DNA from: an uncultured Fibrobacter sp.
GTDB taxonomy: Bacteria > Fibrobacterota > Fibrobacteria > Fibrobacterales > Fibrobacteraceae
Direction of reading: 5' to 3'
NCBI RefSeq assembly: GCF_947166265.1
Contig: NZ_CAMVDO010000020.1
Coordinates: 1-60,010, forward strand
DNA: 60,010 bases
The position numbers and the translations under genes were made by a program. How positions within the stretch are numbered: position 1 is the stretch's first letter; each line of letters begins with the position of its first letter. A model generated the notes under the pieces. That model was not told where the DNA came from. It ran no database searches and saw only the letters and a program-made list of their open reading frames with translations. Shown piece after piece: positions 1 through 60,010 of the stretch.

Positions 1-1
1 A

Positions 2-55
2 AACGCTCAGTACAAGAGCATGGTCCTCTTCGGACTCACCTGGCGCTGGTTCTAA
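2..55 (+). CDS. 3' end of an outer-membrane-like protein (partial)
   Basis: The window opens inside a reading frame whose last residues are NAQYKSMVLFGLTWRWF followed by TAA. An alternating hydrophobic end with a terminal aromatic residue is what the last strand of an outer-membrane beta-barrel looks like. Only 17 residues are visible, so the function cannot be named. A terminator follows about 95 bases downstream. Confidence 0.5.
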   Translation, partial: NAQYKSMVLFGLTWRWF

Positions 56-148
56 TAGCGGCGAAGCCGCTAGGTGTTGAGCTCGCTCGCAGGTTCGCTT
101 AGAGTTGTGAGTTCGCCTTGCATAGCAAGGCTCTGAGTAAAAGAAATG

Positions 149-175
149 ATCCCCGACGGTGTCGGGGATTTTTTT
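149..175 (+). terminator. Rho-independent terminator
   Basis: A 9-bp perfect stem (ATCCCCGAC / GTCGGGGAT) with a 3-nt loop is followed by seven T. It probably ends the transcript of the partial gene at the window start. Confidence 0.85.
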
Positions 176-181
176 AACAAA

Positions 182-223
182 GGCGCAAAGCGCCGTGCTC
201 ATACCTCAAAGGCACTTTGTGCC
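182..223. repeat. Two tri-loop hairpins of the interspersed CTCAAA family
   Basis: GGCGC-aaa-GCGCC and GGCAC-ttt-GTGCC are separated by the constant text gtgctcatacctcaaa. These are the first members of a family of tiny hairpins found at gene borders across the window (also at 57-71, 3.77, 14.94, 16.34, 21.28, 42.7 and 55.08 kb). The arm sequence differs between copies but always stays complementary. Confidence 0.75.
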
Positions 224-227
224 GTGC

Positions 228-851
228 TCACTTTTCTAGATCCGCTTTCATCGCCCTGATGGCGTTTCCGCGGTGGCTGATGTCTTTCTTTTCGGCGAGC
301 TCCATCTGCGCGAAGGTGCGGTCGAATCCATCGGGAACAAACAGCGGGTCGTAGCCGAATCCCATGTCGCCTGCAGGTGCGTAGTTGATTTGCCCGCGGC
401 ATTCTCCTTCGTAAATCTTGGGCTCGCTCACGATCCACTTGCCGTTTACTTCAGCAACTTTCTGGTACGAAAGGGCGCAGAAGTAGCGGGCGCCGCGGTC
501 CTTGACGCCTTTGAGCTTTTGCATTAATTTGTCGTTGTTTGCCTGGTCGTTGCCGTGGTAGCCGCAGTAGCGGGCGCTGTAAATGCCCGGTTCGCCGTTT
601 AGTGCGAATACTTCGAGGCCGGAATCGTCGGCGAGGACGGAGGCTTCGATATGCTTTTCGCAGAGCCAGTTGGCGACGGTGCTGGACTTGATGATGGCGT
701 TCGCTTCGAAAGAATTACCGTCTTCGACGATGTCGCCTTCAAAGCCGATGTCCTTCAGCGTCTTGAATTCCTTGTTTTCGGTTCCGAGAATATGCGCGAA
801 ATCCCTGATTTTTCCCGGATTTCCTGTGGCGATTACGAATAAATGCTTCAT
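228..851 (-). CDS. rdgB: XTP/dITP diphosphatase (RdgB/HAM1)
   Basis: A 207-residue protein of the Ham1/RdgB family, which hydrolyses non-canonical purine triphosphates (dITP, XTP) to monophosphates and so keeps them out of DNA and RNA in the cytoplasm. The N-terminal nucleotide-binding segment ATGNPGK (residues 8-14), the central LADDSGLEV (about 73-81) with its metal-binding Asp pair, and the later GFGYDPLF block are all present and in family order. Length is normal. The ATG start lacks a strong Shine-Dalgarno. The TM2 gene lies 93 bases upstream on the same strand and may share a transcript. Confidence 0.93.
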   Translation of the reverse strand: MKHLFVIATGNPGKIRDFAHILGTENKEFKTLKDIGFEGDIVEDGNSFEANAIIKSSTVANWLCEKHIEASVLADDSGLEVFALNGEPGIYSARYCGYHGNDQANNDKLMQKLKGVKDRGARYFCALSYQKVAEVNGKWIVSEPKIYEGECRGQINYAPAGDMGFGYDPLFVPDGFDRTFAQMELAEKKDISHRGNAIRAMKADLEK

Positions 852-944
852 ACAAAAGTGCTTAGTGATTAGTGGTTGGTGGTTAGGATTACAATAAGAA
901 CGTTCCCTTTACATCCCTGCTTACTAACCACTGTTTACGGTCTA

Positions 945-1136
945 CTAGTAATGTTCCGGTTTCAAGACGATTAAAATGGCGTCGACAACGACTCCTACTC
1001 CGCAGAGTCCGCCGGTGCATAGCCAAAGGATTCCTGTCCAGATTTTACCTTCGTAAAAACGGTGCAGGCCGAGATATCCTAGCAAAATGCAAAGCGCAAG
1101 CGCTATCCATTTGTTGTGTTCTCCTTGGGCGGGCAT
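945..1136 (-). CDS. TM2 domain membrane protein
   Basis: A 63-residue protein. The open frame extends further upstream, but the ATG at 1136 is chosen because an AGGAG lies at the right distance before it (around 1142-1147). Two hydrophobic segments flank GLHRFYEGK, the typical TM2 pattern (short turn with G-x-H-R-F-Y between two helices). TM2 proteins are small inner-membrane proteins of unknown biochemical role. The gene diverges from the AAA ATPase gene 103 bases away. Confidence 0.85.
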   Translation of the reverse strand: MPAQGEHNKWIALALCILLGYLGLHRFYEGKIWTGILWLCTGGLCGVGVVVDAILIVLKPEHY

Positions 1137-1239
1137 AAATTCTCCTAGTTTCGTTGCACCAAATATAGAAAAACGGAGATTGCACTTGCAAAAAAACAAA
1201 ATTAAATTCAAAATCATATTTTTTTCTTATATTTATGGT

Positions 1240-2529
1240 ATGCGCGCAATCAAAGTGATTTTAGGCTTGATATCGGCTTCGACTCTAGGCGTCGTGGCTG
1301 GCTTGATGGGGATCATTCCTTTTTATCCCGTGTCGTGGGGATTTTCCGCTGCCATGGGATTTTTCTCGATCGTCCAGATCATCTATTTTCTAATGATAGA
1401 CGAGGCAGAAATGGAATGTGCCTTGCGAAAGAAGGAGATGATCGGTTTCTGTTCCTTGTCGACGGTCGTGGCCCTGATTCTTTATTCGATGAATACTGAT
1501 CTCCCTGCTCCGGATGTTACCATATCCCTTTCCAAAAACGTTTGCCTGTGGATGCCCCTTTTTGAAATCTACCTGTTCTGGCGTGTGCTGAAGGTTGTTT
1601 ATAGGGAAGACGATCCGAAACCGGAGCAGAAGCCCAAGACGGATAAGGATAAACCGGACGAAAAGGCGAAGCATGTCGTCAAGGAAGCCATTAAGAGGAA
1701 AATTACCCGTTTTACGCTATCGTCTGCGGAACGCGAACTCTATTCGTTGATTGGACTTTTGTCGGTGAAAAAGGAAATAGTCTCGCTCAAGAATATGATT
1801 CTTGCGCAAAACAAGCGTGTGGATGCGGGGCTTCCGTCGGTGCCGATGTCTTACCACTGCGTCTTTACGGGAAACCCCGGTACGGGAAAGACGACCGTGG
1901 CGCGTATTGTGGCGCAGATTTACAAGGATCTTGGTGTTCTTGAAAAGGGACACTTGGTGGAATGTGACCGTTCGTCCCTGGTGGCCGGCTATGCCGGACA
2001 GACGGCGATTAAGACCAATGAAGTCATCGACAGTGCCTTGGATGGTGTTCTGTTCATTGACGAAGCATATACGCTCGCCCGTAGCGACGGCCAGGGGCAG
2101 GATGCGTTTGGCCAAGAGGCGATTGATACTCTCCTAAAGAGAATGGAAGATGACCGTAAGCGCCTGGTGGTGATTGTGGCGGGTTACACGGATGAAATGA
2201 AGACGTTCATTAACAGTAACCCCGGCTTGTCGTCCCGCTTTAACCGCTATATTGAATTTGCCGATTATAGCGTTAGTGAACTTTATGAAATTTTCAAGCG
2301 TCTGGCTGAAAAGCAGAAATTGGTGCTGTCGCCTGAATTCGAGAATTGCCTAAAGGCGTTGCTCACGCATATTGTTTCGAAGGGTGACCGCACGTTCGGC
2401 AATGGTCGTGGGATTCGTAATTTGTACGAAAAGACCTTGGTGAATCAGGCGAACCGTTTGGCGAAAAAGGAATATGACGTGGCGGAGTTGATGAAACTCC
2501 TGCCCGAAGACTTGCCGAGCGATTACTAA
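1240..2529 (+). CDS. Membrane-anchored AAA+ ATPase, CbbX/SpoVK-like
   Basis: A 429-residue protein. The ATG at 1240 is chosen because the longer frame (from 1087) starts inside the divergent TM2 gene and no start between them has better support. The first ~115 residues hold three or four hydrophobic segments, followed by a charged Lys/Asp/Glu linker (about 125-150). The AAA+ domain comes next: Walker A GNPGTGKTT (about 210), Walker B VLFIDEAY (about 269) and an arginine-finger region SSRFNRYI. The domain is closest to the CbbX/SpoVK class. Those ATPases remodel protein complexes; in the known soluble CbbX the client is Rubisco, which is not expected here. The membrane anchor is unusual, and no client is suggested by the neighbours. 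TATATTT just upstream suggests a promoter very close to the start. Confidence 0.8.
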   Translation: MRAIKVILGLISASTLGVVAGLMGIIPFYPVSWGFSAAMGFFSIVQIIYFLMIDEAEMECALRKKEMIGFCSLSTVVALILYSMNTDLPAPDVTISLSKNVCLWMPLFEIYLFWRVLKVVYREDDPKPEQKPKTDKDKPDEKAKHVVKEAIKRKITRFTLSSAERELYSLIGLLSVKKEIVSLKNMILAQNKRVDAGLPSVPMSYHCVFTGNPGTGKTTVARIVAQIYKDLGVLEKGHLVECDRSSLVAGYAGQTAIKTNEVIDSALDGVLFIDEAYTLARSDGQGQDAFGQEAIDTLLKRMEDDRKRLVVIVAGYTDEMKTFINSNPGLSSRFNRYIEFADYSVSELYEIFKRLAEKQKLVLSPEFENCLKALLTHIVSKGDRTFGNGRGIRNLYEKTLVNQANRLAKKEYDVAELMKLLPEDLPSDY

Positions 2530-2604
2530 AGCGATTTTATCCAATCTTTTGTCCAACGTTGTCATGCCCGACTTGATCGGGCATCTTTCGTTTGGATGAA
2601 ATTT

Positions 2605-3684
2605 TTAGAAGGATTCGCGCAAGTCGATGGTGATTCCGATGTGCTTGCCGTCTACAAGCGAAAGGTCTCCGCGGGCGTGCAACTTTTCGCTACGGTTGAG
2701 CGCGAGGCGCCCGCCAAAGCCCACCGAGTAATGTATTTGTCGCTTGAAAAGTTCGCTGAAGTACGGCGCCGATTGCAAGGCTTCACCAAAGATGACTCCG
2801 GCGAATCGCCAGAAGAGCGGTCGGCGAAATTCCATCTGCCAAATCAGTGTCTGCGTGTCGCTCCAGATGCCGGATTCTACACCGCGGAATCTCTTGGTGC
2901 CATCAGGACCGGCGAGGCAGCCGAGCGGGACGTTGTCACCACGGCTCTGCCTTGCGTAAAGTCCGAGTGCAATGGAGGTTTCCCAGAAAAGGGGAGAGTA
3001 GAGTCTTGCGTCGAACGTTTCGGTATGGTAGCTGAAGTCTCCGCCGAAAAAGACTTCTTCGAAACTCAGGTAGTAGCCTTTGGTGGGCCAGTTGTTGTTG
3101 TCCTTGCGGTCGAAAACAAGCAGGTAGCCACCGCCTAGGTAAAAACCGTCTTGGTAATTCTTGGGAATGTCTTCGCCAAGTTCGTTGTCGCGGGCTTCGC
3201 CTTCAAGAATAGGGCCGTAGCGGAAGGGAATTCCCTGCGGAATGCCGAAGTTCATTTCGAAGGGGATGCGCCCGTAGACAAAGGTGCTCTTGTATTCGTC
3301 GATTCGTTCAAAGTCACCGCGTGCGCCGCGTTCGAAAAGCGAATATTGCCATTTGTTCAGGTTCAGCTTTGCTGGAATGTGCAGGTGATCGCCGAGCAGC
3401 CACATGTTCGGGGCATACTGGAACTGGAATTGTCCGCGCGTCGTTCCGCGTGCGATAAAGTCCATCGACGAAATATTTTTGCCGTCCTGGAACGGCTTGA
3501 AAAATAGGACGAAGACTGCACCGTATTGGATTTTTGTTTCTTCGGTGTAGGCGCCGAAAGGCAGTACCGAGAATCGCTGGAAGTTGTCGTTGGTTGCCGT
3601 GTCGCTAGAAACGGCCGTGCTGTCTGCGGCGTGCGCAAAAACGGAAAGCGCAAGGCACACGATAATAGTGTTGAACAACTTCAT
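2605..3684 (-). CDS. BamA/Omp85-like outer-membrane barrel protein
   Basis: A 359-residue exported protein. The start is taken at the second Met (MKLFNTII...), which gives a clean signal peptide ending AHA-AD. No POTRA repeats are visible; the rest resembles the C-terminal 'surface antigen' barrel of the Omp85 family, with many aromatic/Gly-rich strands, a late GTKRFRG segment like the conserved lid-loop VRGF motif, and a C-terminal Phe. A POTRA-less Omp85 barrel would sit in the outer membrane; its role is unknown. The gene diverges from ettA. Confidence 0.7.
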   Translation of the reverse strand: MKLFNTIIVCLALSVFAHAADSTAVSSDTATNDNFQRFSVLPFGAYTEETKIQYGAVFVLFFKPFQDGKNISSMDFIARGTTRGQFQFQYAPNMWLLGDHLHIPAKLNLNKWQYSLFERGARGDFERIDEYKSTFVYGRIPFEMNFGIPQGIPFRYGPILEGEARDNELGEDIPKNYQDGFYLGGGYLLVFDRKDNNNWPTKGYYLSFEEVFFGGDFSYHTETFDARLYSPLFWETSIALGLYARQSRGDNVPLGCLAGPDGTKRFRGVESGIWSDTQTLIWQMEFRRPLFWRFAGVIFGEALQSAPYFSELFKRQIHYSVGFGGRLALNRSEKLHARGDLSLVDGKHIGITIDLRESF

Positions 3685-3753
3685 ATGCCACAAGTATAGT
3701 AAACATTTTTTGTTATATTTAAGGAAAGAACTATTTATCCCAACAATTTATAA

Positions 3754-3780
3754 CCTCTCACCTCAAAGGACCTTTGGTCC
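3754..3780. repeat. Tri-loop hairpin of the CTCAAA family
   Basis: ctcacctcaaa is followed by GGACC-ttt-GGTCC, then gcgctcacacctc. It lies in the ettA 5' region, about 30 bases before the start codon. Confidence 0.7.
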
Positions 3781-3811
3781 GCGCTCACACCTCGAAGCGA
3801 AGCGAGCAAAT

Positions 3812-5506
3812 ATGGCCGAACAGAATAAAGCAGAAAAATTCGTTTTCTACATGTACAAAATGACCAAGTCCTATCCGCCTAACAAAGAGGTGCTGAAGGA
3901 CATTTCTTTGAGCTTCTACTATGGCGCAAAGATTGGTATTATCGGCCAGAACGGTGCCGGTAAGTCGACGCTCCTCCGCATTATGGCGGGCATCGACAAG
4001 GAATTCCAGGGCGAAGCTTGGATTGAACCGGGCCGCACCGCAGGCTACTTGCCGCAGGAACCGCAGCTTGACCCGAACTTGACCGTCAAGGAAAACGTGA
4101 TGCAGGCCGTCGCTAAAAAGCAGGCTGTGCTTGACCGCTTCAACGAAATTTCCATGAAGTTCGCAGAACCCATGGAAGACGACGAGATGAACAAGCTCCT
4201 CGACGAACAGGCGAAGCTCCAGGACATTATCGACGCGCAGGACTTGTGGAGCCTCGACCGCAATATCGAAATTGCAATGGATGCTCTCCGCTGCCCGCCG
4301 GGCGACTGGCCGGTCACAAACCTCTCTGGCGGAGAAAAACGCCGCGTGGCTCTCTGCCGCTTGCTCCTCGAAGAACCGGATTTGTTGCTCCTTGACGAAC
4401 CGACGAACCACCTGGATGCCGAAACGGTTGCTTGGCTCGAACGCCACCTCCGCGAATACAAGGGCTCCGTGATTCTGGTGACCCATGACCGTTACTTCCT
4501 TGACAACGTAACGAACTGGATCTTGGAAATTGACCGCGGTCGCGGCATTCCTTGGGAAGGCAATTACGCCCAGTGGCTTGACCAGAAGCTTGAACGCATG
4601 AAGAACGAAGAAAAGGGCGAATCTGATCGTCAGAAGCGCCTCGCTCGCGAACAGGAATGGGTGAAGGCTTCTCCGAAGGCGCGCCAGGCCAAGAGTAAGG
4701 CTCGTCTCAAAGCTTACGAAGACTTGCTTGCCGAAGATTCTCGCGAACAGATCAAGGTGGCCCAGATTCACATCGCAAACGGCAAGCGCCTTGGCGATAT
4801 CGTGATTCAGGCGGAACACCTGCAGAAGGCCTTTGGCGACAAGGTACTCTTCGATGATTTGAATTTCAGCTTGCCGCGTTCGGGTATCGTGGGTATTATC
4901 GGTCCGAACGGTGCGGGTAAGACGACTTTGTTCAAGATGATTATGGGTCAGGAAAAGCCCGATGGCGGTACGCTCAAGATTGGCGAGACTGTGGAAATCA
5001 TCAGCATGGAACAGGGCCGCGAAAGCCTCGATGACACCAAGACCGTGTGGGAAGAAATTACCGGCGGTAACGACGAAATTATGGTGGGTGACCGCAAGAT
5101 GAACGGTCGCGCCTACTGCGGACTCTTCAACTTTACGGGTGCTGCCCAGCAGAAAAAGCTCACTGCCCTTTCGGGCGGTGAACGCAACCGCGTGCTCATG
5201 GCGAAGAACCTGCAGAAGCCGGGCAACGTGCTGTTCCTTGACGAACCGACCAACGACCTCGATATCGAAACTCTGCAGGCTCTGGAACAGGCTATCCTCA
5301 AGTTCGCGGGTTGCGCCGTGATTATCTCGCATGACCGCTGGTTCCTCGACCGTATCGCAACCCACATCCTCGCTTACGAAGGCGATTCGAAGGTGGTGTG
5401 GTTCGAAGGCAACTGGAGCGAATACGAAGCCGATCGCCGCAAGCGCCTCGGTGAAGATGCCGACAATCCGAAGCCCATCAAGTACAAGACTCTTACGAGG
5501 CAATAA
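3812..5506 (+). CDS. ettA: Energy-dependent translational throttle protein EttA (ABC-F)
   Basis: A 564-residue ABC-F ATPase with two nucleotide-binding domains and no membrane segments. First domain: Walker A GQNGAGKST (about 45), signature LSGGEKRR (about 170), Walker B LLLLDEPTNHLD. Second domain: Walker A GPNGAGKTT (about 363), LSGGERNR (about 452), VLFLDEPTNDLD. A charged linker typical of the ribosome-contacting P-site tRNA-interacting region joins them. EttA binds the ribosomal E site and gates entry into elongation according to ATP/ADP. The ATG at 3812 is chosen because homologues begin with a similar MAEQ-type start; the upstream part of the open frame covers repeats and the divergent gene's promoter. 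Confidence 0.92.
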   Translation: MAEQNKAEKFVFYMYKMTKSYPPNKEVLKDISLSFYYGAKIGIIGQNGAGKSTLLRIMAGIDKEFQGEAWIEPGRTAGYLPQEPQLDPNLTVKENVMQAVAKKQAVLDRFNEISMKFAEPMEDDEMNKLLDEQAKLQDIIDAQDLWSLDRNIEIAMDALRCPPGDWPVTNLSGGEKRRVALCRLLLEEPDLLLLDEPTNHLDAETVAWLERHLREYKGSVILVTHDRYFLDNVTNWILEIDRGRGIPWEGNYAQWLDQKLERMKNEEKGESDRQKRLAREQEWVKASPKARQAKSKARLKAYEDLLAEDSREQIKVAQIHIANGKRLGDIVIQAEHLQKAFGDKVLFDDLNFSLPRSGIVGIIGPNGAGKTTLFKMIMGQEKPDGGTLKIGETVEIISMEQGRESLDDTKTVWEEITGGNDEIMVGDRKMNGRAYCGLFNFTGAAQQKKLTALSGGERNRVLMAKNLQKPGNVLFLDEPTNDLDIETLQALEQAILKFAGCAVIISHDRWFLDRIATHILAYEGDSKVVWFEGNWSEYEADRRKRLGEDADNPKPIKYKTLTRQ

Positions 5507-5557
5507 GGCTTGCCTTATCGCCTCAGAGGGCTGTTGACTGAAATTCTTGGAATATTC

Positions 5558-5604
5558 TCCCCGGCTAAGGTCACTGAGCTTGTCGAAGTGAGCCGGGGAT
5601 ACTT
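5558..5604 (+). terminator. Terminator with an embedded REP-like stem
   Basis: Outer stem TCCCCGGCT / AGCCGGGGA (9 bp) encloses CACTgagcttgtcgaAGTG and is followed by TACTTTT. The inner part matches the 'CTGAGCTTGTCGAAG' repeat seen elsewhere, so a repeat may have been recruited as the ettA terminator. Confidence 0.7.
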
Positions 5605-5625
5605 TTAAATAATATTTAAAACAAC

Positions 5626-5654
5626 TTGACAATGCAATAGTTTTTATCTATATT
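5626..5654 (+). promoter_or_regulatory. Housekeeping promoter for the LysR gene
   Basis: TTGACA (5626-5631), 17-nt spacer, TATATT (5649-5654). Transcription would start near 5661, giving a ~55-nt leader that contains CCTA...TAGG inverted half-sites just downstream, a possible autoregulatory site. Confidence 0.75.
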
Positions 5655-5714
5655 TTTTCCTACCAAACAAATAGGAAATAACCTACAAAGAATTTTAATA
5701 GGAGGCCGATCCAC

Positions 5715-6641
5715 ATGACTCTACAACAATTACGTTATGCCATCGGCATTGCAGAAACCGGTTCCTTTAACAAGGCCGCCGAAAAGCTTTATATTTCGCA
5801 GCCGTCGCTGACTGCCGCCATCAAGGATCTTGAAGATGAACTGAACATCCTCATCTTCAATCGTACCAGCCGCGGAGTCAAGCTCACTAACGAAGGCGAA
5901 GAATTCATTTCGTACGCCCGCGAACTTTACCATCACTACGAAACGGTGCTGGACAAGTACGGCAAAATCGGCAAGCGTAAAAAGAAATTCGGCGTCTCGA
6001 CGCAGCATTATTCTTTTGCGGTCAAGAGCTTTGTCGAAACGGTCAAGCTCTTTGATACCGACAAGTACGAATTCGCCATTCGCGAAACCCGCACCAAAGA
6101 AGTCATCGAAGACGTGGCCTCGTTCAAGAGCGATATCGGTATCCTTTACCTGAGCGATTTCAACCGCAAGGTTATCATGAACTTGCTGAATGCCCGCGAC
6201 CTCGCGTTCCATAAACTCATTGACTGTAAGGCCTATGTGTACTTGTGGAAGGGGCATCCGCTTGCCAACAACAAGTTCATTACGCTCGATGAACTGGCCG
6301 AATACCCGTGCCTTTCTTTTGAACAGGGCGACAACAGCTCGTTCTATTTTGCCGAAGAAATCTTGAGTACAAACGAATATAAGCGAACCATCAAGGCGAA
6401 CGACCGTGCCACCATGCTGAACTTGATGATCGGCCTGAACGGTTATACGCTCTGCTCCGGCATTATCTGCGAAGAATTGAACGGTTCCGATTACTTGGCG
6501 GTGCCCTTCAAGGACAAGAGCGAAGAATCGCGCCGCGTCATGGAAATCGGCTACATTTCGAAGCGCAACATGTTGCTTGGCCTGGTGGGCGAGCGCTATG
6601 TCGAAGAGTTGCAACGCTACCTGGCGACCTGCTCTTCGTAA
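5715..6641 (+). CDS. LysR-family transcriptional regulator
   Basis: A 308-residue LTTR. The N-terminal winged helix-turn-helix is clear: MTLQQLRYAIGIAETGSF, then AAEKLYISQPSLTAAIKDLE, followed by NRTSRGVKLT. The rest is an effector-binding domain of two periplasmic-binding-like lobes. A strong AGGAGG sits 9-10 bases before the ATG. The regulator is followed on the same strand by a permease gene and trpCF, so these are the obvious candidate targets, but the ligand cannot be read from sequence. The overall shape (CLSFEQGDNSSFYFAEEI segment) is OxyR/CysB-like in layout only; no redox Cys pair is evident in OxyR position. Confidence 0.9.
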   Translation: MTLQQLRYAIGIAETGSFNKAAEKLYISQPSLTAAIKDLEDELNILIFNRTSRGVKLTNEGEEFISYARELYHHYETVLDKYGKIGKRKKKFGVSTQHYSFAVKSFVETVKLFDTDKYEFAIRETRTKEVIEDVASFKSDIGILYLSDFNRKVIMNLLNARDLAFHKLIDCKAYVYLWKGHPLANNKFITLDELAEYPCLSFEQGDNSSFYFAEEILSTNEYKRTIKANDRATMLNLMIGLNGYTLCSGIICEELNGSDYLAVPFKDKSEESRRVMEIGYISKRNMLLGLVGERYVEELQRYLATCSS

Positions 6642-6698
6642 TAGCCTTAATCTATAACAAAATATTAAAAAGAAGTATTAAACTATTCCTTGTGTTCT

Positions 6699-6729
6699 AG
6701 GGCGTGCTTTTTTATCTTTGGCACGTCCT
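6699..6729 (+). promoter_or_regulatory. Stem-loop directly before the permease ribosome-binding site
   Basis: AGGGCGTGCT (6699-6708) pairs with GGCACGTCCT (6720-6729) with two G-U pairs; the 11-nt loop is T-rich. It ends 9 bases before the AGGAGG of the permease gene. It may end the lysR transcript or control read-through into the permease. It lacks a clean U-tract after the stem, so a simple terminator is not certain. No TPP-riboswitch core is visible here. Confidence 0.4.
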
Positions 6730-6750
6730 TAGAATTTTAGGAGGCGTATT

Positions 6751-7941
6751 GTGGAAAAACGCACGAATCTTTTAACGAATGGTGTCATCTGGTTTGGGGT
6801 GGCAATCTCGGTTTCTGAAATCGAGGCAGGTATTGAAATCGGCGCGGCATCCTCTTACGATTCCGTTTGGCTCCCGCTGATTTTGGGCCATGTCCTGGGC
6901 GGCATCTTGCTGTTTTTCGTGGGTCTCATCGGTGCCCGTGTCCGCCTGAACGCCATGGAAACGACAGCGTCTGTTTACGGCTCTTACGGTTCCAAGTTCT
7001 TTGCCTCGCTGAACCTGTTCCAGTTAATTGCATGGATTGCCGTGCTGAATGCGCAGGGGGCCTCGGTGTTGGCGGGCCTCAATCTCCCGATTTCTTTCCC
7101 GCTCACTTGCGTGATTCTTGCGGTGCTGATTGCCATTTGGGTCTTTGTTGGGCTCCGCCGTTTTGCGAAAGTCACGACGGTCGTGATGGCGGTTCTGACG
7201 GTGCTCCTGATTGTGCTGACGGCCAAGTTGTTCGGTGTCGGAACTTCGGGCGCGCCTGCCGCAGAACATGCGCTTAGCTTCTGGAATATCTTTGAAATTT
7301 CGATGGCGCTTCCGCTTTCCTGGTTGCCGGTGATTTCGGACTACACCAAGGATGTCGAAAAGCCGACGTGTGCTACGGCGGTTTCTGCGATTGCGTACTC
7401 GGTGGCAAGTTTCTGGATGTACTTTATCGGGCTTCAGATTGCAACGGCCGGAGTTGGTAACGATATCGCCCGCGCCATTCTGCTAGCGGGCCTTGGAATT
7501 CCGGGAATCATTATCGTTGTGCTTTCGACCGTGACCACCAACTTCTTGGCGGCGAACTCTGCCGGCGAATCGGCCAAGGCCATTGTCCACAAGTTGAATC
7601 CGAAAATCACGGGTGTCGTGGTCAGCGGTATCAGCGCGGTCCTTGCCATTTCGGGTATTATGGATCATTACATCGGATTCCTTTACTTGATCGCTTCGGT
7701 GTTTGCGCCCATGGCGGCCGTACTCCTGGTTTCGTTCTTCTTGGCGAAAAATCACCAGGTGGGTCACAAGTACTGGATTTTGAACTTGTTCGCATGGTTG
7801 GTTGGCTTTGCCGTTTACCAAGTCACGTCGCACATGGATTCTGTAATACTTGGCCCTACGCTTCTTTCTATCCTGGCATCGGCCATAATTTCCTATCTTT
7901 TCTCTAAGGCCTTGACTTTGAAGCCTAAGGGAAATTCATGA
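6751..7941 (+). CDS. CytX-like permease of the cytosine/purine/thiamine-precursor family
   Basis: A 396-residue inner-membrane protein starting with GTG behind AGGAGG. About 11-12 hydrophobic segments are visible. The N-terminal ISVSEIEAGIEIGAA segment and the PLSWLPVISDYTKD segment in the middle are characteristic of NCS1 transporters (Permease_Cyt_Pur family), closest to CytX, a putative hydroxymethylpyrimidine importer. The stop overlaps the trpCF start (ATGA), so the two are translated from one message. That coupling to tryptophan synthesis is unexpected for a thiamine-precursor transporter, so the substrate should be regarded as open. Confidence 0.8.
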   Translation: MEKRTNLLTNGVIWFGVAISVSEIEAGIEIGAASSYDSVWLPLILGHVLGGILLFFVGLIGARVRLNAMETTASVYGSYGSKFFASLNLFQLIAWIAVLNAQGASVLAGLNLPISFPLTCVILAVLIAIWVFVGLRRFAKVTTVVMAVLTVLLIVLTAKLFGVGTSGAPAAEHALSFWNIFEISMALPLSWLPVISDYTKDVEKPTCATAVSAIAYSVASFWMYFIGLQIATAGVGNDIARAILLAGLGIPGIIIVVLSTVTTNFLAANSAGESAKAIVHKLNPKITGVVVSGISAVLAISGIMDHYIGFLYLIASVFAPMAAVLLVSFFLAKNHQVGHKYWILNLFAWLVGFAVYQVTSHMDSVILGPTLLSILASAIISYLFSKALTLKPKGNS

Positions 7942-9521
7942 GCGAAGACATTTTAGCCAAAATCGTACGTATGCGCCGCGAAGATATTTCGCGGTTGGGT
8001 CTGAATTTCGGAATCGAGATTCCCGAAAAGCGCCGTGGCGGCCATACCGAATTTCTCGGGAACGCCGGGGCGATTCTTGAAGTCAAGCGAGCATCGCCTT
8101 CTAAAGGCGACATTGCGCCGGATTTGGATCCGGTGGCGTTAGCGATGACTTATGCCGAGGCTCATGCGCAGGCGGTTTCGGTGCTTACCGAAGGCAATTT
8201 TTTTAAGGGATCGCTCCGCGACTTGATTGCGGTTGCCGACTTGATGGAACGTCGCCGTCAGCAGGGCTTGCATGCGTGTGCCGTGCTTCGCAAGGATTTT
8301 CTCTTGTTCGAAGATGAAATCGACATTGCCTACCGCTGCGGTGCCGATGCCGTGCTCTTGATTGCGCGCATTCTGGATGACGAGCAGCTTGTACGCATGG
8401 CGAAGCGTGCGCAGTCTTTCGACATGCAGGCTTTCGTTGAAGTTCGTGAAAAAGACGACTTCCGCAAGCTGAAAGTCGTGACCGAAGCCCTTGGCGAATC
8501 TGCGGCCAAAACGATTGTCGCGGGAGTGAATTCTCGCGATTTGGCGACCTTCCATACGGACCCACTCGTGCCGGCGTCGGTGCGTAGTAAACTTCCGGCG
8601 AAGGCTGTTTTTGAATCTGGAATATTATGCCCGGCCGATGCGACTTATGCGCGCAATCTCGGGTTTACGGGAATCCTGGTGGGCGAGGCGGTCGCCAAGA
8701 ATCCGCCGTTAGCCAAAGAAGTGGTCGGTGCGTTTGAATCGGGCTCCGAAAATGCCCGTGGCAAGTTCTGGAAAAAGTTTGCAGAGCGCAAACAGCAGAA
8801 ACAAGCACGTCATTGCGAGGAACGAAGTGACGAAGCAATCCATGGCACAAATCGTCCGTTAGTCAAAATCTGCGGCATCACGCGCGAAGAAGACGGTCTA
8901 TTGGCTGCTGAACTCGGCGCCGATATGCTCGGCTTTGTATTCAGCACCACCAAGCGCCTCACCACCGAAGAATTCGTGCGCAACTTCAAAGAGAGATTGC
9001 TTCGCTCCACTCGCAATGACGTAGCGTGTCATCCTGAGCAAGCGCAGCGCGTCGAAGGATCACCACTCCTTGTGGGTGTCATCACCGATCCGGAATCTGC
9101 TGAAGGCAAAACTGCCATCAAGCTTGCCCGCGAAGGTGTGCTCGATGCAATACAGCTTCACGGCGTTGACCCGTCGAACTTAGCCGCGACGGCAATTCCT
9201 TACTATTGTGCTGCCCGCGTCGGCGAAGAATCCGATTTCGATAAGGTTGCGGCTCTCCGCAAGAATGGTGAACCCCGCATTCTCTTAGATGCGAAAGTCG
9301 AAGGGATCCCCGGCGGTACGGGCAAGACCATTCCCGAAAAACTGCTCCGCGAAAAAGCGGGTGAATTACCGCTCTGGCTTGCTGGTGGCATCACCCCGGC
9401 GAATGTCGCTGAGCTCGTTGGCAAATTTGCCCCCGAACTTATCGACGTTTCGAGTGGCGTCGAGGATGCCCCCGGAATCAAAAACAGCGAAAAGCTGAAA
9501 GCACTTTTCGCCGCATTATAG
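7938..9521 (+). CDS. trpCF: Bifunctional indole-3-glycerol-phosphate synthase / phosphoribosylanthranilate isomerase
   Basis: A 527-residue TrpC-TrpF fusion catalysing two consecutive steps of tryptophan synthesis: PRA to CdRP (TrpF) and CdRP to indole-glycerol phosphate (TrpC). TrpC (about 1-258) shows EVKRASPSKGDI, the VSVLTEGNFFKG segment, VLRKDFL and AGVNSRDL. TrpF (about 305-525) begins VKICGITREEDG, and has GFVFSTTKR, AIQLHG and WLAGGITPANV. The linker contains ARHCEERSDEAI and the TrpF domain contains RLLRSTRNDVACHPEQAQR: both are translations of palindromic intergenic-type repeats, inserted without breaking the frame. The second lies where TrpF normally has a short loop before its LLVGV strand. 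Coupled (ATGA) to the permease. Ends at a terminator. Confidence 0.93.
   Translation: MSEDILAKIVRMRREDISRLGLNFGIEIPEKRRGGHTEFLGNAGAILEVKRASPSKGDIAPDLDPVALAMTYAEAHAQAVSVLTEGNFFKGSLRDLIAVADLMERRRQQGLHACAVLRKDFLLFEDEIDIAYRCGADAVLLIARILDDEQLVRMAKRAQSFDMQAFVEVREKDDFRKLKVVTEALGESAAKTIVAGVNSRDLATFHTDPLVPASVRSKLPAKAVFESGILCPADATYARNLGFTGILVGEAVAKNPPLAKEVVGAFESGSENARGKFWKKFAERKQQKQARHCEERSDEAIHGTNRPLVKICGITREEDGLLAAELGADMLGFVFSTTKRLTTEEFVRNFKERLLRSTRNDVACHPEQAQRVEGSPLLVGVITDPESAEGKTAIKLAREGVLDAIQLHGVDPSNLAATAIPYYCAARVGEESDFDKVAALRKNGEPRILLDAKVEGIPGGTGKTIPEKLLREKAGELPLWLAGGITPANVAELVGKFAPELIDVSSGVEDAPGIKNSEKLKALFAAL
8808..8841 (+). repeat. Palindromic REP-like element inside trpCF linker
   Basis: CGTCATTGCGAGG...CGAAGCAATCC, a repeat normally found between genes. 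It is 34 bp here and is translated in frame as part of the TrpC-TrpF linker (RHCEERSDEAIH). Confidence 0.85.
8995..9021 (-). repeat. Inverted copy of the same REP-like element inside the TrpF domain
   Basis: GATTGCTTCGCTCC...GCAATGACG reads as the reverse complement of the 8808-8841 type. It encodes LLRSTRND. Confidence 0.85.
9028..9061 (+). repeat. Second REP type (GTCATCCTGAGC...GAAGGATC) inside the TrpF domain
   Basis: GTCATCCTGAGC followed by GCGCAGCGCGTCGAAGGATC encodes CHPEQAQRVEGS. The same type occurs between genes at 22.98, 38.22 and 55.15 kb. Confidence 0.85.
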
Positions 9522-9546
9522 CCTCTGTTAGAAAAATTTCAAACAA

Positions 9547-9574
9547 AAAAGATGGACTGTTTAGCCCATCTTTT
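9547..9574. terminator. Bidirectional terminator between trpCF and the convergent lipoprotein gene
   Basis: AAAAGATGG (9547-9555) pairs with CCATCTTTT (9566-9574) around a 10-nt loop; the A-rich left and T-rich right flank allow function on both strands. Confidence 0.75.
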
Positions 9575-9578
9575 CGTG

Positions 9579-10418
9579 TTAATTGTAGCTAATCCGAACA
9601 GTCCATTCTAGTTCAAAATCAGTTGCCATATTGTCGGATTGCATTATGGGTATGTTGACGTTCTTTCCTGCATCGCGAATAATGTAGCAGTAGTAAGAGG
9701 AGTGATCCACATTGCTTTCAATGAGGTTGCGTTCGAAAACCTTCGGACAAATGTCAATCTCGTTAACTCCGCCAGAGAAATCTTTTGTAAAATATTTGTG
9801 CCCGCTCCATGTACCGGCATCTTCTAGTTTGAATACCTCTGTTTTGACGGAATCCTTTAGAGTATAGTCCGCGTATGTTTTTATCACAAACGATATGCTC
9901 GGGTCTCCATCGCTGTAGTCACCCTCGTGTTTCTTTTGTTTTTCCCAGTTGTCTGTAAGCTGCCTGAACCAGGTTAGGTCTATTTCGACGGAGTACGCCC
10001 TATACAAGAAGGTTGATACATCGTCATCATAAATGGTTTCGTTTTTTGCACTAGAACTGTAATGATAATAAGAGCTGCTAAAAGCATAGCTTGAGCTAGA
10101 GCGGTAATAGGAACTGCTCGAAACGTGGCTTGAACTAGAACGGTAATAGGAGCTACTCGAAACATAATTGCACCGGAATCCATAGTTGCTGCAGCACCAC
10201 GAGTCCGAACGGTAACTTTCTCCGTAATAGCATTTGTCCGCTTCACTCATCTCGTCGTTTTGCTCTTCGTAGTCGTCAAAATCCCTATTGGCATGGTCTT
10301 CCATATCGTCTAGATTATCTTCTGCCATGCTGAATGCGTTCTCATCACTGCATGAAGATAGAAGGGCTGCAACAAATAATCCCATAGTGGATATTTTTAT
10401 CATTTTAAAAAAAGTCAT
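9579..10418 (-). CDS. Ser/Tyr-rich repeat lipoprotein, unknown function
   Basis: A 279-residue predicted lipoprotein: hydrophobic signal then LLSSC lipobox. Residues ~30-70 are acidic. Residues ~86-125 are low-complexity Ser/Tyr built on a 13-residue unit (VSSSSYYRSSSSH) repeated twice plus a degenerate third, visible in DNA as 39-bp imperfect tandem repeats around 10065-10165. The C-terminal ~150 residues form an unrecognised domain with Cys residues. Ser-rich linkers after a lipobox are common in Fibrobacter envelope proteins. The gene lies 10 bases after the barrel protein gene, so both are probably one operon. Confidence 0.7.
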   Translation of the reverse strand: MTFFKMIKISTMGLFVAALLSSCSDENAFSMAEDNLDDMEDHANRDFDDYEEQNDEMSEADKCYYGESYRSDSWCCSNYGFRCNYVSSSSYYRSSSSHVSSSSYYRSSSSYAFSSSYYHYSSSAKNETIYDDDVSTFLYRAYSVEIDLTWFRQLTDNWEKQKKHEGDYSDGDPSISFVIKTYADYTLKDSVKTEVFKLEDAGTWSGHKYFTKDFSGGVNEIDICPKVFERNLIESNVDHSSYYCYIIRDAGKNVNIPIMQSDNMATDFELEWTVRISYN

Positions 10419-10428
10419 TTATTCCTCT

Positions 10429-11469
10429 TTAAAAAGCGATATCCAAGCTTATTCGCCAAGACTTGGTCAACAGTTTGTAGTTCAAAATTTCGTTAGTGTA
10501 GGTGACTGCGTTAATCAATAGCATCTGCCACTGAATAGAAAGGTGACGTGTAAGTTCTAGGCCAAATCCTAAATAACCTAAAAATTCCCAATCTTCTTCT
10601 GTAAAGGCCGCGTCCGATTCGCCGACGTCATCGAAGTCGTAATAACGGGAAGTGTAGCTGTAGTAATCCCCAAGTTGTAAGGATACGTCGGCAGAGTAGT
10701 CAATCCATGCGTAGAGAGGTTTTCTGACATGAACATCAAGGCTGACATAAGGACTTAATACAAAGGGAATTCCGAATCTAAAGGTGAGAGGGATTTCGGC
10801 CATGATGTTGTGGTAATCAATCCAAACATCGTGACTGTAATTGTAGCGCTTATAACCTACACGAAAGTCACATTCCTCGATATCGTAACGTCCATGATGG
10901 TAGACAGTGTTCAGACCTAATTGAAAACTTCCTGCACTATAGAAATACCACCTTAGAAAAAAACCAAAATTCACGCCCATGTGGTCAAAGGGGGCATCGG
11001 TTTCCTCCACATCGAAATTTGCAACCGTCTCTTCCTGGAACTGTTCATAGCCCAAAGAAACGCCCCAATAGAAATTTCGCGGTTTCTTCTTTTCTGCGTT
11101 CTGGTCTTGTAGGGTTTTATAGTCTTCCTGCTGGGGAGGGAGTTCCTCAACGACTGCAACATTTTGATTCGCGTCCTGAATGGAGTCTGTTGATTCCACA
11201 GTGTCCGTTTTGACAAGGGTGTCTGCAGTTGCTACTTCAAGGGAATCCTGAATGGCGGGGGCTGCAGAGTCTGCAGGAGTTGTGTCTGGAGTGGCTAGTT
11301 CTTGCTTAAGTCCTTCGAGCATTGCGCTGCACTTGCAAAGCTTTTCAACTTTGACGCAAGATTCTCGACCACTGTCTTCGATGCAAGAAAAACATAGTTC
11401 TAAACAAGTGTCATCGGCAAAAATTTGGATGCTCCAAAATAGAATCAAGAAAAAAAGTTTCTTTTTCAT
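10429..11469 (-). CDS. Outer-membrane beta-barrel protein with Cys-rich N-terminus, unknown function
   Basis: A 346-residue exported protein. A signal peptide (MKKKLFFLILFWSIQIFA) is followed by a Cys-rich segment (six Cys within ~30 residues: CLELCFSCIEDSGRESC and CKC), a Thr/Asp/Ala-rich spacer (about 55-120) and a ~215-residue C-terminal half of alternating aromatic strands ending in ISLDIAF, as in small outer-membrane barrels. No named family recognised. The lipoprotein gene follows 10 bases downstream, suggesting the two products act together at the outer membrane. Confidence 0.65.
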   Translation of the reverse strand: MKKKLFFLILFWSIQIFADDTCLELCFSCIEDSGRESCVKVEKLCKCSAMLEGLKQELATPDTTPADSAAPAIQDSLEVATADTLVKTDTVESTDSIQDANQNVAVVEELPPQQEDYKTLQDQNAEKKKPRNFYWGVSLGYEQFQEETVANFDVEETDAPFDHMGVNFGFFLRWYFYSAGSFQLGLNTVYHHGRYDIEECDFRVGYKRYNYSHDVWIDYHNIMAEIPLTFRFGIPFVLSPYVSLDVHVRKPLYAWIDYSADVSLQLGDYYSYTSRYYDFDDVGESDAAFTEEDWEFLGYLGFGLELTRHLSIQWQMLLINAVTYTNEILNYKLLTKSWRISLDIAF

Positions 11470-11518
11470 ATTGTCTCTACGTGAATTGAATAGGCTGAAG
11501 TTTTAAATCCCTAGAATA

Positions 11519-12952
11519 TTATGGAATGTCGTTCGGCTTGATACCGTATTTACGGACGGCTTCGATATCGATAAGTTCTGCATCACCGGATTCAAAGTTC
11601 CCTGCTTCGACTTGTTCGTTGAATTTTTCGATGCCGGACTTGTTCGCTTGTGCAAAAGTCGATGAGCCTCCGATCATGGTGGTTTCTACAAAGTCAAGAA
11701 CGTTGCTGTTTTCTTCGGTGCGCCATCCGACAAAGGCGTGGTTAGGAATGTTTACGATCAATGGCTGCATTCCAAGTGCTTCTAGGACGGATGCGAAAAG
11801 GGCGGCGGTTTCGAGACACAGACCGTCGCGGCTGCGAAGGACTTCGATCGGGTAGTTGATTTTTTGTCCGAGACTTCCGGCACCGTTGTTCTGAAGGTAG
11901 GTGATTTTTCTTGCTTGCAGGACTTCGTAGACTGCCTTGACGACGCGCTTGGAACTTTCGGCGATGGTCTCGTCGTCGCTGTATTTCTGGTAAATCTTTA
12001 CGGATCCTTCGGGGAGCTTCTTCTTCAGGTCATTCAGAATATTCGGGATGGAATCCATGTTGGGGGTGACCCAAACTCCATACCACCAGTTCTTATTTTG
12101 AACGCCTTTAAGTTCCCATCCGTTGATTTGTACGGGGTGAAGCGTGGTCGGCTCGGATGCGGAGTAGAACAGAATTTCGTGGTCGTTCTCCAGGGCGTAG
12201 GCCTGAATTTGGATATTGGCTTGTTGGGGGGCGGTCAGTGTGACGGCCTTGCTCATGTCAAATGTCAGTGCGGGGGCGAAAATGTTCGCAGTATCGGGAT
12301 TTACGAACCCGGTGACGCTTCCCGTATCGGTCCAGTCTGTAATCCAGGCCTTGACCATGATCTTTTTCCAGTTGCAAGGAACGGATTTGTCTGACCTTGC
12401 TGCGCACTGGTTTCTGACTTTTATGGAGATAGGGACGGGATGTGGTTCGCCCTTGTCTCCGAGAAAATCTTTATACATCAGGGGATATTGGTTGGCGAAA
12501 GCCAAATAGATGTCTTCCTTGGTGGTCCACTTGAAGGCATCTAGTTGCCGAGTGACTGTTTGTGCGTAGATGTCCGCGTACACCTGATCGTAGAGTTCTT
12601 GGTAGAGCGAGTCGTAGTTCGCTTGATTGAGGCTGTCTAGCAGGGACTGTCGCGTAGAATCCATCCAGGCTGTACTGTAGGCGTTGTCGAAAAGAATCTT
12701 GTATATAGTGTCTACGTAGGGCTCGGCGTAGAGGGAATCCCAGAGGGTTTCGGTTGCGTCTTCGCGGATAGAGGAGAGTGAATCTCTGAGGTTGTCCGAG
12801 ATTTCGTCGCGGATAACCGTAGCCAGAGAATCCAGGTTTACCGGATCTGCATCGCGACCGTCGGCTCCATTTTCACCAGAGCAGGCGGCGAGGAAAGGGA
12901 GAACTCCCAGGGTGAGGAGGCTTGCAATGCCCAAGATTTGGTTCGATTTCAT
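11519..12952 (-). CDS. Transglutaminase-like lipoprotein
   Basis: A 477-residue protein. The start at 12952 is preferred over the longer frame (13000) because GGAGA precedes it and the signal peptide then begins cleanly; the lipobox is LAAC. An N-terminal stretch (about 40-155) rich in D-S-L repeats looks helical. The C-terminal third carries a transglutaminase-like triad: Cys in SRDGLCLETAALF, His in NHAFVGW and Asp in NVLDFVETT. Such domains act as cysteine proteases, cross-linkers or scaffolds; with an extracytoplasmic lipid anchor, action on envelope proteins is likely. Not obviously in an operon. Confidence 0.75.
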   Translation of the reverse strand: MKSNQILGIASLLTLGVLPFLAACSGENGADGRDADPVNLDSLATVIRDEISDNLRDSLSSIREDATETLWDSLYAEPYVDTIYKILFDNAYSTAWMDSTRQSLLDSLNQANYDSLYQELYDQVYADIYAQTVTRQLDAFKWTTKEDIYLAFANQYPLMYKDFLGDKGEPHPVPISIKVRNQCAARSDKSVPCNWKKIMVKAWITDWTDTGSVTGFVNPDTANIFAPALTFDMSKAVTLTAPQQANIQIQAYALENDHEILFYSASEPTTLHPVQINGWELKGVQNKNWWYGVWVTPNMDSIPNILNDLKKKLPEGSVKIYQKYSDDETIAESSKRVVKAVYEVLQARKITYLQNNGAGSLGQKINYPIEVLRSRDGLCLETAALFASVLEALGMQPLIVNIPNHAFVGWRTEENSNVLDFVETTMIGGSSTFAQANKSGIEKFNEQVEAGNFESGDAELIDIEAVRKYGIKPNDIP

Positions 12953-13046
12953 GTCGTCTCCGTTTTTGAAAAATTCTACTGCGGAGTTCGTCTTGTTCAA
13001 GGATGCAATCCAAACAAAAAAAGTGTGGAATCGCAGGTGCCCTAAA

Positions 13047-13164
13047 CAGCTGAGGTAACGACCAAGTAAACCTTATCGTCTAATAGGCACAAACGACCCA
13101 CACCACGGGGTGTGAGTAATCGGCCTTATTCCTAGACGATGAAATTTTGGTCGTTTTCCAGCTG
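13047..13164 (-). ncRNA. Long imperfect hairpin, probable structured RNA of unknown class
   Basis: Four nested complementary blocks: CAGCTG (13047-13052 / 13159-13164), AACGACCAA / TTGGTCGTT (13057-13065 / 13147-13155), ATCGTCTA / TAGACGAT (13075-13082 / 13133-13140), and an apical CACACC-acgg-GGTGTG (13099-13114). On the minus strand TTGACA lies at 13191-13196, so transcription would begin near 13160, exactly at the base of the hairpin; a run of seven T on that strand ends at 13016. I see no match to tmRNA, RNase P or SRP RNA. A 6S-like RNA is possible from the shape alone. It lies ahead of the transglutaminase-like gene, so a cis role is also possible. Confidence 0.45.
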
Positions 13165-13368
13165 TCCGAATAAGAGCGAACTCTAAACTATGTCAATGTA
13201 AATATAATTAAATGGTAGTGGGATTTCAAATTTTTAGAGGATTCAAAAACCGTGTAATGATGTAAATCACAGGGGGGGGATTGTCGGGTGTTTGCTCCAA
13301 ATGGCCTAACTCGGGCCGTTTTGTACAAATTATAAAAGAAATTTTTACAAAAATATTGCTCTAACCCG

Positions 13369-13397
13369 TTGACAATCAAAGACTTATTATGTATATT
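13369..13397 (+). promoter_or_regulatory. Promoter for leader element L1
   Basis: TTGACA (13369-13374), 17-nt spacer, TATATT (13392-13397); predicted start near 13404. This start excludes the ATG at 13389 as a translation start. Confidence 0.7.
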
Positions 13398-13403
13398 GGA
13401 GTC

Positions 13404-13531
13404 ATAAAGGTGAAATTGGCAATCCGCTTTGACGCTAGCGCCGCTATCGACGAGGTTCTCAAAGAAGGGATTCAGGCATTGCCATTTCATCAAGTGTTTA
13501 ACGGAAGACTCTCGCTGATCGGGAGTCTTTC
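13404..13531 (+). promoter_or_regulatory. Leader element L1 with terminator, sibling of the trp leader
   Basis: After the predicted start lies a possible leader frame from GTG 13410 reading VKLAIRFD. TGGCAAT (13417-13423) pairs with ATTGCCA (13478-13484); the 16-nt block ATTTCATCAAGTGTTT (13484-13499) follows, then a terminator stem GACTCTCG / CGGGAGTC (13508-13527) and TTTCTT. The same order, the same 16 nt and the same AIRF coding start are found in the trpB leader at 14746-14865. Unlike that one, the frame has no early stop and no amino-acid-run codons, and I find no clear antiterminator. Confidence 0.55.
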
Positions 13532-13544
13532 TTATATTTATGGC

Positions 13545-14714
13545 ATGAAAGATAAATTTTTGTCTAATTTGTTTTTGGGGGTGGCGATGGGAACCCTGAT
13601 ATGTGCTTGTGGAGATGATTCTTCTACTGGGCAGAATGCGAGTTGTAAGTGTGATTTTGAATTTAAAGAAAGTATCGCGGCTATGGATTGGGGGGATGAT
13701 ACGACGTATGTGTTCGGGCACAAGACTCCCGATGTGGATGCGGTGACGTCGTCCCTGGCTTATGCTGCGTTGATGCGTGCCATGGGGCATAATGCGGTTG
13801 CGAAGGTTTCGGGTCCTGTTAATCGAGAGACGGAGTTCGTTGCGAAACAGTTGGGATTTGAATTGCCAGATGAGATGGTGTCGGTGAAGCCTGGTACTAG
13901 GCTCATTTTGACCGACCATGCCGAGTATGTGCAGTCTGTTGACGGGGCGCATGAGGCGAAAATTCTGCAGATTATCGATCACCATACGCCGGGGGATATT
14001 GATGCGGATTCTTCTGCTTATGTGCGGCGAGAACTTTGGGGATCTACTTGTACGCTGATAAAGTATCTTTACCAGGAGGCTGGCGTAAAGTTGGACGATG
14101 AGGTGGCCAAAATCTTGCTCGCGGGGATTCTCTCCGATACGCGGAACTTGACCAAGGTAAATACGACCCGTGCGGATAGCGTTGTGCTTGGTGAGTTGAT
14201 GAATCAGCTTAAGATGTCCTCGGATAGCGTGCGGAGTCTTTTTAGGGGAATGTCTGACGCTTCACACGATATGAGCGGGATGACCGACAAGGAAATTTTC
14301 CTGGCGGATTATAAGGATTATACTATCGGCGGTTTTGATTTGGGTATCGCGAGTGAAAATTGGTATGACGATTCGACCAAGGATGAATTTTTTGAACGGA
14401 TGTTTGCAGTCATGCCGGAAATTGCCAAGGAAAAGGACCGTGATATTCTGTTGTCCAAGGTGGACTTGCATACGCTAAATTCGGATCCGGCGGCTTCGGA
14501 AGATAGCCTGTATTTGAATGCCGGTACCTATATTTTGTACTATGGGGTAGGCGATTATGCTGAAAAGGCGAAGAAAATCGCCGAAAGCGCATTCGGGGAA
14601 TCCGTGAAAGACGGAATTTGCTATTCTGCGGAAACGTTGAGCCGCAAGACGCACGTAGTACCCATGGTTACGGATGCAATAGAAAAAAATTCAGCTCAAC
14701 CCCTTGCCAAATAG
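13545..14714 (+). CDS. Lipoprotein family II (Mn-dependent) inorganic pyrophosphatase
   Basis: A 389-residue DHH/DHHA2 protein. The first ~25 residues form a lipoprotein signal (GTLICACGDD), then the catalytic domain: GHKTPDVDAVTSS (about 58-70), LTDHAEYV, IIDHHTPGDID with the DHH triad, and ILSDTRN. The C-terminal DHHA2 domain carries SRKTHVVP. These are the metal- and substrate-binding motifs of PpaC-type pyrophosphatases, which are normally cytoplasmic. A lipidated, exported form is odd: the substrate outside the membrane could be PPi or another phosphoanhydride. The start at 13545 is chosen because it gives the signal peptide; the frame is open to 13389 through leader L1. A TATATTTATGG sequence just before the ATG may be a second, very close promoter. 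Confidence 0.85.
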   Translation: MKDKFLSNLFLGVAMGTLICACGDDSSTGQNASCKCDFEFKESIAAMDWGDDTTYVFGHKTPDVDAVTSSLAYAALMRAMGHNAVAKVSGPVNRETEFVAKQLGFELPDEMVSVKPGTRLILTDHAEYVQSVDGAHEAKILQIIDHHTPGDIDADSSAYVRRELWGSTCTLIKYLYQEAGVKLDDEVAKILLAGILSDTRNLTKVNTTRADSVVLGELMNQLKMSSDSVRSLFRGMSDASHDMSGMTDKEIFLADYKDYTIGGFDLGIASENWYDDSTKDEFFERMFAVMPEIAKEKDRDILLSKVDLHTLNSDPAASEDSLYLNAGTYILYYGVGDYAEKAKKIAESAFGESVKDGICYSAETLSRKTHVVPMVTDAIEKNSAQPLAK

Positions 14715-14732
14715 AATTAGACTTCCTAAATT
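14704..14732 (+). promoter_or_regulatory. trp leader promoter
   Basis: TTGCCA (14704-14709), 17-nt spacer, TAAATT (14727-14732), overlapping the end of the pyrophosphatase gene; predicted start near 14739. Confidence 0.7.
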
Positions 14733-14745
14733 AGGGAACATGAAG

Positions 14746-14796
14746 ATGAATTCAGCAATCCGTTTCAACCGCTGGTGGTGGGGCTCTACTAAATAG
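14746..14796 (+). CDS. trpL: Tryptophan leader peptide (WWW)
   Basis: A 16-residue peptide, MNSAIRFNRWWWGSTK, with three consecutive Trp codons (14773-14781). GGGA lies 8 bases before the chosen ATG; an in-frame ATG also exists at 14740. Its stop overlaps the 5' arm of the antiterminator. Trp shortage would stall the ribosome on the TGG run and release the attenuator. Confidence 0.88.
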   Translation: MNSAIRFNRWWWGSTK

Positions 14797-14865
14797 AGTC
14801 CGTTTTGCTGATTTCATCAAGTGTTTGTAAAAGGCTTTCGGACTCACCGAAGGCCTTTAATTTTT
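14781..14865 (+). promoter_or_regulatory. Transcription attenuator of trpBA
   Basis: All four classical segments are visible. 1:2 is GGGCTCTA (14781-14788) with TAGAGTCC (14794-14801). 2:3 is GAGTCCG (14796-14802) with CGGACTC (14839-14845), the antiterminator. 3:4 is AAGGCTTTCGG (14831-14841) with CCGAAGGCCTT (14847-14857), an 11-bp terminator followed by TTAATTTTT. A stalled ribosome on the WWW codons covers segment 1, frees 2 to pair with 3, and allows read-through into trpB. An extra outer stem TCAGCAA (14752-14758) / TTGCTGA (14805-14811) and ATTTCATCAAGTGTTT are shared with leader L1. Confidence 0.87.
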
Positions 14866-14907
14866 ACCCCTCAACTACGAATTTTAACCCCAACCCCTCC
14901 GCTCAAA

Positions 14908-16233
14908 ATGACTCACGCAACTATAACCCCCACACCTCAAAGCGCCGTAGGCGCTACCTCACACCTCATAACCTCTGACAACGGTTTCTTTGACAAGTTC
15001 GGCGGCAAGTATGTTGCCGAAATCATCCGCCGTCCGCTCGACGACCTCGAAGCGGCCTTCAACAAGTACATCCATGATCCGGAATTCCTCGAAGAACTCC
15101 GTATCATCCAGCGCGACTACATTGGTCGCGAAACGCCGCTGTACTTTGCCCCGACCGCTACGGAACTCCTGGGCGGTGCGCAGATCTACATCAAGCTCGA
15201 AGGCCTTGCCAATACCGGTGCGCACAAGATCAACAACGCCATTGGTCAGTGCCTTTTGGCCAAGAAGATGGGCAAAACCCGCATTATCGCCGAAACGGGT
15301 GCCGGTCAGCACGGCCTTGCGACGGCTGCCGCTTGCGCGAAGCTTGGCCTTGAATGCGTAGTGTACATGGGCGAGGTGGACGTTCGTCGTCAGCAGCCGA
15401 ATGTGGCGACCATGGAAATGTACGGTGCCAAGGTCGTGCCGGTCACGAGTGGTGCCCGCACCCTTAAGGACGCCGTGAACGAAGCTATGCGCGACTGGGC
15501 TACGAATTTCAAGAACACCCACTATGTGCTGGGTTCTGCTCTCGGTCCGGCTCCGTTCCCGGATATCGTTCGTACCTTCCAGTCGATTATCGGTGAAGAA
15601 GTCAAGCGCCAGGCCGCTGAACGCAACATTGACATCGCAGCCGTTGTTGCTTGCGTGGGTGGTGGTAGCAACTCTATCGGCGTGTTCACTCCGTTTATCG
15701 AAGACAAGAATGTGCGCCTGATTGGTGCCGAAGCCGGTGGCATTGGCCCGAACAAGGGTGAAAATGCAGCCCGCATGACGGGTAACGCGAGCCGCGAAGG
15801 CATTCTGCAGGGTTACAAGAGCCGCTTCCTCATTGATGAAGACGGTCAGTCGCTGCCGACCCGTTCCATTTCGGCAGGCCTCGACTATATGGGAATCGGC
15901 CCGCAGCTCGCTGCCCTCGGCGAATCTGGCCGCGTGGAATTCACGGCAATCCTTGACAAGGAGGCCCTTGAAGCGGTGAAGTTCTTTGCCCGCAACGAAG
16001 GCATTCTCTTTGCTCTCGAAAGCGCTCACGCAGGTGCAGCCGCCATGAAGATTGCGAAGGAACTTCCGAAGGACAAGGCGCTCGTCATCAATATGAGTGG
16101 CCGCGGCGACAAGGACATCTTTATCACCAGCCCGGTGTTCCGCCCCGAAAAGTGGAAGGAATTCCTGAAGGCCGAACTTGTTCGCCTCGAAAATAACGAA
16201 GACATCCACGACGCGGAGATAATGAACAAATAG
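14908..16233 (+). CDS. trpB: Tryptophan synthase beta chain
   Basis: A 441-residue TrpB that condenses indole with serine using PLP. Motifs: DKFGGKYVAEIIRRPL near the normal N-terminus, the PLP-lysine segment TGAHKINNA, ETGAGQHGLA, GGGSNSIG (phosphate loop) and the C-terminal MSGRGDKD. The ATG at 14908 gives a 27-residue extension compared with typical TrpB; that extension (TPTPQSAVGATSHL) is the translation of a CTCAAA-family hairpin repeat at 14931-14954. No good Shine-Dalgarno is present, so the start is uncertain. Controlled by the upstream WWW attenuator. Confidence 0.95.
   Translation: MTHATITPTPQSAVGATSHLITSDNGFFDKFGGKYVAEIIRRPLDDLEAAFNKYIHDPEFLEELRIIQRDYIGRETPLYFAPTATELLGGAQIYIKLEGLANTGAHKINNAIGQCLLAKKMGKTRIIAETGAGQHGLATAAACAKLGLECVVYMGEVDVRRQQPNVATMEMYGAKVVPVTSGARTLKDAVNEAMRDWATNFKNTHYVLGSALGPAPFPDIVRTFQSIIGEEVKRQAAERNIDIAAVVACVGGGSNSIGVFTPFIEDKNVRLIGAEAGGIGPNKGENAARMTGNASREGILQGYKSRFLIDEDGQSLPTRSISAGLDYMGIGPQLAALGESGRVEFTAILDKEALEAVKFFARNEGILFALESAHAGAAAMKIAKELPKDKALVINMSGRGDKDIFITSPVFRPEKWKEFLKAELVRLENNEDIHDAEIMNK
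14931..14954. repeat. Tri-loop hairpin repeat within the trpB 5' coding end
   Basis: cacacctcaaa then GCGCC-gta-GGCGC. If trpB starts at 14908 it is translated. Confidence 0.7.
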
Positions 16234-16317
16234 GTAATGAGGTCGTGCTTCGCACTCTGGGGTCGCTCCGCTTTGAGCACGCTTCGCTTTGAGGCAAGGT
16301 TACGATTGCAAAAGCTT

Positions 16318-16395
16318 AAACCTCATACCTCACACCTCAAAGGGCCGAAGGCCCGACCCATAGCTACTAAAACCTTTCAACAGCGGCAAAGCCGC
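16318..16395. repeat. Hairpin repeats between trpB and trpA
   Basis: cctcatacctcacacctcaaa precedes GGGCC-gaa-GGCCC (16342-16354), and GCGGC-aaa-GCCGC sits at 16383-16395, just before trpA. Further palindromic text (GTGC-ttc-GCAC) lies at 16245-16256. The 173-base gap holds no gene. Confidence 0.7.
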
Positions 16396-16406
16396 GAGAA
16401 TTAATT

Positions 16407-17159
16407 ATGAACTTAATGTCTCATCTTATTGCGGGTTTTCCTGACGCAGAAACTTCTATCGCTATCGCCGACGCCCTTGTGAAGGGTGGCGCCACCATCC
16501 TCGAAATCCAGCTTGCCTTCAGCGATCCGAGCGCCGACGGTCCGGCCATTCAGACGGCTTCGACCATCGCTCTCGACAAGGGTTATTCCACCAAGCAGGG
16601 CCTCGCCATCGTGAAGCAGATTCACGAACGCCACCCTGAAACGCCCATTTACATCATGACTTATGGTTCCCTCGCCTTTACGCCGGGCATCGAGAACTTT
16701 GTCAAGATGTGCAAGGACGCGGGCGTATCCGCTTGCATCATTCCGGACTTGCCGTTCGATGGTGACGAAGGTCTGACTGAAGCTTGCAAGAAGCACGGCC
16801 TCGAAAACATCCCGGTGGCAGCACCGAGCATGACCAAGGAACGCCTCGAAGCGATGGCCTCCAAGGGCTTCAAGTTCATTTACGCTGCACTCCGCGCGGG
16901 TACGACCGGTAGCGAAACGACGATTGACCAGGCAACGCTTGACTTTATCGACACCGTCGGTAAGGGTGGCGCGAAGGTGCTCGGCGGTTTCGGCATCCGC
17001 AACGGCGAACAGTCCAAGGTGCTCAGCAAGCATGTGTACGCCGTGGTCGCTGGATCCGTGTTCGTGAACCTCGTGCTCTCTAACGAAGACTCTGCCGAAG
17101 GCCGTGCAAAAGCCATCGCCGAAATCGAGGCGAAGGCTAGAGAAATCGCGGGTAAGTAA
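16407..17159 (+). CDS. trpA: Tryptophan synthase alpha chain
   Basis: A 250-residue TIM-barrel TrpA, which cleaves indole-3-glycerol phosphate to indole and glyceraldehyde-3-phosphate and passes indole to TrpB. Seen: HLIAGFPD (start of barrel), EIQLAFSDPSADGPAIQTA with the catalytic Glu/Asp region, IIPDLPFDG, and GGFGIRNGEQ late in the barrel. Length is slightly below average, lacking nothing essential that I can see. Same transcript as trpB, with repeats in the spacer; no terminator between them. Confidence 0.95.
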   Translation: MNLMSHLIAGFPDAETSIAIADALVKGGATILEIQLAFSDPSADGPAIQTASTIALDKGYSTKQGLAIVKQIHERHPETPIYIMTYGSLAFTPGIENFVKMCKDAGVSACIIPDLPFDGDEGLTEACKKHGLENIPVAAPSMTKERLEAMASKGFKFIYAALRAGTTGSETTIDQATLDFIDTVGKGGAKVLGGFGIRNGEQSKVLSKHVYAVVAGSVFVNLVLSNEDSAEGRAKAIAEIEAKAREIAGK

Positions 17160-17200
17160 ATCGCAGGTAAATAATCTCTGGTGTCCTAGGGGCCGTGCCT

Positions 17201-18451
17201 CTAGGCGCTTTCTTTTTCTGGATTTGGCGGCTTATCGCCAAAATGGCGCTGCATAATTACGGCGCAAGAAGCGTCGCCGACAATGGACATTACGGTGCGG
17301 GCCATGTCGACGATGCGGTCCACGCCGGCGATGACAGCGACATATTCGATGGGAATTCCGACTAGTGCAAAAATCACGGACATGAAGGTGAGGGACGCAC
17401 CTGGAACGCTCGGAGTCCCGATGGAGGCGATGGTTGCCGAGAACGCGATTCCCATGTACATGCCCATTGTTAAATGAATTCCGCAACATGCCGCTACAAA
17501 AACAGTTGCAACGCTCAGGTAGATGGCAACGCCATCCATGTTGATTGTAGCTCCGAGTGGCAGGACGAAGTCGCGGATGTCTTTTCTGACATGCATCCGT
17601 TCGGTACTTTTCATGGTGTAGGGGAGCGTGGCCACCGATGAATCGCTTGAATAGGCGAATAGCAGGGCTGGCTGCATGTGTTTCAAGAACTTTAGCGGTG
17701 AATAGCCTCCCAAAAAGTGGAGGCAGGGAACATAGACCGCCATGGCGTGGAATAAAAAGCAAAAATGGGCGAGTCCAACCAGTGCGGCAAGTGACCCTAG
17801 TATGGAGGGACCGTTATTGGCGATGACGGGCGTTAACATGCAGAATATGCCGATAGGGGCCAGCATCATGATGTAATTTAAAACGCGTTGGACAACTTCG
17901 TTTAGGCTCAAGACCAAGTTCTTGACGGGATCCCCCTTGGCCCCGACATGAACGATAGCGATCCCAAACACCACGGCAATGACGATAATCTGAATCATGA
18001 TTCCCGAGTAGGACGGGGCAATCATGTTGCTCGGAAAAAAATTGACAATCTCCTCTATCAGAGACATTTTCTTGACTGCGCCGATGGGTGTCGCAGTTTC
18101 GATGGTGATGTTGCTTAATGGAATGAATTGCACTGCAATGGTAGATGTCACAAGCCCTGTAAGGACGGCGAGAACCGTTGTGAACATGAAGTAGCAAACT
18201 GCGTGCAGTCCGATTTTCCCGAGGGTGGAAAGGTTGTTTGTCGAAAGAATGCCCGATGTAATCGACAGCAAAACGAGGGGCGCCACAATAAATTTGAGCA
18301 GGTTCAGGAATACGTTCCCGAACGGCTTGATAATGGCGTTCGAAACATCGGGAACGCCCTGTAGCAGACAGCCGACAATAATCGCCAGAATGAAAGCAAC
18401 GGCAATCTGGGTGGTAAGATTGACTTTCTTTAATTTGCTGAATATTTTCAT
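17201..18451 (-). CDS. Dicarboxylate/amino acid:cation symporter (DAACS family)
   Basis: A 416-residue inner-membrane transporter with ~8 hydrophobic helices. The family signature is clear: the serine-rich hairpin YSSDSSVATLPYTM, then LPLGATINMDGVAI (the NMDG cation/substrate site) and a second re-entrant segment GTPSVPGASL. It belongs to the GltP/DctA group that imports glutamate, aspartate or C4-dicarboxylates with H+ or Na+. The precise substrate is not readable. It follows ybjQ by 6 bases, so both probably share a transcript. Confidence 0.88.
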   Translation of the reverse strand: MKIFSKLKKVNLTTQIAVAFILAIIVGCLLQGVPDVSNAIIKPFGNVFLNLLKFIVAPLVLLSITSGILSTNNLSTLGKIGLHAVCYFMFTTVLAVLTGLVTSTIAVQFIPLSNITIETATPIGAVKKMSLIEEIVNFFPSNMIAPSYSGIMIQIIVIAVVFGIAIVHVGAKGDPVKNLVLSLNEVVQRVLNYIMMLAPIGIFCMLTPVIANNGPSILGSLAALVGLAHFCFLFHAMAVYVPCLHFLGGYSPLKFLKHMQPALLFAYSSDSSVATLPYTMKSTERMHVRKDIRDFVLPLGATINMDGVAIYLSVATVFVAACCGIHLTMGMYMGIAFSATIASIGTPSVPGASLTFMSVIFALVGIPIEYVAVIAGVDRIVDMARTVMSIVGDASCAVIMQRHFGDKPPNPEKESA

Positions 18452-18457
18452 CGGCTT

Positions 18458-18772
18458 TTATTTTTTGAATTTCACTGCGGTTCCGTAGGCGATAATTTCT
18501 GCGGAGCCCGCCATTACAGATGCTGTGGTGAAGCGTACGCCTACGACAGCGTCTGCGCCAATGCAACTTGCCTGGGTTTCCATTCGTTCGATGGCAATTT
18601 GACGTGCGTCGTTCAGCATCTCGGTGTAGCCGGCGATTTCGCCACCTACAAGCGTCTTGAGTCCAGCGAAGACGTCGCGCACCACGTTTTTGCTAAACAC
18701 CACGCTCCCGCGCACCATCTGAATGGTTTCGATTTCTTTGCCGGTGATAAAGTCCGTTGTATAGAGTTTCAT
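18458..18772 (-). CDS. YbjQ/UPF0145 family protein
   Basis: A 104-residue protein. The start at 18772 is set by AAGGAG just upstream; the longer frame runs into the palindrome array. MKLYTTDFITGKEIE, GEIAGYTEML and the end GADAVVGVRFTTASV...AYGTAV match the YbjQ fold, a small oligomeric protein of unknown role often linked to metal or envelope stress. Likely co-transcribed with the symporter. Confidence 0.8.
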   Translation of the reverse strand: MKLYTTDFITGKEIETIQMVRGSVVFSKNVVRDVFAGLKTLVGGEIAGYTEMLNDARQIAIERMETQASCIGADAVVGVRFTTASVMAGSAEIIAYGTAVKFKK

Positions 18773-18863
18773 AATTTCTCCTTGTTGTGATAATATAAAA
18801 AAAACGTTTTGTGGTGGATTGCAAGGGGGTAGATATTGTGAGAAAATGGCTTTTTTCGCGTTT

Positions 18864-19075
18864 GGGACATATAAAAATGGTTTTGAAGGGTGTTTTATAT
18901 GCCCTTTTGTAGTTTGTATGTGTCGAAAATGAGGTGCTTTGGAGTGTGAGGGCATATAAAAAGGGGCTTTGTGCTGAATTTATATGCCCCATTGAAGCCC
19001 GTTTGCTGCTATGTTGATGCTTTGGGGCGTCGAGGGGCGTATAAAATGCTTGATTTTGCCGACTTTATATGCCCC
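18864..19075. repeat. Array of three evenly spaced palindromes (GGGCATATAAA ... TTTATATGCCC)
   Basis: Three inverted repeats with near-identical arms: 18864-18904, 18950-18990 and 19034-19075. Arms are GGG(A)CATATAAAA / TTTTATATGCCC, GGGCATATAAA / TTTATATGCCC and GGGGCGTATAAA / TTTATATGCCCC. Centres are about 86 and 85 bp apart; the inner loops (~17-18 nt) and the 43-45-bp spacers differ in sequence. It fills the 397-bp gap between the divergent ybjQ and FISUMP genes, which otherwise holds no gene. Confidence 0.85.
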
Positions 19076-19169
19076 ATGCTTTGTTTTGGCATGTTTAATT
19101 GGGCGCAATCCCTCTCGAATAAATTAAATTTTCTATGAAAATTCATTTTTTAGGGATAACGGAGATTTT

Positions 19170-19904
19170 ATGAAGAGTAGTAACGTCATTGCGAGATTTG
19201 TTGCGAAGCCTGCCATGAGCGGAGCGTGGTGGTGGCAATCTCTAGTTGCGTTTCTTGTTGTATTCCTTGTCGCTTGCAGCGGCGACGGTTCCTCGAGTGC
19301 TGCAAACGGAAATTCTGACAATTCTAGCAACAGCGATTCTGGCAACGGTGCCAACAGCGAATACGATGCTTCCTCGAATACCCTCAAGGACTCGCGCGAC
19401 GGCAAGGCTTACAAGACCGTGAAAATCGGCGATCAAGTCTGGATGGCGGAGAACCTTGACTATGAAACGGGAAACGCAGTCTGCGGCGAAAAGGAATATA
19501 TGACCTTGTTCGGTTGCCTTTATTCCTGGGACGAAGCGAAGACCGTATGCCCCGGTGGTTGGCATTTGCCGAGTCAGGCCGAATGGAATACGTTGATTGA
19601 ATTTGTCGGGGATTCCTCGACGGCAGGGAAGATTCTCAAGGCCACGAATACCTGGAGCGATAAAGGGCATTACAAAGACGGCACCGACGATTACGGCTTT
19701 ACCGCGTTACCTGGCGGCGTGCGCCTTCCGCAACGGGGCAAGACGCATCAGTCGTTTGTCAGTTCGGGAGCCTTTTTCTGGAGTGCCACCGAGGTCGATG
19801 ACGACGAGTCAATCACCTTGGTTTTGCGTTACGAAAACGATGCAGCAACATTGTTCGAAAACTACAAGGACGCCGGTGTCAGTGTCCGCTGCGTGAAGAA
19901 TTGA
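19170..19904 (+). CDS. FISUMP-domain lipoprotein (Fibrobacter major paralogous family)
   Basis: A 244-residue lipoprotein. GGAG precedes the ATG. Residues 1-25 (MKSSNVIARFVAKPAM...WWWQS) are encoded by a REP-like repeat, then comes the hydrophobic signal core and lipobox LVAC, a Ser/Asn/Gly linker (about 33-70) and the FISUMP domain: DSRDGKAYKTVKIGDQVWMA, LDYETG, LYSWDEAKTVCPGGWHLPS, DYGFTALPGG, FFWSATE and VRCVKN at the end. The domain is widespread as surface-exposed paralogues in Fibrobacter and is related in shape to FGE-like C-type lectin folds; its ligand is unknown. The long N-region before the signal core is unusual. Confidence 0.9.
   Translation: MKSSNVIARFVAKPAMSGAWWWQSLVAFLVVFLVACSGDGSSSAANGNSDNSSNSDSGNGANSEYDASSNTLKDSRDGKAYKTVKIGDQVWMAENLDYETGNAVCGEKEYMTLFGCLYSWDEAKTVCPGGWHLPSQAEWNTLIEFVGDSSTAGKILKATNTWSDKGHYKDGTDDYGFTALPGGVRLPQRGKTHQSFVSSGAFFWSATEVDDDESITLVLRYENDAATLFENYKDAGVSVRCVKN
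19184..19245 (+). repeat. REP-like repeat spanning the signal-peptide start of the FISUMP gene
   Basis: CGTCATTGCGAG at 19184 and GGCAATCTCTAG at 19234-19245 are the two ends of the repeat type also found in trpCF; here ~38 bp separate them. It lies between the start codon and the hydrophobic core of the signal peptide. Confidence 0.75.
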
Positions 19905-19905
19905 G

Positions 19906-20811
19906 TTAGAAAAATACCCTGTAGGGAACGGTTTTCTGCTGCTTCCGCCCCTTGGTGTCAAAGTAGAAGTCGCGTCGGAGTCTGTTCATTTTTGCGGCAG
20001 GTCGCTTTGCTATGGATGTTGTTATTCCATCGGAATAAATCATGAAGTATTGGTTCGTTCCGTTGTGTCGGATTTCTTCTATCATGAACCCGTTTTTATT
20101 TTCTGTAATTGTGTGGTCGTATGACTGTACAATGTCTCCATCTTTTATCGGATTCCCGTTGTTATCTGTGCAACCATCTTCGCAATCTTGAACTCGGTAG
20201 AATTCGTGGCAAATATGGCTGTCATTTGGGTCGGCAACATAGATTTCAAAACGAGCAGTATCCATCGGTGCGCCGTCTTCTGATCCAAGATGCAGTATGA
20301 ACAAGGTGTCGTTTTTTAATGATACTTCAATATGGGTTGCGTAAGTGTCGTGCTCTTTTTCTAAAGTTTCTATGTCGTCAAGAATAAGGCCGTCTTTATA
20401 CACTTTCGTAGTAAATTTGGTTGTTCTAATATCTTGCTTACGTTCAATGGAATCCCTCATAAAAGCTTCGATAGATATAGTGTCATTTGAAATTTTTTTG
20501 TTCGCAATGCTGCGGTGGTCAGACTGAAAATTAAAATCGTCTACTAGATAAAGTTTAATCGTCGTATCGATTTGACTTATTCCGTCACGATTCGATTCAA
20601 CAATACTTCCAAGGTAGTCTTTTTCTCTTAGAATTTTCTCGGAACGAAATTCTCCATCGCTGTAGGTAAAAATAGTACTATCAAGGAAAGCATCTGTTCC
20701 CCCTAGATAAAGCCCATACCACTCTTTGTAATACATCAGCAGCCCTTCCGTGCAGGTGATGGCGTGGACTGTTGGGACAAGGAACAGAAGAAAAAGAAAA
20801 TAGCGTATCAT
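19906..20811 (-). CDS. Exported protein of unknown function
   Basis: A 301-residue protein with a signal peptide (MIRYFLFLLFLVPTVHA). The start at 20811 is chosen because the longer frame begins upstream of a likely promoter (TTGACA near 20862, TATATT near 20838 on the minus strand). The mature part has several Cys residues, including CHEFYRVQDCEDGC, and mostly beta-type sequence. I recognise no family. Its stop is one base from the convergent FISUMP gene end. Confidence 0.6.
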   Translation of the reverse strand: MIRYFLFLLFLVPTVHAITCTEGLLMYYKEWYGLYLGGTDAFLDSTIFTYSDGEFRSEKILREKDYLGSIVESNRDGISQIDTTIKLYLVDDFNFQSDHRSIANKKISNDTISIEAFMRDSIERKQDIRTTKFTTKVYKDGLILDDIETLEKEHDTYATHIEVSLKNDTLFILHLGSEDGAPMDTARFEIYVADPNDSHICHEFYRVQDCEDGCTDNNGNPIKDGDIVQSYDHTITENKNGFMIEEIRHNGTNQYFMIYSDGITTSIAKRPAAKMNRLRRDFYFDTKGRKQQKTVPYRVFF

Positions 20812-20942
20812 TTGAAGTCTGTTTTTTTTTAGCCTAATATAAAAAAAGAATACGCTTGTCAATGAAAGTGATGCTGCGTACGTTTTGCAGAAACTGTTTG
20901 TGCTCGGCCATAGCCAAGCCCGCATAGCTGCTATTTTCGCTT

Positions 20943-21092
20943 ACAGGGGTTTTAGGGGGCAGAGCCCCTTAGGTGTGGGGGTAGCGGTAGACACCGCGAA
21001 AGCCTGGCCGCAAAGCGAACATTCGTCGGCCAAAGGCCGAGGCCATGTGAGCGTGCGGAGCAGGCTGAGCAGTGGCTAAAGCGAGGGGGACA
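20943..21092 (+). repeat. ~150-bp dispersed repeat, copy 1
   Basis: Reads acaggggttttaggggg... to gcgagggggacaac. The reverse complement of 58550-58701 matches it over the whole length, with 66 identical bases in a row (21013-21078 versus 58568-58633). Inner palindromes include TCGGCC-aaa-GGCCGA. No coding frame is shared convincingly. The gap 20812-21305 also holds the terminator at 21190 and hairpin repeats near 21245-21292, and no gene. Confidence 0.85.
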
Positions 21093-21189
21093 ACAGCTTC
21101 AAGGCGAGTGTTGTGGCAAACGGAGTTTGACATAACCGAGCCGATCTGTTGGGGCTTGAGCGTAGCGAAAGACCAGCCTTCCCCCCTTG

Positions 21190-21214
21190 AAAAAAAAAGC
21201 CCGCTTTCGCGGGC
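21190..21214 (-). terminator. Terminator for thrH (minus strand)
   Basis: GCCCGC-tttc-GCGGGC with nine A on its left side, which become a U-run for minus-strand transcripts. Confidence 0.8.
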
Positions 21215-21238
21215 GTGACAACCTTGTTGTTGATTGTG

Positions 21239-21292
21239 CTCAAAGCGACCCTGTAAGGGGTGCGACCTCATACCTCGAAGGACCGAAGGTCC
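21239..21292. repeat. Hairpin repeats of the CTCAAA family
   Basis: gctcaaaGCGACC...GGGGTGCG is followed by acctcatacctcgaa and GGACC-gaa-GGTCC (21280-21292). Confidence 0.65.
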
Positions 21293-21305
21293 GTGCTCAT
21301 CGCTC

Positions 21306-21923
21306 TTACAGCGTAGCCTGGAACTGGTGGAATTTTTCCAGGAGTTCGGCGTAGGTCTTGGTGGCTTCGAGCTGCGGGAACTGGGCGACGATGGAATCCG
21401 GCGCGCAGAAGAAGCAACCCTTGTCGGCCTGCTTGAGCATACCCGTGTCGTTGAAGGAATCGCCGCTAGCGAACACCTTGAAGTTGAGTTCCTGCAGGTG
21501 CTTCACGACTTTAGTCTTCTGGTCGTTGAGGCGCAGATGGTAACCCTTGATCATGTCGTTTTCGACTTCCAGGTTGTGGCAGAAAATAGTCGGGAATCCG
21601 AGATTCTTCATGATGGGGTAGGCGAATTCCTGGAACGTGTCCGAAAGAATGATCACCTGGGCTTCGTCGCGGAGCTGGTCCATAAAGTCGCGGGCGCCGT
21701 CGAGGAGTCCGAGGTTTGCAATCACGTTCTGGATGTCCGAAAGTTTGATGCCTTCGCGTTCGAGAATCTTGATGCGGCCCTTCATGAGCACGTCGTAGTC
21801 GGGAATGTCGCGAGTAGTCAGGCGCAGGTCCTTGATACCGGTCTTTTCGGCGACGGCGATCCAGATTTCAGGGGCGAGGACACCTTCAAGGTCCAGGGTA
21901 ACGACACATTGCTTGGTAAACAT
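21306..21923 (-). CDS. thrH: Phosphoserine phosphatase / homoserine phosphotransferase ThrH
   Basis: A 205-residue HAD enzyme. It has DLEGVLAPEIW (catalytic Asp motif I), TTRDIPDYDVLMKGRI (cap), VIILSDTFQEF (motif II) and ASGDSFNDTGML (motif IV). DIPDYDVLMK and the PEIWIA context are specific to ThrH rather than SerB. Known ThrH removes phosphate from phosphoserine and can transfer it to homoserine. It is probably co-transcribed with hslO, 40 bases upstream; the spacer holds a CCCCGC-gaag-GCGGGG hairpin. Confidence 0.92.
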   Translation of the reverse strand: MFTKQCVVTLDLEGVLAPEIWIAVAEKTGIKDLRLTTRDIPDYDVLMKGRIKILEREGIKLSDIQNVIANLGLLDGARDFMDQLRDEAQVIILSDTFQEFAYPIMKNLGFPTIFCHNLEVENDMIKGYHLRLNDQKTKVVKHLQELNFKVFASGDSFNDTGMLKQADKGCFFCAPDSIVAQFPQLEATKTYAELLEKFHQFQATL

Positions 21924-21930
21924 ACTAATG

Positions 21931-21953
21931 TCATCCCCGCGAAGGCGGGGATC
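21931..21953. repeat. REP hairpin CCCCGC-gaag-GCGGGG
   Basis: A 'TCATCCCCGCGAAGGCGGGGATC' type palindrome between hslO and thrH. A related copy (CCCGCGTAGGCGGG) lies at 53711-53731. Confidence 0.75.
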
Positions 21954-21963
21954 TCCTTAACGT

Positions 21964-22842
21964 TTATTTCTTTCGTTCCTTAATAATTTCTCTTAAATCC
22001 GCAATCGTAATCTGGTACGGGGTGCGGCAGAAGTCGCAAATCACTTCGAGGTCCTTGCCTTCTTTTTCGAGGTCCTGCAAGTCCTTGAGCGGGAGCGTGG
22101 CAAGCGTTGCCACGGTGCGTTCGCGGCTGCAGGGGCAGTAGGCCTTCGGGTCGATTTCTTTGACGATGTCGATTTCGTAGGGGCCGCGCAGCTGGTCCAG
22201 TAGCTCGTCCAGGTCAAAGCCTTCGGGCGTGTTCATGTCGCAGAACTTCGGCAAGTTCTGGATGATGACCTCGATCAGGTTGATGTCCTTGTCTTCGAGG
22301 TCGGGGAAGGCTTCGATGTAGAAACCGGCGGCGTAGTCGAGCTTGCTCGGATTTTCTTTATTGAAGGCGGCTTCGATGCCCACGGCCGAGCGGATCTGTT
22401 CGGACTGCAAAAGGTAGGTGGCGAGGTTCTGGCCCATCGATACGGCGGGAGCCTCGATAATGCTTTCGTGGACGCGCTTGCCCTGTTCGTTCAGTTTCAC
22501 GACGCGGACACTCTGCGGAATGAGGGCGGGTTCGTTACCACCTACGGCCTGGAGTTCCGGCTGCGGAATCATGGCGCGCACCAGGCCCTGCGGCGTGGAG
22601 TCCGACTGCACCAGCGTGATTTCGCCCGAGAATCGGGTGGTAAAGCTTACGGTGCCCGGGAACTTGAGCGAGGCGCTCAAGAAAATGCTTGCGATGGAGT
22701 TTTCGGCGAGGAGCTTGAGGGCGAAACCCTGTGCGTTATGCTTTTTGCCGATTTCGTTCATCGTCGCGGTCAAGTCGACGACAATCAGGCGGAAGGGCGT
22801 CTTCTTGCCCGTAGCGCGGATAATGCGGTCCTTGAAATTCAT
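21964..22842 (-). CDS. hslO: Redox-regulated chaperone Hsp33
   Basis: A 292-residue Hsp33. The C-terminal zinc centre is intact: CPCSRE (CxC) and, ~27 residues later, CDFC (CxxC). The N-terminal domain shows the typical VVDLT, GRAL-like and HxQG-like surroundings (GFALKLLAENSIASIFLS). Under oxidation the Cys centre releases zinc and the protein becomes a holdase. Likely first gene of an hslO-thrH unit; no heat-shock operator was recognised upstream. Confidence 0.9.
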   Translation of the reverse strand: MNFKDRIIRATGKKTPFRLIVVDLTATMNEIGKKHNAQGFALKLLAENSIASIFLSASLKFPGTVSFTTRFSGEITLVQSDSTPQGLVRAMIPQPELQAVGGNEPALIPQSVRVVKLNEQGKRVHESIIEAPAVSMGQNLATYLLQSEQIRSAVGIEAAFNKENPSKLDYAAGFYIEAFPDLEDKDINLIEVIIQNLPKFCDMNTPEGFDLDELLDQLRGPYEIDIVKEIDPKAYCPCSRERTVATLATLPLKDLQDLEKEGKDLEVICDFCRTPYQITIADLREIIKERKK

Positions 22843-22980
22843 GGCCCAAAGATAGAAATTTAGACGAGAGGCGATAAATGCGTAAGGCGAATATCACGGC
22901 AAAAATTTATTTTTGACATGATTGAGCCTAGTATTTAGCAAGAAGTGCAAAGACGAAAGACGAGAGAATGTTGGTGTTGT

Positions 22981-23070
22981 GTCATCCTGAGCGTGGTTCG
23001 GCAGGCTCACCAACCTAAGGTCCCTGAGTTTGTCGAAGGGCCGCAAGGTTCGTAGGAGCAGGATCTCTAG
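22981..23070. repeat. Composite REP region (GTCATCCTGAGC ... GGATCTCTAG)
   Basis: GTCATCCTGAGC at 22981, ggttcggcaggctcacc, a TCCCTGAGTTTGTCGAAGGG block, and AGGATCTCTAG at the end. This block is the intergenic form of the repeats found inside trpCF. The remaining part of 22843-23268 shows no gene. Confidence 0.7.
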
Positions 23071-23268
23071 ATGAGATTTAATAAGCTTTGATTTAAGAAA
23101 ATAGAGAAAAAGGGGAAAGTTTTCCCCTCGCTCCAGCCTCATGTCATTCTGGTCCCGGTTCGTTGACCGGGATAAACTCCGGCGGGAAAGACATGTGTCT
23201 TACGCGACCCTTTCGAGCGGGCTTCAGACGCCAGCCCGCAACGCCTGGCTTGGGTTGGTGATTATGTC

Positions 23269-23394
23269 GCGGTTGGCTTGTGGGTATAAAAAAACAGCCC
23301 AACTTGCGTTGTGCCGTTTTTATACCCTGTATAGCGGTTGGCTTGTGGGTATAAAAAAAAACAGCCCAACTTGCGTTGTGCTGTTTTTATACCC
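23269..23394 (-). terminator. Tandemly duplicated terminator of tRNA-Glu copy 1
   Basis: Two ~60-bp copies (23269-23327 and 23334-23394) of GCGGTTGGCTTGTGGGTATA + A-run + CAGCCCAACTTGCGTTGTGC. Read on the minus strand each forms CAGCaCAAC-gcaa-GTTGgGCTG followed by 7-9 T. The outer GGGTATAAA / TTTATACCC arms make each copy a palindrome. The first base pairs of the right copy overlap the tRNA 3' end. Confidence 0.75.
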
Positions 23395-23462
23395 CCAAGC
23401 GGTTTCGAACCGCTGTTGCGGGAATGAAAATCCCGAGTCCTGGGCCACTAGACGATAGGGGC
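23390..23462 (-). tRNA. tRNA-Glu(TTC), copy 1
   Basis: 73 nt without an encoded CCA. The acceptor pairs GCCCCTA with TGGGGGT (two wobbles); D-arm CTAGTGGCCCAGGAC; anticodon stem CGGGA-TTTTCAT-TCCCG with anticodon TTC; T-arm AGCGG-TTCGAAA-CCGCT. The D-arm sequence is typical for tRNA-Glu. Confidence 0.95.
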
Positions 23463-23476
23463 GATTTGTGCGACCA

Positions 23477-23504
23477 AATATAGGAAAGTTTTTTAATCCG
23501 TCAA
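23477..23504 (-). promoter_or_regulatory. Promoter of tRNA-Glu copy 1
   Basis: On the minus strand: TTGACG (23504-23499), 16-nt spacer, TATATT (23482-23477). Confidence 0.75.
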
Positions 23505-23557
23505 GGGGTGTTTTAATCTTTTTTTGAGGGGGAGGGGGCGCGGTTGCTCGTGGATGC

Positions 23558-23590
23558 AAAAAAAGAAACCAATCTTTTGATTGGTTTCTT
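23558..23590 (-). terminator. Terminator of tRNA-Glu copy 2
   Basis: A 12-bp perfect stem AAGAAACCAATC / GATTGGTTTCTT with TTTT loop; A-run on the left becomes the U-tract on the minus strand. Confidence 0.88.
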
Positions 23591-23593
23591 TCG

Positions 23594-23666
23594 TACCCCC
23601 AAGCGGTTTCGAACCGCTGTTGCGGGAATGAAAATCCCGAGTCCTGGGCCACTAGACGATAGGGGC
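23594..23666 (-). tRNA. tRNA-Glu(TTC), copy 2
   Basis: Identical in sequence to copy 1 over 73 nt, 204 bp away, but with its own promoter and a different terminator. Confidence 0.95.
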
Positions 23667-23681
23667 GTTTTAGTAGGGCCA

Positions 23682-23710
23682 AATATAGGTAAAGAATAGA
23701 AAGCCGTCAA
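23682..23710 (-). promoter_or_regulatory. Promoter of tRNA-Glu copy 2
   Basis: On the minus strand: TTGACG (23710-23705), 17-nt spacer, TATATT (23687-23682). Confidence 0.78.
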
Positions 23711-23742
23711 GGGTATAACTCAAAAAAAGTTAATTTTTCTGC

Positions 23743-25302
23743 GTGAACCTGCGAAATTGGCTAAAAAAATCCCTAAAAGGCGGTGTTGTCCGCTTCTTGC
23801 CGATGGCTCTGTTGGCTAGCGCCACCGATGCCGCCGTCCTTTGGGGGGTGCGCTCCTTTATCGATATCGTGGGTGGCGCGGGGCGGATTCCCCTTTCGGC
23901 CTGGCTTGTGGGCATGATGTTGTTGGCCCTGCTTCGGCTCGTTTTCCTATACGGAAAGACCAAAATTTCCGAGGGGTGGCTTTTCAAGGCGTCTGCCCGT
24001 GTGCAGGCTTGGTTCTTGCATCGGCTTCGGGGCCTTTCTCCCAGAAATTTCCACACTCCTAAGGGCGAACGCATGGTGGAGGCCGCTTACGAGGCGACTG
24101 TCGTGTTGCAGAACAATGGCGGCGTGTTCTTTCAGGCGGTTCAGGCGATTTTGCAGTTGATCGTGTTCCTGCCGGTGCTGTTCTTTATTTCTTGGCCGCT
24201 AACGTTGTTCCTTTTCGTGGTGGTGGTGCCGCTGGTGGCGGTACTGCAGCGCAGGCTCCATAAGCTTGGCCCCGCCGAAGAATCGCTGCTTCGTTCCCGC
24301 TCCGATTATCGCGGAAACCTGGCGCTTGCCCGTAGACTCTTTAGGCAGTGGAGCGGTCGCGATGAACGCAGGGAAATCTCGAATGGACTCCTGAAAGAGG
24401 TGCGCGGGCTTCGCGACGATGGCCTCTCTGCTGCAATCAGGAAGTCCGGGCTTTCGCTTTTGACCGAAACGGTTTCGGTGCTTGCGATGGTATTTGTGCT
24501 TGCATTTTGTGCGCTCCTGATGAAAACCGGGTATATGGATGCGTCGGGCCTTGTGCTGTTTACTTCGGCGGTGCTGCTTTGCTACAAGCCGGTCAAGGAA
24601 TGTGCTCGCGTGATGCCGCAGTTCAGGGCGGCGGTGAGTGCGGTGAATGTACTCGAGGATTTTGAAAGGCTCGATGTGAAAAAGGCGGAAAAAAAGGTCT
24701 TTTTCCGAAACGCAAAATTTCATTATGATGGTTCCACGAATCTAGTCTTTGCGGATCTTTCGCTCGATTGGTCCCGTGAAAAGCCTGTGCTCGTTCGCGG
24801 CAGGAATGGAGTCGGAAAATCTACGCTGCTTCGCCTGCTGGCGGGGCTCGAATCTTTAGATGAACAGGACACACCCCTGTCAGAAGCTGAAAAATGTGAT
24901 TCTTTTTCCGTTTCTCCCTCCGATGTCTTTTTCGTGGCTCAGGATTTGGAACTTCCACCCAAACGGATGCTTTTCCGACTCATTGAAAAGTCTGCGGATG
25001 CGGGCTTGAAAGCTGCCGTGCTTGCGGAATTCGTCTCGGTTTCTGGTGCAGCGCCCCTGTTTGAGAAAAACGGGCTTTCCGGTGGAGAAAGGGCGCGCCT
25101 TGCACTCCTTTGGGCGCTTGCCTCCGATTGCCGTACCGTCTTGCTCGATGAACCTTTTGCCTCCGTGGCGCTTGCCGACCGTGAACCCCTGCTCCGGGCG
25201 TACCTAAAAGCAGCGGATTCTCTTGGCAAATGGACAATAATTGTGAGTCATGATGTACTTTCTTCAAAAGTTGAATGTATATTTAATGTTGTGCAGTTAT
25301 AG
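23743..25302 (+). CDS. ABC transporter half-exporter (membrane + ATPase in one chain)
   Basis: A 519-residue type IV ABC half-transporter. Residues ~15-300 hold the membrane domain (hydrophobic stretches near 15, 60, 125-170 and 245-285). The ATPase follows: Walker A RGRNGVGKSTLL (about 355), signature LSGGERARLALL (about 445), Walker B VLLDEPFASV and a switch His in SHDV. The GTG start has no strong Shine-Dalgarno. It heads a tight set with an ICMT-like methyltransferase, waaA and ispH. Its place beside waaA fits a lipid/LPS-related exporter such as MsbA, but it is shorter than MsbA (about 580) and the substrate is not shown. Confidence 0.83.
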   Translation: MNLRNWLKKSLKGGVVRFLPMALLASATDAAVLWGVRSFIDIVGGAGRIPLSAWLVGMMLLALLRLVFLYGKTKISEGWLFKASARVQAWFLHRLRGLSPRNFHTPKGERMVEAAYEATVVLQNNGGVFFQAVQAILQLIVFLPVLFFISWPLTLFLFVVVVPLVAVLQRRLHKLGPAEESLLRSRSDYRGNLALARRLFRQWSGRDERREISNGLLKEVRGLRDDGLSAAIRKSGLSLLTETVSVLAMVFVLAFCALLMKTGYMDASGLVLFTSAVLLCYKPVKECARVMPQFRAAVSAVNVLEDFERLDVKKAEKKVFFRNAKFHYDGSTNLVFADLSLDWSREKPVLVRGRNGVGKSTLLRLLAGLESLDEQDTPLSEAEKCDSFSVSPSDVFFVAQDLELPPKRMLFRLIEKSADAGLKAAVLAEFVSVSGAAPLFEKNGLSGGERARLALLWALASDCRTVLLDEPFASVALADREPLLRAYLKAADSLGKWTIIVSHDVLSSKVECIFNVVQL

Positions 25303-25313
25303 TGGAGGCGCCT

Positions 25314-26039
25314 ATGGAAGAACAGTTGAAAGCTCAGTCGAATGGATCCGTGAATCAGGCAAAACCGGTCAATGCGGAAAAAAAGGTGCCGGAACAGGCC
25401 GCTCCCAAGAGTTCCGTGCCGGGTGCCGATGCCAAGACGATTGATCTTCCCGAAGTGGATGAACGTCCGCAGCGTCCGTTCCTATACCGCAACCGGGGAA
25501 TCATTCTTGGAATTTTGACGATTGCCGCTTTAGTATTCCCTCCGGCAGATTTGGAAATTGTTCCGTTCCTCGTCTTTATCAACATCTTTATCATCGCCAT
25601 CTACCTTCGCGTCAAGGCCCGCAGGGCCATTGGCGACCATACGCGTGGAACGGCGCAGCAGGCTCCGGTCCTTGTGACGTGGGGGGCTTATGGCCGTATG
25701 CGTCATCCGCTTTATACCTCCAATATGGCGATCGGTATTGGCCTTATCGTTCTGCACCTGGGAATCAGCTGGTTCGTGATCCCGTTTATTGCAATCTTGC
25801 TTGCTCTCGGCTTTAGGCTTGCTAAACTGGATGACCTCTATCTTGAAAGTCGTTACGGTTCCGACTGGAAACTGTGGGCCATGAATACGCCCGCCTTCAT
25901 TCCTCGCGAAATCCATGTTCCCGGTCCGCTTCGTAGTGGAAAGGAAGCGATCGTTGCCGACATGTGGACCTGGATTTGGCTTGCGCTGATGGTTGGCCTC
26001 GTGCTTTTCCGTAAGGTCGATTTCCTGATATGGGCTTAA
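25314..26039 (+). CDS. Isoprenylcysteine/phospholipid methyltransferase-like membrane protein
   Basis: A 241-residue protein; the ATG at 25314 is preferred over GTG 25302 because GGAGG overlaps the latter and is well placed for the ATG. Residues 1-60 are hydrophilic, then four or five hydrophobic segments. GAYGRMRHPLYTSN (about 123-136) is the SAM/membrane-domain motif of the ICMT/PEMT fold, and LDDLYLESRYGSDWKLWAMN is the matching C-terminal helix. Expected activity is SAM-dependent methylation of a membrane lipid or prenyl group; the acceptor is unknown. The stop overlaps waaA by 10 bases. Confidence 0.75.
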   Translation: MEEQLKAQSNGSVNQAKPVNAEKKVPEQAAPKSSVPGADAKTIDLPEVDERPQRPFLYRNRGIILGILTIAALVFPPADLEIVPFLVFINIFIIAIYLRVKARRAIGDHTRGTAQQAPVLVTWGAYGRMRHPLYTSNMAIGIGLIVLHLGISWFVIPFIAILLALGFRLAKLDDLYLESRYGSDWKLWAMNTPAFIPREIHVPGPLRSGKEAIVADMWTWIWLALMVGLVLFRKVDFLIWA

Positions 26040-27220
26040 AGCGTGTGAACTTGGGATGGGCCGCATGGGACGGCGCCGTAAAGGCTTTCGCCCGTGCTGC
26101 GAGCCTGTTTCCGGGACTCGATAGCGAATACCATATCGAAGAACGCCTGTCGGGGCCATGGCCGAGTGATGGCCCGTACTTGTGGCTTCACGGGGCAAGC
26201 CTTGGCGAATGCCGTATGTTGCTTGGCCTTGCGCATGCCCTCAAAGAAGACCTGCCGCATTGTCCGAAACTTCTGATAACCTCGCAAAAGGTCGAGGCGG
26301 TTTCTTTTTTGCGGGATATTTGTAGTGGGGTTGCCGAGGTATGTATTGCCCCTGCGGATATTCCTTCGGCGTTGAACGCCTTTATAAGCTCGGTGCAGCC
26401 GCTGGGACTCATTCTTGGCGAAAACGAACTGTGGCCGGGGTATCTTTCGACGATGTCGAAAATATCGACCCGCCGAAACATTGCGCTTGTATCGGGGCGC
26501 TATCGCCGTTCTATGCCGTTCCTCGATTTTTCGGGGATGGGTTTTGCCAGCTTGCAGACGTCTGCCGATCTCGGACGCTTTTCGTATGCGAGCAAGGGCG
26601 CCGTACCGTGTACGATGGGCGGTGACTGGAAATTGCTGAACTGGTCCCGCGATGGCGGTCTAGTCTGCGTTCCCGAGAATACGACCGTAGATACGGTGTT
26701 CCTGTCGTTTCATCAAGAAGAAATGGATGCGTTCCTTGCGATGGCGAAGGACTCCGTAGACAAGGGAGAATCGGTGGTGCTGATGCCCCGTAGGCTTTCG
26801 GAGCAGGGCGTGTTCCGTAAACGGTTGCAGGACTCCGGACTGCAGGTGGTGGACTATCCTTCGGTACAAAACGGTGCGGTTTCGATTGTCGGCCGTTTTG
26901 GCCTTTCCCGCGAGATTCTCTTGAAAAGCAAAAGTGCCGTGGTGGGCGGTTCGTTCAACCGTGTGCTTGGAATCCATGATTTCTGGGAACCCTTGCGGAT
27001 GGGCGTTTCCACCTGCGTTGGCCCCTATTCCAAGGGACACGAAAATGTCGTTTCGCGCTTAGTTTCTATGCATGTGCTTGCGCAGATAAATTCGGCGTCG
27101 GACTATTTGCGTCGCAGGCGTCCGTCTTCAGATACGGTACGGAACTGCTTGATGCAGGAAAAGAAGAAAGTCTTGAATTCCTATTCGTTGTTGTTGAATT
27201 TTATAAAGGGTCTTTTATGA
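26030..27220 (+). CDS. waaA: 3-deoxy-D-manno-octulosonic acid (Kdo) transferase
   Basis: A 396-residue GT-30 glycosyltransferase that adds Kdo from CMP-Kdo to lipid A precursor at the inner membrane. WLHGASLGECR with the catalytic Glu (about 54-64), LITSQ, LGENELWPGY, and the C-terminal VGGSFN...GIHDFWEPLRMGVSTCVGP donor-site segment are all present. The usual N-terminal membrane anchor is weak or missing here; the protein starts almost directly at the catalytic domain. Overlaps the methyltransferase gene and, by ATGA, ispH. Confidence 0.88.
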   Translation: MGLKRVNLGWAAWDGAVKAFARAASLFPGLDSEYHIEERLSGPWPSDGPYLWLHGASLGECRMLLGLAHALKEDLPHCPKLLITSQKVEAVSFLRDICSGVAEVCIAPADIPSALNAFISSVQPLGLILGENELWPGYLSTMSKISTRRNIALVSGRYRRSMPFLDFSGMGFASLQTSADLGRFSYASKGAVPCTMGGDWKLLNWSRDGGLVCVPENTTVDTVFLSFHQEEMDAFLAMAKDSVDKGESVVLMPRRLSEQGVFRKRLQDSGLQVVDYPSVQNGAVSIVGRFGLSREILLKSKSAVVGGSFNRVLGIHDFWEPLRMGVSTCVGPYSKGHENVVSRLVSMHVLAQINSASDYLRRRRPSSDTVRNCLMQEKKKVLNSYSLLLNFIKGLL

Positions 27221-28149
27221 AAAAGGTGATTCTTGCGACTCCCCGAGGATTTTGCGCGGGCGTGGACCGTGCTATCCATGTGGTGGAACGTGCGATAGAA
27301 AAGTTTGGAACTCCTATTTACGTGCGTCATGAAATCGTGCACAACAAGTTCGTGGTCGATTCGCTAAAGGGAAAGGGCGTTGTCTTTGTCGACGAACTTG
27401 ACGAGGTCCCGACGGGTTCCGTGGTAATTTTTTCTGCCCACGGGGTCGCCGAAGAAATTTATGCCGATGCGGAAAAACGCGGACTGCAGGTGCTGGATGC
27501 CAGCTGTCCTCTGGTGCTCAAGGTCCATTACAGTGCCAAACGGCATTATGCGGCCGGTCGCCATATTATTTTGATTGGACATGCGGGGCACGCCGAAGTG
27601 GTGGGTACCCTGGGTCAGCTTCCGCCGGGCGCGATTACGCTCATCAAGAACGAAGAAGATGCCCGCACGGTGGATGTCCCCGCCGATAAGGAACTCGCCT
27701 ATATTACCCAGACGACGCTTTCGGTTGCCGAAACGCGCAAGATTATCGAAGCGCTCAAGAATCGTTTCCCGAATATTATCGGGCCCGATGCTGGGGACCT
27801 CTGCTATGCGACGGGCAATCGCCAGGCGGCGGTGCTCGACTTGTGTTCCAAGGTGGACATGCTGCTTGTGGTGGGAGCGAAAAATTCGTCGAACTCGAGC
27901 CGCCTGATGGAACTTGGGTTGGAACAGGGAATTCAGAGTCATTTGATCGCTTCGGTCGACGATTTGGATCCGGAATGGTTCGAAAATATCGAATCGGTCG
28001 GAATTTCGAGTGGCGCAAGCGCTCCCGAGGTGCTTGTGCAGGGGGTGGTAGACTGGATTAAGTCCAAGTTTGCCCCCGTAGAAATTGAAAATTTTGTAAA
28101 ATTGGTCGAATCTACCAAGTTTAACCTACCAAAGGCCTTGCAAGATTGA
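27217..28149 (+). CDS. ispH: 4-hydroxy-3-methylbut-2-enyl diphosphate reductase
   Basis: A 310-residue IspH, the last enzyme of the MEP isoprenoid pathway, a 4Fe-4S protein making IPP and DMAPP. The three cluster Cys are in PRGFCAGVDRA (C12), DASCPLV (about C95) and DLCYATGNRQ (about C196); the conserved H-x-E contexts RHEIVHN and GHAGHAEV are present. ATGA overlap with waaA means coupled translation, an arrangement linking isoprenoid and envelope synthesis. Confidence 0.95.
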   Translation: MKKVILATPRGFCAGVDRAIHVVERAIEKFGTPIYVRHEIVHNKFVVDSLKGKGVVFVDELDEVPTGSVVIFSAHGVAEEIYADAEKRGLQVLDASCPLVLKVHYSAKRHYAAGRHIILIGHAGHAEVVGTLGQLPPGAITLIKNEEDARTVDVPADKELAYITQTTLSVAETRKIIEALKNRFPNIIGPDAGDLCYATGNRQAAVLDLCSKVDMLLVVGAKNSSNSSRLMELGLEQGIQSHLIASVDDLDPEWFENIESVGISSGASAPEVLVQGVVDWIKSKFAPVEIENFVKLVESTKFNLPKALQD

Positions 28150-28159
28150 TAATTTAACC

Positions 28160-28188
28160 TTGACGGATTGCTAATTTTTTTCTAAAAT
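28160..28188 (+). promoter_or_regulatory. rpmB promoter
   Basis: TTGACG (28160-28165), 17-nt spacer, TAAAAT (28183-28188). Confidence 0.72.
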
Positions 28189-28219
28189 TGGTGCCTGTTA
28201 TAAAACAACGGAGTTTATT

Positions 28220-28441
28220 ATGAGCCGCATTTGTGAAGTTACCGGCAAAGCCGGTCTCGTGGGTAACATGGTTTCCCACTCTAACCGTAAGAAGTTGATG
28301 AAGCAGCTGCCGAACCTTCAGAAGAAGCGCTTCTACATTCCTGAAGAGGATCGTTGGGTCACGCTTCGCGTGAGCGCCGCTGGTCTTCGTACCATCAACA
28401 AGCTTGGCATCCAGGCTGTTGCTCAGGAACTCGGCATCTAA
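28220..28441 (+). CDS. rpmB: 50S ribosomal protein L28
   Basis: A 73-residue L28: MSRICEVTGKAGLVGNMVSHSNR is the family start, followed by KRFYIPEEDRWVTLRVSAAGLRTI. No zinc-binding Cys pairs beyond the single Cys at 5, so this is the Cys-poor form. Monocistronic, with its own promoter and terminator. Confidence 0.96.
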   Translation: MSRICEVTGKAGLVGNMVSHSNRKKLMKQLPNLQKKRFYIPEEDRWVTLRVSAAGLRTINKLGIQAVAQELGI

Positions 28442-28466
28442 TTACCGAGCCTAGAAATTTCAAATA

Positions 28467-28494
28467 ACCGCCAAGGTCCTCTTGGCGGTGTTTT
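28467..28494 (+). terminator. rpmB terminator
   Basis: ACCGCCAAG / CTTGGCGGT (9 bp), loop GTCCT, followed by GTTTTG. Confidence 0.85.
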
Positions 28495-28533
28495 GTCGTA
28501 TTTGCGGAATTGCGCGTTAGCGCGAGTGGAAAT

Positions 28534-28556
28534 CAAAAAAGGCGCCTTTGGCGCCT
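28534..28556 (-). terminator. Terminator for the exonuclease gene (minus strand)
   Basis: AGGCGCC-ttt-GGCGCCT preceded by six A, which form the U-tract on the minus strand. It has the tri-loop layout of the interspersed hairpin family. Confidence 0.75.
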
Positions 28557-28582
28557 CGTATCTGAAACCTGGTACCTGGTCC

Positions 28583-29221
28583 CTACTTATTGATAAACTG
28601 CGGGATTCCCTTGTACTTTTCGATGTTCTTCATGATGCAGGCCATTTCCCAGTCCTTTTCCTTGAACCGGCGGCGGAGGAGCGCCACGAATACTTCCATG
28701 AGCATCAGACAGTCATAGACGGCGCGGTGCATCTTGTCGGCCTCGATACTCATCGAAATTTCGTCACGACGCTTGAACATGTTCGCGAGAATGCCGAGCT
28801 TGTGGGAACTTGCTTCGGGGAGAATCGCCTTGGAGATGGCAAGGCTGTCGATAACGGGGTTCCCGGGCACGAGCTGCGGGTTGTTCTTGTAGGCGACGCG
28901 CAAAAAGCTGGCGTCGAAGTTTGCGTTGTGGGCAATGAGGATGGAACTTTGTCCGCAAAATTCGGTGAACTTCTTGATGGCATCCCCAACGGCGGGGGCG
29001 TCCTGGACGTCGCTGTCGTAGATGTGGTTCACGGCAGAGGCTTCGGCCGGGATCATCATGTTCGGCTTCACGAAGGTTTCGAGCTCGCCAAGCAACTTGG
29101 GGACGACTTTCCCGTTCTTGGTTTCCACGGTGAATTTGACGGCGCCGATTTCAATAATTTCGTCTTTCTGGTTGTTGAGGCCTGTTGTTTCAAGGTCAAA
29201 TGCTACAAATTTAGGTGGCAT
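28583..29221 (-). CDS. 3'-5' exonuclease of the DnaQ/PolC epsilon type
   Basis: A 212-residue DEDD exonuclease. FVAFDLETTGLN (ExoI: D-x-E), AHNANFDASFL (ExoII) and the C-terminal HRAVYDCLMLMEVF (ExoIII, H-x5-D arrangement of DEDDh) supply the catalytic residues. It can be the proofreading subunit of a polymerase or a free-standing repair/RNA exonuclease; nothing in the neighbourhood decides. The second Met is chosen as start (MPPKFVAF), since DnaQ-type domains start right there. Confidence 0.85.
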   Translation of the reverse strand: MPPKFVAFDLETTGLNNQKDEIIEIGAVKFTVETKNGKVVPKLLGELETFVKPNMMIPAEASAVNHIYDSDVQDAPAVGDAIKKFTEFCGQSSILIAHNANFDASFLRVAYKNNPQLVPGNPVIDSLAISKAILPEASSHKLGILANMFKRRDEISMSIEADKMHRAVYDCLMLMEVFVALLRRRFKEKDWEMACIMKNIEKYKGIPQFINK

Positions 29222-29272
29222 TAAAATCACGTTAGTATTCCTTTTTGAGTATTCAAATCACCATGGTAGGAT

Positions 29273-29788
29273 TCAAGTACAAAGATACTTAATTTCAATG
29301 TCAATTGATGTCAGTGGAAGGGGCAAAATGAAATTATCCCACGTTTTTAGGGTGAGGTGAGGGCCGTACTTGGCCGACACAAGCCAAAGGGGGCGGCCAC
29401 TTTTCTTAGAAAGCCACTGTGAACCGGGCTTAATCTGTCCTGCCGGGCCATGGGGGCCGTCCAGGGCCATGCCGGCGAATTTCCCTTGGTTCAGCGTCGA
29501 AAGAACATGCCTTACGTTAGAGGCTCCGTGGCTGTCGGAACCGCGGGTAACCGTGTAGCCGAGCTTTTGGGCGATGGCTGCGAAAAGGTCTCCGTCCTTG
29601 GATTGCGATATGAAGGCGTGAACTCCCCAGTATTTGAATGCCGCCGTGCTTGCAAGAAGGTCCCTGTGCCATATTCCGAGGATTCCAGGTGCAAAATCGT
29701 CTGGGGTGGATATCCTTACTCGCAGGCTTTTGACCCATAGTGTCGTAAGCAGGGTACCCAGTTTCACCTTGAACGAATCCATTTGCAT
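29273..29788 (-). CDS. DUF374 lysophospholipid-acyltransferase-like protein
   Basis: A 171-residue protein. GIWHRDLLAS (the H-x4-D-like acyltransferase motif), ISQSKDGDL, TRGSDSHGA and ALDGPHGPAGQIKPGSQWLS are characteristic of the DUF374 family, which is related to lipid A acyltransferases. Usual members run some 30-40 residues longer; here the N-terminal membrane helix is short and the chain stops soon after FILPLPL, so it is near the lower limit or slightly truncated. Expected to act at the inner membrane on a lipid acceptor. Confidence 0.75.
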   Translation of the reverse strand: MQMDSFKVKLGTLLTTLWVKSLRVRISTPDDFAPGILGIWHRDLLASTAAFKYWGVHAFISQSKDGDLFAAIAQKLGYTVTRGSDSHGASNVRHVLSTLNQGKFAGMALDGPHGPAGQIKPGSQWLSKKSGRPLWLVSAKYGPHLTLKTWDNFILPLPLTSIDIEIKYLCT

Positions 29789-29829
29789 GAGCCAAAAATA
29801 AAAAAATGAAAAAAATAATGCGTATACCC

Positions 29830-29858
29830 TTGAAAAAGAAAAGAATATTACCTATATT
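29830..29858 (+). promoter_or_regulatory. tRNA-Cys promoter
   Basis: TTGAAA (29830-29835), 17-nt spacer, TATATT (29853-29858). Confidence 0.75.
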
Positions 29859-29870
29859 GCGGTTCACTTC

Positions 29871-29943
29871 GGCGACGTACCCAAGTTGGTAAGGGGCGGC
29901 TCTGCAAAAGCCTTATTCATCAGTTCGAGTCTGATCGTTGCCT
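29871..29943 (+). tRNA. tRNA-Cys(GCA)
   Basis: 73 nt without encoded CCA. Acceptor GGCGACG pairs with CGTTGCC (one G-U). D-arm CCC-AAGTTGGTAA-GGG; anticodon stem CGGCT-CTGCAAA-AGCCT with one wobble and anticodon GCA; T-arm TCAG-TTCGAGT-CTGA. Own promoter and terminator. Confidence 0.93.
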
Positions 29944-29948
29944 CTTAA

Positions 29949-29979
29949 AACTCCTTCTCACCCCGGGAAGGAGTTTTTT
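29949..29979 (+). terminator. tRNA-Cys terminator
   Basis: AACTCCTTC / GAAGGAGTT (9 bp) with a 9-nt loop and a six-T run. Confidence 0.88.
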
Positions 29980-29994
29980 GATATTTGGTAGAAT

Positions 29995-30022
29995 AAAAAA
30001 AGCGGACAACGTCCGCTTTTTT
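29995..30022. terminator. Bidirectional terminator before the AT-hook gene end
   Basis: AGCGGAC-aac-GTCCGCT flanked by six A and six T, suitable for the minus-strand AT-hook gene. Confidence 0.85.
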
Positions 30023-30042
30023 CTAAACCTTATTCCTAAACA

Positions 30043-30708
30043 CTATTTTCCGTCTACGATTTTTCTCGGCCTTCCGCGGCCACGCTTGATGGGGGTTCCG
30101 TCGGGCATAGTAGTTGCTTCGGGGTGCTTGGACTTGAAGAATGCCTGGACTTTCTTGGCGCGTTCCTCGGCCTTTTGTTTGGCGAGGTCGGCAGCGTTTA
30201 CGATGATTGCCTTGGGTTGTTCCTTGCCCTTGACGCCAAAGGATGCCTTGAGGATGCGGCCCGATGCGGGCTTGGGGGGCTCGGCTATCATGGACTGCGG
30301 GACGTGCTTGGTTTCTACTTTGTTGGAAAGGGGAGGACGCGTGGCGGAAACTTTGGAGTAGCCCGTGCTGCGCGGTGTGAAGGCTGTTTCAAGAAGTTCC
30401 TTCTTTTCGCGGGACAGTTCCATGTTTTCCGGCATGGCAAAATTACCGCTGGAAAAAACATCCGCGTTGGTGTGCTTGTTTTTTCCGAATATTTCGGCAG
30501 CCATGTTTTCGGCTTCTTTCAGGGCCTGTTCCTTACGCATGGTTTCGCGATCGCGTTTAGAAGGCCTGGCGGCGCCATTTTTGCGTTTGCCCGCAAAGTC
30601 CTTCTTTGATTTCTCGGAATTGCGGATGATTTCGTCGTCGGAAAGGCCTCTGAGTTCGGGGGGGACGTCAAGAATTTCCTGCATATTGTTGACCGAAATT
30701 TGATTCAT
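30043..30708 (-). CDS. AT-hook-containing basic protein, unknown function
   Basis: A 221-residue, highly charged, probably disordered protein. The C-terminus KRGRGRPRKIV is a textbook AT-hook (GRGRPRK), which inserts into the minor groove of AT-rich DNA. A Lys/Arg/Glu-rich central region is predicted helical. No enzymatic domain seen. A bacterial protein of this form may be a nucleoid-associated factor; the AT-rich 147-bp region just upstream (30709-30855) could itself be a binding site. Confidence 0.6.
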   Translation of the reverse strand: MNQISVNNMQEILDVPPELRGLSDDEIIRNSEKSKKDFAGKRKNGAARPSKRDRETMRKEQALKEAENMAAEIFGKNKHTNADVFSSGNFAMPENMELSREKKELLETAFTPRSTGYSKVSATRPPLSNKVETKHVPQSMIAEPPKPASGRILKASFGVKGKEQPKAIIVNAADLAKQKAEERAKKVQAFFKSKHPEATTMPDGTPIKRGRGRPRKIVDGK

Positions 30709-30855
30709 ATAACCTAATTTTAGCGTTTTTTTAGCTTGTCAAGAGTGAAAAATGTCTTTTTATTGTAAAAAATGCAGACCAAATTTAAAAAAAATGAAAA
30801 AAAATGCTTGTCAAGCCCTAGAAAAAAAATTTTTTTTGGACTATTTTTGTGCTAA

Positions 30856-31518
30856 ATGCTTCGCTTTACACAAGAAATACTACTTGCTCTACGCGCGATC
30901 TCCAATGAAGAGGAAGCGCACGAAATGTCTAAGAAGGCTCGTGAACAGTTCGATTTCCTTGGAATTCGTCTTGTTCCCCGTCGTGAGGTGACCTATCCCA
31001 TATTCGACAAGTATCCGCCGAAAGACGGTGACGAATTGGTAGCCAGGGTCGAGGACATGTGGACGCAGCCGTATCGTGAAATTCAGTATGCGGCATGCGA
31101 CTATCTGTTCCGCCATAAGGCTTTACTTGGTGGGCAACATCTTGCGTTCCTTAAAAAGCTTATTAAAACCCGCGCTTGGCGCGATACGGTCGACACCCTT
31201 GCCGCTTGCATTCTAGGGGACCTTGCCCTCCGCTTGCCGGCCCTCCGGTCAAAGATTGCCTCCTGGATCCGCGACCCGAACGTGTGGGTGCGTCGCAGTG
31301 CGATCATTTTCCAGATTCAGTATAAGGACCGCACCGACTGGCCGCTCCTTAGGCAGTTCTGCCTGACCTGCGCCAAGGACGAAGACTATTACATCAGGAA
31401 CGGGATTGGTCGAGCCCTTTCGGAATATGCCCGAATCAACCCGACCGAAGTGCGTCGTTTTGTACAAGATAATACCTTTGCCGAACAGACCGCACAAGAA
31501 ATCCTTCGCCTGATTTAA
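30856..31518 (+). CDS. DNA alkylation repair protein, AlkD-like HEAT-repeat fold
   Basis: A 220-residue helical protein matching the AlkD family: MWTQPYREIQYAACDYLFRH, TRAWRDTVDTLAACILGDLA (the W-x3-D catalytic arrangement of AlkD glycosylase), SWIRDPNVWVRRSAII, then a last Tyr-rich repeat YYIRNGIGRALSEYA. AlkD excises N3/N7-alkylated purines without base flipping. The upstream 30.71-30.86 kb region is A/T-rich with CTTGTCAAG twice (30733-30741 and near 30810). Terminator downstream. Confidence 0.85.
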   Translation: MLRFTQEILLALRAISNEEEAHEMSKKAREQFDFLGIRLVPRREVTYPIFDKYPPKDGDELVARVEDMWTQPYREIQYAACDYLFRHKALLGGQHLAFLKKLIKTRAWRDTVDTLAACILGDLALRLPALRSKIASWIRDPNVWVRRSAIIFQIQYKDRTDWPLLRQFCLTCAKDEDYYIRNGIGRALSEYARINPTEVRRFVQDNTFAEQTAQEILRLI

Positions 31519-31543
31519 AAAACAGAATAACGTCATTTAAACC

Positions 31544-31576
31544 GCCTTCCCGCGAACCACGCCGGAAGGCATTTTT
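31544..31576 (+). terminator. Terminator of the AlkD-like gene
   Basis: GCCTTCC (31544-31550) / GGAAGGC (31564-31570), then ATTTTTG. Confidence 0.8.
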
Positions 31577-31616
31577 GATTCCTAACCACCGTCTACTATT
31601 TACTATCTTTCGTTTC

Positions 31617-32924
31617 ATGCTTCAATGGGATACTTTGCTATCTGCGACGCGTTACGGGCACCCCGCCGATTTGGACCCGAACCGTTCCGATTTCCATCGC
31701 GATTACGACCGCATTGTTTTTTCGACAGCGTTTAGGCGACTTGGCCGCAAGACCCAGGTGCACCCGTTCTCGGTGAATGACCATGTGCACAGCCGTCTCA
31801 CGCACAGCATCGAGGTCTCGAGTGTGGGCCGCAGCCTTGCGATTACGGTGTACCACCTGATAAAAAAGTATCTGCCCAAGTACATTAACGAGTATCATTT
31901 CGGCACGATCGTGCAGTCCGCCTGCCTGGCCCATGATATTGGAAACCCGCCCTTTGGACACGCAGGCGAAGCCGCTATCCGCGAATGGTTCCGCAAGAAC
32001 CGCACCTCCGCCCCCATGCGCGACCTGAGCGATACCGAGATGGCGGACTTTATCAACTTCGATGGAAACGCGCAAGGGCACCGCATCTTGAGTAAGCTGG
32101 AATACCATTTTCTGGATGGTGGAATGCGCCTCACGTACGCAACGCTTGGCGCCATGATCAAGTATCCGCAGCTTGCAAAATTCGGGCTCCCGACTAGTCT
32201 TTTCTCGACCGAGGCGGATCTTTATCGCGTAACGGCCTATACCTTGGGCATTCCCGAAGTGGAAACGGGCAAGTGGGTTCGCCATCCGCTTGTCTACCTG
32301 ATGGAAGCCGCCGACGATATTTGTTACAGCATCCTGGATGTAGAAGACGCCATTGAACTTGGCATTTTGAGTTACGGCGATGTGCGTGGTATGTTCAGTT
32401 ACCTGTGCGGCCCCGATGTGGATATCGACCGCGAGTTCCAGGAAAACGGCCAGAATTTCCGCGACTTTTTGAGCAGTGTGCGCGGCCTTGCCATTCAGAA
32501 CCTGATTGACGATGTGGCCATGACCTTCGTGAAGCATTACGACGAAATTATGGCGGGGGAGCGCGTCAAGCATTTGACGGTGCTTTCCAAGTCCGACGTG
32601 ATGGAAGGAATCCGCATTGCAAAGCGCCTGGGCGTAGAACGTATTTACCCTGACCGTCGAAAGACCGAACTTGAAGTCGGTAGCTACACGACGCTTGCCA
32701 CGGTGCTTGACGCCTTTATCAATGGCGTTTACGACTATCGTTTGAATGGTAACAATTCTTACCGTGCCGACCGTATTGTGCGACTCATTGGCCAGGCGAA
32801 AATCGGCCAGAGTGTCACGGTGGCCGAAGCGTACCACCAGGTGCTCGACTTTGTAAGCGGCATGACGGACAACTACGCGACCTACCTCGCGCGCCAGATC
32901 GGTGGCCTTGCCATGGGATACTAG
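31617..32924 (+). CDS. dgt: Deoxyguanosinetriphosphate triphosphohydrolase (dGTPase)
   Basis: A 435-residue HD-domain dNTP triphosphohydrolase. RDYDRIVFSTAFRRLGRKTQVHPF is the family N-terminus, RLTHSIEVSSVGRSL holds the first HD histidine, and LAHDIGNPPFGHAGE the HD pair with the GHxGE loop. FDGNAQGHRIL follows. It hydrolyses dGTP (or other dNTPs) to nucleoside and triphosphate. The ATG at 31617 is chosen over 31575; homologues start near MLQWDTLLSA. Followed 6 bases later by a HAD nucleotidase gene, a matching nucleotide-pool context. Confidence 0.92.
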   Translation: MLQWDTLLSATRYGHPADLDPNRSDFHRDYDRIVFSTAFRRLGRKTQVHPFSVNDHVHSRLTHSIEVSSVGRSLAITVYHLIKKYLPKYINEYHFGTIVQSACLAHDIGNPPFGHAGEAAIREWFRKNRTSAPMRDLSDTEMADFINFDGNAQGHRILSKLEYHFLDGGMRLTYATLGAMIKYPQLAKFGLPTSLFSTEADLYRVTAYTLGIPEVETGKWVRHPLVYLMEAADDICYSILDVEDAIELGILSYGDVRGMFSYLCGPDVDIDREFQENGQNFRDFLSSVRGLAIQNLIDDVAMTFVKHYDEIMAGERVKHLTVLSKSDVMEGIRIAKRLGVERIYPDRRKTELEVGSYTTLATVLDAFINGVYDYRLNGNNSYRADRIVRLIGQAKIGQSVTVAEAYHQVLDFVSGMTDNYATYLARQIGGLAMGY

Positions 32925-32930
32925 TCTGTT

Positions 32931-33599
32931 ATGGTCTGGCTGTTCGACTACGATCTGACTTTGTACGGAACCGAGGAAAGGTGCGTTATCAATTCGCTGG
33001 ACCACCGCATTTCGCTTTTTGTGCAGAAAACCGTCGGAGGCGACTTTGAGTCGGCGCATAAGATCCGTACCGATTACCTGGAAAGGTTCGGGACGACGCT
33101 TGCCGGCCTCATGGTGATGAACAATACCGACCCGGATGATTTTTTTGACTTTATCCATGAGCCGGAATACCTGATTTACCCCAAGAAGGCCCCAGAAAAG
33201 CTAGCCCTGTTGCAAAGCTTGAAGGGCCCGCGATTCGTGTTTACGAACGGCCGCCACGACTGGAGCGAGGCCGGCATGGCGCACATGGGGATTGATTCGG
33301 CGATTGACGGCGTGTTCGACCTGAAACAGTTGGATTGGGTGGGTAAACCGCACGATAGCGCCTACGAAAAAATGGAAAGGTGGCTTGCCGAAAAACTTTC
33401 GACGAAGGGTGTTGCTTATCCGGAAAATCCCAAGGAAATCGTGCTGCTCGAAGATTCGCTCCGTAACCTGGAACCGGCGTACCGCCGCGGTTGGACGACC
33501 ATTTTCGTGAACCCTACCCCTGACACCCCCGACTGGGTGGACTTCCATATCCCGCATTTGCTGAATCTATGTGATATAAAACCGGACTCCGCCCTATGA
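32931..33599 (+). CDS. HAD phosphatase, pyrimidine 5'-nucleotidase (SDT1-like)
   Basis: A 222-residue HAD enzyme: WLFDYDLTLYGTE (motif I with two Asp), FVFTNGRHDWSEA (motif II), GKPHDSAYEK (motif III Lys) and LLEDSLRNLEPA (motif IV). The layout and the FDYDLTLY variant are those of the SDT1/PHM8 pyrimidine nucleotidase subgroup (TIGR01993 type). It is coupled to dgt and, by ATGA, to the next HAD gene, suggesting nucleotide turnover. Confidence 0.82.
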   Translation: MVWLFDYDLTLYGTEERCVINSLDHRISLFVQKTVGGDFESAHKIRTDYLERFGTTLAGLMVMNNTDPDDFFDFIHEPEYLIYPKKAPEKLALLQSLKGPRFVFTNGRHDWSEAGMAHMGIDSAIDGVFDLKQLDWVGKPHDSAYEKMERWLAEKLSTKGVAYPENPKEIVLLEDSLRNLEPAYRRGWTTIFVNPTPDTPDWVDFHIPHLLNLCDIKPDSAL

Positions 33600-34456
33600 A
33601 ACTCCTCTTTACAGATCTTGATGGAACCCTTCTGACCGACGACAAGCAGATTCTTGATGTCGACATGTCCGCCATTTCAAAAATGCTGGAGGAGGGGCAC
33701 AAGCTGGTGCTTTGTACGGGCCGTCCGCTCACGAGTGCCAAGATGCTTGCGAAACGTTACGGTTTCGACAGGCCGGGCTTTTTTCTGGTGAGTTTCAACG
33801 GTGGCCTTATCTACGACTACGCGACGGAAAAGTCGATTCTCACGCGGCGGATTTCGGTAGATGACGTCAAGTTCATTATGGACCGGGCGCACGAGTGCGG
33901 GATGCATGCACACACCTATGCGGGGGACCTGGTGGTTTCGGAGCATGAGACGGAACAGCTCAAGACCTATTGCCGTATTATGCAGATGGATTACCTGGTG
34001 GTAAACGATATCCGCGAGTATTTCGGTTCCGAGGGGGTTACCTCGGGCTTGGCGCCGAACGTTCCAATCAATGTGGTGGTAAAGCCCCCTATCAAGGTGA
34101 ATATCATTACGCCATTCGATCACGGTAGCCTGGTGGATTTCCGCGCCGAGATGCGCAAGACCACTGCAGGAAAGCTTTTTGATGTCTTCAGCAAGCCCGA
34201 AATGCTCGAATTTTCGCACCTGAAGAGCAACAAGGGCGATGCAGTGCGTTTTATGGCCGATTTCTACAAGGTCCCGCTTTCTTCTACGATTGCGGTGGGC
34301 GACGAGGAAAATGACTGCCCCATGATAGAGGCTGCCGGGGTGGGGGTTGCTATGTCGAATGCGTCCGAAGTGGCTAAAAAGGTCGCAAATTACGTGACCG
34401 TGGCTGACAATAACCACGGTGGCATCGCCGAGGTTATCCAAAAATTCGTTTTTTAG
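33596..34456 (+). CDS. Cof-type HAD-IIB sugar/nucleotide phosphatase
   Basis: A 286-residue HAD-IIB protein: LLFTDLDGTLLTDD (motif I), LCTGRPLTSA (motif II), KGDAVRFM (motif III Lys) and GDEENDCPMIEAAGVGVAMSNA (motif IV), with a large alpha/beta cap between motifs II and III. Substrates of the Cof group include sugar phosphates, PLP and flavin nucleotides and cannot be chosen from sequence. Confidence 0.88.
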   Translation: MKLLFTDLDGTLLTDDKQILDVDMSAISKMLEEGHKLVLCTGRPLTSAKMLAKRYGFDRPGFFLVSFNGGLIYDYATEKSILTRRISVDDVKFIMDRAHECGMHAHTYAGDLVVSEHETEQLKTYCRIMQMDYLVVNDIREYFGSEGVTSGLAPNVPINVVVKPPIKVNIITPFDHGSLVDFRAEMRKTTAGKLFDVFSKPEMLEFSHLKSNKGDAVRFMADFYKVPLSSTIAVGDEENDCPMIEAAGVGVAMSNASEVAKKVANYVTVADNNHGGIAEVIQKFVF

Positions 34457-34572
34457 CCCATTTTAGGTGCGAATATTCCAGTTTGGAGTATTTATTGTAA
34501 AAAAAAATTGCACGTTTTCGCTACATTATGGTATCTTGATTATAGAATGTTCTTATTTGGGATGCCATTTGT

Positions 34573-36426
34573 ATGAAACAATTCCAGTTTGATTACCATA
34601 GTATAACCTCGTTAAAGCGTGATCTTGACAAGATTAACCTTTGGTGCAAATCGAAGGCGTTGTCGCATGTGGTGTTCCAGATTTATTCCGATTCCCTGGA
34701 TAGGGGGCAAATTGACCTTGTCTGTGACGTGGTGTCGCAGAGCTTCCCCAAGGCAATTTGCATGGGGTGTTCTACGAACGGCAACATTATCGAAGGGCGG
34801 CTTTCCAAGGCGTCTATCTCGATTGTCTGCACAATTTTTGAATATCCGACCACGCAGGTCAAGTTGCTTCAGTACACGCTAAATGCCGAAACGGCGCTCA
34901 GTGTAGTGGACGAAATCAAGCAGGAAATCAAGGCGAACCCGTGGGTCAAGGCGGTGGAACTGCAGCTGACCATCCGCGGTATGTCGATGACTCCGTTCTG
35001 CGATGCGTTTCAGGACGTGGACCCCTCTATCGCCATTTTCGGCGGCGGTGCATTCAACCCGGACCTGAACCGTAACGATGCCTGCGTATTTTCGAATGTC
35101 AAGGGCTATTCCGAGGGTGGTGTTATCGCTCTTCTGATTGGTGGCGAAAATTTCTACACCTATACGACCCATATTACGGGCTGGAAACCGCTCGGTCGTG
35201 AATTCCTCGTAACCAAGGCCAAACAGGCGATTCTTTATGAATTGGATGGCAAGCCCGCCTACGAGGCCTATTATCGTTACCTGAATATTTTAAAGGACGA
35301 ACATTTCTTCAACAATACGTTGGAATTCCCGTTCTTCTACAAGCATCATGGCATCAACATCTTGCGTGCGCCGATTTCTTGCAATGACGACGGCTCGTTG
35401 GTGATGACTGCCGATATCGACGAAAACGTGAAGGCACGCTTGGCGTATGGAGACCCGTGGACAATCTTGGCTAGCGTCCGTAAAGATGGTGCAAAGATTG
35501 GCGAATTCAATCCAGAAGTCATCAAGGTGTTCTCCTGTGCTGCCCGCCGCACGTTCTGGGGCAAAGAAGAAATCAGTAACGAAACGCTTCCGCTGCAGAG
35601 CCTTGCTGCGACTTCGGGCTTCTATACCTCGAGTGAATTTTTGCGTACCGGTGAGTACGTGAACCAGCATAACGTGACGCTGGTGATTGCTGCCATGCGA
35701 GAAGGCCGTGGCGGTGAACATTACGACTTGGATATGGCTCAGGAGTCGTTCTCCGGAAAGGTCTCGATGATTAACCGTTTGGCGACCTTCATCGATGCGG
35801 CGACGCAGGAACTGGCCGAGGCGAACGAGAAACTATCGTTGATGGCCATTACGGATCCGCTTTCGAGCCTCTTTAACCGTGGCGAAATCCAGCGGCGTAT
35901 TTCCTTGTGCACCGAGAAAAAGATTTCGGGTTGTCTCGTGATGCTCGATATCGATAACTTTAAACAAATCAACGATAATTTCGGACACCAGGAAGGCGAT
36001 AACGTCATCAAGGGTATTTCGTATGTGATGCGTCGTGTGGCTGACGAGTGTGGACTTTCCGGCGTGAATGCCCACGATATAAAGTTTGACGATATCGACG
36101 GTATGTATGCAGATATTGCGGTCGAAGATTTTGACGGTGCTCCGAAGTTCAAAATCTTCAATGTCAAAACGCCCATTGGCCGTTGGGGTGGCGAAGAATT
36201 TATGGTGCTGCTGCAGGAAGCCTCGAAGGATGCGGCTATCGATTTTGCCGAACGTGTCCGTAAGGCTTTCAATGAAATCGCTTTCGAAAAGGCGGGACAC
36301 CGTTCTGTGAGTATCGGTGTTACCGAAATCAAGGATGGAGAATGTGCCGATGAAGCATGTGTCCGAGTGGACCAGGCGCTTTACCGTGCGAAGGATGGTG
36401 GCAAGAACCGTGTCGTTGTGATTTAA
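34573..36426 (+). CDS. FIST sensor - GGDEF diguanylate cyclase
   Basis: A 617-residue protein. Residues ~1-390 are FIST_N plus FIST_C-type sensory sequence (SHVVFQIYSDS, AICMGCSTNGNI, IAIFGGGAFNP, FSCAARRTFWG, GFYTSSEFL), a domain thought to bind small ligands such as amino acids. A short helical linker leads to the GGDEF domain: DPLSSLFNRG (about 433), MLDIDNFKQINDNFGHQEGD, and the active loop GGEEF (about 538). About 50 extra residues lie between the VIKGISYVMRR helix and the GRWGGEEF hairpin, where ordinary GGDEF domains have only a few. No membrane segments: cytoplasmic c-di-GMP synthesis. Gene 2 of the pair follows 13 bases later. Confidence 0.85.
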   Translation: MKQFQFDYHSITSLKRDLDKINLWCKSKALSHVVFQIYSDSLDRGQIDLVCDVVSQSFPKAICMGCSTNGNIIEGRLSKASISIVCTIFEYPTTQVKLLQYTLNAETALSVVDEIKQEIKANPWVKAVELQLTIRGMSMTPFCDAFQDVDPSIAIFGGGAFNPDLNRNDACVFSNVKGYSEGGVIALLIGGENFYTYTTHITGWKPLGREFLVTKAKQAILYELDGKPAYEAYYRYLNILKDEHFFNNTLEFPFFYKHHGINILRAPISCNDDGSLVMTADIDENVKARLAYGDPWTILASVRKDGAKIGEFNPEVIKVFSCAARRTFWGKEEISNETLPLQSLAATSGFYTSSEFLRTGEYVNQHNVTLVIAAMREGRGGEHYDLDMAQESFSGKVSMINRLATFIDAATQELAEANEKLSLMAITDPLSSLFNRGEIQRRISLCTEKKISGCLVMLDIDNFKQINDNFGHQEGDNVIKGISYVMRRVADECGLSGVNAHDIKFDDIDGMYADIAVEDFDGAPKFKIFNVKTPIGRWGGEEFMVLLQEASKDAAIDFAERVRKAFNEIAFEKAGHRSVSIGVTEIKDGECADEACVRVDQALYRAKDGGKNRVVVI

Positions 36427-36439
36427 GGAGTGGTGAGCT

Positions 36440-38095
36440 ATGGAAGAAGTATACAAAATCAAGCTGGACTCTTTGTATGAGGCATTCTCCATTCTGGCGG
36501 ATGGTGCTTATACGTATATTGCCGATATCAAGCACAATTACTCACGATGGTCCAAGAAGGCCGTGGAATATTTTGGCTTGCCCGGTGAATATATGGAAGA
36601 TGCCGGAAACGTTTGGATGGAAAATGTTCACCCCGACGATCGAGCCGCATACGCGGAAAGCATTAACGAAATATTTTCTGGCAAAGTCAGTGAACATAAT
36701 CTGCAGTACCGTGTCCGCACCAAGGATGGCAATTACATCGTCTGTACCTGTCGTGGCGTGGTGATTCGAGATGAAAATGGACAGCCCGATTATTTTGGTG
36801 GAAACATCAAGAATAACGATACGTTGAGTTATTTCGATGATATCTCGAATTTCAGGAGCCTGTACGGCTTCCTCGAAGACCTGCAGTCAGCGAGATGGAA
36901 GGGCGACAGCATCCAGATTATGCTGGTAGGCATCAACGAGTTCTCCCGATTGAACGAAATTTACGGCTATACCTTCGGAAACCGCGTCCTGCAGGAATTC
37001 TCGAAGATGATCAAGGTCGAAGCGAACGGTATGGGGGAATGGTACCGAATGGATGGCACCAAGTTCGCCATTGTTTGCAAGAAGTCTTCTGTTGACGATC
37101 TCAAGAACCTGTACAAGCGAATCCAGTACAATTCTCTTCATGACTTTATCGTTGACGACAACCGAGTGGTCCTTTCGTTTATTGCTGGGGCCATCAACTT
37201 GGATAAATTGGATGTGTCTGCAGAGACGGTGTATTCCTGCCTGCGTTTCGCCTATTACGAATCCAAGAACAACCACCTGGGCGATCTGTTCGTGCTCAAG
37301 AATAACGTGAGCGACGACAAACGATTTGCCATCGAACGCATCAACGTCATTCGCAATAGCATTGTGAACAACTGCGAAGGGTTCTTCCTCTGCTACCAGC
37401 CGATTGTCGATGCGACTTCCGAAAAGATTATCGGGGCCGAAGCTCTTATCCGCTGGAAAAATGACGAGTACGGCGTGGTGCCGCCGGTGCAGTTCGTGGA
37501 TGTGCTGGAACAGGACAACCTGTTCCCGGAACTCGGTAAGTGGATTTTGCGGACGGCGCTCACCGATACGAAAAAGTTCCTGGCTCGTTACCCGGGCTTT
37601 ATCGTGAACGTGAACCTGTCTTACACGCAGCTAGAAAAGTCCGATTTCGTGGAAGACGTGCTTGGAATTATCGAGGAAGTGAATTTCCCGCCGCAGAACC
37701 TGTGCCTTGAAATTACGGAACGTTGCCGCCTTTTGGACATGGAACTCTTGAAGAAAATCTTTACGCAGCTCCGCAAGCATGGCATCAAGGTGGCGCTCGA
37801 TGACTTTGGAACGGGCTTCAGTTCGATTGGCGTGCTGCGTGAACTCCCGGTGACGACGGTGAAGATCGACCGCAGTTTCGTGATGAATATCGAAAAGAAC
37901 AATTCGGACCAGAATACGGTACGCTTCATTTCGGAGCTGGCGGATTCGTTCTCGTCTTCGGTGACGGCAGAAGGTATCGAAACGTCCGAAATGCGCGAAT
38001 TCCTGCTACGCTTCAAGATCAAGAGCCTGCAGGGCTTCTACTATTCCAAGCCGCTCCCGATGGACGAATTCATGGAAAAGTACGTAAACGCGTAG
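36440..38095 (+). CDS. PAS - degenerate GGDEF - EAL c-di-GMP phosphodiesterase
   Basis: A 551-residue protein. PAS fold at ~15-130 (YFGLPGEYMED, VHPDDRAAYAESI, YRVRTKDGNYIVCTCRG). The GGDEF region (about 130-290) has MDGTKF (about 204) in place of GGDEF, so it cannot make c-di-GMP. The EAL domain (about 310-550) is complete: GAEALIRW, NVNLSYTQL, LEITER, LDDFGTGFSS, KIDRSFV and TAEGIET, so it should hydrolyse c-di-GMP. It follows the FIST-GGDEF gene after 13 bases; the two form a synthesis/degradation pair with different sensors. Confidence 0.9.
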   Translation: MEEVYKIKLDSLYEAFSILADGAYTYIADIKHNYSRWSKKAVEYFGLPGEYMEDAGNVWMENVHPDDRAAYAESINEIFSGKVSEHNLQYRVRTKDGNYIVCTCRGVVIRDENGQPDYFGGNIKNNDTLSYFDDISNFRSLYGFLEDLQSARWKGDSIQIMLVGINEFSRLNEIYGYTFGNRVLQEFSKMIKVEANGMGEWYRMDGTKFAIVCKKSSVDDLKNLYKRIQYNSLHDFIVDDNRVVLSFIAGAINLDKLDVSAETVYSCLRFAYYESKNNHLGDLFVLKNNVSDDKRFAIERINVIRNSIVNNCEGFFLCYQPIVDATSEKIIGAEALIRWKNDEYGVVPPVQFVDVLEQDNLFPELGKWILRTALTDTKKFLARYPGFIVNVNLSYTQLEKSDFVEDVLGIIEEVNFPPQNLCLEITERCRLLDMELLKKIFTQLRKHGIKVALDDFGTGFSSIGVLRELPVTTVKIDRSFVMNIEKNNSDQNTVRFISELADSFSSSVTAEGIETSEMREFLLRFKIKSLQGFYYSKPLPMDEFMEKYVNA

Positions 38096-38099
38096 TTAG

Positions 38100-38262
38100 A
38101 GCTTTGGTTCGGCAAGCTCACGCTTCGCAGGCTCGCTAACCTTGTTTATAAGGTCCCTGAGCCTGCCGAAGGGCAATGATGTATCAGGTTACAGGCTTCA
38201 GGCGTCAGGTCATCAGCTGTCATCCTGAGCGGAGCCGTTAGGCGAAGTCGAAGGATCTCTAG
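38100..38262. repeat. Composite REP region
   Basis: ggttcggcaagctcacgcttcgcaggctcgc, a TCCCTGAGCCTGCCGAAGGG block and GTCATCCTGAGC...GAAGTCGAAGGATCTCTAG. The last part is the same repeat type found inside the TrpF coding region. No gene in 38096-38318. Confidence 0.75.
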
Positions 38263-38318
38263 TACCTATTAACTAGTAACTAGCCCGCAGGGCGTGACTT
38301 CTTACTATATTTCACGGC

Positions 38319-40808
38319 ATGAAGAATATTCTTGAACGCCTGGGTGTTGGCCGCAGGCATTTTGCCGTATTAGGTATTACGCTTGCCGTCTTGGTGGGCG
38401 CATTCCTCATTTTTAACAATCTTACCGTTCCGTATGCAAGGCGCTGGGATATCGACTGGGGCTATTACGCCATCCTTTCGACGTTCATTTTGCTTGTTGT
38501 GGGTGTGGTGGTGAACTTGCCCGTGATATGGCACGGTTGGAGGGATTTTAAGCCTTCGGGAAAAAGCATCTGCGCCTTTGCGGGGATTGCGCTTGTGTTT
38601 TCGGTGTTCATGTTCGGAAATATCAGCAATACGCACCGTGTGTTGAGCGACGAGACTAGCTGGGAGTCCATGGGCCTCCAGATGTATTTTGAACATACGG
38701 GTGGCATCTGTAATGAGGGCATTTGGAACGATGGCGTTCTGGATTGCAAGCACGAGGTGAATAACTTCAAGGGCAAGGCGCTAGGCTTTGTGTATTCGCT
38801 GGTATTCAACTTTATGCCGCCGAACCGCGATACGGCCCTGTTGGTCAATTATCCTTTCTACCTGTTCAGCCTTCTGTTCTTTTTCTTTGCACTTTCCAAG
38901 TGGTTCAAGAACGACTGGGCGGCTCTCGCGGCAACGGCCTTCTTGGGCGGGATGCCGATTTACCTGCTGCAGGCCAGGTCAGCTTCGACCGAGGTGCTGT
39001 ATATTTTCCTGCTTTCGGTGTTGATGGCTTGGTATGCGTTTGTCCCGGCAAGCAAGGTGAACTGGAAACATTTCCTCTTGACGGTTCCGCTACTCGGTTT
39101 CTTTGCGCAGACTCGCCAGGAAACGGTGTTTGCCTTTGTTCCGTTCGCTCTTTTCTATTATAAGTATTTCTTTGAAAAGGCGCACAGGCTTCCGTTGTTC
39201 GTGGCTTCGGTGATTGCCGTAAGCTGGCCTTCGGTGAATACGATGGCTGCCTACCGTGGTTACGATTTCCAGGGGGGCGAACATGCGGCTCATTCGTTTG
39301 AAAACCTGTGGTTCAATCTGAAGACCAATATCGAAGTCATGCTGAATCTGGACAAGGATCCGTCTTTTGGCGGCATCATGGAAAATCCGTTCTACACGAC
39401 ATTTACGATTATCCTTTTGGCGGCTACGGTATGGCTCCTGTTCCGCCTGATTTACTCCCGTAGGTATTGGCGCGGTGCCCTTTTGGGGATCACCTTCTGC
39501 ATCCAGATTTTTGTCATCCTTCTGAATGTGTCGGGTACCTTTACGATTGACATTAACCAGCGTTACGTGCTGGTGGCGCTTCCGTTGTTTGCCCTGATTA
39601 TGGCGCTTGGCCTATACGACGCTCTTGCGTTTACGACCAAGATGAAAGCCGATGCTGCCGGAAAGATTATTTTCGTGGTTGCGGCAGCGTTGTCGATTGG
39701 CCTTATGGTTTACCATGGCGACAGTTACCGCCACAACATGCTTTACTATAAGAATAAGCTTTTGGGCGAAGAAGATTATCTGGACCACGTTCTGGAAACT
39801 TTCCCCGAAAAGTCCATCTTTATTTATGCACGCCCGTGGCAGATGCTTGCCTCGGGACATAGCTCGTTTAGCGAACGCACCTTTATGGGGTGGGACAACG
39901 AGACTTTTGCCAAGTGGCAGCAGGTGTCTGGCGGAAACATTTACATGGTCCGCGGTCAGGATGGTTACGGCCAGCTGAACAGGAAATCGCGTGTGGTGGG
40001 TTTCAAGACAACGGACCAGGTGGACGAAATCTTGCAGGACTACAAGAGCGAACGCGTGTTGATTGAACCCAAGTTGTTCGGCTATCCGCTTGCCATTTAT
40101 AAGATTTCGGCAAAGAAGGGAGTGTCTACCTACTTGCAGAATTTCTTTGTAGGCGACATGGAAAACAATTCGATGGTGGTGAACAAGCGTTTCCCCGAGA
40201 CCATTACCTGTAATTATGCATTGAACGGGGAACTGCAGGAGGAACTGATGCTTTCGCAGGAAGCGGATACCTTGGCGCTCGATTCTTCCAAGATTAGAGC
40301 CGGTATGAACCGCGTGTCCCTGGAATGTCTGATGCCCGATTCCGATACGCTTCGCTTGGCGAAGGACTTCTTTGTCGAATCGCCCGAGGTTCTTTTGCTT
40401 TCTAGCCTGAGAATAGATTCCTTTAACCAGGCGTGGGGCTCTCCGCAGATCAATGAATCGGTGGAACACCATAAGATAACCTTGGACAAGGAAGTTTTCC
40501 GTTACGGTATCGGTTCGCATGCGTCTTCTTATCTCCGCTATAAGTTGCCGAGAACCTACAATACGTTCTACGCGACGGTCGGCCTAGATGACGAAAGTGC
40601 TTGTGGCGACGGAGCTTCGTTTATCGTGATGGGCGATGACCGTGAAATTTTCCGTAGCAAGCGCTTGTATTCTACGGAAAAGCAGGCTCTGAAACTGGAT
40701 GTGTCGGGGGTTCAGGTCCTTGAACTTCGCATTGATGAAGGCGACAAGAAGGATAAGGACTGCGACCACGGCGATTGGGCGAATGCCTGGCTGGAGGCCT
40801 CTCGTTGA
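38319..40808 (+). CDS. GT-C-type membrane glycosyltransferase with C-terminal NPCBM domain
   Basis: An 829-residue protein. About 11-12 hydrophobic helices occupy residues 15-470, with a DE motif (SDETSWESM, about 110) in the first external loop, as in ArnT/PMT-type GT-C enzymes that use polyprenyl-phosphate sugars. A soluble region (about 480-690) follows, and residues ~690-829 form an NPCBM carbohydrate-binding domain: WGSPQINESVEHHKITL, YGIGSHASSYLRYKL, FYATVGLDDES, KLDVSGVQVLELRID and DHGDWANAWLE. The extracytoplasmic sugar-binding module on a membrane transferase is unusual. The TATATTTC just upstream suggests a promoter close to the start. Stop overlaps the next gene. Confidence 0.8.
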   Translation: MKNILERLGVGRRHFAVLGITLAVLVGAFLIFNNLTVPYARRWDIDWGYYAILSTFILLVVGVVVNLPVIWHGWRDFKPSGKSICAFAGIALVFSVFMFGNISNTHRVLSDETSWESMGLQMYFEHTGGICNEGIWNDGVLDCKHEVNNFKGKALGFVYSLVFNFMPPNRDTALLVNYPFYLFSLLFFFFALSKWFKNDWAALAATAFLGGMPIYLLQARSASTEVLYIFLLSVLMAWYAFVPASKVNWKHFLLTVPLLGFFAQTRQETVFAFVPFALFYYKYFFEKAHRLPLFVASVIAVSWPSVNTMAAYRGYDFQGGEHAAHSFENLWFNLKTNIEVMLNLDKDPSFGGIMENPFYTTFTIILLAATVWLLFRLIYSRRYWRGALLGITFCIQIFVILLNVSGTFTIDINQRYVLVALPLFALIMALGLYDALAFTTKMKADAAGKIIFVVAAALSIGLMVYHGDSYRHNMLYYKNKLLGEEDYLDHVLETFPEKSIFIYARPWQMLASGHSSFSERTFMGWDNETFAKWQQVSGGNIYMVRGQDGYGQLNRKSRVVGFKTTDQVDEILQDYKSERVLIEPKLFGYPLAIYKISAKKGVSTYLQNFFVGDMENNSMVVNKRFPETITCNYALNGELQEELMLSQEADTLALDSSKIRAGMNRVSLECLMPDSDTLRLAKDFFVESPEVLLLSSLRIDSFNQAWGSPQINESVEHHKITLDKEVFRYGIGSHASSYLRYKLPRTYNTFYATVGLDDESACGDGASFIVMGDDREIFRSKRLYSTEKQALKLDVSGVQVLELRIDEGDKKDKDCDHGDWANAWLEASR

Positions 40809-41902
40809 AAGTCCTCGTCGCACCACTCGACTGGGGACTTGGGCATGCGACTCGCTGCGTGCCCGTGATTCGGGAATTTCTGAATCAGGGTGCCGAAGTC
40901 GAGCTTGCCGTGGTGCGTTCCAATGCGTCTCTTTTGCGGGGAATTTTCCCGGAACTTCGTGAGCGCTTGGCGCCTTCGTACAACATCGTGTACCCGAAGC
41001 ATGGCTACAATATGGTGTTGTGGCTTGTGAAAAACGGAGCGCACTTGCGTTCTGTCATGAGTTTTGAACATCGCTTTGCCGAAGAGATGGTGTCGCGTTA
41101 CCATTACGATGTGCTGGTTTCCGATAACCGTTTCGGGTTTTATAGCCGGAAAGCAAAATCGATTTACATGACGCACCAGCGTCGTATCGCGTTTCCGCGA
41201 GTGCTGTCGGCGTTTGAAACGCTCGGAATGCTTTGGCATGCCTCGGTGATGAAACGTTTCGATGAAGTCTGGGTGCCGGACTTGCCGGAGTTTCCGGGGT
41301 ATGCGGGGGCGCTTTCGCATGTGGCAAAGGCTCCTGTCCCTGTAAAGTACGTGGGCGCGTTGTCGCGATTCAGCGGAATGGAGTCGGAAACGCCCGCTTG
41401 TTTGAGTGGACGCGGCCCCTATTGCTTTGTAGCGGTCGTTTCGGGAGTGGAACCTGCGCGAAGTCGTTTCGAGAAATTGTTGCGAGAAACGCTTGTCAAG
41501 ATTCCGGGACGCCATGCGATTATCCTTGGCAAGCCGTCGCTTGGAGTGAAAAGTTCCAATGAGCGTAATTTGGACTTGTTCACGCATTTGCCAGACGACC
41601 AGTTTGCTTCTGTGGTGCGGTCGGCGCAGTGGGTGATTTCGCGCGGTGGCTACAGCACCGTGATGGATATGGCTGTTCTTGGTGCCCGTTGCATATTTGT
41701 GCCGACGCCGGGACAGTATGAACAGGTGATTCTAGGACGCGATCTTGCCAACGAAGGCTATGCCGCAACGATTGATGAATCTAAATTTTCGACAGAAACT
41801 CTGCTTGCTGCCATTGGGCAAAACGAAAACGTTGCCCTCCCTAAACCAAGTGACAATGACCTTTTAAAAAATGCTGTTAGAGAACTAATATCTCATTCTT
41901 AA
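40805..41902 (+). CDS. MurG-like (GT-B) glycosyltransferase
   Basis: A 365-residue protein from TTG 40805 (an ATG at 40775 inside the previous gene is an alternative). The TTGA overlap with the GT-C stop and the KVLVAPLDWGLGHATRCVPV start (GT-B Rossmann N-terminus) favour TTG. The C-terminal half has LFTHLPDDQFASVVRSAQWVISRGGYSTVMDMAVLGARCIFVPTPGQYEQ, the nucleotide-sugar-binding pattern of family 28 transferases. With the GT-C partner it probably builds a surface or envelope glycan, with this enzyme cytoplasmic. Acceptor unknown. Confidence 0.78.
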   Translation: MKVLVAPLDWGLGHATRCVPVIREFLNQGAEVELAVVRSNASLLRGIFPELRERLAPSYNIVYPKHGYNMVLWLVKNGAHLRSVMSFEHRFAEEMVSRYHYDVLVSDNRFGFYSRKAKSIYMTHQRRIAFPRVLSAFETLGMLWHASVMKRFDEVWVPDLPEFPGYAGALSHVAKAPVPVKYVGALSRFSGMESETPACLSGRGPYCFVAVVSGVEPARSRFEKLLRETLVKIPGRHAIILGKPSLGVKSSNERNLDLFTHLPDDQFASVVRSAQWVISRGGYSTVMDMAVLGARCIFVPTPGQYEQVILGRDLANEGYAATIDESKFSTETLLAAIGQNENVALPKPSDNDLLKNAVRELISHS

Positions 41903-41920
41903 TTCTTCATTCAACTAACT

Positions 41921-42607
41921 ATGCCTCAATTCATTCTAGCTTTTCCCCTTACGAAAGAAGTCGGCGAACCTCTCGCCATTACCGAAACTGTGACGCTTGC
42001 CGCCGATGCAACCTCCGCAATCATTCCCGGTTGCAGAGTAATGTTCAAGGTGGTCCGCAAGGAACATGTGGACGGCCTTGCCGAAATCTTCAAGGAACAT
42101 CAGGAGATTTCGGCTGAAACGGCGGCCGCAATCGAGGCTCACAAGTCGCTTCTGTTCTTGCTCGGCGAAGTGAAAAATATCGAGGAAGTGACACAGGTGA
42201 ACATGGCGATTCTCAAGGTGTTCAACGCGGGCGCTCTAGGCGTTTACATGCAGCAGTGTGGCGCTGCCTGGACCGATGCGGGCTTCCGCGAAGAAGTGGG
42301 CGACGGCGAATACCCGATGGATCCGTGGATTAATTTTGTGGAAGCGGGCGATTCGATTTATACGCTCGGACTTGCAACGTTCGTGTTGCCGGATTTGTGC
42401 ATCGCGGCCAGTGCCGAAGACCCGCAAGAAGCTTTGTTGATGGCGGCCGATTCCTTGTTTGGCGACGGCATTCCCGCTAAGTCCGGTTCTGAAGTCGACC
42501 TCGGCGAAGGCGTACATTACGCGCTCCGCGCCGAAGCCAAGAATCCCTTCCCGAAGGATGCCCCTGAATTCAACAAGCAAGGAATACTCCGCTTGACGAA
42601 AAAGTAG
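41921..42607 (+). CDS. Conserved cytoplasmic protein, possibly DUF4261-like
   Basis: A 228-residue acidic protein with no signal or membrane segment. The C-terminal region DPWINFVEAGDSIYTLGLATF followed by PDLCIAASAEDPQEALL resembles the YT-x-GL-x-F pattern of DUF4261 proteins; I am not sure of that. It follows the glycosyltransferase by 18 bases and may be in its operon. Function unknown. Confidence 0.55.
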   Translation: MPQFILAFPLTKEVGEPLAITETVTLAADATSAIIPGCRVMFKVVRKEHVDGLAEIFKEHQEISAETAAAIEAHKSLLFLLGEVKNIEEVTQVNMAILKVFNAGALGVYMQQCGAAWTDAGFREEVGDGEYPMDPWINFVEAGDSIYTLGLATFVLPDLCIAASAEDPQEALLMAADSLFGDGIPAKSGSEVDLGEGVHYALRAEAKNPFPKDAPEFNKQGILRLTKK

Positions 42608-42665
42608 CGGAGAGCGGTGGGCTGTGAGCGATGAGGTCGCTCCGCTCTGAGTTTATAGAAAAATG

Positions 42666-42697
42666 AAAAAGAACCTAGTTGGTACTAGGTTCTTTTT
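42666..42697. terminator. Bidirectional terminator
   Basis: AAAAAGAACCTAGT / ACTAGGTTCTTTTT (14 bp), loop TGGT. Serves the plus-strand gene and the convergent purC. Confidence 0.92.
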
Positions 42698-42699
42698 GC

Positions 42700-42764
42700 T
42701 CAAAGGAGGCGTAGCCTCCGAGCTCACAGCTCATCGCTCATAGCTCAAAGGGCGCATCGCGCCC
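42700..42764. repeat. Two tri-loop hairpins of the CTCAAA family
   Basis: gctcaaa-GGAGGC-gta-GCCTCC, then gagctcacagctcatcgctcatagctcaaa-GGGCGC-atc-GCGCCC, ending 7 bases before the purC stop. Confidence 0.75.
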
Positions 42765-42770
42765 GAACTA

Positions 42771-43655
42771 TTACAATTCCGGCTGCTTGCCGGTGAGGCG
42801 CACGAAGATTTCTTCGTACTTGGCGAGCGTGTTCTTCACGACTTCAGGCGGAATTTCCGGACCCGGGTAGGTCTTGCCCCAGTCGAGAGTTTCGAGCCAG
42901 TCGCGGACGTACTGCTTGTCGAAGCTTTCCTGGTTCTTGCCCACCTGGTACTTGTCTGCAGGCCAGTAACGGCTGGAGTCCGGAGTCAGCACTTCGTCGA
43001 TGAGGATGGTTTCGCCGTCGATTTCACCGAATTCGAACTTGGTGTCGGCGAGGATGATGCCCTTGGAGGCGGCGTAGTCGCGAGCCTTCGTGTAGATGTC
43101 GAGGGACATGTCACGGAGAGTCGTTGCAACCTTTTCGCCAACGATGTCGAAAGTCTGTTCGAAGCTGATGTTTTCGTCGTGGCCAACATCGGGCTTGGTG
43201 CTCGGCGTGTAGAGCGGCTTTTCAAGCTTCTGGCAGAGCTGCAGGCCTTCGGGGAGAACATGACCGCAAATCTTACCGGTCTTCTGGTAGTCCTTCCAGC
43301 CAGAACCCACGATGTAGCCACGCACGATGCATTCCACGGAATGGCGGTTGGCCTTCTTTACGATCATGGAACGGCCGCGGAGGTAGTCGGCGTGCTTCTT
43401 GAGCACGGCCGGGTATTCGTTCACGTCGGCGGTGATGAGGTGGTTCTTCATGCCGAGGTGCTTGAACCAGAACAGCGAAAGCTGGTTGAGGATTTTGCCC
43501 TTACCAGGAATCGGGGTGGGGAGCACCACGTCAAAAGCGGAAAGACGGTCGCTGGCGACCATCAGGAAGCTGTCGCCCAGGTCGTACATGTCGCGTACTT
43601 TACCCTGGTGGAACAGCGGAACTTCGGTAATGGGGGTTTCAAATTTTAAGCTCAT
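42771..43655 (-). CDS. purC: SAICAR synthase
   Basis: A 294-residue PurC joining aspartate to CAIR in purine synthesis. GKVRDMYDLGD (nucleotide-binding), SDRLSAFDVVLP, RSMIVKKANRHSVECIVRGY, TPSTK, DTKFEFG and DEVLTPDSSRYWP are all present. Length fits the ~290-residue form. Stand-alone gene ahead of an AT-rich neighbour; no purine riboswitch recognised upstream. Confidence 0.95.
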   Translation of the reverse strand: MSLKFETPITEVPLFHQGKVRDMYDLGDSFLMVASDRLSAFDVVLPTPIPGKGKILNQLSLFWFKHLGMKNHLITADVNEYPAVLKKHADYLRGRSMIVKKANRHSVECIVRGYIVGSGWKDYQKTGKICGHVLPEGLQLCQKLEKPLYTPSTKPDVGHDENISFEQTFDIVGEKVATTLRDMSLDIYTKARDYAASKGIILADTKFEFGEIDGETILIDEVLTPDSSRYWPADKYQVGKNQESFDKQYVRDWLETLDWGKTYPGPEIPPEVVKNTLAKYEEIFVRLTGKQPEL

Positions 43656-43812
43656 AGTACCTATAATGTAGAAAAGTGTTTTGTGTTTTGCATTTTATTT
43701 TTTGAGAAATTGCTGTATAATTCGAATTTATCAATGATACGAAATGGTTACGAAATGGGGCGTACGGCAACTATTTAATGTATCGTTTATTAAATTTTTA
43801 GGAGTGGTGATT

Positions 43813-45108
43813 ATGAAAAGAGTGATTTCTTTATTGCTGATATTTCTTTCTTGTTCTTTTGGGGGAGACTTCTGCATTTTTGATGCTAACGGTAATTGTT
43901 TAACTACGTTGAATAAAGTGCATTCGGCTCAGAATGTTTTTCAAATAGAAGGTTTGAAAAAATATTATATAGCCGCTAAAGAAAAGAGTGTTGTGGAAAA
44001 TAATTCTTATAAATCAGTAAATTCTACAAGATCAAGTGGGCGTAAGAAATGGTACGAGGTGGATTGGAATCAGGGTGTTAAACTATGCCCTGAAAAGAAC
44101 TTTAATACGGGCGATGGAACTTGGGTTGTGAATGGCTCTGCACATATAGATTCTGCAAATTGTGTTTATGTAGACGGCTCGCCTTATACACGAAGCATCC
44201 TTGTTTTATTTGCAAGAAATTTAAATGACTTGACAGATGCAGATTCTAGCTGGATTTTAGTTAATCAGACAATTGTGGAATTAAGCAAGTCTCCACACAA
44301 AATATGGAATGCGTTAAGAAAAACAAATATTGTGAAGGCTAACCCTGAATCTAAATATGTAGAAATTTCTTTCACATATGATCTTATAGTTGATAAAACG
44401 GAAATTACTTTGCGGGATGCTCTTTGGCTTGAAAAAAATGGAAAAAGGGTTAAATCAAAAAATGGCTATAAACGGCAGTTGTTTTATCCGTCAAGGGATA
44501 CCTTAAATTTGCTAGAATATCCTGCAGCTTATTTTCACTTGTATGCTGAATACCGTTCTGTACTTGATGGCTTGAATAGTGTGATGCGCTATAATGTTCC
44601 TTTAGATTCTGTTGATACAAATAAAACGATGTTATTTCATTCTCCAAATAAGTATAATAGAACTGTTGATGTGTATGATACTGCTGCAAATGGGTATAGA
44701 GAACCGTCTGAACAAGAGTGGGAAGCTTTGAAATTGGGCGGAAATCAAACGGTGTTTTTTTGGGGGGATTCTGCAGATGAACGGGCTTTAGGACAGTATT
44801 CCAATGTTGCTTGTATAGATGAAAATGTTGGCGTGTATCCAGTAAAACAATTTGAGAAAAATCCTTATGGATTATATGATGTATATGGGAACGCGGAAGA
44901 AAGTGTTGCCATAATATCTGGAAATCGAGTTTTCTTAGGGAACGAAGAATGTAATGCTTTCAATGCCCGTTACTATGATATTGGGAAAGCTTGTGAATTT
45001 TTAAATCGATACAAATGTAATTATTTCGATAAACCATGGCCTGTAGCAAGATTCCGTTCGTTGCATCATGGATTTCAGGGCTTGCGCTTGGTTCGTAAAC
45101 TTGAGTAG
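43813..45108 (+). CDS. Exported protein with C-terminal FGE/sulfatase-modifying-factor-like domain
   Basis: A 431-residue protein; the start at 43813 has GGAG before it and gives a signal peptide (MKRVISLLLIFLSCSFG). The C-terminal ~130 residues follow the FGE-sulfatase pattern: GYREPSEQEWEAL, VFFWGDS, VYPVKQFEKNPYGLYDVYGNAEE, and LRLVRKLE at the end. The catalytic Cys pair of true formylglycine-generating enzyme is not evident, so it may be a binding or structural relative. The gene is visibly much richer in A+T than its neighbours, with TTA/ATA/AGA-type codons, a sign of recent transfer or weak selection. Confidence 0.7.
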   Translation: MKRVISLLLIFLSCSFGGDFCIFDANGNCLTTLNKVHSAQNVFQIEGLKKYYIAAKEKSVVENNSYKSVNSTRSSGRKKWYEVDWNQGVKLCPEKNFNTGDGTWVVNGSAHIDSANCVYVDGSPYTRSILVLFARNLNDLTDADSSWILVNQTIVELSKSPHKIWNALRKTNIVKANPESKYVEISFTYDLIVDKTEITLRDALWLEKNGKRVKSKNGYKRQLFYPSRDTLNLLEYPAAYFHLYAEYRSVLDGLNSVMRYNVPLDSVDTNKTMLFHSPNKYNRTVDVYDTAANGYREPSEQEWEALKLGGNQTVFFWGDSADERALGQYSNVACIDENVGVYPVKQFEKNPYGLYDVYGNAEESVAIISGNRVFLGNEECNAFNARYYDIGKACEFLNRYKCNYFDKPWPVARFRSLHHGFQGLRLVRKLE

Positions 45109-45160
45109 CGCCGTTCCTTTCTTGAAGATTTTTTCTATTTTCGGTGAAACACGGTGCGTT

Positions 45161-46006
45161 ATGAACTTACTTAAAACCCTATTTTTGTCTCTGGTGGCGG
45201 CCTCTGTTGCTTTTGCGGCCCCCTCCAAGGTGGCTCCGTCCAAAAATTCTACGGCGTCGATCATGGCAAGTGCCCAAAACAAGGGGTATTCCGCTCCGAC
45301 GCGGGACAAGTTCCTCAAGAGCTGCAAGGAAGGTGTTGAAGCTCCGATTTGTGAATGTGTCCTGAAAAAGCTCGAGGCGAAATACAGCGAGGCGACCTTC
45401 AACAAGTACGAAAGCGACCTCGCGAAGGGCAAAGAAGATGCCTCGTATGTGAACTTTATCGTGCAGTCGACGACGGATTGCGGGGAGTCCCTGGATGCAG
45501 CGTCTGCAGCCCAAAATCAGGGCGGGGCATCGGCGGGATTGGGCCTTGCGCCGGAGGATTTGATGATTTTCAAGGCGATTTTGCAGAGTCCGCTCTTCAA
45601 GGATAACTTTGTGCAGTCTTGTACCGTGCAGTCCATGGAATGGCTCGGGGCCAATCAGGCCGACAAGTCCTGCAACTGCGCCTTTGACCGCCTGACGAAG
45701 GACGATCAGTTTATCGGTAAGGTCCTCGGTTCGATGGGGGCCGGTGGTGACGACATCAACTTTGAAAAGTGGGGCTTTGATTTTGTGGAACCCTGCCTGC
45801 CGAAACAGTTCCCGGCCGAAACGGATAACGCCTTTGTAAAGGAATGCCTCAAGGCGGGCGATGTGAACAAGGCGACCTGCGAATGTGTGCTCAAGTCCAT
45901 CAAGAAGGACTACACGGTGCGGAGCCTGATGAAGACCGCTTTCGAGGACCAGAAAAAGCTGGAACTGGATATCACGCTGAAAGCGGCGCAGTGCCTTTCG
46001 AAATAG
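45161..46006 (+). CDS. Exported triple-repeat cysteine-motif protein, unknown function
   Basis: A 281-residue protein with a signal peptide ending AFA-AP. Three repeats share F-x2-C-x(9-18)-C-x-C: FLKSCKEGVEAPICECVLKKL, FVQSCTVQ...SCNCAFDRL and FVKECLKAGDVNKATCECVLKSI. Each is followed by a helix-like K/E-rich stretch. The paired Cys could form disulfides or hold a metal in the periplasm. The start at 45161 is chosen for the signal peptide. No named family recognised. Confidence 0.65.
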   Translation: MNLLKTLFLSLVAASVAFAAPSKVAPSKNSTASIMASAQNKGYSAPTRDKFLKSCKEGVEAPICECVLKKLEAKYSEATFNKYESDLAKGKEDASYVNFIVQSTTDCGESLDAASAAQNQGGASAGLGLAPEDLMIFKAILQSPLFKDNFVQSCTVQSMEWLGANQADKSCNCAFDRLTKDDQFIGKVLGSMGAGGDDINFEKWGFDFVEPCLPKQFPAETDNAFVKECLKAGDVNKATCECVLKSIKKDYTVRSLMKTAFEDQKKLELDITLKAAQCLSK

Positions 46007-46024
46007 CTTGAACCGTCATTTTGG

Positions 46025-46060
46025 TAAAAAAACTAACGGCATCCCCCCAAGGGATGCCGT
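46025..46060 (-). terminator. Terminator (strongest on the minus strand)
   Basis: ACGGCATCCC / GGGATGCCGT (10 bp), extended by AACTA/TAGTT, with a run of seven A on the left that forms the U-tract for minus-strand transcripts. Confidence 0.75.
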
Positions 46061-46138
46061 AGTTGGTGTTTGGGATGTTTGGTTTCGTGTCTATAAAATA
46101 GATTTGTGGAGGGGTAAAAGGTAGGGGTAGGGTAGATA

Positions 46139-46164
46139 AAGTGTTGTTGTACTTTACAACACTT
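46139..46164. promoter_or_regulatory. Isolated 9-bp inverted repeat
   Basis: AAGTGTTGT (46139-46147) and ACAACACTT (46156-46164) around TGTACTTT. No U-tract, so it is not a terminator; it lies between two convergent genes. Possible protein-binding site or RNA hairpin. Confidence 0.4.
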
Positions 46165-46258
46165 ATTGCGTCCAGAACACCGTTTTTTTTGTTTTTTTGC
46201 GGAAAATGCCGATTTTTTTTAGAAGTAGACGATCATTTTTAGATTTTTTCAAGGTGAC

Positions 46259-46969
46259 CTAAAAATTCAGGAGCGCGTTGATGCCGCCTCCAGCTTTATC
46301 GAAATTCACCATGGGGATTATTGAAACGGTTACTGTTTTCTTAGTTGCACCTTGGCGTTCAAGCGCCATTTGATACTCGTCGTCAGATTCGTTCTTAATA
46401 GAATATTGAGTACTGTTGGAAATTAAGATCGGAACCCCCACAAGGACCATGGGTACGCCAATAATAAGTTCTAGAGCAGCAAGGCCAAATTGTAATGTAG
46501 CTGTAGAGAATGCTTCTGCGGTTGCATCCCTAGATTCTCTATCTGAATTATGGACCGGCGAATTAAATAGATATACGCTGTGAAGAACCAATAATGTTCC
46601 AAATCCAGCCATCATCCCTCCAACAGCCATTTTGACTTTTCTCTTGCCAGAGGAGGTTCCTGTTGACTGCCCCTCATGCCACGCCATTGAGTTGTCCGGT
46701 TCAATATCCTTGCTTGGTACATTTCTGTCATGCCCTCTATTTAATACCATGCCGTAATTTTCTGATTGATCTTTGTCTTTGAGCATAGCCTTGTCGCCTA
46801 CTTCTGCGTCTATTTGTTTACATGCATCAGCATTCCCGTTTTCTCCATGATTACATTCTAACTGCGTTTGGGATTCGGCGGCGTTTTTTTGGAGTTTTTG
46901 ATTTTCTGTTGCAAATACAGAAGCTGTCATAATAACCAACATTATGGTTAGCAAGTGCATAATACGCAT
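46259..46969 (-). CDS. Exported/membrane protein of unknown function
   Basis: A 236-residue protein: signal peptide (to SVFA-TE), a polar Asn/Asp/Gln-rich region (about 22-110) and two hydrophobic segments (about 113-135 and 160-185), ending in INALLNF. The C-terminal aromatic and the layout could fit an envelope protein; no family recognised. AT-rich relative to neighbours. Its promoter at 47051-47080 excludes a small upstream frame as a gene. Confidence 0.5.
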   Translation of the reverse strand: MRIMHLLTIMLVIMTASVFATENQKLQKNAAESQTQLECNHGENGNADACKQIDAEVGDKAMLKDKDQSENYGMVLNRGHDRNVPSKDIEPDNSMAWHEGQSTGTSSGKRKVKMAVGGMMAGFGTLLVLHSVYLFNSPVHNSDRESRDATAEAFSTATLQFGLAALELIIGVPMVLVGVPILISNSTQYSIKNESDDEYQMALERQGATKKTVTVSIIPMVNFDKAGGGINALLNF

Positions 46970-47050
46970 AAGTTTTACCTCTGCTCGTAATAAGCCGTTA
47001 TATCATAGTCGTATCCTAACATTGGGTCCACTTCGACCCTGATGCATACT

Positions 47051-47080
47051 AATATACTTTCCAAAAACGAAATAAGCCAA
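47051..47080 (-). promoter_or_regulatory. Promoter of the 46259-46969 gene
   Basis: On the minus strand: TTGGCT (47080-47075), 18-nt spacer, TATATT (47056-47051). Confidence 0.6.
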
Positions 47081-47315
47081 AAGTTCAATTTTTTTTCAAG
47101 AGAACGATATTCCAAGTCGGAATGTTCCGATTTGTCATATGGGAACCTCGTTTTCGAGAGCATCTGGTGTAGGGACGTTCACTTCCTTCATTCCATATTT
47201 TCGCGGTCATAAGATTAAACACCCGTGCGTCTTATTTTGAAAAAATGATGCTGAAAAATGCGACATTTTTTGTTTTTTTAGCCGAATTTGGGCTTTTTTT
47301 TGCCGAGCGAGGCCC

Positions 47316-47333
47316 TTGGCACGGGTTTTGCAT
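47316..47333 (+). promoter_or_regulatory. Consensus sigma-54 (RpoN) promoter upstream of clpB
   Basis: TTGGCACG (47316-47323), 4-nt spacer, TTGCAT (47328-47333): the full -24/-12 consensus with GG and GC ten bases apart. The clpB start codon is 126 bases downstream. An inverted repeat ATAAGA / TCTTAT (47209-47235) lies about 95 bp upstream and could be an activator site. The gap 46970-47458 holds no supported gene. Confidence 0.8.
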
Positions 47334-47458
47334 CTAGAAAGCGGTAAAAAAAGAAACTGTGAGCGAAATTGCCGAGTATTAACGAGGCATATTCGCGAGA
47401 GCGAGGCGATATCGTATTTAATATCTACAATAGAGCCGAGCGGTCAATGGAGGAAAAT

Positions 47459-50011
47459 ATGTCCGATTTCAACAACGATGCAGAAAAAGTTTTGGCGAAG
47501 GCGCAGAGCCTGCGTGACCGTTGCTCACATTCTTACCTGGGTGCGGCTCATTTGGCAGTCGGGCTTGTAGAAGGCCCCGATGCCACCCTGAAGAAACTTT
47601 ATAAATCCAAGGGCACGAAGACCAACGAGCTTCGCGGCAAGCTGGAACCGTTCGTGCAGAAGATTCCGCGTATGGAAGGCGTGAACCCCGACGTGGAACC
47701 CGATAACGACTTGAACCGCATTTTGCGTGCCTCCGTGCAGGCGGCGCGTCAGGTGAACCGCATGGTGACTCCGGGCGACATGCTCGTGGCCTTGATGAAG
47801 TTCTCGGGCGACCGTGGCCTTGCGAAGGTGTTCGAAGACGCCCTCGGTTCCGTGGAAGTCGTGGAAACCTGGCTGTCGGACCCGTTTGCGGGTGCCGCCA
47901 ATGCCGAGGAACAGTCTCCGCTGAAACTGTACGGTCGTGAACTCGTGGAAATGGCTGCCGACGGAAAGCTTTCGCCGGTGATTGGCCGTGAAGAAGAAAT
48001 CCGCCGCGTCATCTTGATTTTGAGCCGAAAGACGAAAAACAACCCGTGCCTGGTCGGTGAACCCGGCGTGGGTAAGACCGCCATTGTGGAAGGCCTTGCC
48101 GAGCGAATCTATCGCGGCGATGTGCCTGACGCTCTGAAGGGCAAGAAGCTGTTTGCACTCGATTTGTCTGCGTTGATGGCGGGTGCAAAGTACCGCGGTG
48201 ATTTTGAGGAACGTTTGAAAGCGGTGCTCGACGCCCTTGAAGAAGATGGTAATACCTTGCTGTTCATCGACGAAATCCACACCATCGTGGGTGCGGGCAA
48301 GACGGAAGGCTCCATGGACTTGGGCAACATGCTCAAGCCGAAACTGGCCCGTGGTGAACTGCACTGCATCGGTGCGACGACCACGCAGGAATACCGCAAG
48401 TACATCGAGAAGGATTCCGCCTTGGAACGCCGTTTCCAGCCCGTGCAGGTTGACGAGCCGAGCGAAGAGGAATCTATCTCCATTCTCCGTGGCATCAAGG
48501 ACGGTTTTGATGCGCACCACGGCGTGCGTCTGCACGACAACGCGCTTGTGGCAGCCGTGAAGCTTTCGAACCGCTACATCAGTGACCGTTTCTTGCCGGA
48601 TAAGGCCATCGACCTGATTGACGAGGCGGCAAGCCTTGTGAAGACGCAGATGGATACCGTGCCGGAAGCTCTCGATACTTTGCAGCGTAAGGAACTGCAG
48701 ATGAAAATTGAGGAACAGGCCTTGGCGAAGGAAACTGATGACAACAGCTTGAAGCGCTTGAAAGAACTCCGCGAAGAACTCGCAACGACTGATGCGGCTG
48801 TAAAGCTGATGCAGGACCGTTGGCAGGAAAGGCGCGCGAAGAATGCCGAGTTGCAGGGCCTCAAGAAGTCCTTGCAGCAGGCGAAGGACGAGATGGAGCA
48901 GGCCGAAGCCCGCTACGACTTGAACCGCGCCGCCGAACTCAAGTACAATAAGATTGTGAACCTCGAAAAGGAAATCGCCGCGAAGACGGAAGAAATCAGG
49001 AAGTCTGCAAGCGACGGCGACCTGAGCGAAGAGGTGACCGAAGAGACCATCGCCCTCGTGGTGAGCCGTTGGACCGGAATTCCGGTGACCAAACTTTGTG
49101 AAGGCGAAAAGGCCAAGTTGTTGCACCTGGACGAACGCCTGCATGCCCGCGTGATTGGCCAGGACGAAGCTGTGGAAGCGGTTTCTGAAGCTATCTTGCG
49201 TAACCGTAGTGGCCTTAGCCGCGAGAATGCGCCGATCGGTAGCTTCTTGTTCCTGGGCCCGACAGGTGTCGGCAAGACGGAACTTGCCCGTGCGCTTTCG
49301 ACTGAACTGTTTGACAGCGAAGCGGCGCTCGTGCGTATCGACATGAGTGAATACATGGAAAAGCATAGCGTGAGCCGTTTAATCGGTGCGCCTCCGGGAT
49401 ATGTGGGCTACGAAGAAGGCGGCCAGTTGACCGAAGCCGTGCGTACCCATCCGTACTGCGTGATTCTGCTCGACGAAATCGAGAAGGCTCACCCCGACGT
49501 GTTCAACACGCTGTTGCAGGTGCTTGACGACGGTCGTCTGACCGATGGCAAGGGCCGTACCGTGAACTTCAAGAACACCTTGATCTTGATGACGTCGAAC
49601 CTGGGTGCCGCGCACTTCCAGAACCGCGCGGGCGATGCAAAGCCCGTGACGCTCAAGGAAATTGAGCCGGAACTCCGCGGATTCTTCCGTCCGGAATTCT
49701 TGAACCGCTTGGACGAAGTGCTGGTGTTCCAGAGCTTAACGAAGCCGCAGATTCGTGACATCGTAAGGCTCAAATTCAAGGGGCTTGCCGAACGCGCCGC
49801 CCGTCAGGATTTGCAGCTCACGCTGACCGACAAGGCGCTCGATGCCATTGCCGACGGCGCTTACCAGCCGGAATTCGGCGCGCGGCCGATCCAGCGTTAC
49901 CTGGAAAGGAACGTGGAACGCCCGCTGAGCCATGCAATTCTCGCTGGCAACGTGAGTGCCGCAAAGCCCGTAGTCATTGACTACGACGGAACTGCGTTCA
50001 CGGTAAAGTAA
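47459..50011 (+). CDS. clpB: ATP-dependent disaggregase ClpB
   Basis: An 850-residue Hsp100. An N-terminal double Clp-repeat domain (1-150), NBD1 with Walker A GEPGVGKT (about 200) and LLFIDEIH, a ~120-residue coiled-coil middle domain (about 400-525) that marks ClpB rather than ClpA, and NBD2 with GPTGVGKT (about 600), the pore loop [20 protein letters not shown] and the C-terminal FGARPIQR sensor-2 motif. With DnaK it pulls proteins out of aggregates. GGAGG precedes the ATG at 47459. Expression seems driven by sigma-54, which is unusual for clpB; no CIRCE or CtsR-type site was recognised. Confidence 0.93.
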
Positions 50012-50038
50012 TGCGCAGAGTTATTCTGTAGCGGATAG

Positions 50039-50875
50039 TTAACGGGCGGCGCGGAAACCGTCGCCATCAATGACAATCTTTCCTTCGCGGAAAAGCGTGC
50101 CCAGAATCTTCTTGAAGGTTTTCTTGGACATGCCAAATTCGCGACGGATTTCTTCGGGATCGCTGTGGTCTCCGTAGGGTAAGCTCCCACCGGCCTCTTC
50201 AAGTTTCTTGAGGATGGCGGCGGGGCTTTCGCTTTTCATAATGCCCTTGTAGCCGACGGGGGTGAGGTTCAGCGTAATCTTGCCATCTTCGGTGAAACGT
50301 TGGATGTAACCCGCCATGGTGTCGCCGATGTAGATTCGCGGCGTATTGGGAGTAACCATGAGGCGGCCCGTGTAGCGGTAATCTACAAGGAAGTCGATGT
50401 GGTCGCGTGTTACTTCGTAGGCGGCGAGCTGCACCTTTTGCCCCAGGTGAAGTTCCGAGGTGTCGGGGTCTAAAAAGCTCTTGATTTTTTCGGTAGCAAC
50501 GATGCGGTTGCTCTTGTCGTCTTCAAGAATGAATACGACGCAGCGGTCTCCACGGCGGAGTTCCCCGAGCTGTTGCTTGAAGGGGAGGAAAAGGTCCTTG
50601 TTGAGCCCCCAGTCCAAAAATGCACCGTAGCGGTTGACGTCCTTGACTTCGAGAACGGCAAATTCTCCGACGGTTGCGTAGGGCTTGTCGAGCGTTGCGA
50701 TGGGACGGTCTTCGGAATCCATGTAAACGAACACGTCGAGGACTTCGCCCACTTCGAGCGTGAATTCCTCTTTTTTACCGGGGAGCAGCACGCGCCCGCC
50801 CGTTTCGAGTTCCAGGTAGTAGCCCTGCGGCATAATTTCTTCGACGCGGGCGCGGTTGAATTTACCTAATTCCAT
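50039..50875 (-). CDS. S1-domain RNA-binding protein, CvfB/YitL-like
   Basis: A 278-residue protein; the start at 50875 has GGAAGG upstream and precedes the first S1-like strand. Three OB/S1-type segments are visible (GRVLLPGKKEEFTLEVGE; YGAFLDWGLNKDLFLPFK with RRGDRCVVFI; IDFLVDYRYTGRL with IYIGDTMAGYI), then a C-terminal winged-helix (FGMSKKTFKKILGTLFREGKI). This is the CvfB order; homologues bind RNA and affect virulence-factor expression. Converges with clpB, whose stop is 28 bases away. Confidence 0.85.
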   Translation of the reverse strand: MELGKFNRARVEEIMPQGYYLELETGGRVLLPGKKEEFTLEVGEVLDVFVYMDSEDRPIATLDKPYATVGEFAVLEVKDVNRYGAFLDWGLNKDLFLPFKQQLGELRRGDRCVVFILEDDKSNRIVATEKIKSFLDPDTSELHLGQKVQLAAYEVTRDHIDFLVDYRYTGRLMVTPNTPRIYIGDTMAGYIQRFTEDGKITLNLTPVGYKGIMKSESPAAILKKLEEAGGSLPYGDHSDPEEIRREFGMSKKTFKKILGTLFREGKIVIDGDGFRAAR

Positions 50876-50971
50876 AAAGACCTTCCGTTCAAGTATTTCG
50901 CAAAAAAAATAGAAAAAACTTTTCACGGAAAAAAAATGTAGATTGTGGTGCAAAACGAGTTCGGTGACTTT

Positions 50972-52120
50972 ATGGCGCTTTCCCTGGTAAATTCGGCAAT
51001 GCTTTCTGAGAATAAAAAACTGTTTGAACTTTTGCAGCTGGCTTTGGCACCCGCAGGTTCTGCGGTATCTTTTTCGCAAAAGTGGAGTGATGAAGAGTGG
51101 AATAAGATCCATGATGAAGCCCTGAAACAGCTTTTGGCCGGAATGGTTTATGGAGCAGTATGCCGTTTGCCGCAGAACTTGAAACCGTCGCTGGGACTGA
51201 TGTTTCAGTGGGCAAGCGAGGCCGAAGCCATTAAGGGGCACAACAAGCTATTGAATGAATATGCCGCTCGCCTGACCGCCAAGTTTGGGGCGATGGGACG
51301 CAGAACTGCAGTGCTCAAGGGACCAGCGAATGCAAGGCTTTACCCCGATCCTTCTTTGCGTCAAGCGGGGGATATCGACCTCTGGGTAGAAGGCGGGAAA
51401 AAAAGTATTCTCAATTTGCTGAAACAAATGGGCTATGTCGTCAGCAGGGATGATGTCTTGTCTAAGCATCATGTTCACCTGCTCCCTACGGAAAATGATA
51501 TTCCTGTCGAAATCCATTTTTGGCCCTCGTCGGGAAACCATAACCCGTTTTCGAATGCGCGAATGCAACGTTATCTGGAATCTGAAATCCTGAAAGCGGA
51601 AAAGGTTCCCGAAGGGTTCTACTCGCCTTCGATTCGGTTTGCCCTGGTGATGCAAATGTCTCACATCCAGCGGCATTTCTTGGGTAGCGGAATTGGCCTT
51701 AAGCAGCTGACGGACTATTACATCTTGTTGCAACGTTCGTCGGAAGAGGACCGCGCAGAAGTCGCTTCGCACCTTGCAAGTTTTTCTTTGTTGCAAATGA
51801 GTGGGGCCGTCATGTGGATTTTTGAAAATCTGTATGGCCTGGAAAAGGAAAAGTTGCTCTGCAAGTCCGATGAGCGCCGTGGCAAAATGCTGCTCGAAAA
51901 AATTCTAGACGGTGGAAATTTTGGCCGTTTTTCCAAGAAAAAATTTATCAACTTCATCCATCGTTTTCTGAATAAGCATTTCAGCGTCTTTGAAATGAGC
52001 TGGTTCAATCCTCCGGAAGTCGTATGGTGCGAAATTGATCGCTGGCGACTGTTCGCGAGGTCGATTCCTGTTCGGATTCGGTTGCGGAGAATTTCGTTGT
52101 ACAATAATATGCCCGAATAG
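50972..52120 (+). CDS. Nucleotidyltransferase-like protein (NTP_transf_5 family)
   Basis: A 382-residue protein; the ATG at 50972 is preferred over GTG 50945. The region LKGPANARLYPDPSLRQAGDIDLWV carries the GD-x-DLW metal-binding pair of the nucleotidyltransferase fold, followed by VHLLPTENDIPVEIHF (third acidic position). This matches the family PF14907-type proteins often found in polysaccharide or lasso-peptide contexts. Its substrate is unknown. Isolated between cvfB and tRNA-Gly. Confidence 0.72.
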   Translation: MALSLVNSAMLSENKKLFELLQLALAPAGSAVSFSQKWSDEEWNKIHDEALKQLLAGMVYGAVCRLPQNLKPSLGLMFQWASEAEAIKGHNKLLNEYAARLTAKFGAMGRRTAVLKGPANARLYPDPSLRQAGDIDLWVEGGKKSILNLLKQMGYVVSRDDVLSKHHVHLLPTENDIPVEIHFWPSSGNHNPFSNARMQRYLESEILKAEKVPEGFYSPSIRFALVMQMSHIQRHFLGSGIGLKQLTDYYILLQRSSEEDRAEVASHLASFSLLQMSGAVMWIFENLYGLEKEKLLCKSDERRGKMLLEKILDGGNFGRFSKKKFINFIHRFLNKHFSVFEMSWFNPPEVVWCEIDRWRLFARSIPVRIRLRRISLYNNMPE

Positions 52121-52152
52121 TTTTTGGGGCTTTCGCGTTCGTTTTACAATTA

Positions 52153-52178
52153 ACAAAAAAGACCTCCTGAAGGGAGGT
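52153..52178 (-). terminator. Second terminator for tRNA-Gly (minus strand)
   Basis: ACCTCC / GGAGGT with a six-A run on the left, giving a U-tract on the minus strand. Confidence 0.7.
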
Positions 52179-52184
52179 GAAACA

Positions 52185-52213
52185 AAAGAAAAGACCCTTC
52201 TAGAGAAGGGTCT
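52185..52213 (-). terminator. Terminator of tRNA-Gly (minus strand)
   Basis: AGACCCTTC-taga-GAAGGGTCT (9 bp); the A-rich left flank reads TTTCTTTTG on the minus strand. It ends 4 bases before the tRNA 3' end. Confidence 0.82.
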
Positions 52214-52216
52214 AAG

Positions 52217-52288
52217 AGCGGCGGACCGGGATCGAACCGGCAACCATTAGCTTGGAAGGCTAAGGCTCTACCATTGAGCTACCGCCGC
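52217..52288 (-). tRNA. tRNA-Gly(TCC)
   Basis: 72 nt without encoded CCA. Acceptor GCGGCGG / CCGCCGC perfect; D-arm GCTC-AATGGTA-GAGC; anticodon stem TTAGC-CTTCCAA-GCTAA with anticodon TCC; T-arm GCCGG-TTCGATC-CCGGT (last pair wobble). A TATAAT lies upstream on the minus strand near 52303. Confidence 0.95.
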
Positions 52289-52346
52289 GAGCAAGTCCAA
52301 TTATACAAAATTTTAACCATTTTCAAAGGGGTTCTTTAAAAAGTTC

Positions 52347-52374
52347 TTGCATTTTTTTGTAAAAAAACTATATT
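52347..52374 (+). promoter_or_regulatory. Promoter of the infC operon
   Basis: TTGCAT (52347-52352), 16-nt spacer, TATATT (52369-52374). Confidence 0.72.
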
Positions 52375-52411
52375 TACCGCCACAATAACCATTTACCAGA
52401 GGTAGCTTAAC

Positions 52412-53038
52412 TTGGCGTTACAAAACCCCCGCGACCGCCGCATGCCGAACAGACAGAGTGACGGAACCCGCATTAACGAAGACATTCGCATTTCCCCGAT
52501 CCGTCTTGTGAAAGAAGATGGCGAGGCCGTCATCATGGATACCAAACAGGCTCTCCAGATGGCGAAAGACGCCGGACTGGACCTGGTGGAAGTGTCTCCC
52601 AATGCTAAGCCGCCTGTATGCCGTATCATTAACTACGGCAAGTACAAGTTTGAACAGATCAAGAAGGCCAAGGCCGCAAAGGCCAAGCAGCACGTGGTGA
52701 AGCTTAAGGAAATTAAGATGCACCCGAAGACTGCCGAGAACGACTACCTGTACAGGATCAAGCAGGCCGCCGAGTTCTTGCAGGATGGCATGAAGGTCAA
52801 GCTTATTATGCAGTTCCGTGGGCGCGAAATGGCGCACATGGACTACGGCAAACGCCTGATGGAGCGCGCAAAAGAAGACTTGCTCCAGTACGGCGACTTG
52901 GAAATGGATTCGCGAGTCGAAGGCAACACAATGCTTTCGATTTACGGTCCTAAACGCGGTGCAGGCTCTGCCAAAAAGCAGGACCAGGCACCAAAGCCCG
53001 TAACCGAGCCCATGGCAGCAGGTGAGGCTTCAACTTAA
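52412..53038 (+). CDS. infC: Translation initiation factor IF-3
   Basis: A 208-residue IF-3. Both domains are present: RINEDIRISPIRLVKEDGE and KDAGLDLVEVSPNAKPPVCRIINYGKYKFEQ, then the linker and C-terminal domain KEIKMHP, FRGREMAH. The last ~25 residues are a low-complexity tail. Chosen start is TTG 52412 because AGAGGTAG is well placed; the first ATG (52442) lacks a ribosome-binding site. A rare start codon is a known feature of infC, used for autoregulation by IF-3 itself. First gene of infC-rpmI-rplT. Confidence 0.95.
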   Translation: MALQNPRDRRMPNRQSDGTRINEDIRISPIRLVKEDGEAVIMDTKQALQMAKDAGLDLVEVSPNAKPPVCRIINYGKYKFEQIKKAKAAKAKQHVVKLKEIKMHPKTAENDYLYRIKQAAEFLQDGMKVKLIMQFRGREMAHMDYGKRLMERAKEDLLQYGDLEMDSRVEGNTMLSIYGPKRGAGSAKKQDQAPKPVTEPMAAGEAST

Positions 53039-53056
53039 TAACCTAAAGAGGTAAAA

Positions 53057-53254
53057 ATGCCTAAGATGAAAACACACAGCGGTGCTAAGAAGCGCTTCCG
53101 CCTGACTGGCTCCGGCCACGTCAAGTTCAAGCGTGCTGGCATGCGCCACATTCTTGCCAAGATGTCCACGAAGCGTAAGCGTAACCTGCGTAAGGGCGCT
53201 CTCGTTAAGAAAGTCGATGTTTACCATGTCAAGCGTCTGCTTGTCGTTGCATAA
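53057..53254 (+). CDS. rpmI: 50S ribosomal protein L35
   Basis: A 65-residue basic protein: [28 protein letters not shown] and [12 protein letters not shown] are standard L35 sequence. AGAGG lies before the ATG. Between infC and rplT as in most bacteria. Confidence 0.97.
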
Positions 53255-53265
53255 GGAGTGTAAGA

Positions 53266-53616
53266 ATGCCACGCGCTAAAACCAGAGTTCCTTCCCGCGA
53301 ACGCCGCAAAAACATCCTCAAGGCCGCCAAGGGTTTCTATGGCCGTCGCAAGAGCAACCTTCGCCTTGCTATTGACGCCGTAGCCCACGCCGGTCAGTAT
53401 GCCTACGCTCACCGCCGTGACAAGAAGGGTGACTTCCGCTCTCTGTGGATCACTCGCTTGAACGCAGCTGTCCGCGAATATGGCATCAGCTACAGCCAGT
53501 TCATTTACAAGCTTTCCAAGGCCAACATCCAGATGAACCGCAAGGTTCTCGCCGATATGGCCGTCGCCGACCCGGCAGCATTTGCCAAGGTCGTCGAAAC
53601 TGTGAAGGCTGCTTAA
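53266..53616 (+). CDS. rplT: 50S ribosomal protein L20
   Basis: A 116-residue L20: [30 protein letters not shown] and [21 protein letters not shown]. In other bacteria L20 represses this operon by binding a structure in the leader or between the genes; no L20-binding structure was verified here. Ends at a strong terminator. Confidence 0.97.
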
Positions 53617-53654
53617 TTGAGCTGAAGCCTAGCTTCATCTTCACGCGAGAAATT

Positions 53655-53688
53655 GCACCCTGCTCCTAATCGAGCGGGGTGCTTTTTT
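53655..53688 (+). terminator. Terminator of infC-rpmI-rplT
   Basis: GCACCCTGCTC / GAGCGGGGTGC (11 bp, one wobble), loop CTAATC, then six T. Confidence 0.9.
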
Positions 53689-53710
53689 GCATCGAGGCGT
53701 TCGCCTAGAA

Positions 53711-53731
53711 TGTCATTCCCGCGTAGGCGGG
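53711..53731. repeat. REP hairpin CCCGC-gta-GCGGG
   Basis: A 'TCATTCCCGCGTAGGCGGGAATC' palindrome between rplT and the convergent peptidase gene; related to 21931-21953. Confidence 0.75.
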
Positions 53732-53777
53732 AATCTTTCTGACGGAGGTATCGGGATTTCGCTGGTCGTGGTAGCGT

Positions 53778-55049
53778 TTAGAAAAAATCTGCGTCGAGTT
53801 CTGTCTTCTTTCTGCCGGCGGGTTCAATGACGGCTGCTGAGAATTTGGCGGCGGCAAAAAGCTTGCCCGTTGTCTCTACGACTTCGTCTTCGCTCATGGA
53901 GTTAATGATTTTCTCGGAATGCTCCATGGAGTAGAATTCACCCAGGTGCAACACCTGTTCTGCCATGCGGACCACACGCTTTTCGGGGCTGTCGGCTCCC
54001 AAGTACATCGCACCCAGAATATTGGTCTTGGTGCGTTCGTATTCGCCCTTGTTGAATCCGCGTTTCAAGAAATTGTGGACTTCGGCAAGCGACAAGTCGA
54101 GAGCGGTCTGCAACTGGTGCGGTTCCGTGGCCAGCGATACGCCCCAGTCGGTGCAGTCGAGGTAAACGTCGGCGGTAGAATACACGGAGTAGGCGAGGCC
54201 CTTGTCTTCGCGAATCTTTTGGAACAGGCGACTGGCCATGCCGGCGCCCATCGCCACGTTAAAGAGTGAAAGGGCGCAGCGTGCGCGTTCATCCATCAGA
54301 CTGCGGTCAAAACTTAAACCCCAGAAAAGGTTCGACTGTGCAATATCCTGCTTCTGCACGACTTTGACGCTGTTGTGAGCCTTATAGATGTCGGTGGGCA
54401 TAGTTCCGTTCACTTTCTTTTGTGCGAATTTTTCAGAACAAAGTGCAATAAGTTCTTCGTGATTCACCTTTCCCGAGGCACAAATCAAAAGCGGAATCTC
54501 GCTAATCACCTGCTCCTTGTACCTGAGCATTTGCTTGTGGGAGAGCGCCTTGACCTGCTTGATATTTCCGGTAATGGAATGTGCGATGCCGCAACCCTTA
54601 AAATGGATGGCGTTAAAGACGTCGCCCACGATTTCTTCGGGAATGTCGTCGTAGCTGTGGATTTCTTCGATAATCACACGGCGTTCCTTTTCCATTTCCT
54701 TCTTGTCCATGCGCGGGTGCATGAGCATATCGGCGATCACGTCTACGGCGAGCGACAAGTGGCTGCGTTCAATCTGCGCGTAGAATCCCGTTTCTTGGCG
54801 GGTGGTGTAGGCTTCCAGGTTCCCGCCCTTGTCTTCGATAGCGCGGGCGATTTCAAGTGCGCTCCGGGTTTCGGTACCCTTGAATACTAGGTGCTCGTAA
54901 AAGTGGCTCAGGCCAAATTCATCTTTTGCTTCGTGACGCGATCCGCGCGGCACCCAGACGCCAACCGCGACCGAGTAAGCATGCGGCATATAGTCCGTCA
55001 AAATAGTGATACCGTTATCGAGAACTGTTTTCTTTACAATCTGTTTCAT
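53778..55049 (-). CDS. M16 family zinc metallopeptidase (processing-peptidase type)
   Basis: A 423-residue protein. The inverted zinc motif HxxEH is seen in LSHFYEHLVFKGTETR (about 47-51) with the downstream Glu in RERRVIIEEIHSYDDIPEE. DYMPHAYSVAVGVWVPRGSRHE is the usual N-terminus, and FNVAMGAGMASRLFQKIREDKGLAYSVYS the C-terminal-half substrate-clamp motif. No signal peptide; probably cytoplasmic, degrading peptides. Stand-alone gene. Confidence 0.92.
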   Translation of the reverse strand: MKQIVKKTVLDNGITILTDYMPHAYSVAVGVWVPRGSRHEAKDEFGLSHFYEHLVFKGTETRSALEIARAIEDKGGNLEAYTTRQETGFYAQIERSHLSLAVDVIADMLMHPRMDKKEMEKERRVIIEEIHSYDDIPEEIVGDVFNAIHFKGCGIAHSITGNIKQVKALSHKQMLRYKEQVISEIPLLICASGKVNHEELIALCSEKFAQKKVNGTMPTDIYKAHNSVKVVQKQDIAQSNLFWGLSFDRSLMDERARCALSLFNVAMGAGMASRLFQKIREDKGLAYSVYSTADVYLDCTDWGVSLATEPHQLQTALDLSLAEVHNFLKRGFNKGEYERTKTNILGAMYLGADSPEKRVVRMAEQVLHLGEFYSMEHSEKIINSMSEDEVVETTGKLFAAAKFSAAVIEPAGRKKTELDADFF

Positions 55050-55073
55050 AGCTCTTTTCTCTAGTTTCTCGTC

Positions 55074-55090
55074 TGTAGGACCTCAGGTCC
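55074..55090. repeat. Tri-loop hairpin GGACC-tca-GGTCC
   Basis: tgtaGGACC-tca-GGTCCgttctc in the gap ahead of the peptidase gene; a TCCCTGAGCCTGCCGAAGGG block and GAAGTCGAAGGATC follow at 55130-55167, immediately before the NERD gene end. Confidence 0.65.
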
Positions 55091-55164
55091 GTTCTCTCGT
55101 CTTTTAGCATATTCGTTAATCTTTCAAGGTCCCTGAGCCTGCCGAAGGGCCGAAGTCGAAGGAT

Positions 55165-56034
55165 CTATGTCTTATTTCCTCTTGCGTTCGCATACTCCCT
55201 GTGTTGCTTCTTTACTTCTTCGCTCACGTTCATGCAACCTTGCAATTTGTAGTAAAAGTCTTCGAGCTGTTGCATCGTGTAAATCGTCTTGCGGCTTGCA
55301 ATGCGCTTGAGTAGGGCGTCCTGCAATTCGCTGCAGTGGACGATGCTCCAGAATTCGTTGTCCTTGGGAACTTTTCGCAAGGTGCACCGGTCGCTGAAAA
55401 CCACGAACGAAATAAAATGCGCCTGCTCGTGACGAATTTTCAGGAAATGTTCCAATGCCATAATGTGCCCGATGTTCTGGCGAATCGGGTTGTGGAACGT
55501 ATGTTCGGTGTTTGCGCTCAGGTGCTGGATCCAGCGTTCGCTTTCGAGGTCGCCTGCGATTTCGCCCGAAAGGTTCTTGCTTTCGAGAACGTAGATGCCC
55601 GACTGGTGTAAAAGCAGCGCGTCGATTTCGGTGTAGCCTGCGCGGGCGGGAATGTACAAGTTTTGCATTAGCACATAGCGGCGCTTGTCGGTGTCGCAGA
55701 CGCGTGCGGTGAGTGCCATCATGGCCGCTTCGCCAAAGATTCCGCGCGGGTCGTTTGCGATTCGCTCGTCGTTGAATTTCGGGTCCGGCTTAAAGAAATT
55801 CTCGCTGCGTGTGGGCGCGTGCGTAATGCCGTATCCGCCCAATTCAAAAGGCTTGTCCAACCCGCGAATTCCGTTACTTAGCCCCTTGCGGCGTTCCTGC
55901 TCAAAGTCGCGGAAAGTCTTGCGGCGACCATCGCCGTGGTACATTTTCGGATTCTTTTTCGGCGTTTTGCCCTTGACCTTAAAAAATACAAGGGCTAGCA
56001 ACAGAACAATGCCGATAAGAGTCGAAAAAGTCAT
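55165..56034 (-). CDS. NERD-domain protein with N-terminal membrane anchor
   Basis: A 289-residue protein. One hydrophobic helix at residues 3-20, a basic region, then the NERD (nuclease-related) domain: FGEAAMMALT, YTEIDALLLHQSGIYVLESKNLSGEIAG (the D-x(n)-E-x-K catalytic arrangement), and WIQHLSANTEHTFHNPIRQN. NERD proteins resemble Holliday-junction resolvase-like nucleases; the physiological role is unknown. Stop codon lies inside the flanking REP remnant. Confidence 0.83.
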   Translation of the reverse strand: MTFSTLIGIVLLLALVFFKVKGKTPKKNPKMYHGDGRRKTFRDFEQERRKGLSNGIRGLDKPFELGGYGITHAPTRSENFFKPDPKFNDERIANDPRGIFGEAAMMALTARVCDTDKRRYVLMQNLYIPARAGYTEIDALLLHQSGIYVLESKNLSGEIAGDLESERWIQHLSANTEHTFHNPIRQNIGHIMALEHFLKIRHEQAHFISFVVFSDRCTLRKVPKDNEFWSIVHCSELQDALLKRIASRKTIYTMQQLEDFYYKLQGCMNVSEEVKKQHREYANARGNKT

Positions 56035-56127
56035 GCCGCAAGTATAGAAAAACCTGAAACATTCGTTGTGCGGAGCCCGAGGCTAAATAGGCTTTTCTTT
56101 TCTGCAATAGAGCCGGGTGGTCTCGGT

Positions 56128-56178
56128 TGCGTACGGAGCAGGCTAAGCTGTGGCTAGAGTTAGGGGGATTCTTCCCCC
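56128..56178 (+). repeat. Partial copy of the ~150-bp dispersed repeat
   Basis: gcgtacggagcaggct, aagctgtggctagag, then tagggggatt matches the 21051-21090 part of copy 1 at roughly four in five positions. It lies just before the ABC transporter gene. Confidence 0.6.
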
Positions 56179-56217
56179 TTTCAAATAAGGTGACATTTTT
56201 CTAAATTTGCATCTAAG

Positions 56218-57717
56218 GTGAAAAAGATGCGAAAATTCCTCCTCCCAATCCTCATCGCGCTTTATGCGCTCGCCCTGGTGTCTTGCGATAGCAAGCAGGC
56301 GGTAATCCCCAATAAAGTCCACTGCGTTAATGATCTCGGCCACAAGAAGGTGGGCGTGCAGATCGGCAACACCGCCGATATTTACGCGTCTGATTTTGGC
56401 GGCGATACCGCGAAAATCGATGTGGACCGCTACACGAAACTCGCTGATGCCATTCAGGCGCTCAAGCAAGGGAAAATCGACGCGGTCTTGAGTGACGACC
56501 AGCCCGCCAAGGCGTTCGTGCGCGAAAATCCGTCGCTCCATATTCTCGACGAAGTCTTTGTCGAGGAAATGTACGCGGGCGTTGTCGCGAAGGGGAACGA
56601 AGCTCTGCTCGATTCCGTGAACCAGGCGCTCGCCGCCATGAAGCAGGACGGAGTCTACGATTCGCTCTTTAACACTTACATCTACCGCACCGGCGACTAC
56701 CATTATCAAAAGAAGGTGACCAAAGGTCCGAAGCTTGTGCTCTCGACGAACGCTCAGTTCCCGCCGTACGAATACTACGAAAATGCGAAAATTGTCGGCC
56801 TCGATATCGAAATCGTGAACTACATCGCCGACTACCTGAACCGTACCGTCGAAATCCAGGACATCGAATTCGATGCGATTATCAACGCTGTTTCTTCGGG
56901 CAAGGCGGATGTCGGCTTCGCAGGCTTTACCGTGACCGAAGAACGCAAGAAGTCCATCAACTTCACGACTCCGTACACGCTCTCGAAAATTGTCGTAATT
57001 GTCCGCGGCGACGAGGCGGTGGAAAGCGACGAGAGCTTTGCCGAACATTTCCGCAAGAACTTCGTGAAGGATTCCCGTTGGAAGTTTATCGCGTTGGGCC
57101 TCCGCAACACGCTCATCATTTCGCTCTTTGCGGCACTGCTTGGCATTCTGATTGGCTTTGTCGTGGCGCAAATTCGCACCGGCAACGAATTCAACGGCCG
57201 CTACAAGGTTCTGAACGCACTGACTAAAGTCTACCTCGCCGTAATACGCGGCACCCCGATGATGATCCAGCTGCTCATCATTTACTACATCGTCTTCTCG
57301 TCGGTGAACGTGAACAAGATTCTTGTGGCGATTGTCGCGTTCGGCGTGAACTCGGGTGCCTACGTTTCTGAAATTATCCGTAGCGGCATCAAGGGCGTGG
57401 ACCCGGGCCAGATCGAGGCGGGGCGCAGTCTCGGACTCAAGTTCCGCACGGTCCTTTACCACATCGTTTACCCACAGGCATTCAAGAACTCGCTCCCTGC
57501 GCTTACGAATGAATTTATCACTCTCATCAAGGAAACGTCTATTTGCGGCTACATCGGCCTGATGGACTTGACGCGCGGTGGTGACATTATCCGTAGCATG
57601 ACCTACGAAGCGATGCTCCCGCTCCTTGCCGTGGCTGCCATTTACTTTGTCATTGTTGCCGGGCTTTCGGCCTGTGTTGCAAAGCTTGAAAAGAGGTTGA
57701 AGAAAAATGAACGCTAA
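56218..57717 (+). CDS. Polar amino-acid ABC transporter: binding protein fused to permease, SBP lobes in swapped order
   Basis: A 499-residue lipoprotein-anchored fusion (GTG 56218; ATG 56227 is an alternative). Signal and lipobox LVSC (C23). Residues ~35-160 look like the second lobe of a family 3 binding protein ([53 protein letters not shown]). Residues ~169-265 are the first lobe ([57 protein letters not shown]). Residues ~290-495 are the HisM/GlnP-type permease with RGTPMMIQ and [10 protein letters not shown] (EAA loop). Lobe 2 before lobe 1 is the reverse of normal order. Partner ATPase gene overlaps by 11 bases. Confidence 0.85.
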
Positions 57718-58453
57718 TGCAGAAACTTTAATCCAGGTCAAGGACCTTTGCAAATCTTACGGCGACAAGCAGATTCTCAAGGGAATTTCGCTCGACATTC
57801 ACCGCGGCGACGTGATTGCGATTATCGGACCTTCGGGTTGCGGCAAGTCGACTTTCTTGCGCCAGCTGAACCTGCTCGAAAAGCCGACGGGTGGCGACAT
57901 CCTGTTGGACGGCAAGAGCATTTTGGCGAAGGGCGTTTCGAAGCCGAGTATCCGTAGGCGCGTGGGCATGGTGTTCCAGCAGTTCAACCTGTTCAAGAAC
58001 ATGACAGCGCTTAAGAATATCATGTTTGCACCTGTGAAACTGGGGCTTTTGAACAAGGCGGATGCCGAAAAGCGTGCGAAGGAACTCTTGGATCGCATCG
58101 GTCTCTTGGATAGGGCGGATCATTACCCGGCGCAGCTCTCTGGTGGTCAGCAGCAGCGTGTGGCGATTGCCCGCGCCATGGCGATGCAGCCCGAGGCAAT
58201 TCTGTTCGACGAACCGACGAGTGCCCTGGACCCCGAAATGGTCGGCGAAGTCCTCAAGATCATGAAGGACTTGGCAAAAACCGGCATGACGATGGTTGTG
58301 GTGACGCACGAAATGAGCTTTGCTCGCGAAGTCGCAAACCGTGTGCTGTTCTTTGCTGACGGCTACGTCAAGGAAGACGGCTCCCCCGAAGAAATCTTCG
58401 ACAACCCGAAGGATGCCCGCCTCAAGGAATTCCTCTCGGCATTGAAGAAATAA
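57707..58453 (+). CDS. glnQ: Polar amino-acid ABC transporter ATP-binding protein (GlnQ-like)
   Basis: A 248-residue ATPase: [15 protein letters not shown] (Walker A), [17 protein letters not shown] (Q-loop), [17 protein letters not shown] (signature), [18 protein letters not shown] (Walker B) and VVTHEMSFA (switch). This is the PAAT subfamily, matching the fused permease upstream, with which it is translationally coupled. The specific amino acid is not readable. Confidence 0.92.
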
Positions 58454-58549
58454 TTATGGTGGGGGAGGGGTGGACTTTCACTTTGTTCAAGTCCCAACTG
58501 TTCGGCTCGATCATAGCCATGCGAGCATGGCTGCGATACTCGCCTTGTG

Positions 58550-58701
58550 TAGTTGTCCCCCTCGCTCTAGCCACTGCTCAGCCTGCTCCGCACGCTCACA
58601 TGGCCTCGGCCTTTGGCCGACGAATGTTCGCTTAGCGGCCAGGCTTTCGCTGTGTCTGCCGCAACCCCCTCGCCTAGGGGGACACCCCCTAACACCCCTG
58701 T
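58550..58701 (-). repeat. ~150-bp dispersed repeat, copy 2 (inverted)
   Basis: Reverse-complement match to 20943-21092, with a 66-base identical run at 58568-58633. It fills the gap between glnQ and the next gene, which holds no other feature. Confidence 0.85.
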
Positions 58702-58748
58702 ATCACACTTTAAAATTCATTCAAGTACATTTTGTATATTTATGGATT

Positions 58749-59366
58749 ATGAAGAAGATTAAATTTACCTTGATAGTCCTTTTGGGGCTCTCCCTTGCTG
58801 CATTTGCCGAAGAGGCCAAACCCAAGGAACACTTTGTCTTCGATGTGGGTGGCGGTTTTGCAACTTATTCCAGCCTTGCCGTTCTTGGTGGGACTATGGA
58901 GGACTTTGATTATTGCAATAATGGGAAATGCGACCCTCCCGACGAAGTTGACTACAAATCAAATTATGCTGTAGCGAGCCTTGGCGCCCGCTACATTTTC
59001 ACTCCCCATATCGAGGCGGGCCTGGCGGCCTCTTACGAGTACTACAGTTCCTATGAAAGTGTTTGCGAAGGCACTGGCCATGAAATGTATTGTAGAGCGG
59101 GAGATTTCCTAGACCACTACTTAGTTCATGTCGCAGTCGAGGGCAAGTTCAACTGGTTCACGCTTTTCGACCATTTTAGGCCTTACAGCCGCGTAGGCGT
59201 CGGAGCCTTGCTTGAATTTGATGACGGGCTGGAACGAGCTGGGTTACCGTCTGTCCAGTTGACGCCTGTCGGTTTGGAATTCCCGTTTTCGTATGTAAGT
59301 GTGTATGCTGAAATGGGCGCTGGCTATCGTGGTTTCATGAGTGGCGGTATCGCTTTAAGAATCTAA
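58749..59366 (+). CDS. Small outer-membrane beta-barrel protein
   Basis: A 205-residue protein with signal peptide (MKKIKFTLIVLLGLSLAAFA). Alternating strands with Gly/Tyr-rich turns and the end GGIALRI suggest an 8-10-stranded barrel. Four Cys residues occur in two external-loop-like segments (DYCNNGKC and CEGTGHEMYC), possibly disulfides. TATATTTATGG directly precedes the start. Function unknown. Confidence 0.7.
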   Translation: MKKIKFTLIVLLGLSLAAFAEEAKPKEHFVFDVGGGFATYSSLAVLGGTMEDFDYCNNGKCDPPDEVDYKSNYAVASLGARYIFTPHIEAGLAASYEYYSSYESVCEGTGHEMYCRAGDFLDHYLVHVAVEGKFNWFTLFDHFRPYSRVGVGALLEFDDGLERAGLPSVQLTPVGLEFPFSYVSVYAEMGAGYRGFMSGGIALRI

Positions 59367-59419
59367 TCGGTATAATGTTTCGGGGCCAAGTCTCTAAGCA
59401 AAAGGGGAGACATCTCCCT

Positions 59420-59785
59420 TTACTTACTAAAATCAAAGAATGCCGCGGGGTCCGTTCCGAAGATTTCGCCGAGTTTTATCGCCATCTTGCGTGATACCGC
59501 CCTGCGTCCGTTTTCCATGGCACAGAGGTTTTGGACTTGAATTCCGAGTTTTTCGGCAAGGGTGACTTGCGACCAGTTGCGCAAATCGCGGTTTGCGACA
59601 ATCATTTCACCGGGAGTGGAATCCAAATTCTTGAACCAGTCGGACTCCTCGAAGGGAATCGAGTCTTCGTTTTTGCAGACTGCCACGTTTTCGGGCTTGT
59701 AGGTATCCTTCAAGAACCTGACCAGCGGAGCAGGGATATGCTTCGCACGGATTTCAATACGGGGCTTTTTCACGACTGCCAACAT
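59420..59785 (-). CDS. XRE-family helix-turn-helix regulator
   Basis: A 121-residue protein; the start at 59785 is chosen from its position after the promoter. The C-terminal half is a Cro/CI-type HTH: RDLRNWSQVTLAEKLGIQVQNLCAMENGRRAVSRKMAIKLGEIF. The N-terminal half (KPRIEIRAKHIPAPLVRFLKD) is of the kind found in antitoxin-like regulators, but no toxin gene is adjacent within the window. The gene has its own promoter and probably regulates itself. Confidence 0.8.
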   Translation of the reverse strand: MLAVVKKPRIEIRAKHIPAPLVRFLKDTYKPENVAVCKNEDSIPFEESDWFKNLDSTPGEMIVANRDLRNWSQVTLAEKLGIQVQNLCAMENGRRAVSRKMAIKLGEIFGTDPAAFFDFSK

Positions 59786-59792
59786 GAAATTA

Positions 59793-59821
59793 AATATAAT
59801 CAATTTTTGATTATTTGCCAA
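59793..59821 (-). promoter_or_regulatory. Promoter of the XRE gene
   Basis: On the minus strand: TTGGCA (59821-59816), 17-nt spacer, TATATT (59798-59793), only ~8 bases before the start codon, giving a nearly leaderless message. Confidence 0.72.
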
Positions 59822-59885
59822 TTATATTGGGTGCAACCAAGAAAGAATTGCTGAAGACCCTTTCGGCTTGATATCTGTTCTCCAT
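59811..59885 (-). CDS. Possible 24-residue small ORF upstream of the XRE gene
   Basis: ATG at 59885 to TAA at 59811 encodes MENRYQAERVFSNSFLVAPN and four more residues. TTGACA-N17-TTATTA lies further upstream on the minus strand (about 59947-59975), so a transcript across it is plausible. It overlaps the XRE promoter. Coding status is a guess; 59886-60010 holds nothing else I recognise. Confidence 0.25.
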   Translation of the reverse strand: MENRYQAERVFSNSFLVAPNIIGK

Positions 59886-60010
59886 AGTGAGAATGGTGGT
59901 GTTTTTTTGTAAAAAGAAATAAATTTTCGCGAAATTGGTAATAAATCGCCTGAAAAGGTAGTGTCAAGGGTTTTTCGCAAAAATAGTTTGTTCCAACATC
60001 AGATCTAGGC

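Follow-up and report, generated by a model that had tools for sequence, protein, structure and literature searches.

The window, i.e. the whole stretch of 60,010 nucleotides of Fibrobacter DNA that was analysed, contains three inverted repeats between a ybjQ-like gene and a gene for a Fib_succ_major (FISUMP) lipoprotein, both of which flank the repeats without belonging to the system described here (Table 1). Each unit is 40 bp long and consists of conserved arms of 11-12 bp around a variable loop of 18 bp. A previous sequence-only reading of this DNA had already noted three palindromes with shared arms of this length and differing loops. The even spacing noted there also stood, with a start-to-start distance measured as 85 and 85 bp instead of 86 and 85 bp. 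A search for the 11-mer TTTATATGCCC with up to one mismatch led to six matches in the window, every one inside the array, compared to a mean of 0.76 and a maximum of 4 in shuffled sequences (n = 100). One copy of an asymmetric second motif was detected as well; its match of 6.6 bits is weak, and the array's best hit lies elsewhere. A related design had also been suspected around two tRNA-Glu terminators, but the GGGTATAAA/TTTATACCC arms found there (23269-23400) differ in geometry, span about 50-60 bp in total and belong to a duplicated tRNA/terminator unit. The duplicated unit is about 205 bp long; the two tRNA-Glu genes at 23269-23692 have terminator hairpins that are near-identical.

Table 1. 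Features of the window array, its flanks and the corresponding empty sites in two relatives.
Feature	Position	Strand	Remarks
ybjQ-like gene	18458..18772	-	flanks insertion, outside the system
Inserted segment with entire array, ~303 bp	18803..19105	.	ends +/- few bases; without counterpart at collinear sites of L160 and L158
Palindromic unit 1	18865..18904	.	GGACATATAAA-N18-TTTATATGCCC
Asymmetric second-motif copy AGTTTGTATGTGTCGAA	18911..18927	+	consensus AgTTTGTaTGtAATTT; centre 34.5 bp from unit 1 centre
Palindromic unit 2	18950..18989	.	GGGCATATAAA-N18-TTTATATGCCC
Palindromic unit 3	19035..19074	.	GGGCGTATAAA-N18-TTTATATGCCC
Fib_succ_major (FISUMP) lipoprotein gene	19170..19904	+	flanks insertion, outside the system
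Empty site of window array in L160	9916/9917		
Empty site of window array in L158	6692/6696		

When the whole 3.77-Mb genome (G000) was searched for paired 10-base arms with an exact gap of 20 bp, 43 strand hits were obtained, and none with the reversed control pattern. Including one unit with a 19-bp gap, this corresponds to 23 units in nine intergenic loci and none elsewhere. The sites thus form clusters with a fixed internal geometry. Single scattered copies without preferred spacing, which would have refuted the sequence-only reading, are not what the genome shows. The other eight arrays adjoin unrelated genes (lptD, purA, LytR_C-rsfS, aroE, a DUF4423 gene, a porin/NUDIX pair, a sigma factor and ilvD), at least one of them in a convergent setting. 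As no common functional theme was found among these neighbours, a regulon of the flanking genes was rejected. DUF4423 is a weak candidate for the binding protein, with only four arrays adjacent to the 114 such genes in four genomes. These TIGR02147-like genes are abundant, at 21-35 per genome in G000, G018, G030 and G033. Loops are not near-identical between any two arrays of this genome; recent copying has thus left no sign, and given such dissimilar loops a long persistence of arrays under selection is also needed. The first linkers of the 85/85 arrays are alike (0.44 vs 0.31 in a phase-preserving control), a likeness to which both the shared motif and descent may contribute.

The same intergenic region was compared in relatives, the check proposed together with the idea that the array binds a regulator of the two divergent genes. 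In Fibrobacter RGIG6529 (L160) and Fibro_02 (L158), collinearity with the window extends to either side of the array, and 303-304 bp are missing; no clear target-site duplication was found at the window junctions. Absence of the array from two relatives with identical gene order, together with eight further arrays beside unrelated genes, argues against control of the flanking genes as its purpose, while the notion of a protein-binding array was retained. An effect on neighbouring promoters may exist.

With a covariance model of the unit, such arrays were recovered from further genomes of the genus and from none of 24 genomes tested outside it. In a set of 128 units from 45 loci of nine genomes, the inner gap of 20 bp is identical in 119 units, and the 83 centre-to-centre spacings (63-64, 74, 84-86, 94-96, 105, 126-128, 137 and 159 bp) are multiples of about 10.55 bp, with a resultant length of 0.946 at 10.55 bp; the 17 distinct spacings alone beat all 20,000 random draws. 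The 85-bp period, from which sites on one face of the helix had been suggested, thus generalises beyond the window. In addition, the A/T content oscillates at 10.5 bp and keeps its phase for about 95 bp outward from the terminal units, reaching 98% (0.98) at position +31 outside them. Many arrays carry the asymmetric motif in one of their linkers, where about 35 bp separate its centre from that of a unit. At the purA locus of four species the spacing of 95/85/95 is identical to the base, with sequence identities of 86-99% for the arms, 32-51% for the loops, 41-50% for the linkers and 29-36% for the outer flanks. Duplications of 190-200 bp with preserved helical phase were seen inside the arrays of L082 and L101. 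Spacings on multiples of about 10.55 bp and phased A/T tracts point to the array as a DNA-protein structure, and its geometry would be the expected trace of protein-bound, wrapped DNA.

Arrays of the same build but with other arms occur in other genomes, namely ATGCATATAAA, TGGGTATAAA, GTACCTATAAA/GGACCTATAAA and RGCATATAAA. A search for the TATAA core in eight genomes without TATAAA arms gave no arrays, and an arm-agnostic scan revealed more families without a TATAAA core (TGATGGACCAAA, GTGATACCAAA, TTTACATACTAA and TTGTGACTAAA), with a single chance hit over 1.16 Mb in its mirror control. The arms are species-specific and completely different between close relatives, and amount to about 20 sequences at the gene loci described below.

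Comparison of the neighbours of arrays with different arms led to one recurring gene, whose product of about 273 aa is unannotated and PD-(D/E)XK-like. The copy in this genome is located at C2:138444-139262, with an array on one side and a FISUMP gene on the other, divergent from purA. Over its C-terminal 110 aa, the protein matches PDC-S68 from PADLOC, in the nuclease-like domain of the latter (E 7e-24), while no model for the partner was found in Pfam or NCBIfam and no sequence relative among solved structures. SKSE, PDF and WEHFG motifs are conserved in the alignment and a canonical (D/E)xK lysine was not identified; with WEHFG as third active-site motif, catalysis is uncertain. The nuclease-like domain is also part of AAA/helicase proteins on plasmids. 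Neither viral contigs (for the entire protein) nor viral and plasmid collections (for whole-length relatives, besides one gut fragment) gave a relative, and phage records gave a single fragment with 29% identity. A distant homolog from the human gut (L296, MT839528.1; 29% identity) has no visible array upstream.

The partner gene is present in 49 of 80 genomes of the genus, with up to eight paralogs, and a phased array adjoins it in 68 of 70 homolog loci, adjacency being defined as up to 900 bp upstream or up to 700 bp downstream of the gene. The array is usually upstream, and at some loci on both sides; such an array-gene-array layout was seen in L290, L308, L309, L310, L334 and L337. The same scanner reported arrays in 20 of 400 random 2.4-kb windows, in one of 27 gene-less purA loci and, as mirror control, at 11 of 70 gene loci. 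Of the 80 genomes, 23 have both TATAAA-type arrays and the close gene family, 2 only the gene, 5 only the array and 50 neither (Fisher 4e-13, without correction for phylogeny). Arrays without a detected gene were found in G013, G021 and G095, of which the first two are incomplete assemblies.

Protein alignment showed that a stretch of seven residues in the partner (LR-x7-QYY) co-varies with the arm sequence. The HK-type stretch (QPHKKSF) goes with GGGGCRTATAA arms, DKCRQSY/DRCRNSF with GTACCTATAAA, ITNHNRP/IRNHNSL with TTACATACTAA, GMNHGRP with TTACGGACTAA and the RGN-type with TGGG arms. For 119 protein pairs with C-terminal parts more than 75% identical, which are not independent of each other, the partial rank correlation with the arm was 0.82 for the stretch vs 0.006 for the remainder of the protein. 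Proteins sharing arms and stretch sit in separate branches of the tree, and at the same site beside purA, L275 differs from L272 and L274 by exchange of both stretch and arms, with a C-terminal part 97% identical. As a prediction, TTACATACTAA units were sought and found in all 12 genomes whose gene-linked array has these arms (2-35 units each, the maximum of 35 in G006), in none of seven genomes without a close homolog and also in six of 13 other genomes. G028 is counted with them because its own TTACGGACTAA arms lie within the three mismatches allowed, whereas G078, G019, G067, G061 and G098 have such units without a recognised matching gene. G000 itself has two genes of this prediction set, including a TTACATACTAA-type paralog at C2:87920, and two TTACATACTAA hits. 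Genomes with arrays and no recognised matching gene (G013, G021, G095, G078, G019 and G067) might be explained by incomplete assemblies, relics or trans-acting paralogs. Overall, the co-variation strongly suggests that the partner protein binds the arms.

Further empty sites concern either the array alone or gene plus array. The difference between L224 and L184 is an array only, 283 bp long and from another arm family, with a 9-bp near-duplicate, and L103 differs from L139 by 1532 bp carrying gene and array. At the same spot, L275 compared to L139 has gene and array of a different family, with a 10-bp near-duplicate. Target-site duplications are imperfect and confined to these two near-duplicates; no shared terminal sequence of the insertions and no more empty sites among additional array loci were found. 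As empty sites exist for the array alone and for gene plus array, gain or loss concerns the array as a whole, alone or together with the gene. At the array-distal end of the gene-bearing insertions (L103 right of 5225, L275 right of 2283), a 10-11-bp repeat, e.g. ATTTTGCGCGGC, with phased A/T was observed.

We observed phased array geometry, gene-array linkage, co-variation of stretch and arms, and precise presence or absence of arrays, and consider it likely that they reflect a two-component repeat system of Fibrobacter, composed of a palindrome array in cis and a PD-(D/E)XK-like protein in trans. Such a two-part repeat system seems to have gone unrecognised so far; in the open-access part of the literature, to which the search extended, no earlier description was found. 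The cis component would be an array of two to five palindromic 40-bp units with species-specific 11-12-bp arms on one side of the helix, set in phased A/T tracts that would permit wrapping of the DNA. The trans component would combine a variable N-terminal part, including the recognition stretch, with the C-terminal nuclease-like domain, and would be encoded next to an array of matching specificity. The protein is predicted to bind the arms with one half-site per subunit, and neighbouring units may be bridged to give a wrapped complex. If the nuclease domain helps to copy or insert arrays elsewhere, the gene-linked array would be the home copy, from which the other arrays of this genome, roughly eight, derive; binding, cutting and active movement of arrays are putative activities of the protein. 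As part of this explanation, which we favour as a whole, the window array is probably a dispersed, gene-less member of the GGGGCRTATAAA family, with G000:C2:138444-139262 as the gene of the family. Whether this amounts to a new repeat or mobile class, in which a small PD-(D/E)XK-like protein reads helically phased palindromes via seven fast-evolving residues, wraps about 300 bp in a nucleosome-like manner and spreads gene-less arrays, with protein-arm pairs as a natural recognition code, appears evenly balanced to us.

Instead, the arrays might be regulatory, with the PD-(D/E)XK-like protein or another factor as a transcription regulator that is autoregulated via its own array and has the dispersed arrays as regulon. 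We regard this as unlikely, as the neighbours lack a shared theme, convergent cases occur, arrays are precise insertions at some sites, arms of close relatives differ completely and the partner bears a nuclease-like domain, although helical phasing and the mostly upstream array of the partner gene would fit, as would the finding that 41 of 44 classified arrays precede at least one gene (three being convergent, from rough gene calls) and that four of 34 arrays are 150-215 bp upstream of DUF4423 genes. Chromosome-organising sites that wrap strongly around a general topoisomerase or nucleoid protein would be in line with the phasing, since the 130-bp DNA gyrase motif of E. coli also has a dyad with A/T-G/C flanks phased at 10.5-10.75 bp (PMC6379681), similar to the array dyads with their 10.5-bp phased A/T-G/C flanks. 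For gyrase, however, strictly conserved, species-specific 12-bp arms, some 20 arm families and a linked cognate gene with a matching stretch are unexpected, and many Fibrobacter genomes lack any TATAAA-type array, which makes this quite improbable. Slightly less probable still is a defence or self/non-self system, in which the arrays would mark self or act as decoys towards a sequence-specific nuclease: the domain shared with the PADLOC candidate and a fast arm turnover suggestive of an arms race stand against array-free genomes that lack the protein, rather than the reverse, few and intergenic sites and the near-absence of viral and phage relatives noted above. RNA hairpins, whether terminators or structured RNA, are hardly credible despite complementary arms, since a U-tract is absent (as the sequence-only reading had already remarked in setting ordinary terminators aside), an Rfam search gave no match, loop length is fixed with loop sequence free, and an RNA hairpin would not obey the DNA helical repeat to which the spacing is quantised, while phasing and purA conservation fit protein-bound, wrapped DNA.

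The two-component repeat system would tie a widespread, unnoticed repeat to an unannotated protein family. A DNA-recognition code is directly testable with about 20 protein-arm pairs that occur naturally, one natural swap among them, and the phased arrays provide a bacterial model of sequence-programmed DNA wrapping.

Among known elements, a resemblance of the arms to XerC/dif was discarded, as the central spacer of the units is too long. MITEs share the ~300-bp insertion, precise empty sites and larger gene-carrying relatives, but the Fibrobacter arrays have internal phased palindromes and no DDE transposase, and neither terminal inverted repeats nor shared ends were found for them. The candidate defence proteins of PDC-S68 have the C-terminal nuclease-like domain of about 110 aa in common with the partner; their models comprise about 1200-1270 residues, with the match at the C-terminal end, whereas the partner is small, stand-alone and equipped with a recognition stretch. 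Closest is REPIN-RAYT of Pseudomonas and E. coli, where intergenic palindromes are dispersed in tens to hundreds per genome, each repeat type has a gene of its own that is accompanied by these repeats, repeat and protein co-evolve and short non-autonomous insertions occur (PMC3116915). Likewise, the Fibrobacter palindromes are dispersed and intergenic, with the copy numbers given above, and each repeat type is specific to and found beside its partner gene, with arms that track the stretch. RAYTs, however, are Y1 HUH transposases acting on hairpin DNA, while the PD-(D/E)XK-like partner is unrelated to them, gave no Y1 domain in Pfam, NCBIfam and PHROGs scans, and is linked to 40-bp units with long arms, in arrays that occur in few copies and act as double-strand sites with helical phasing. 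Because the defining transposase is absent, the system was kept out of REPIN-RAYT; it may represent a second, independent invention of this type of arrangement, which would reveal general features of long-lived repeat-protein partnerships.
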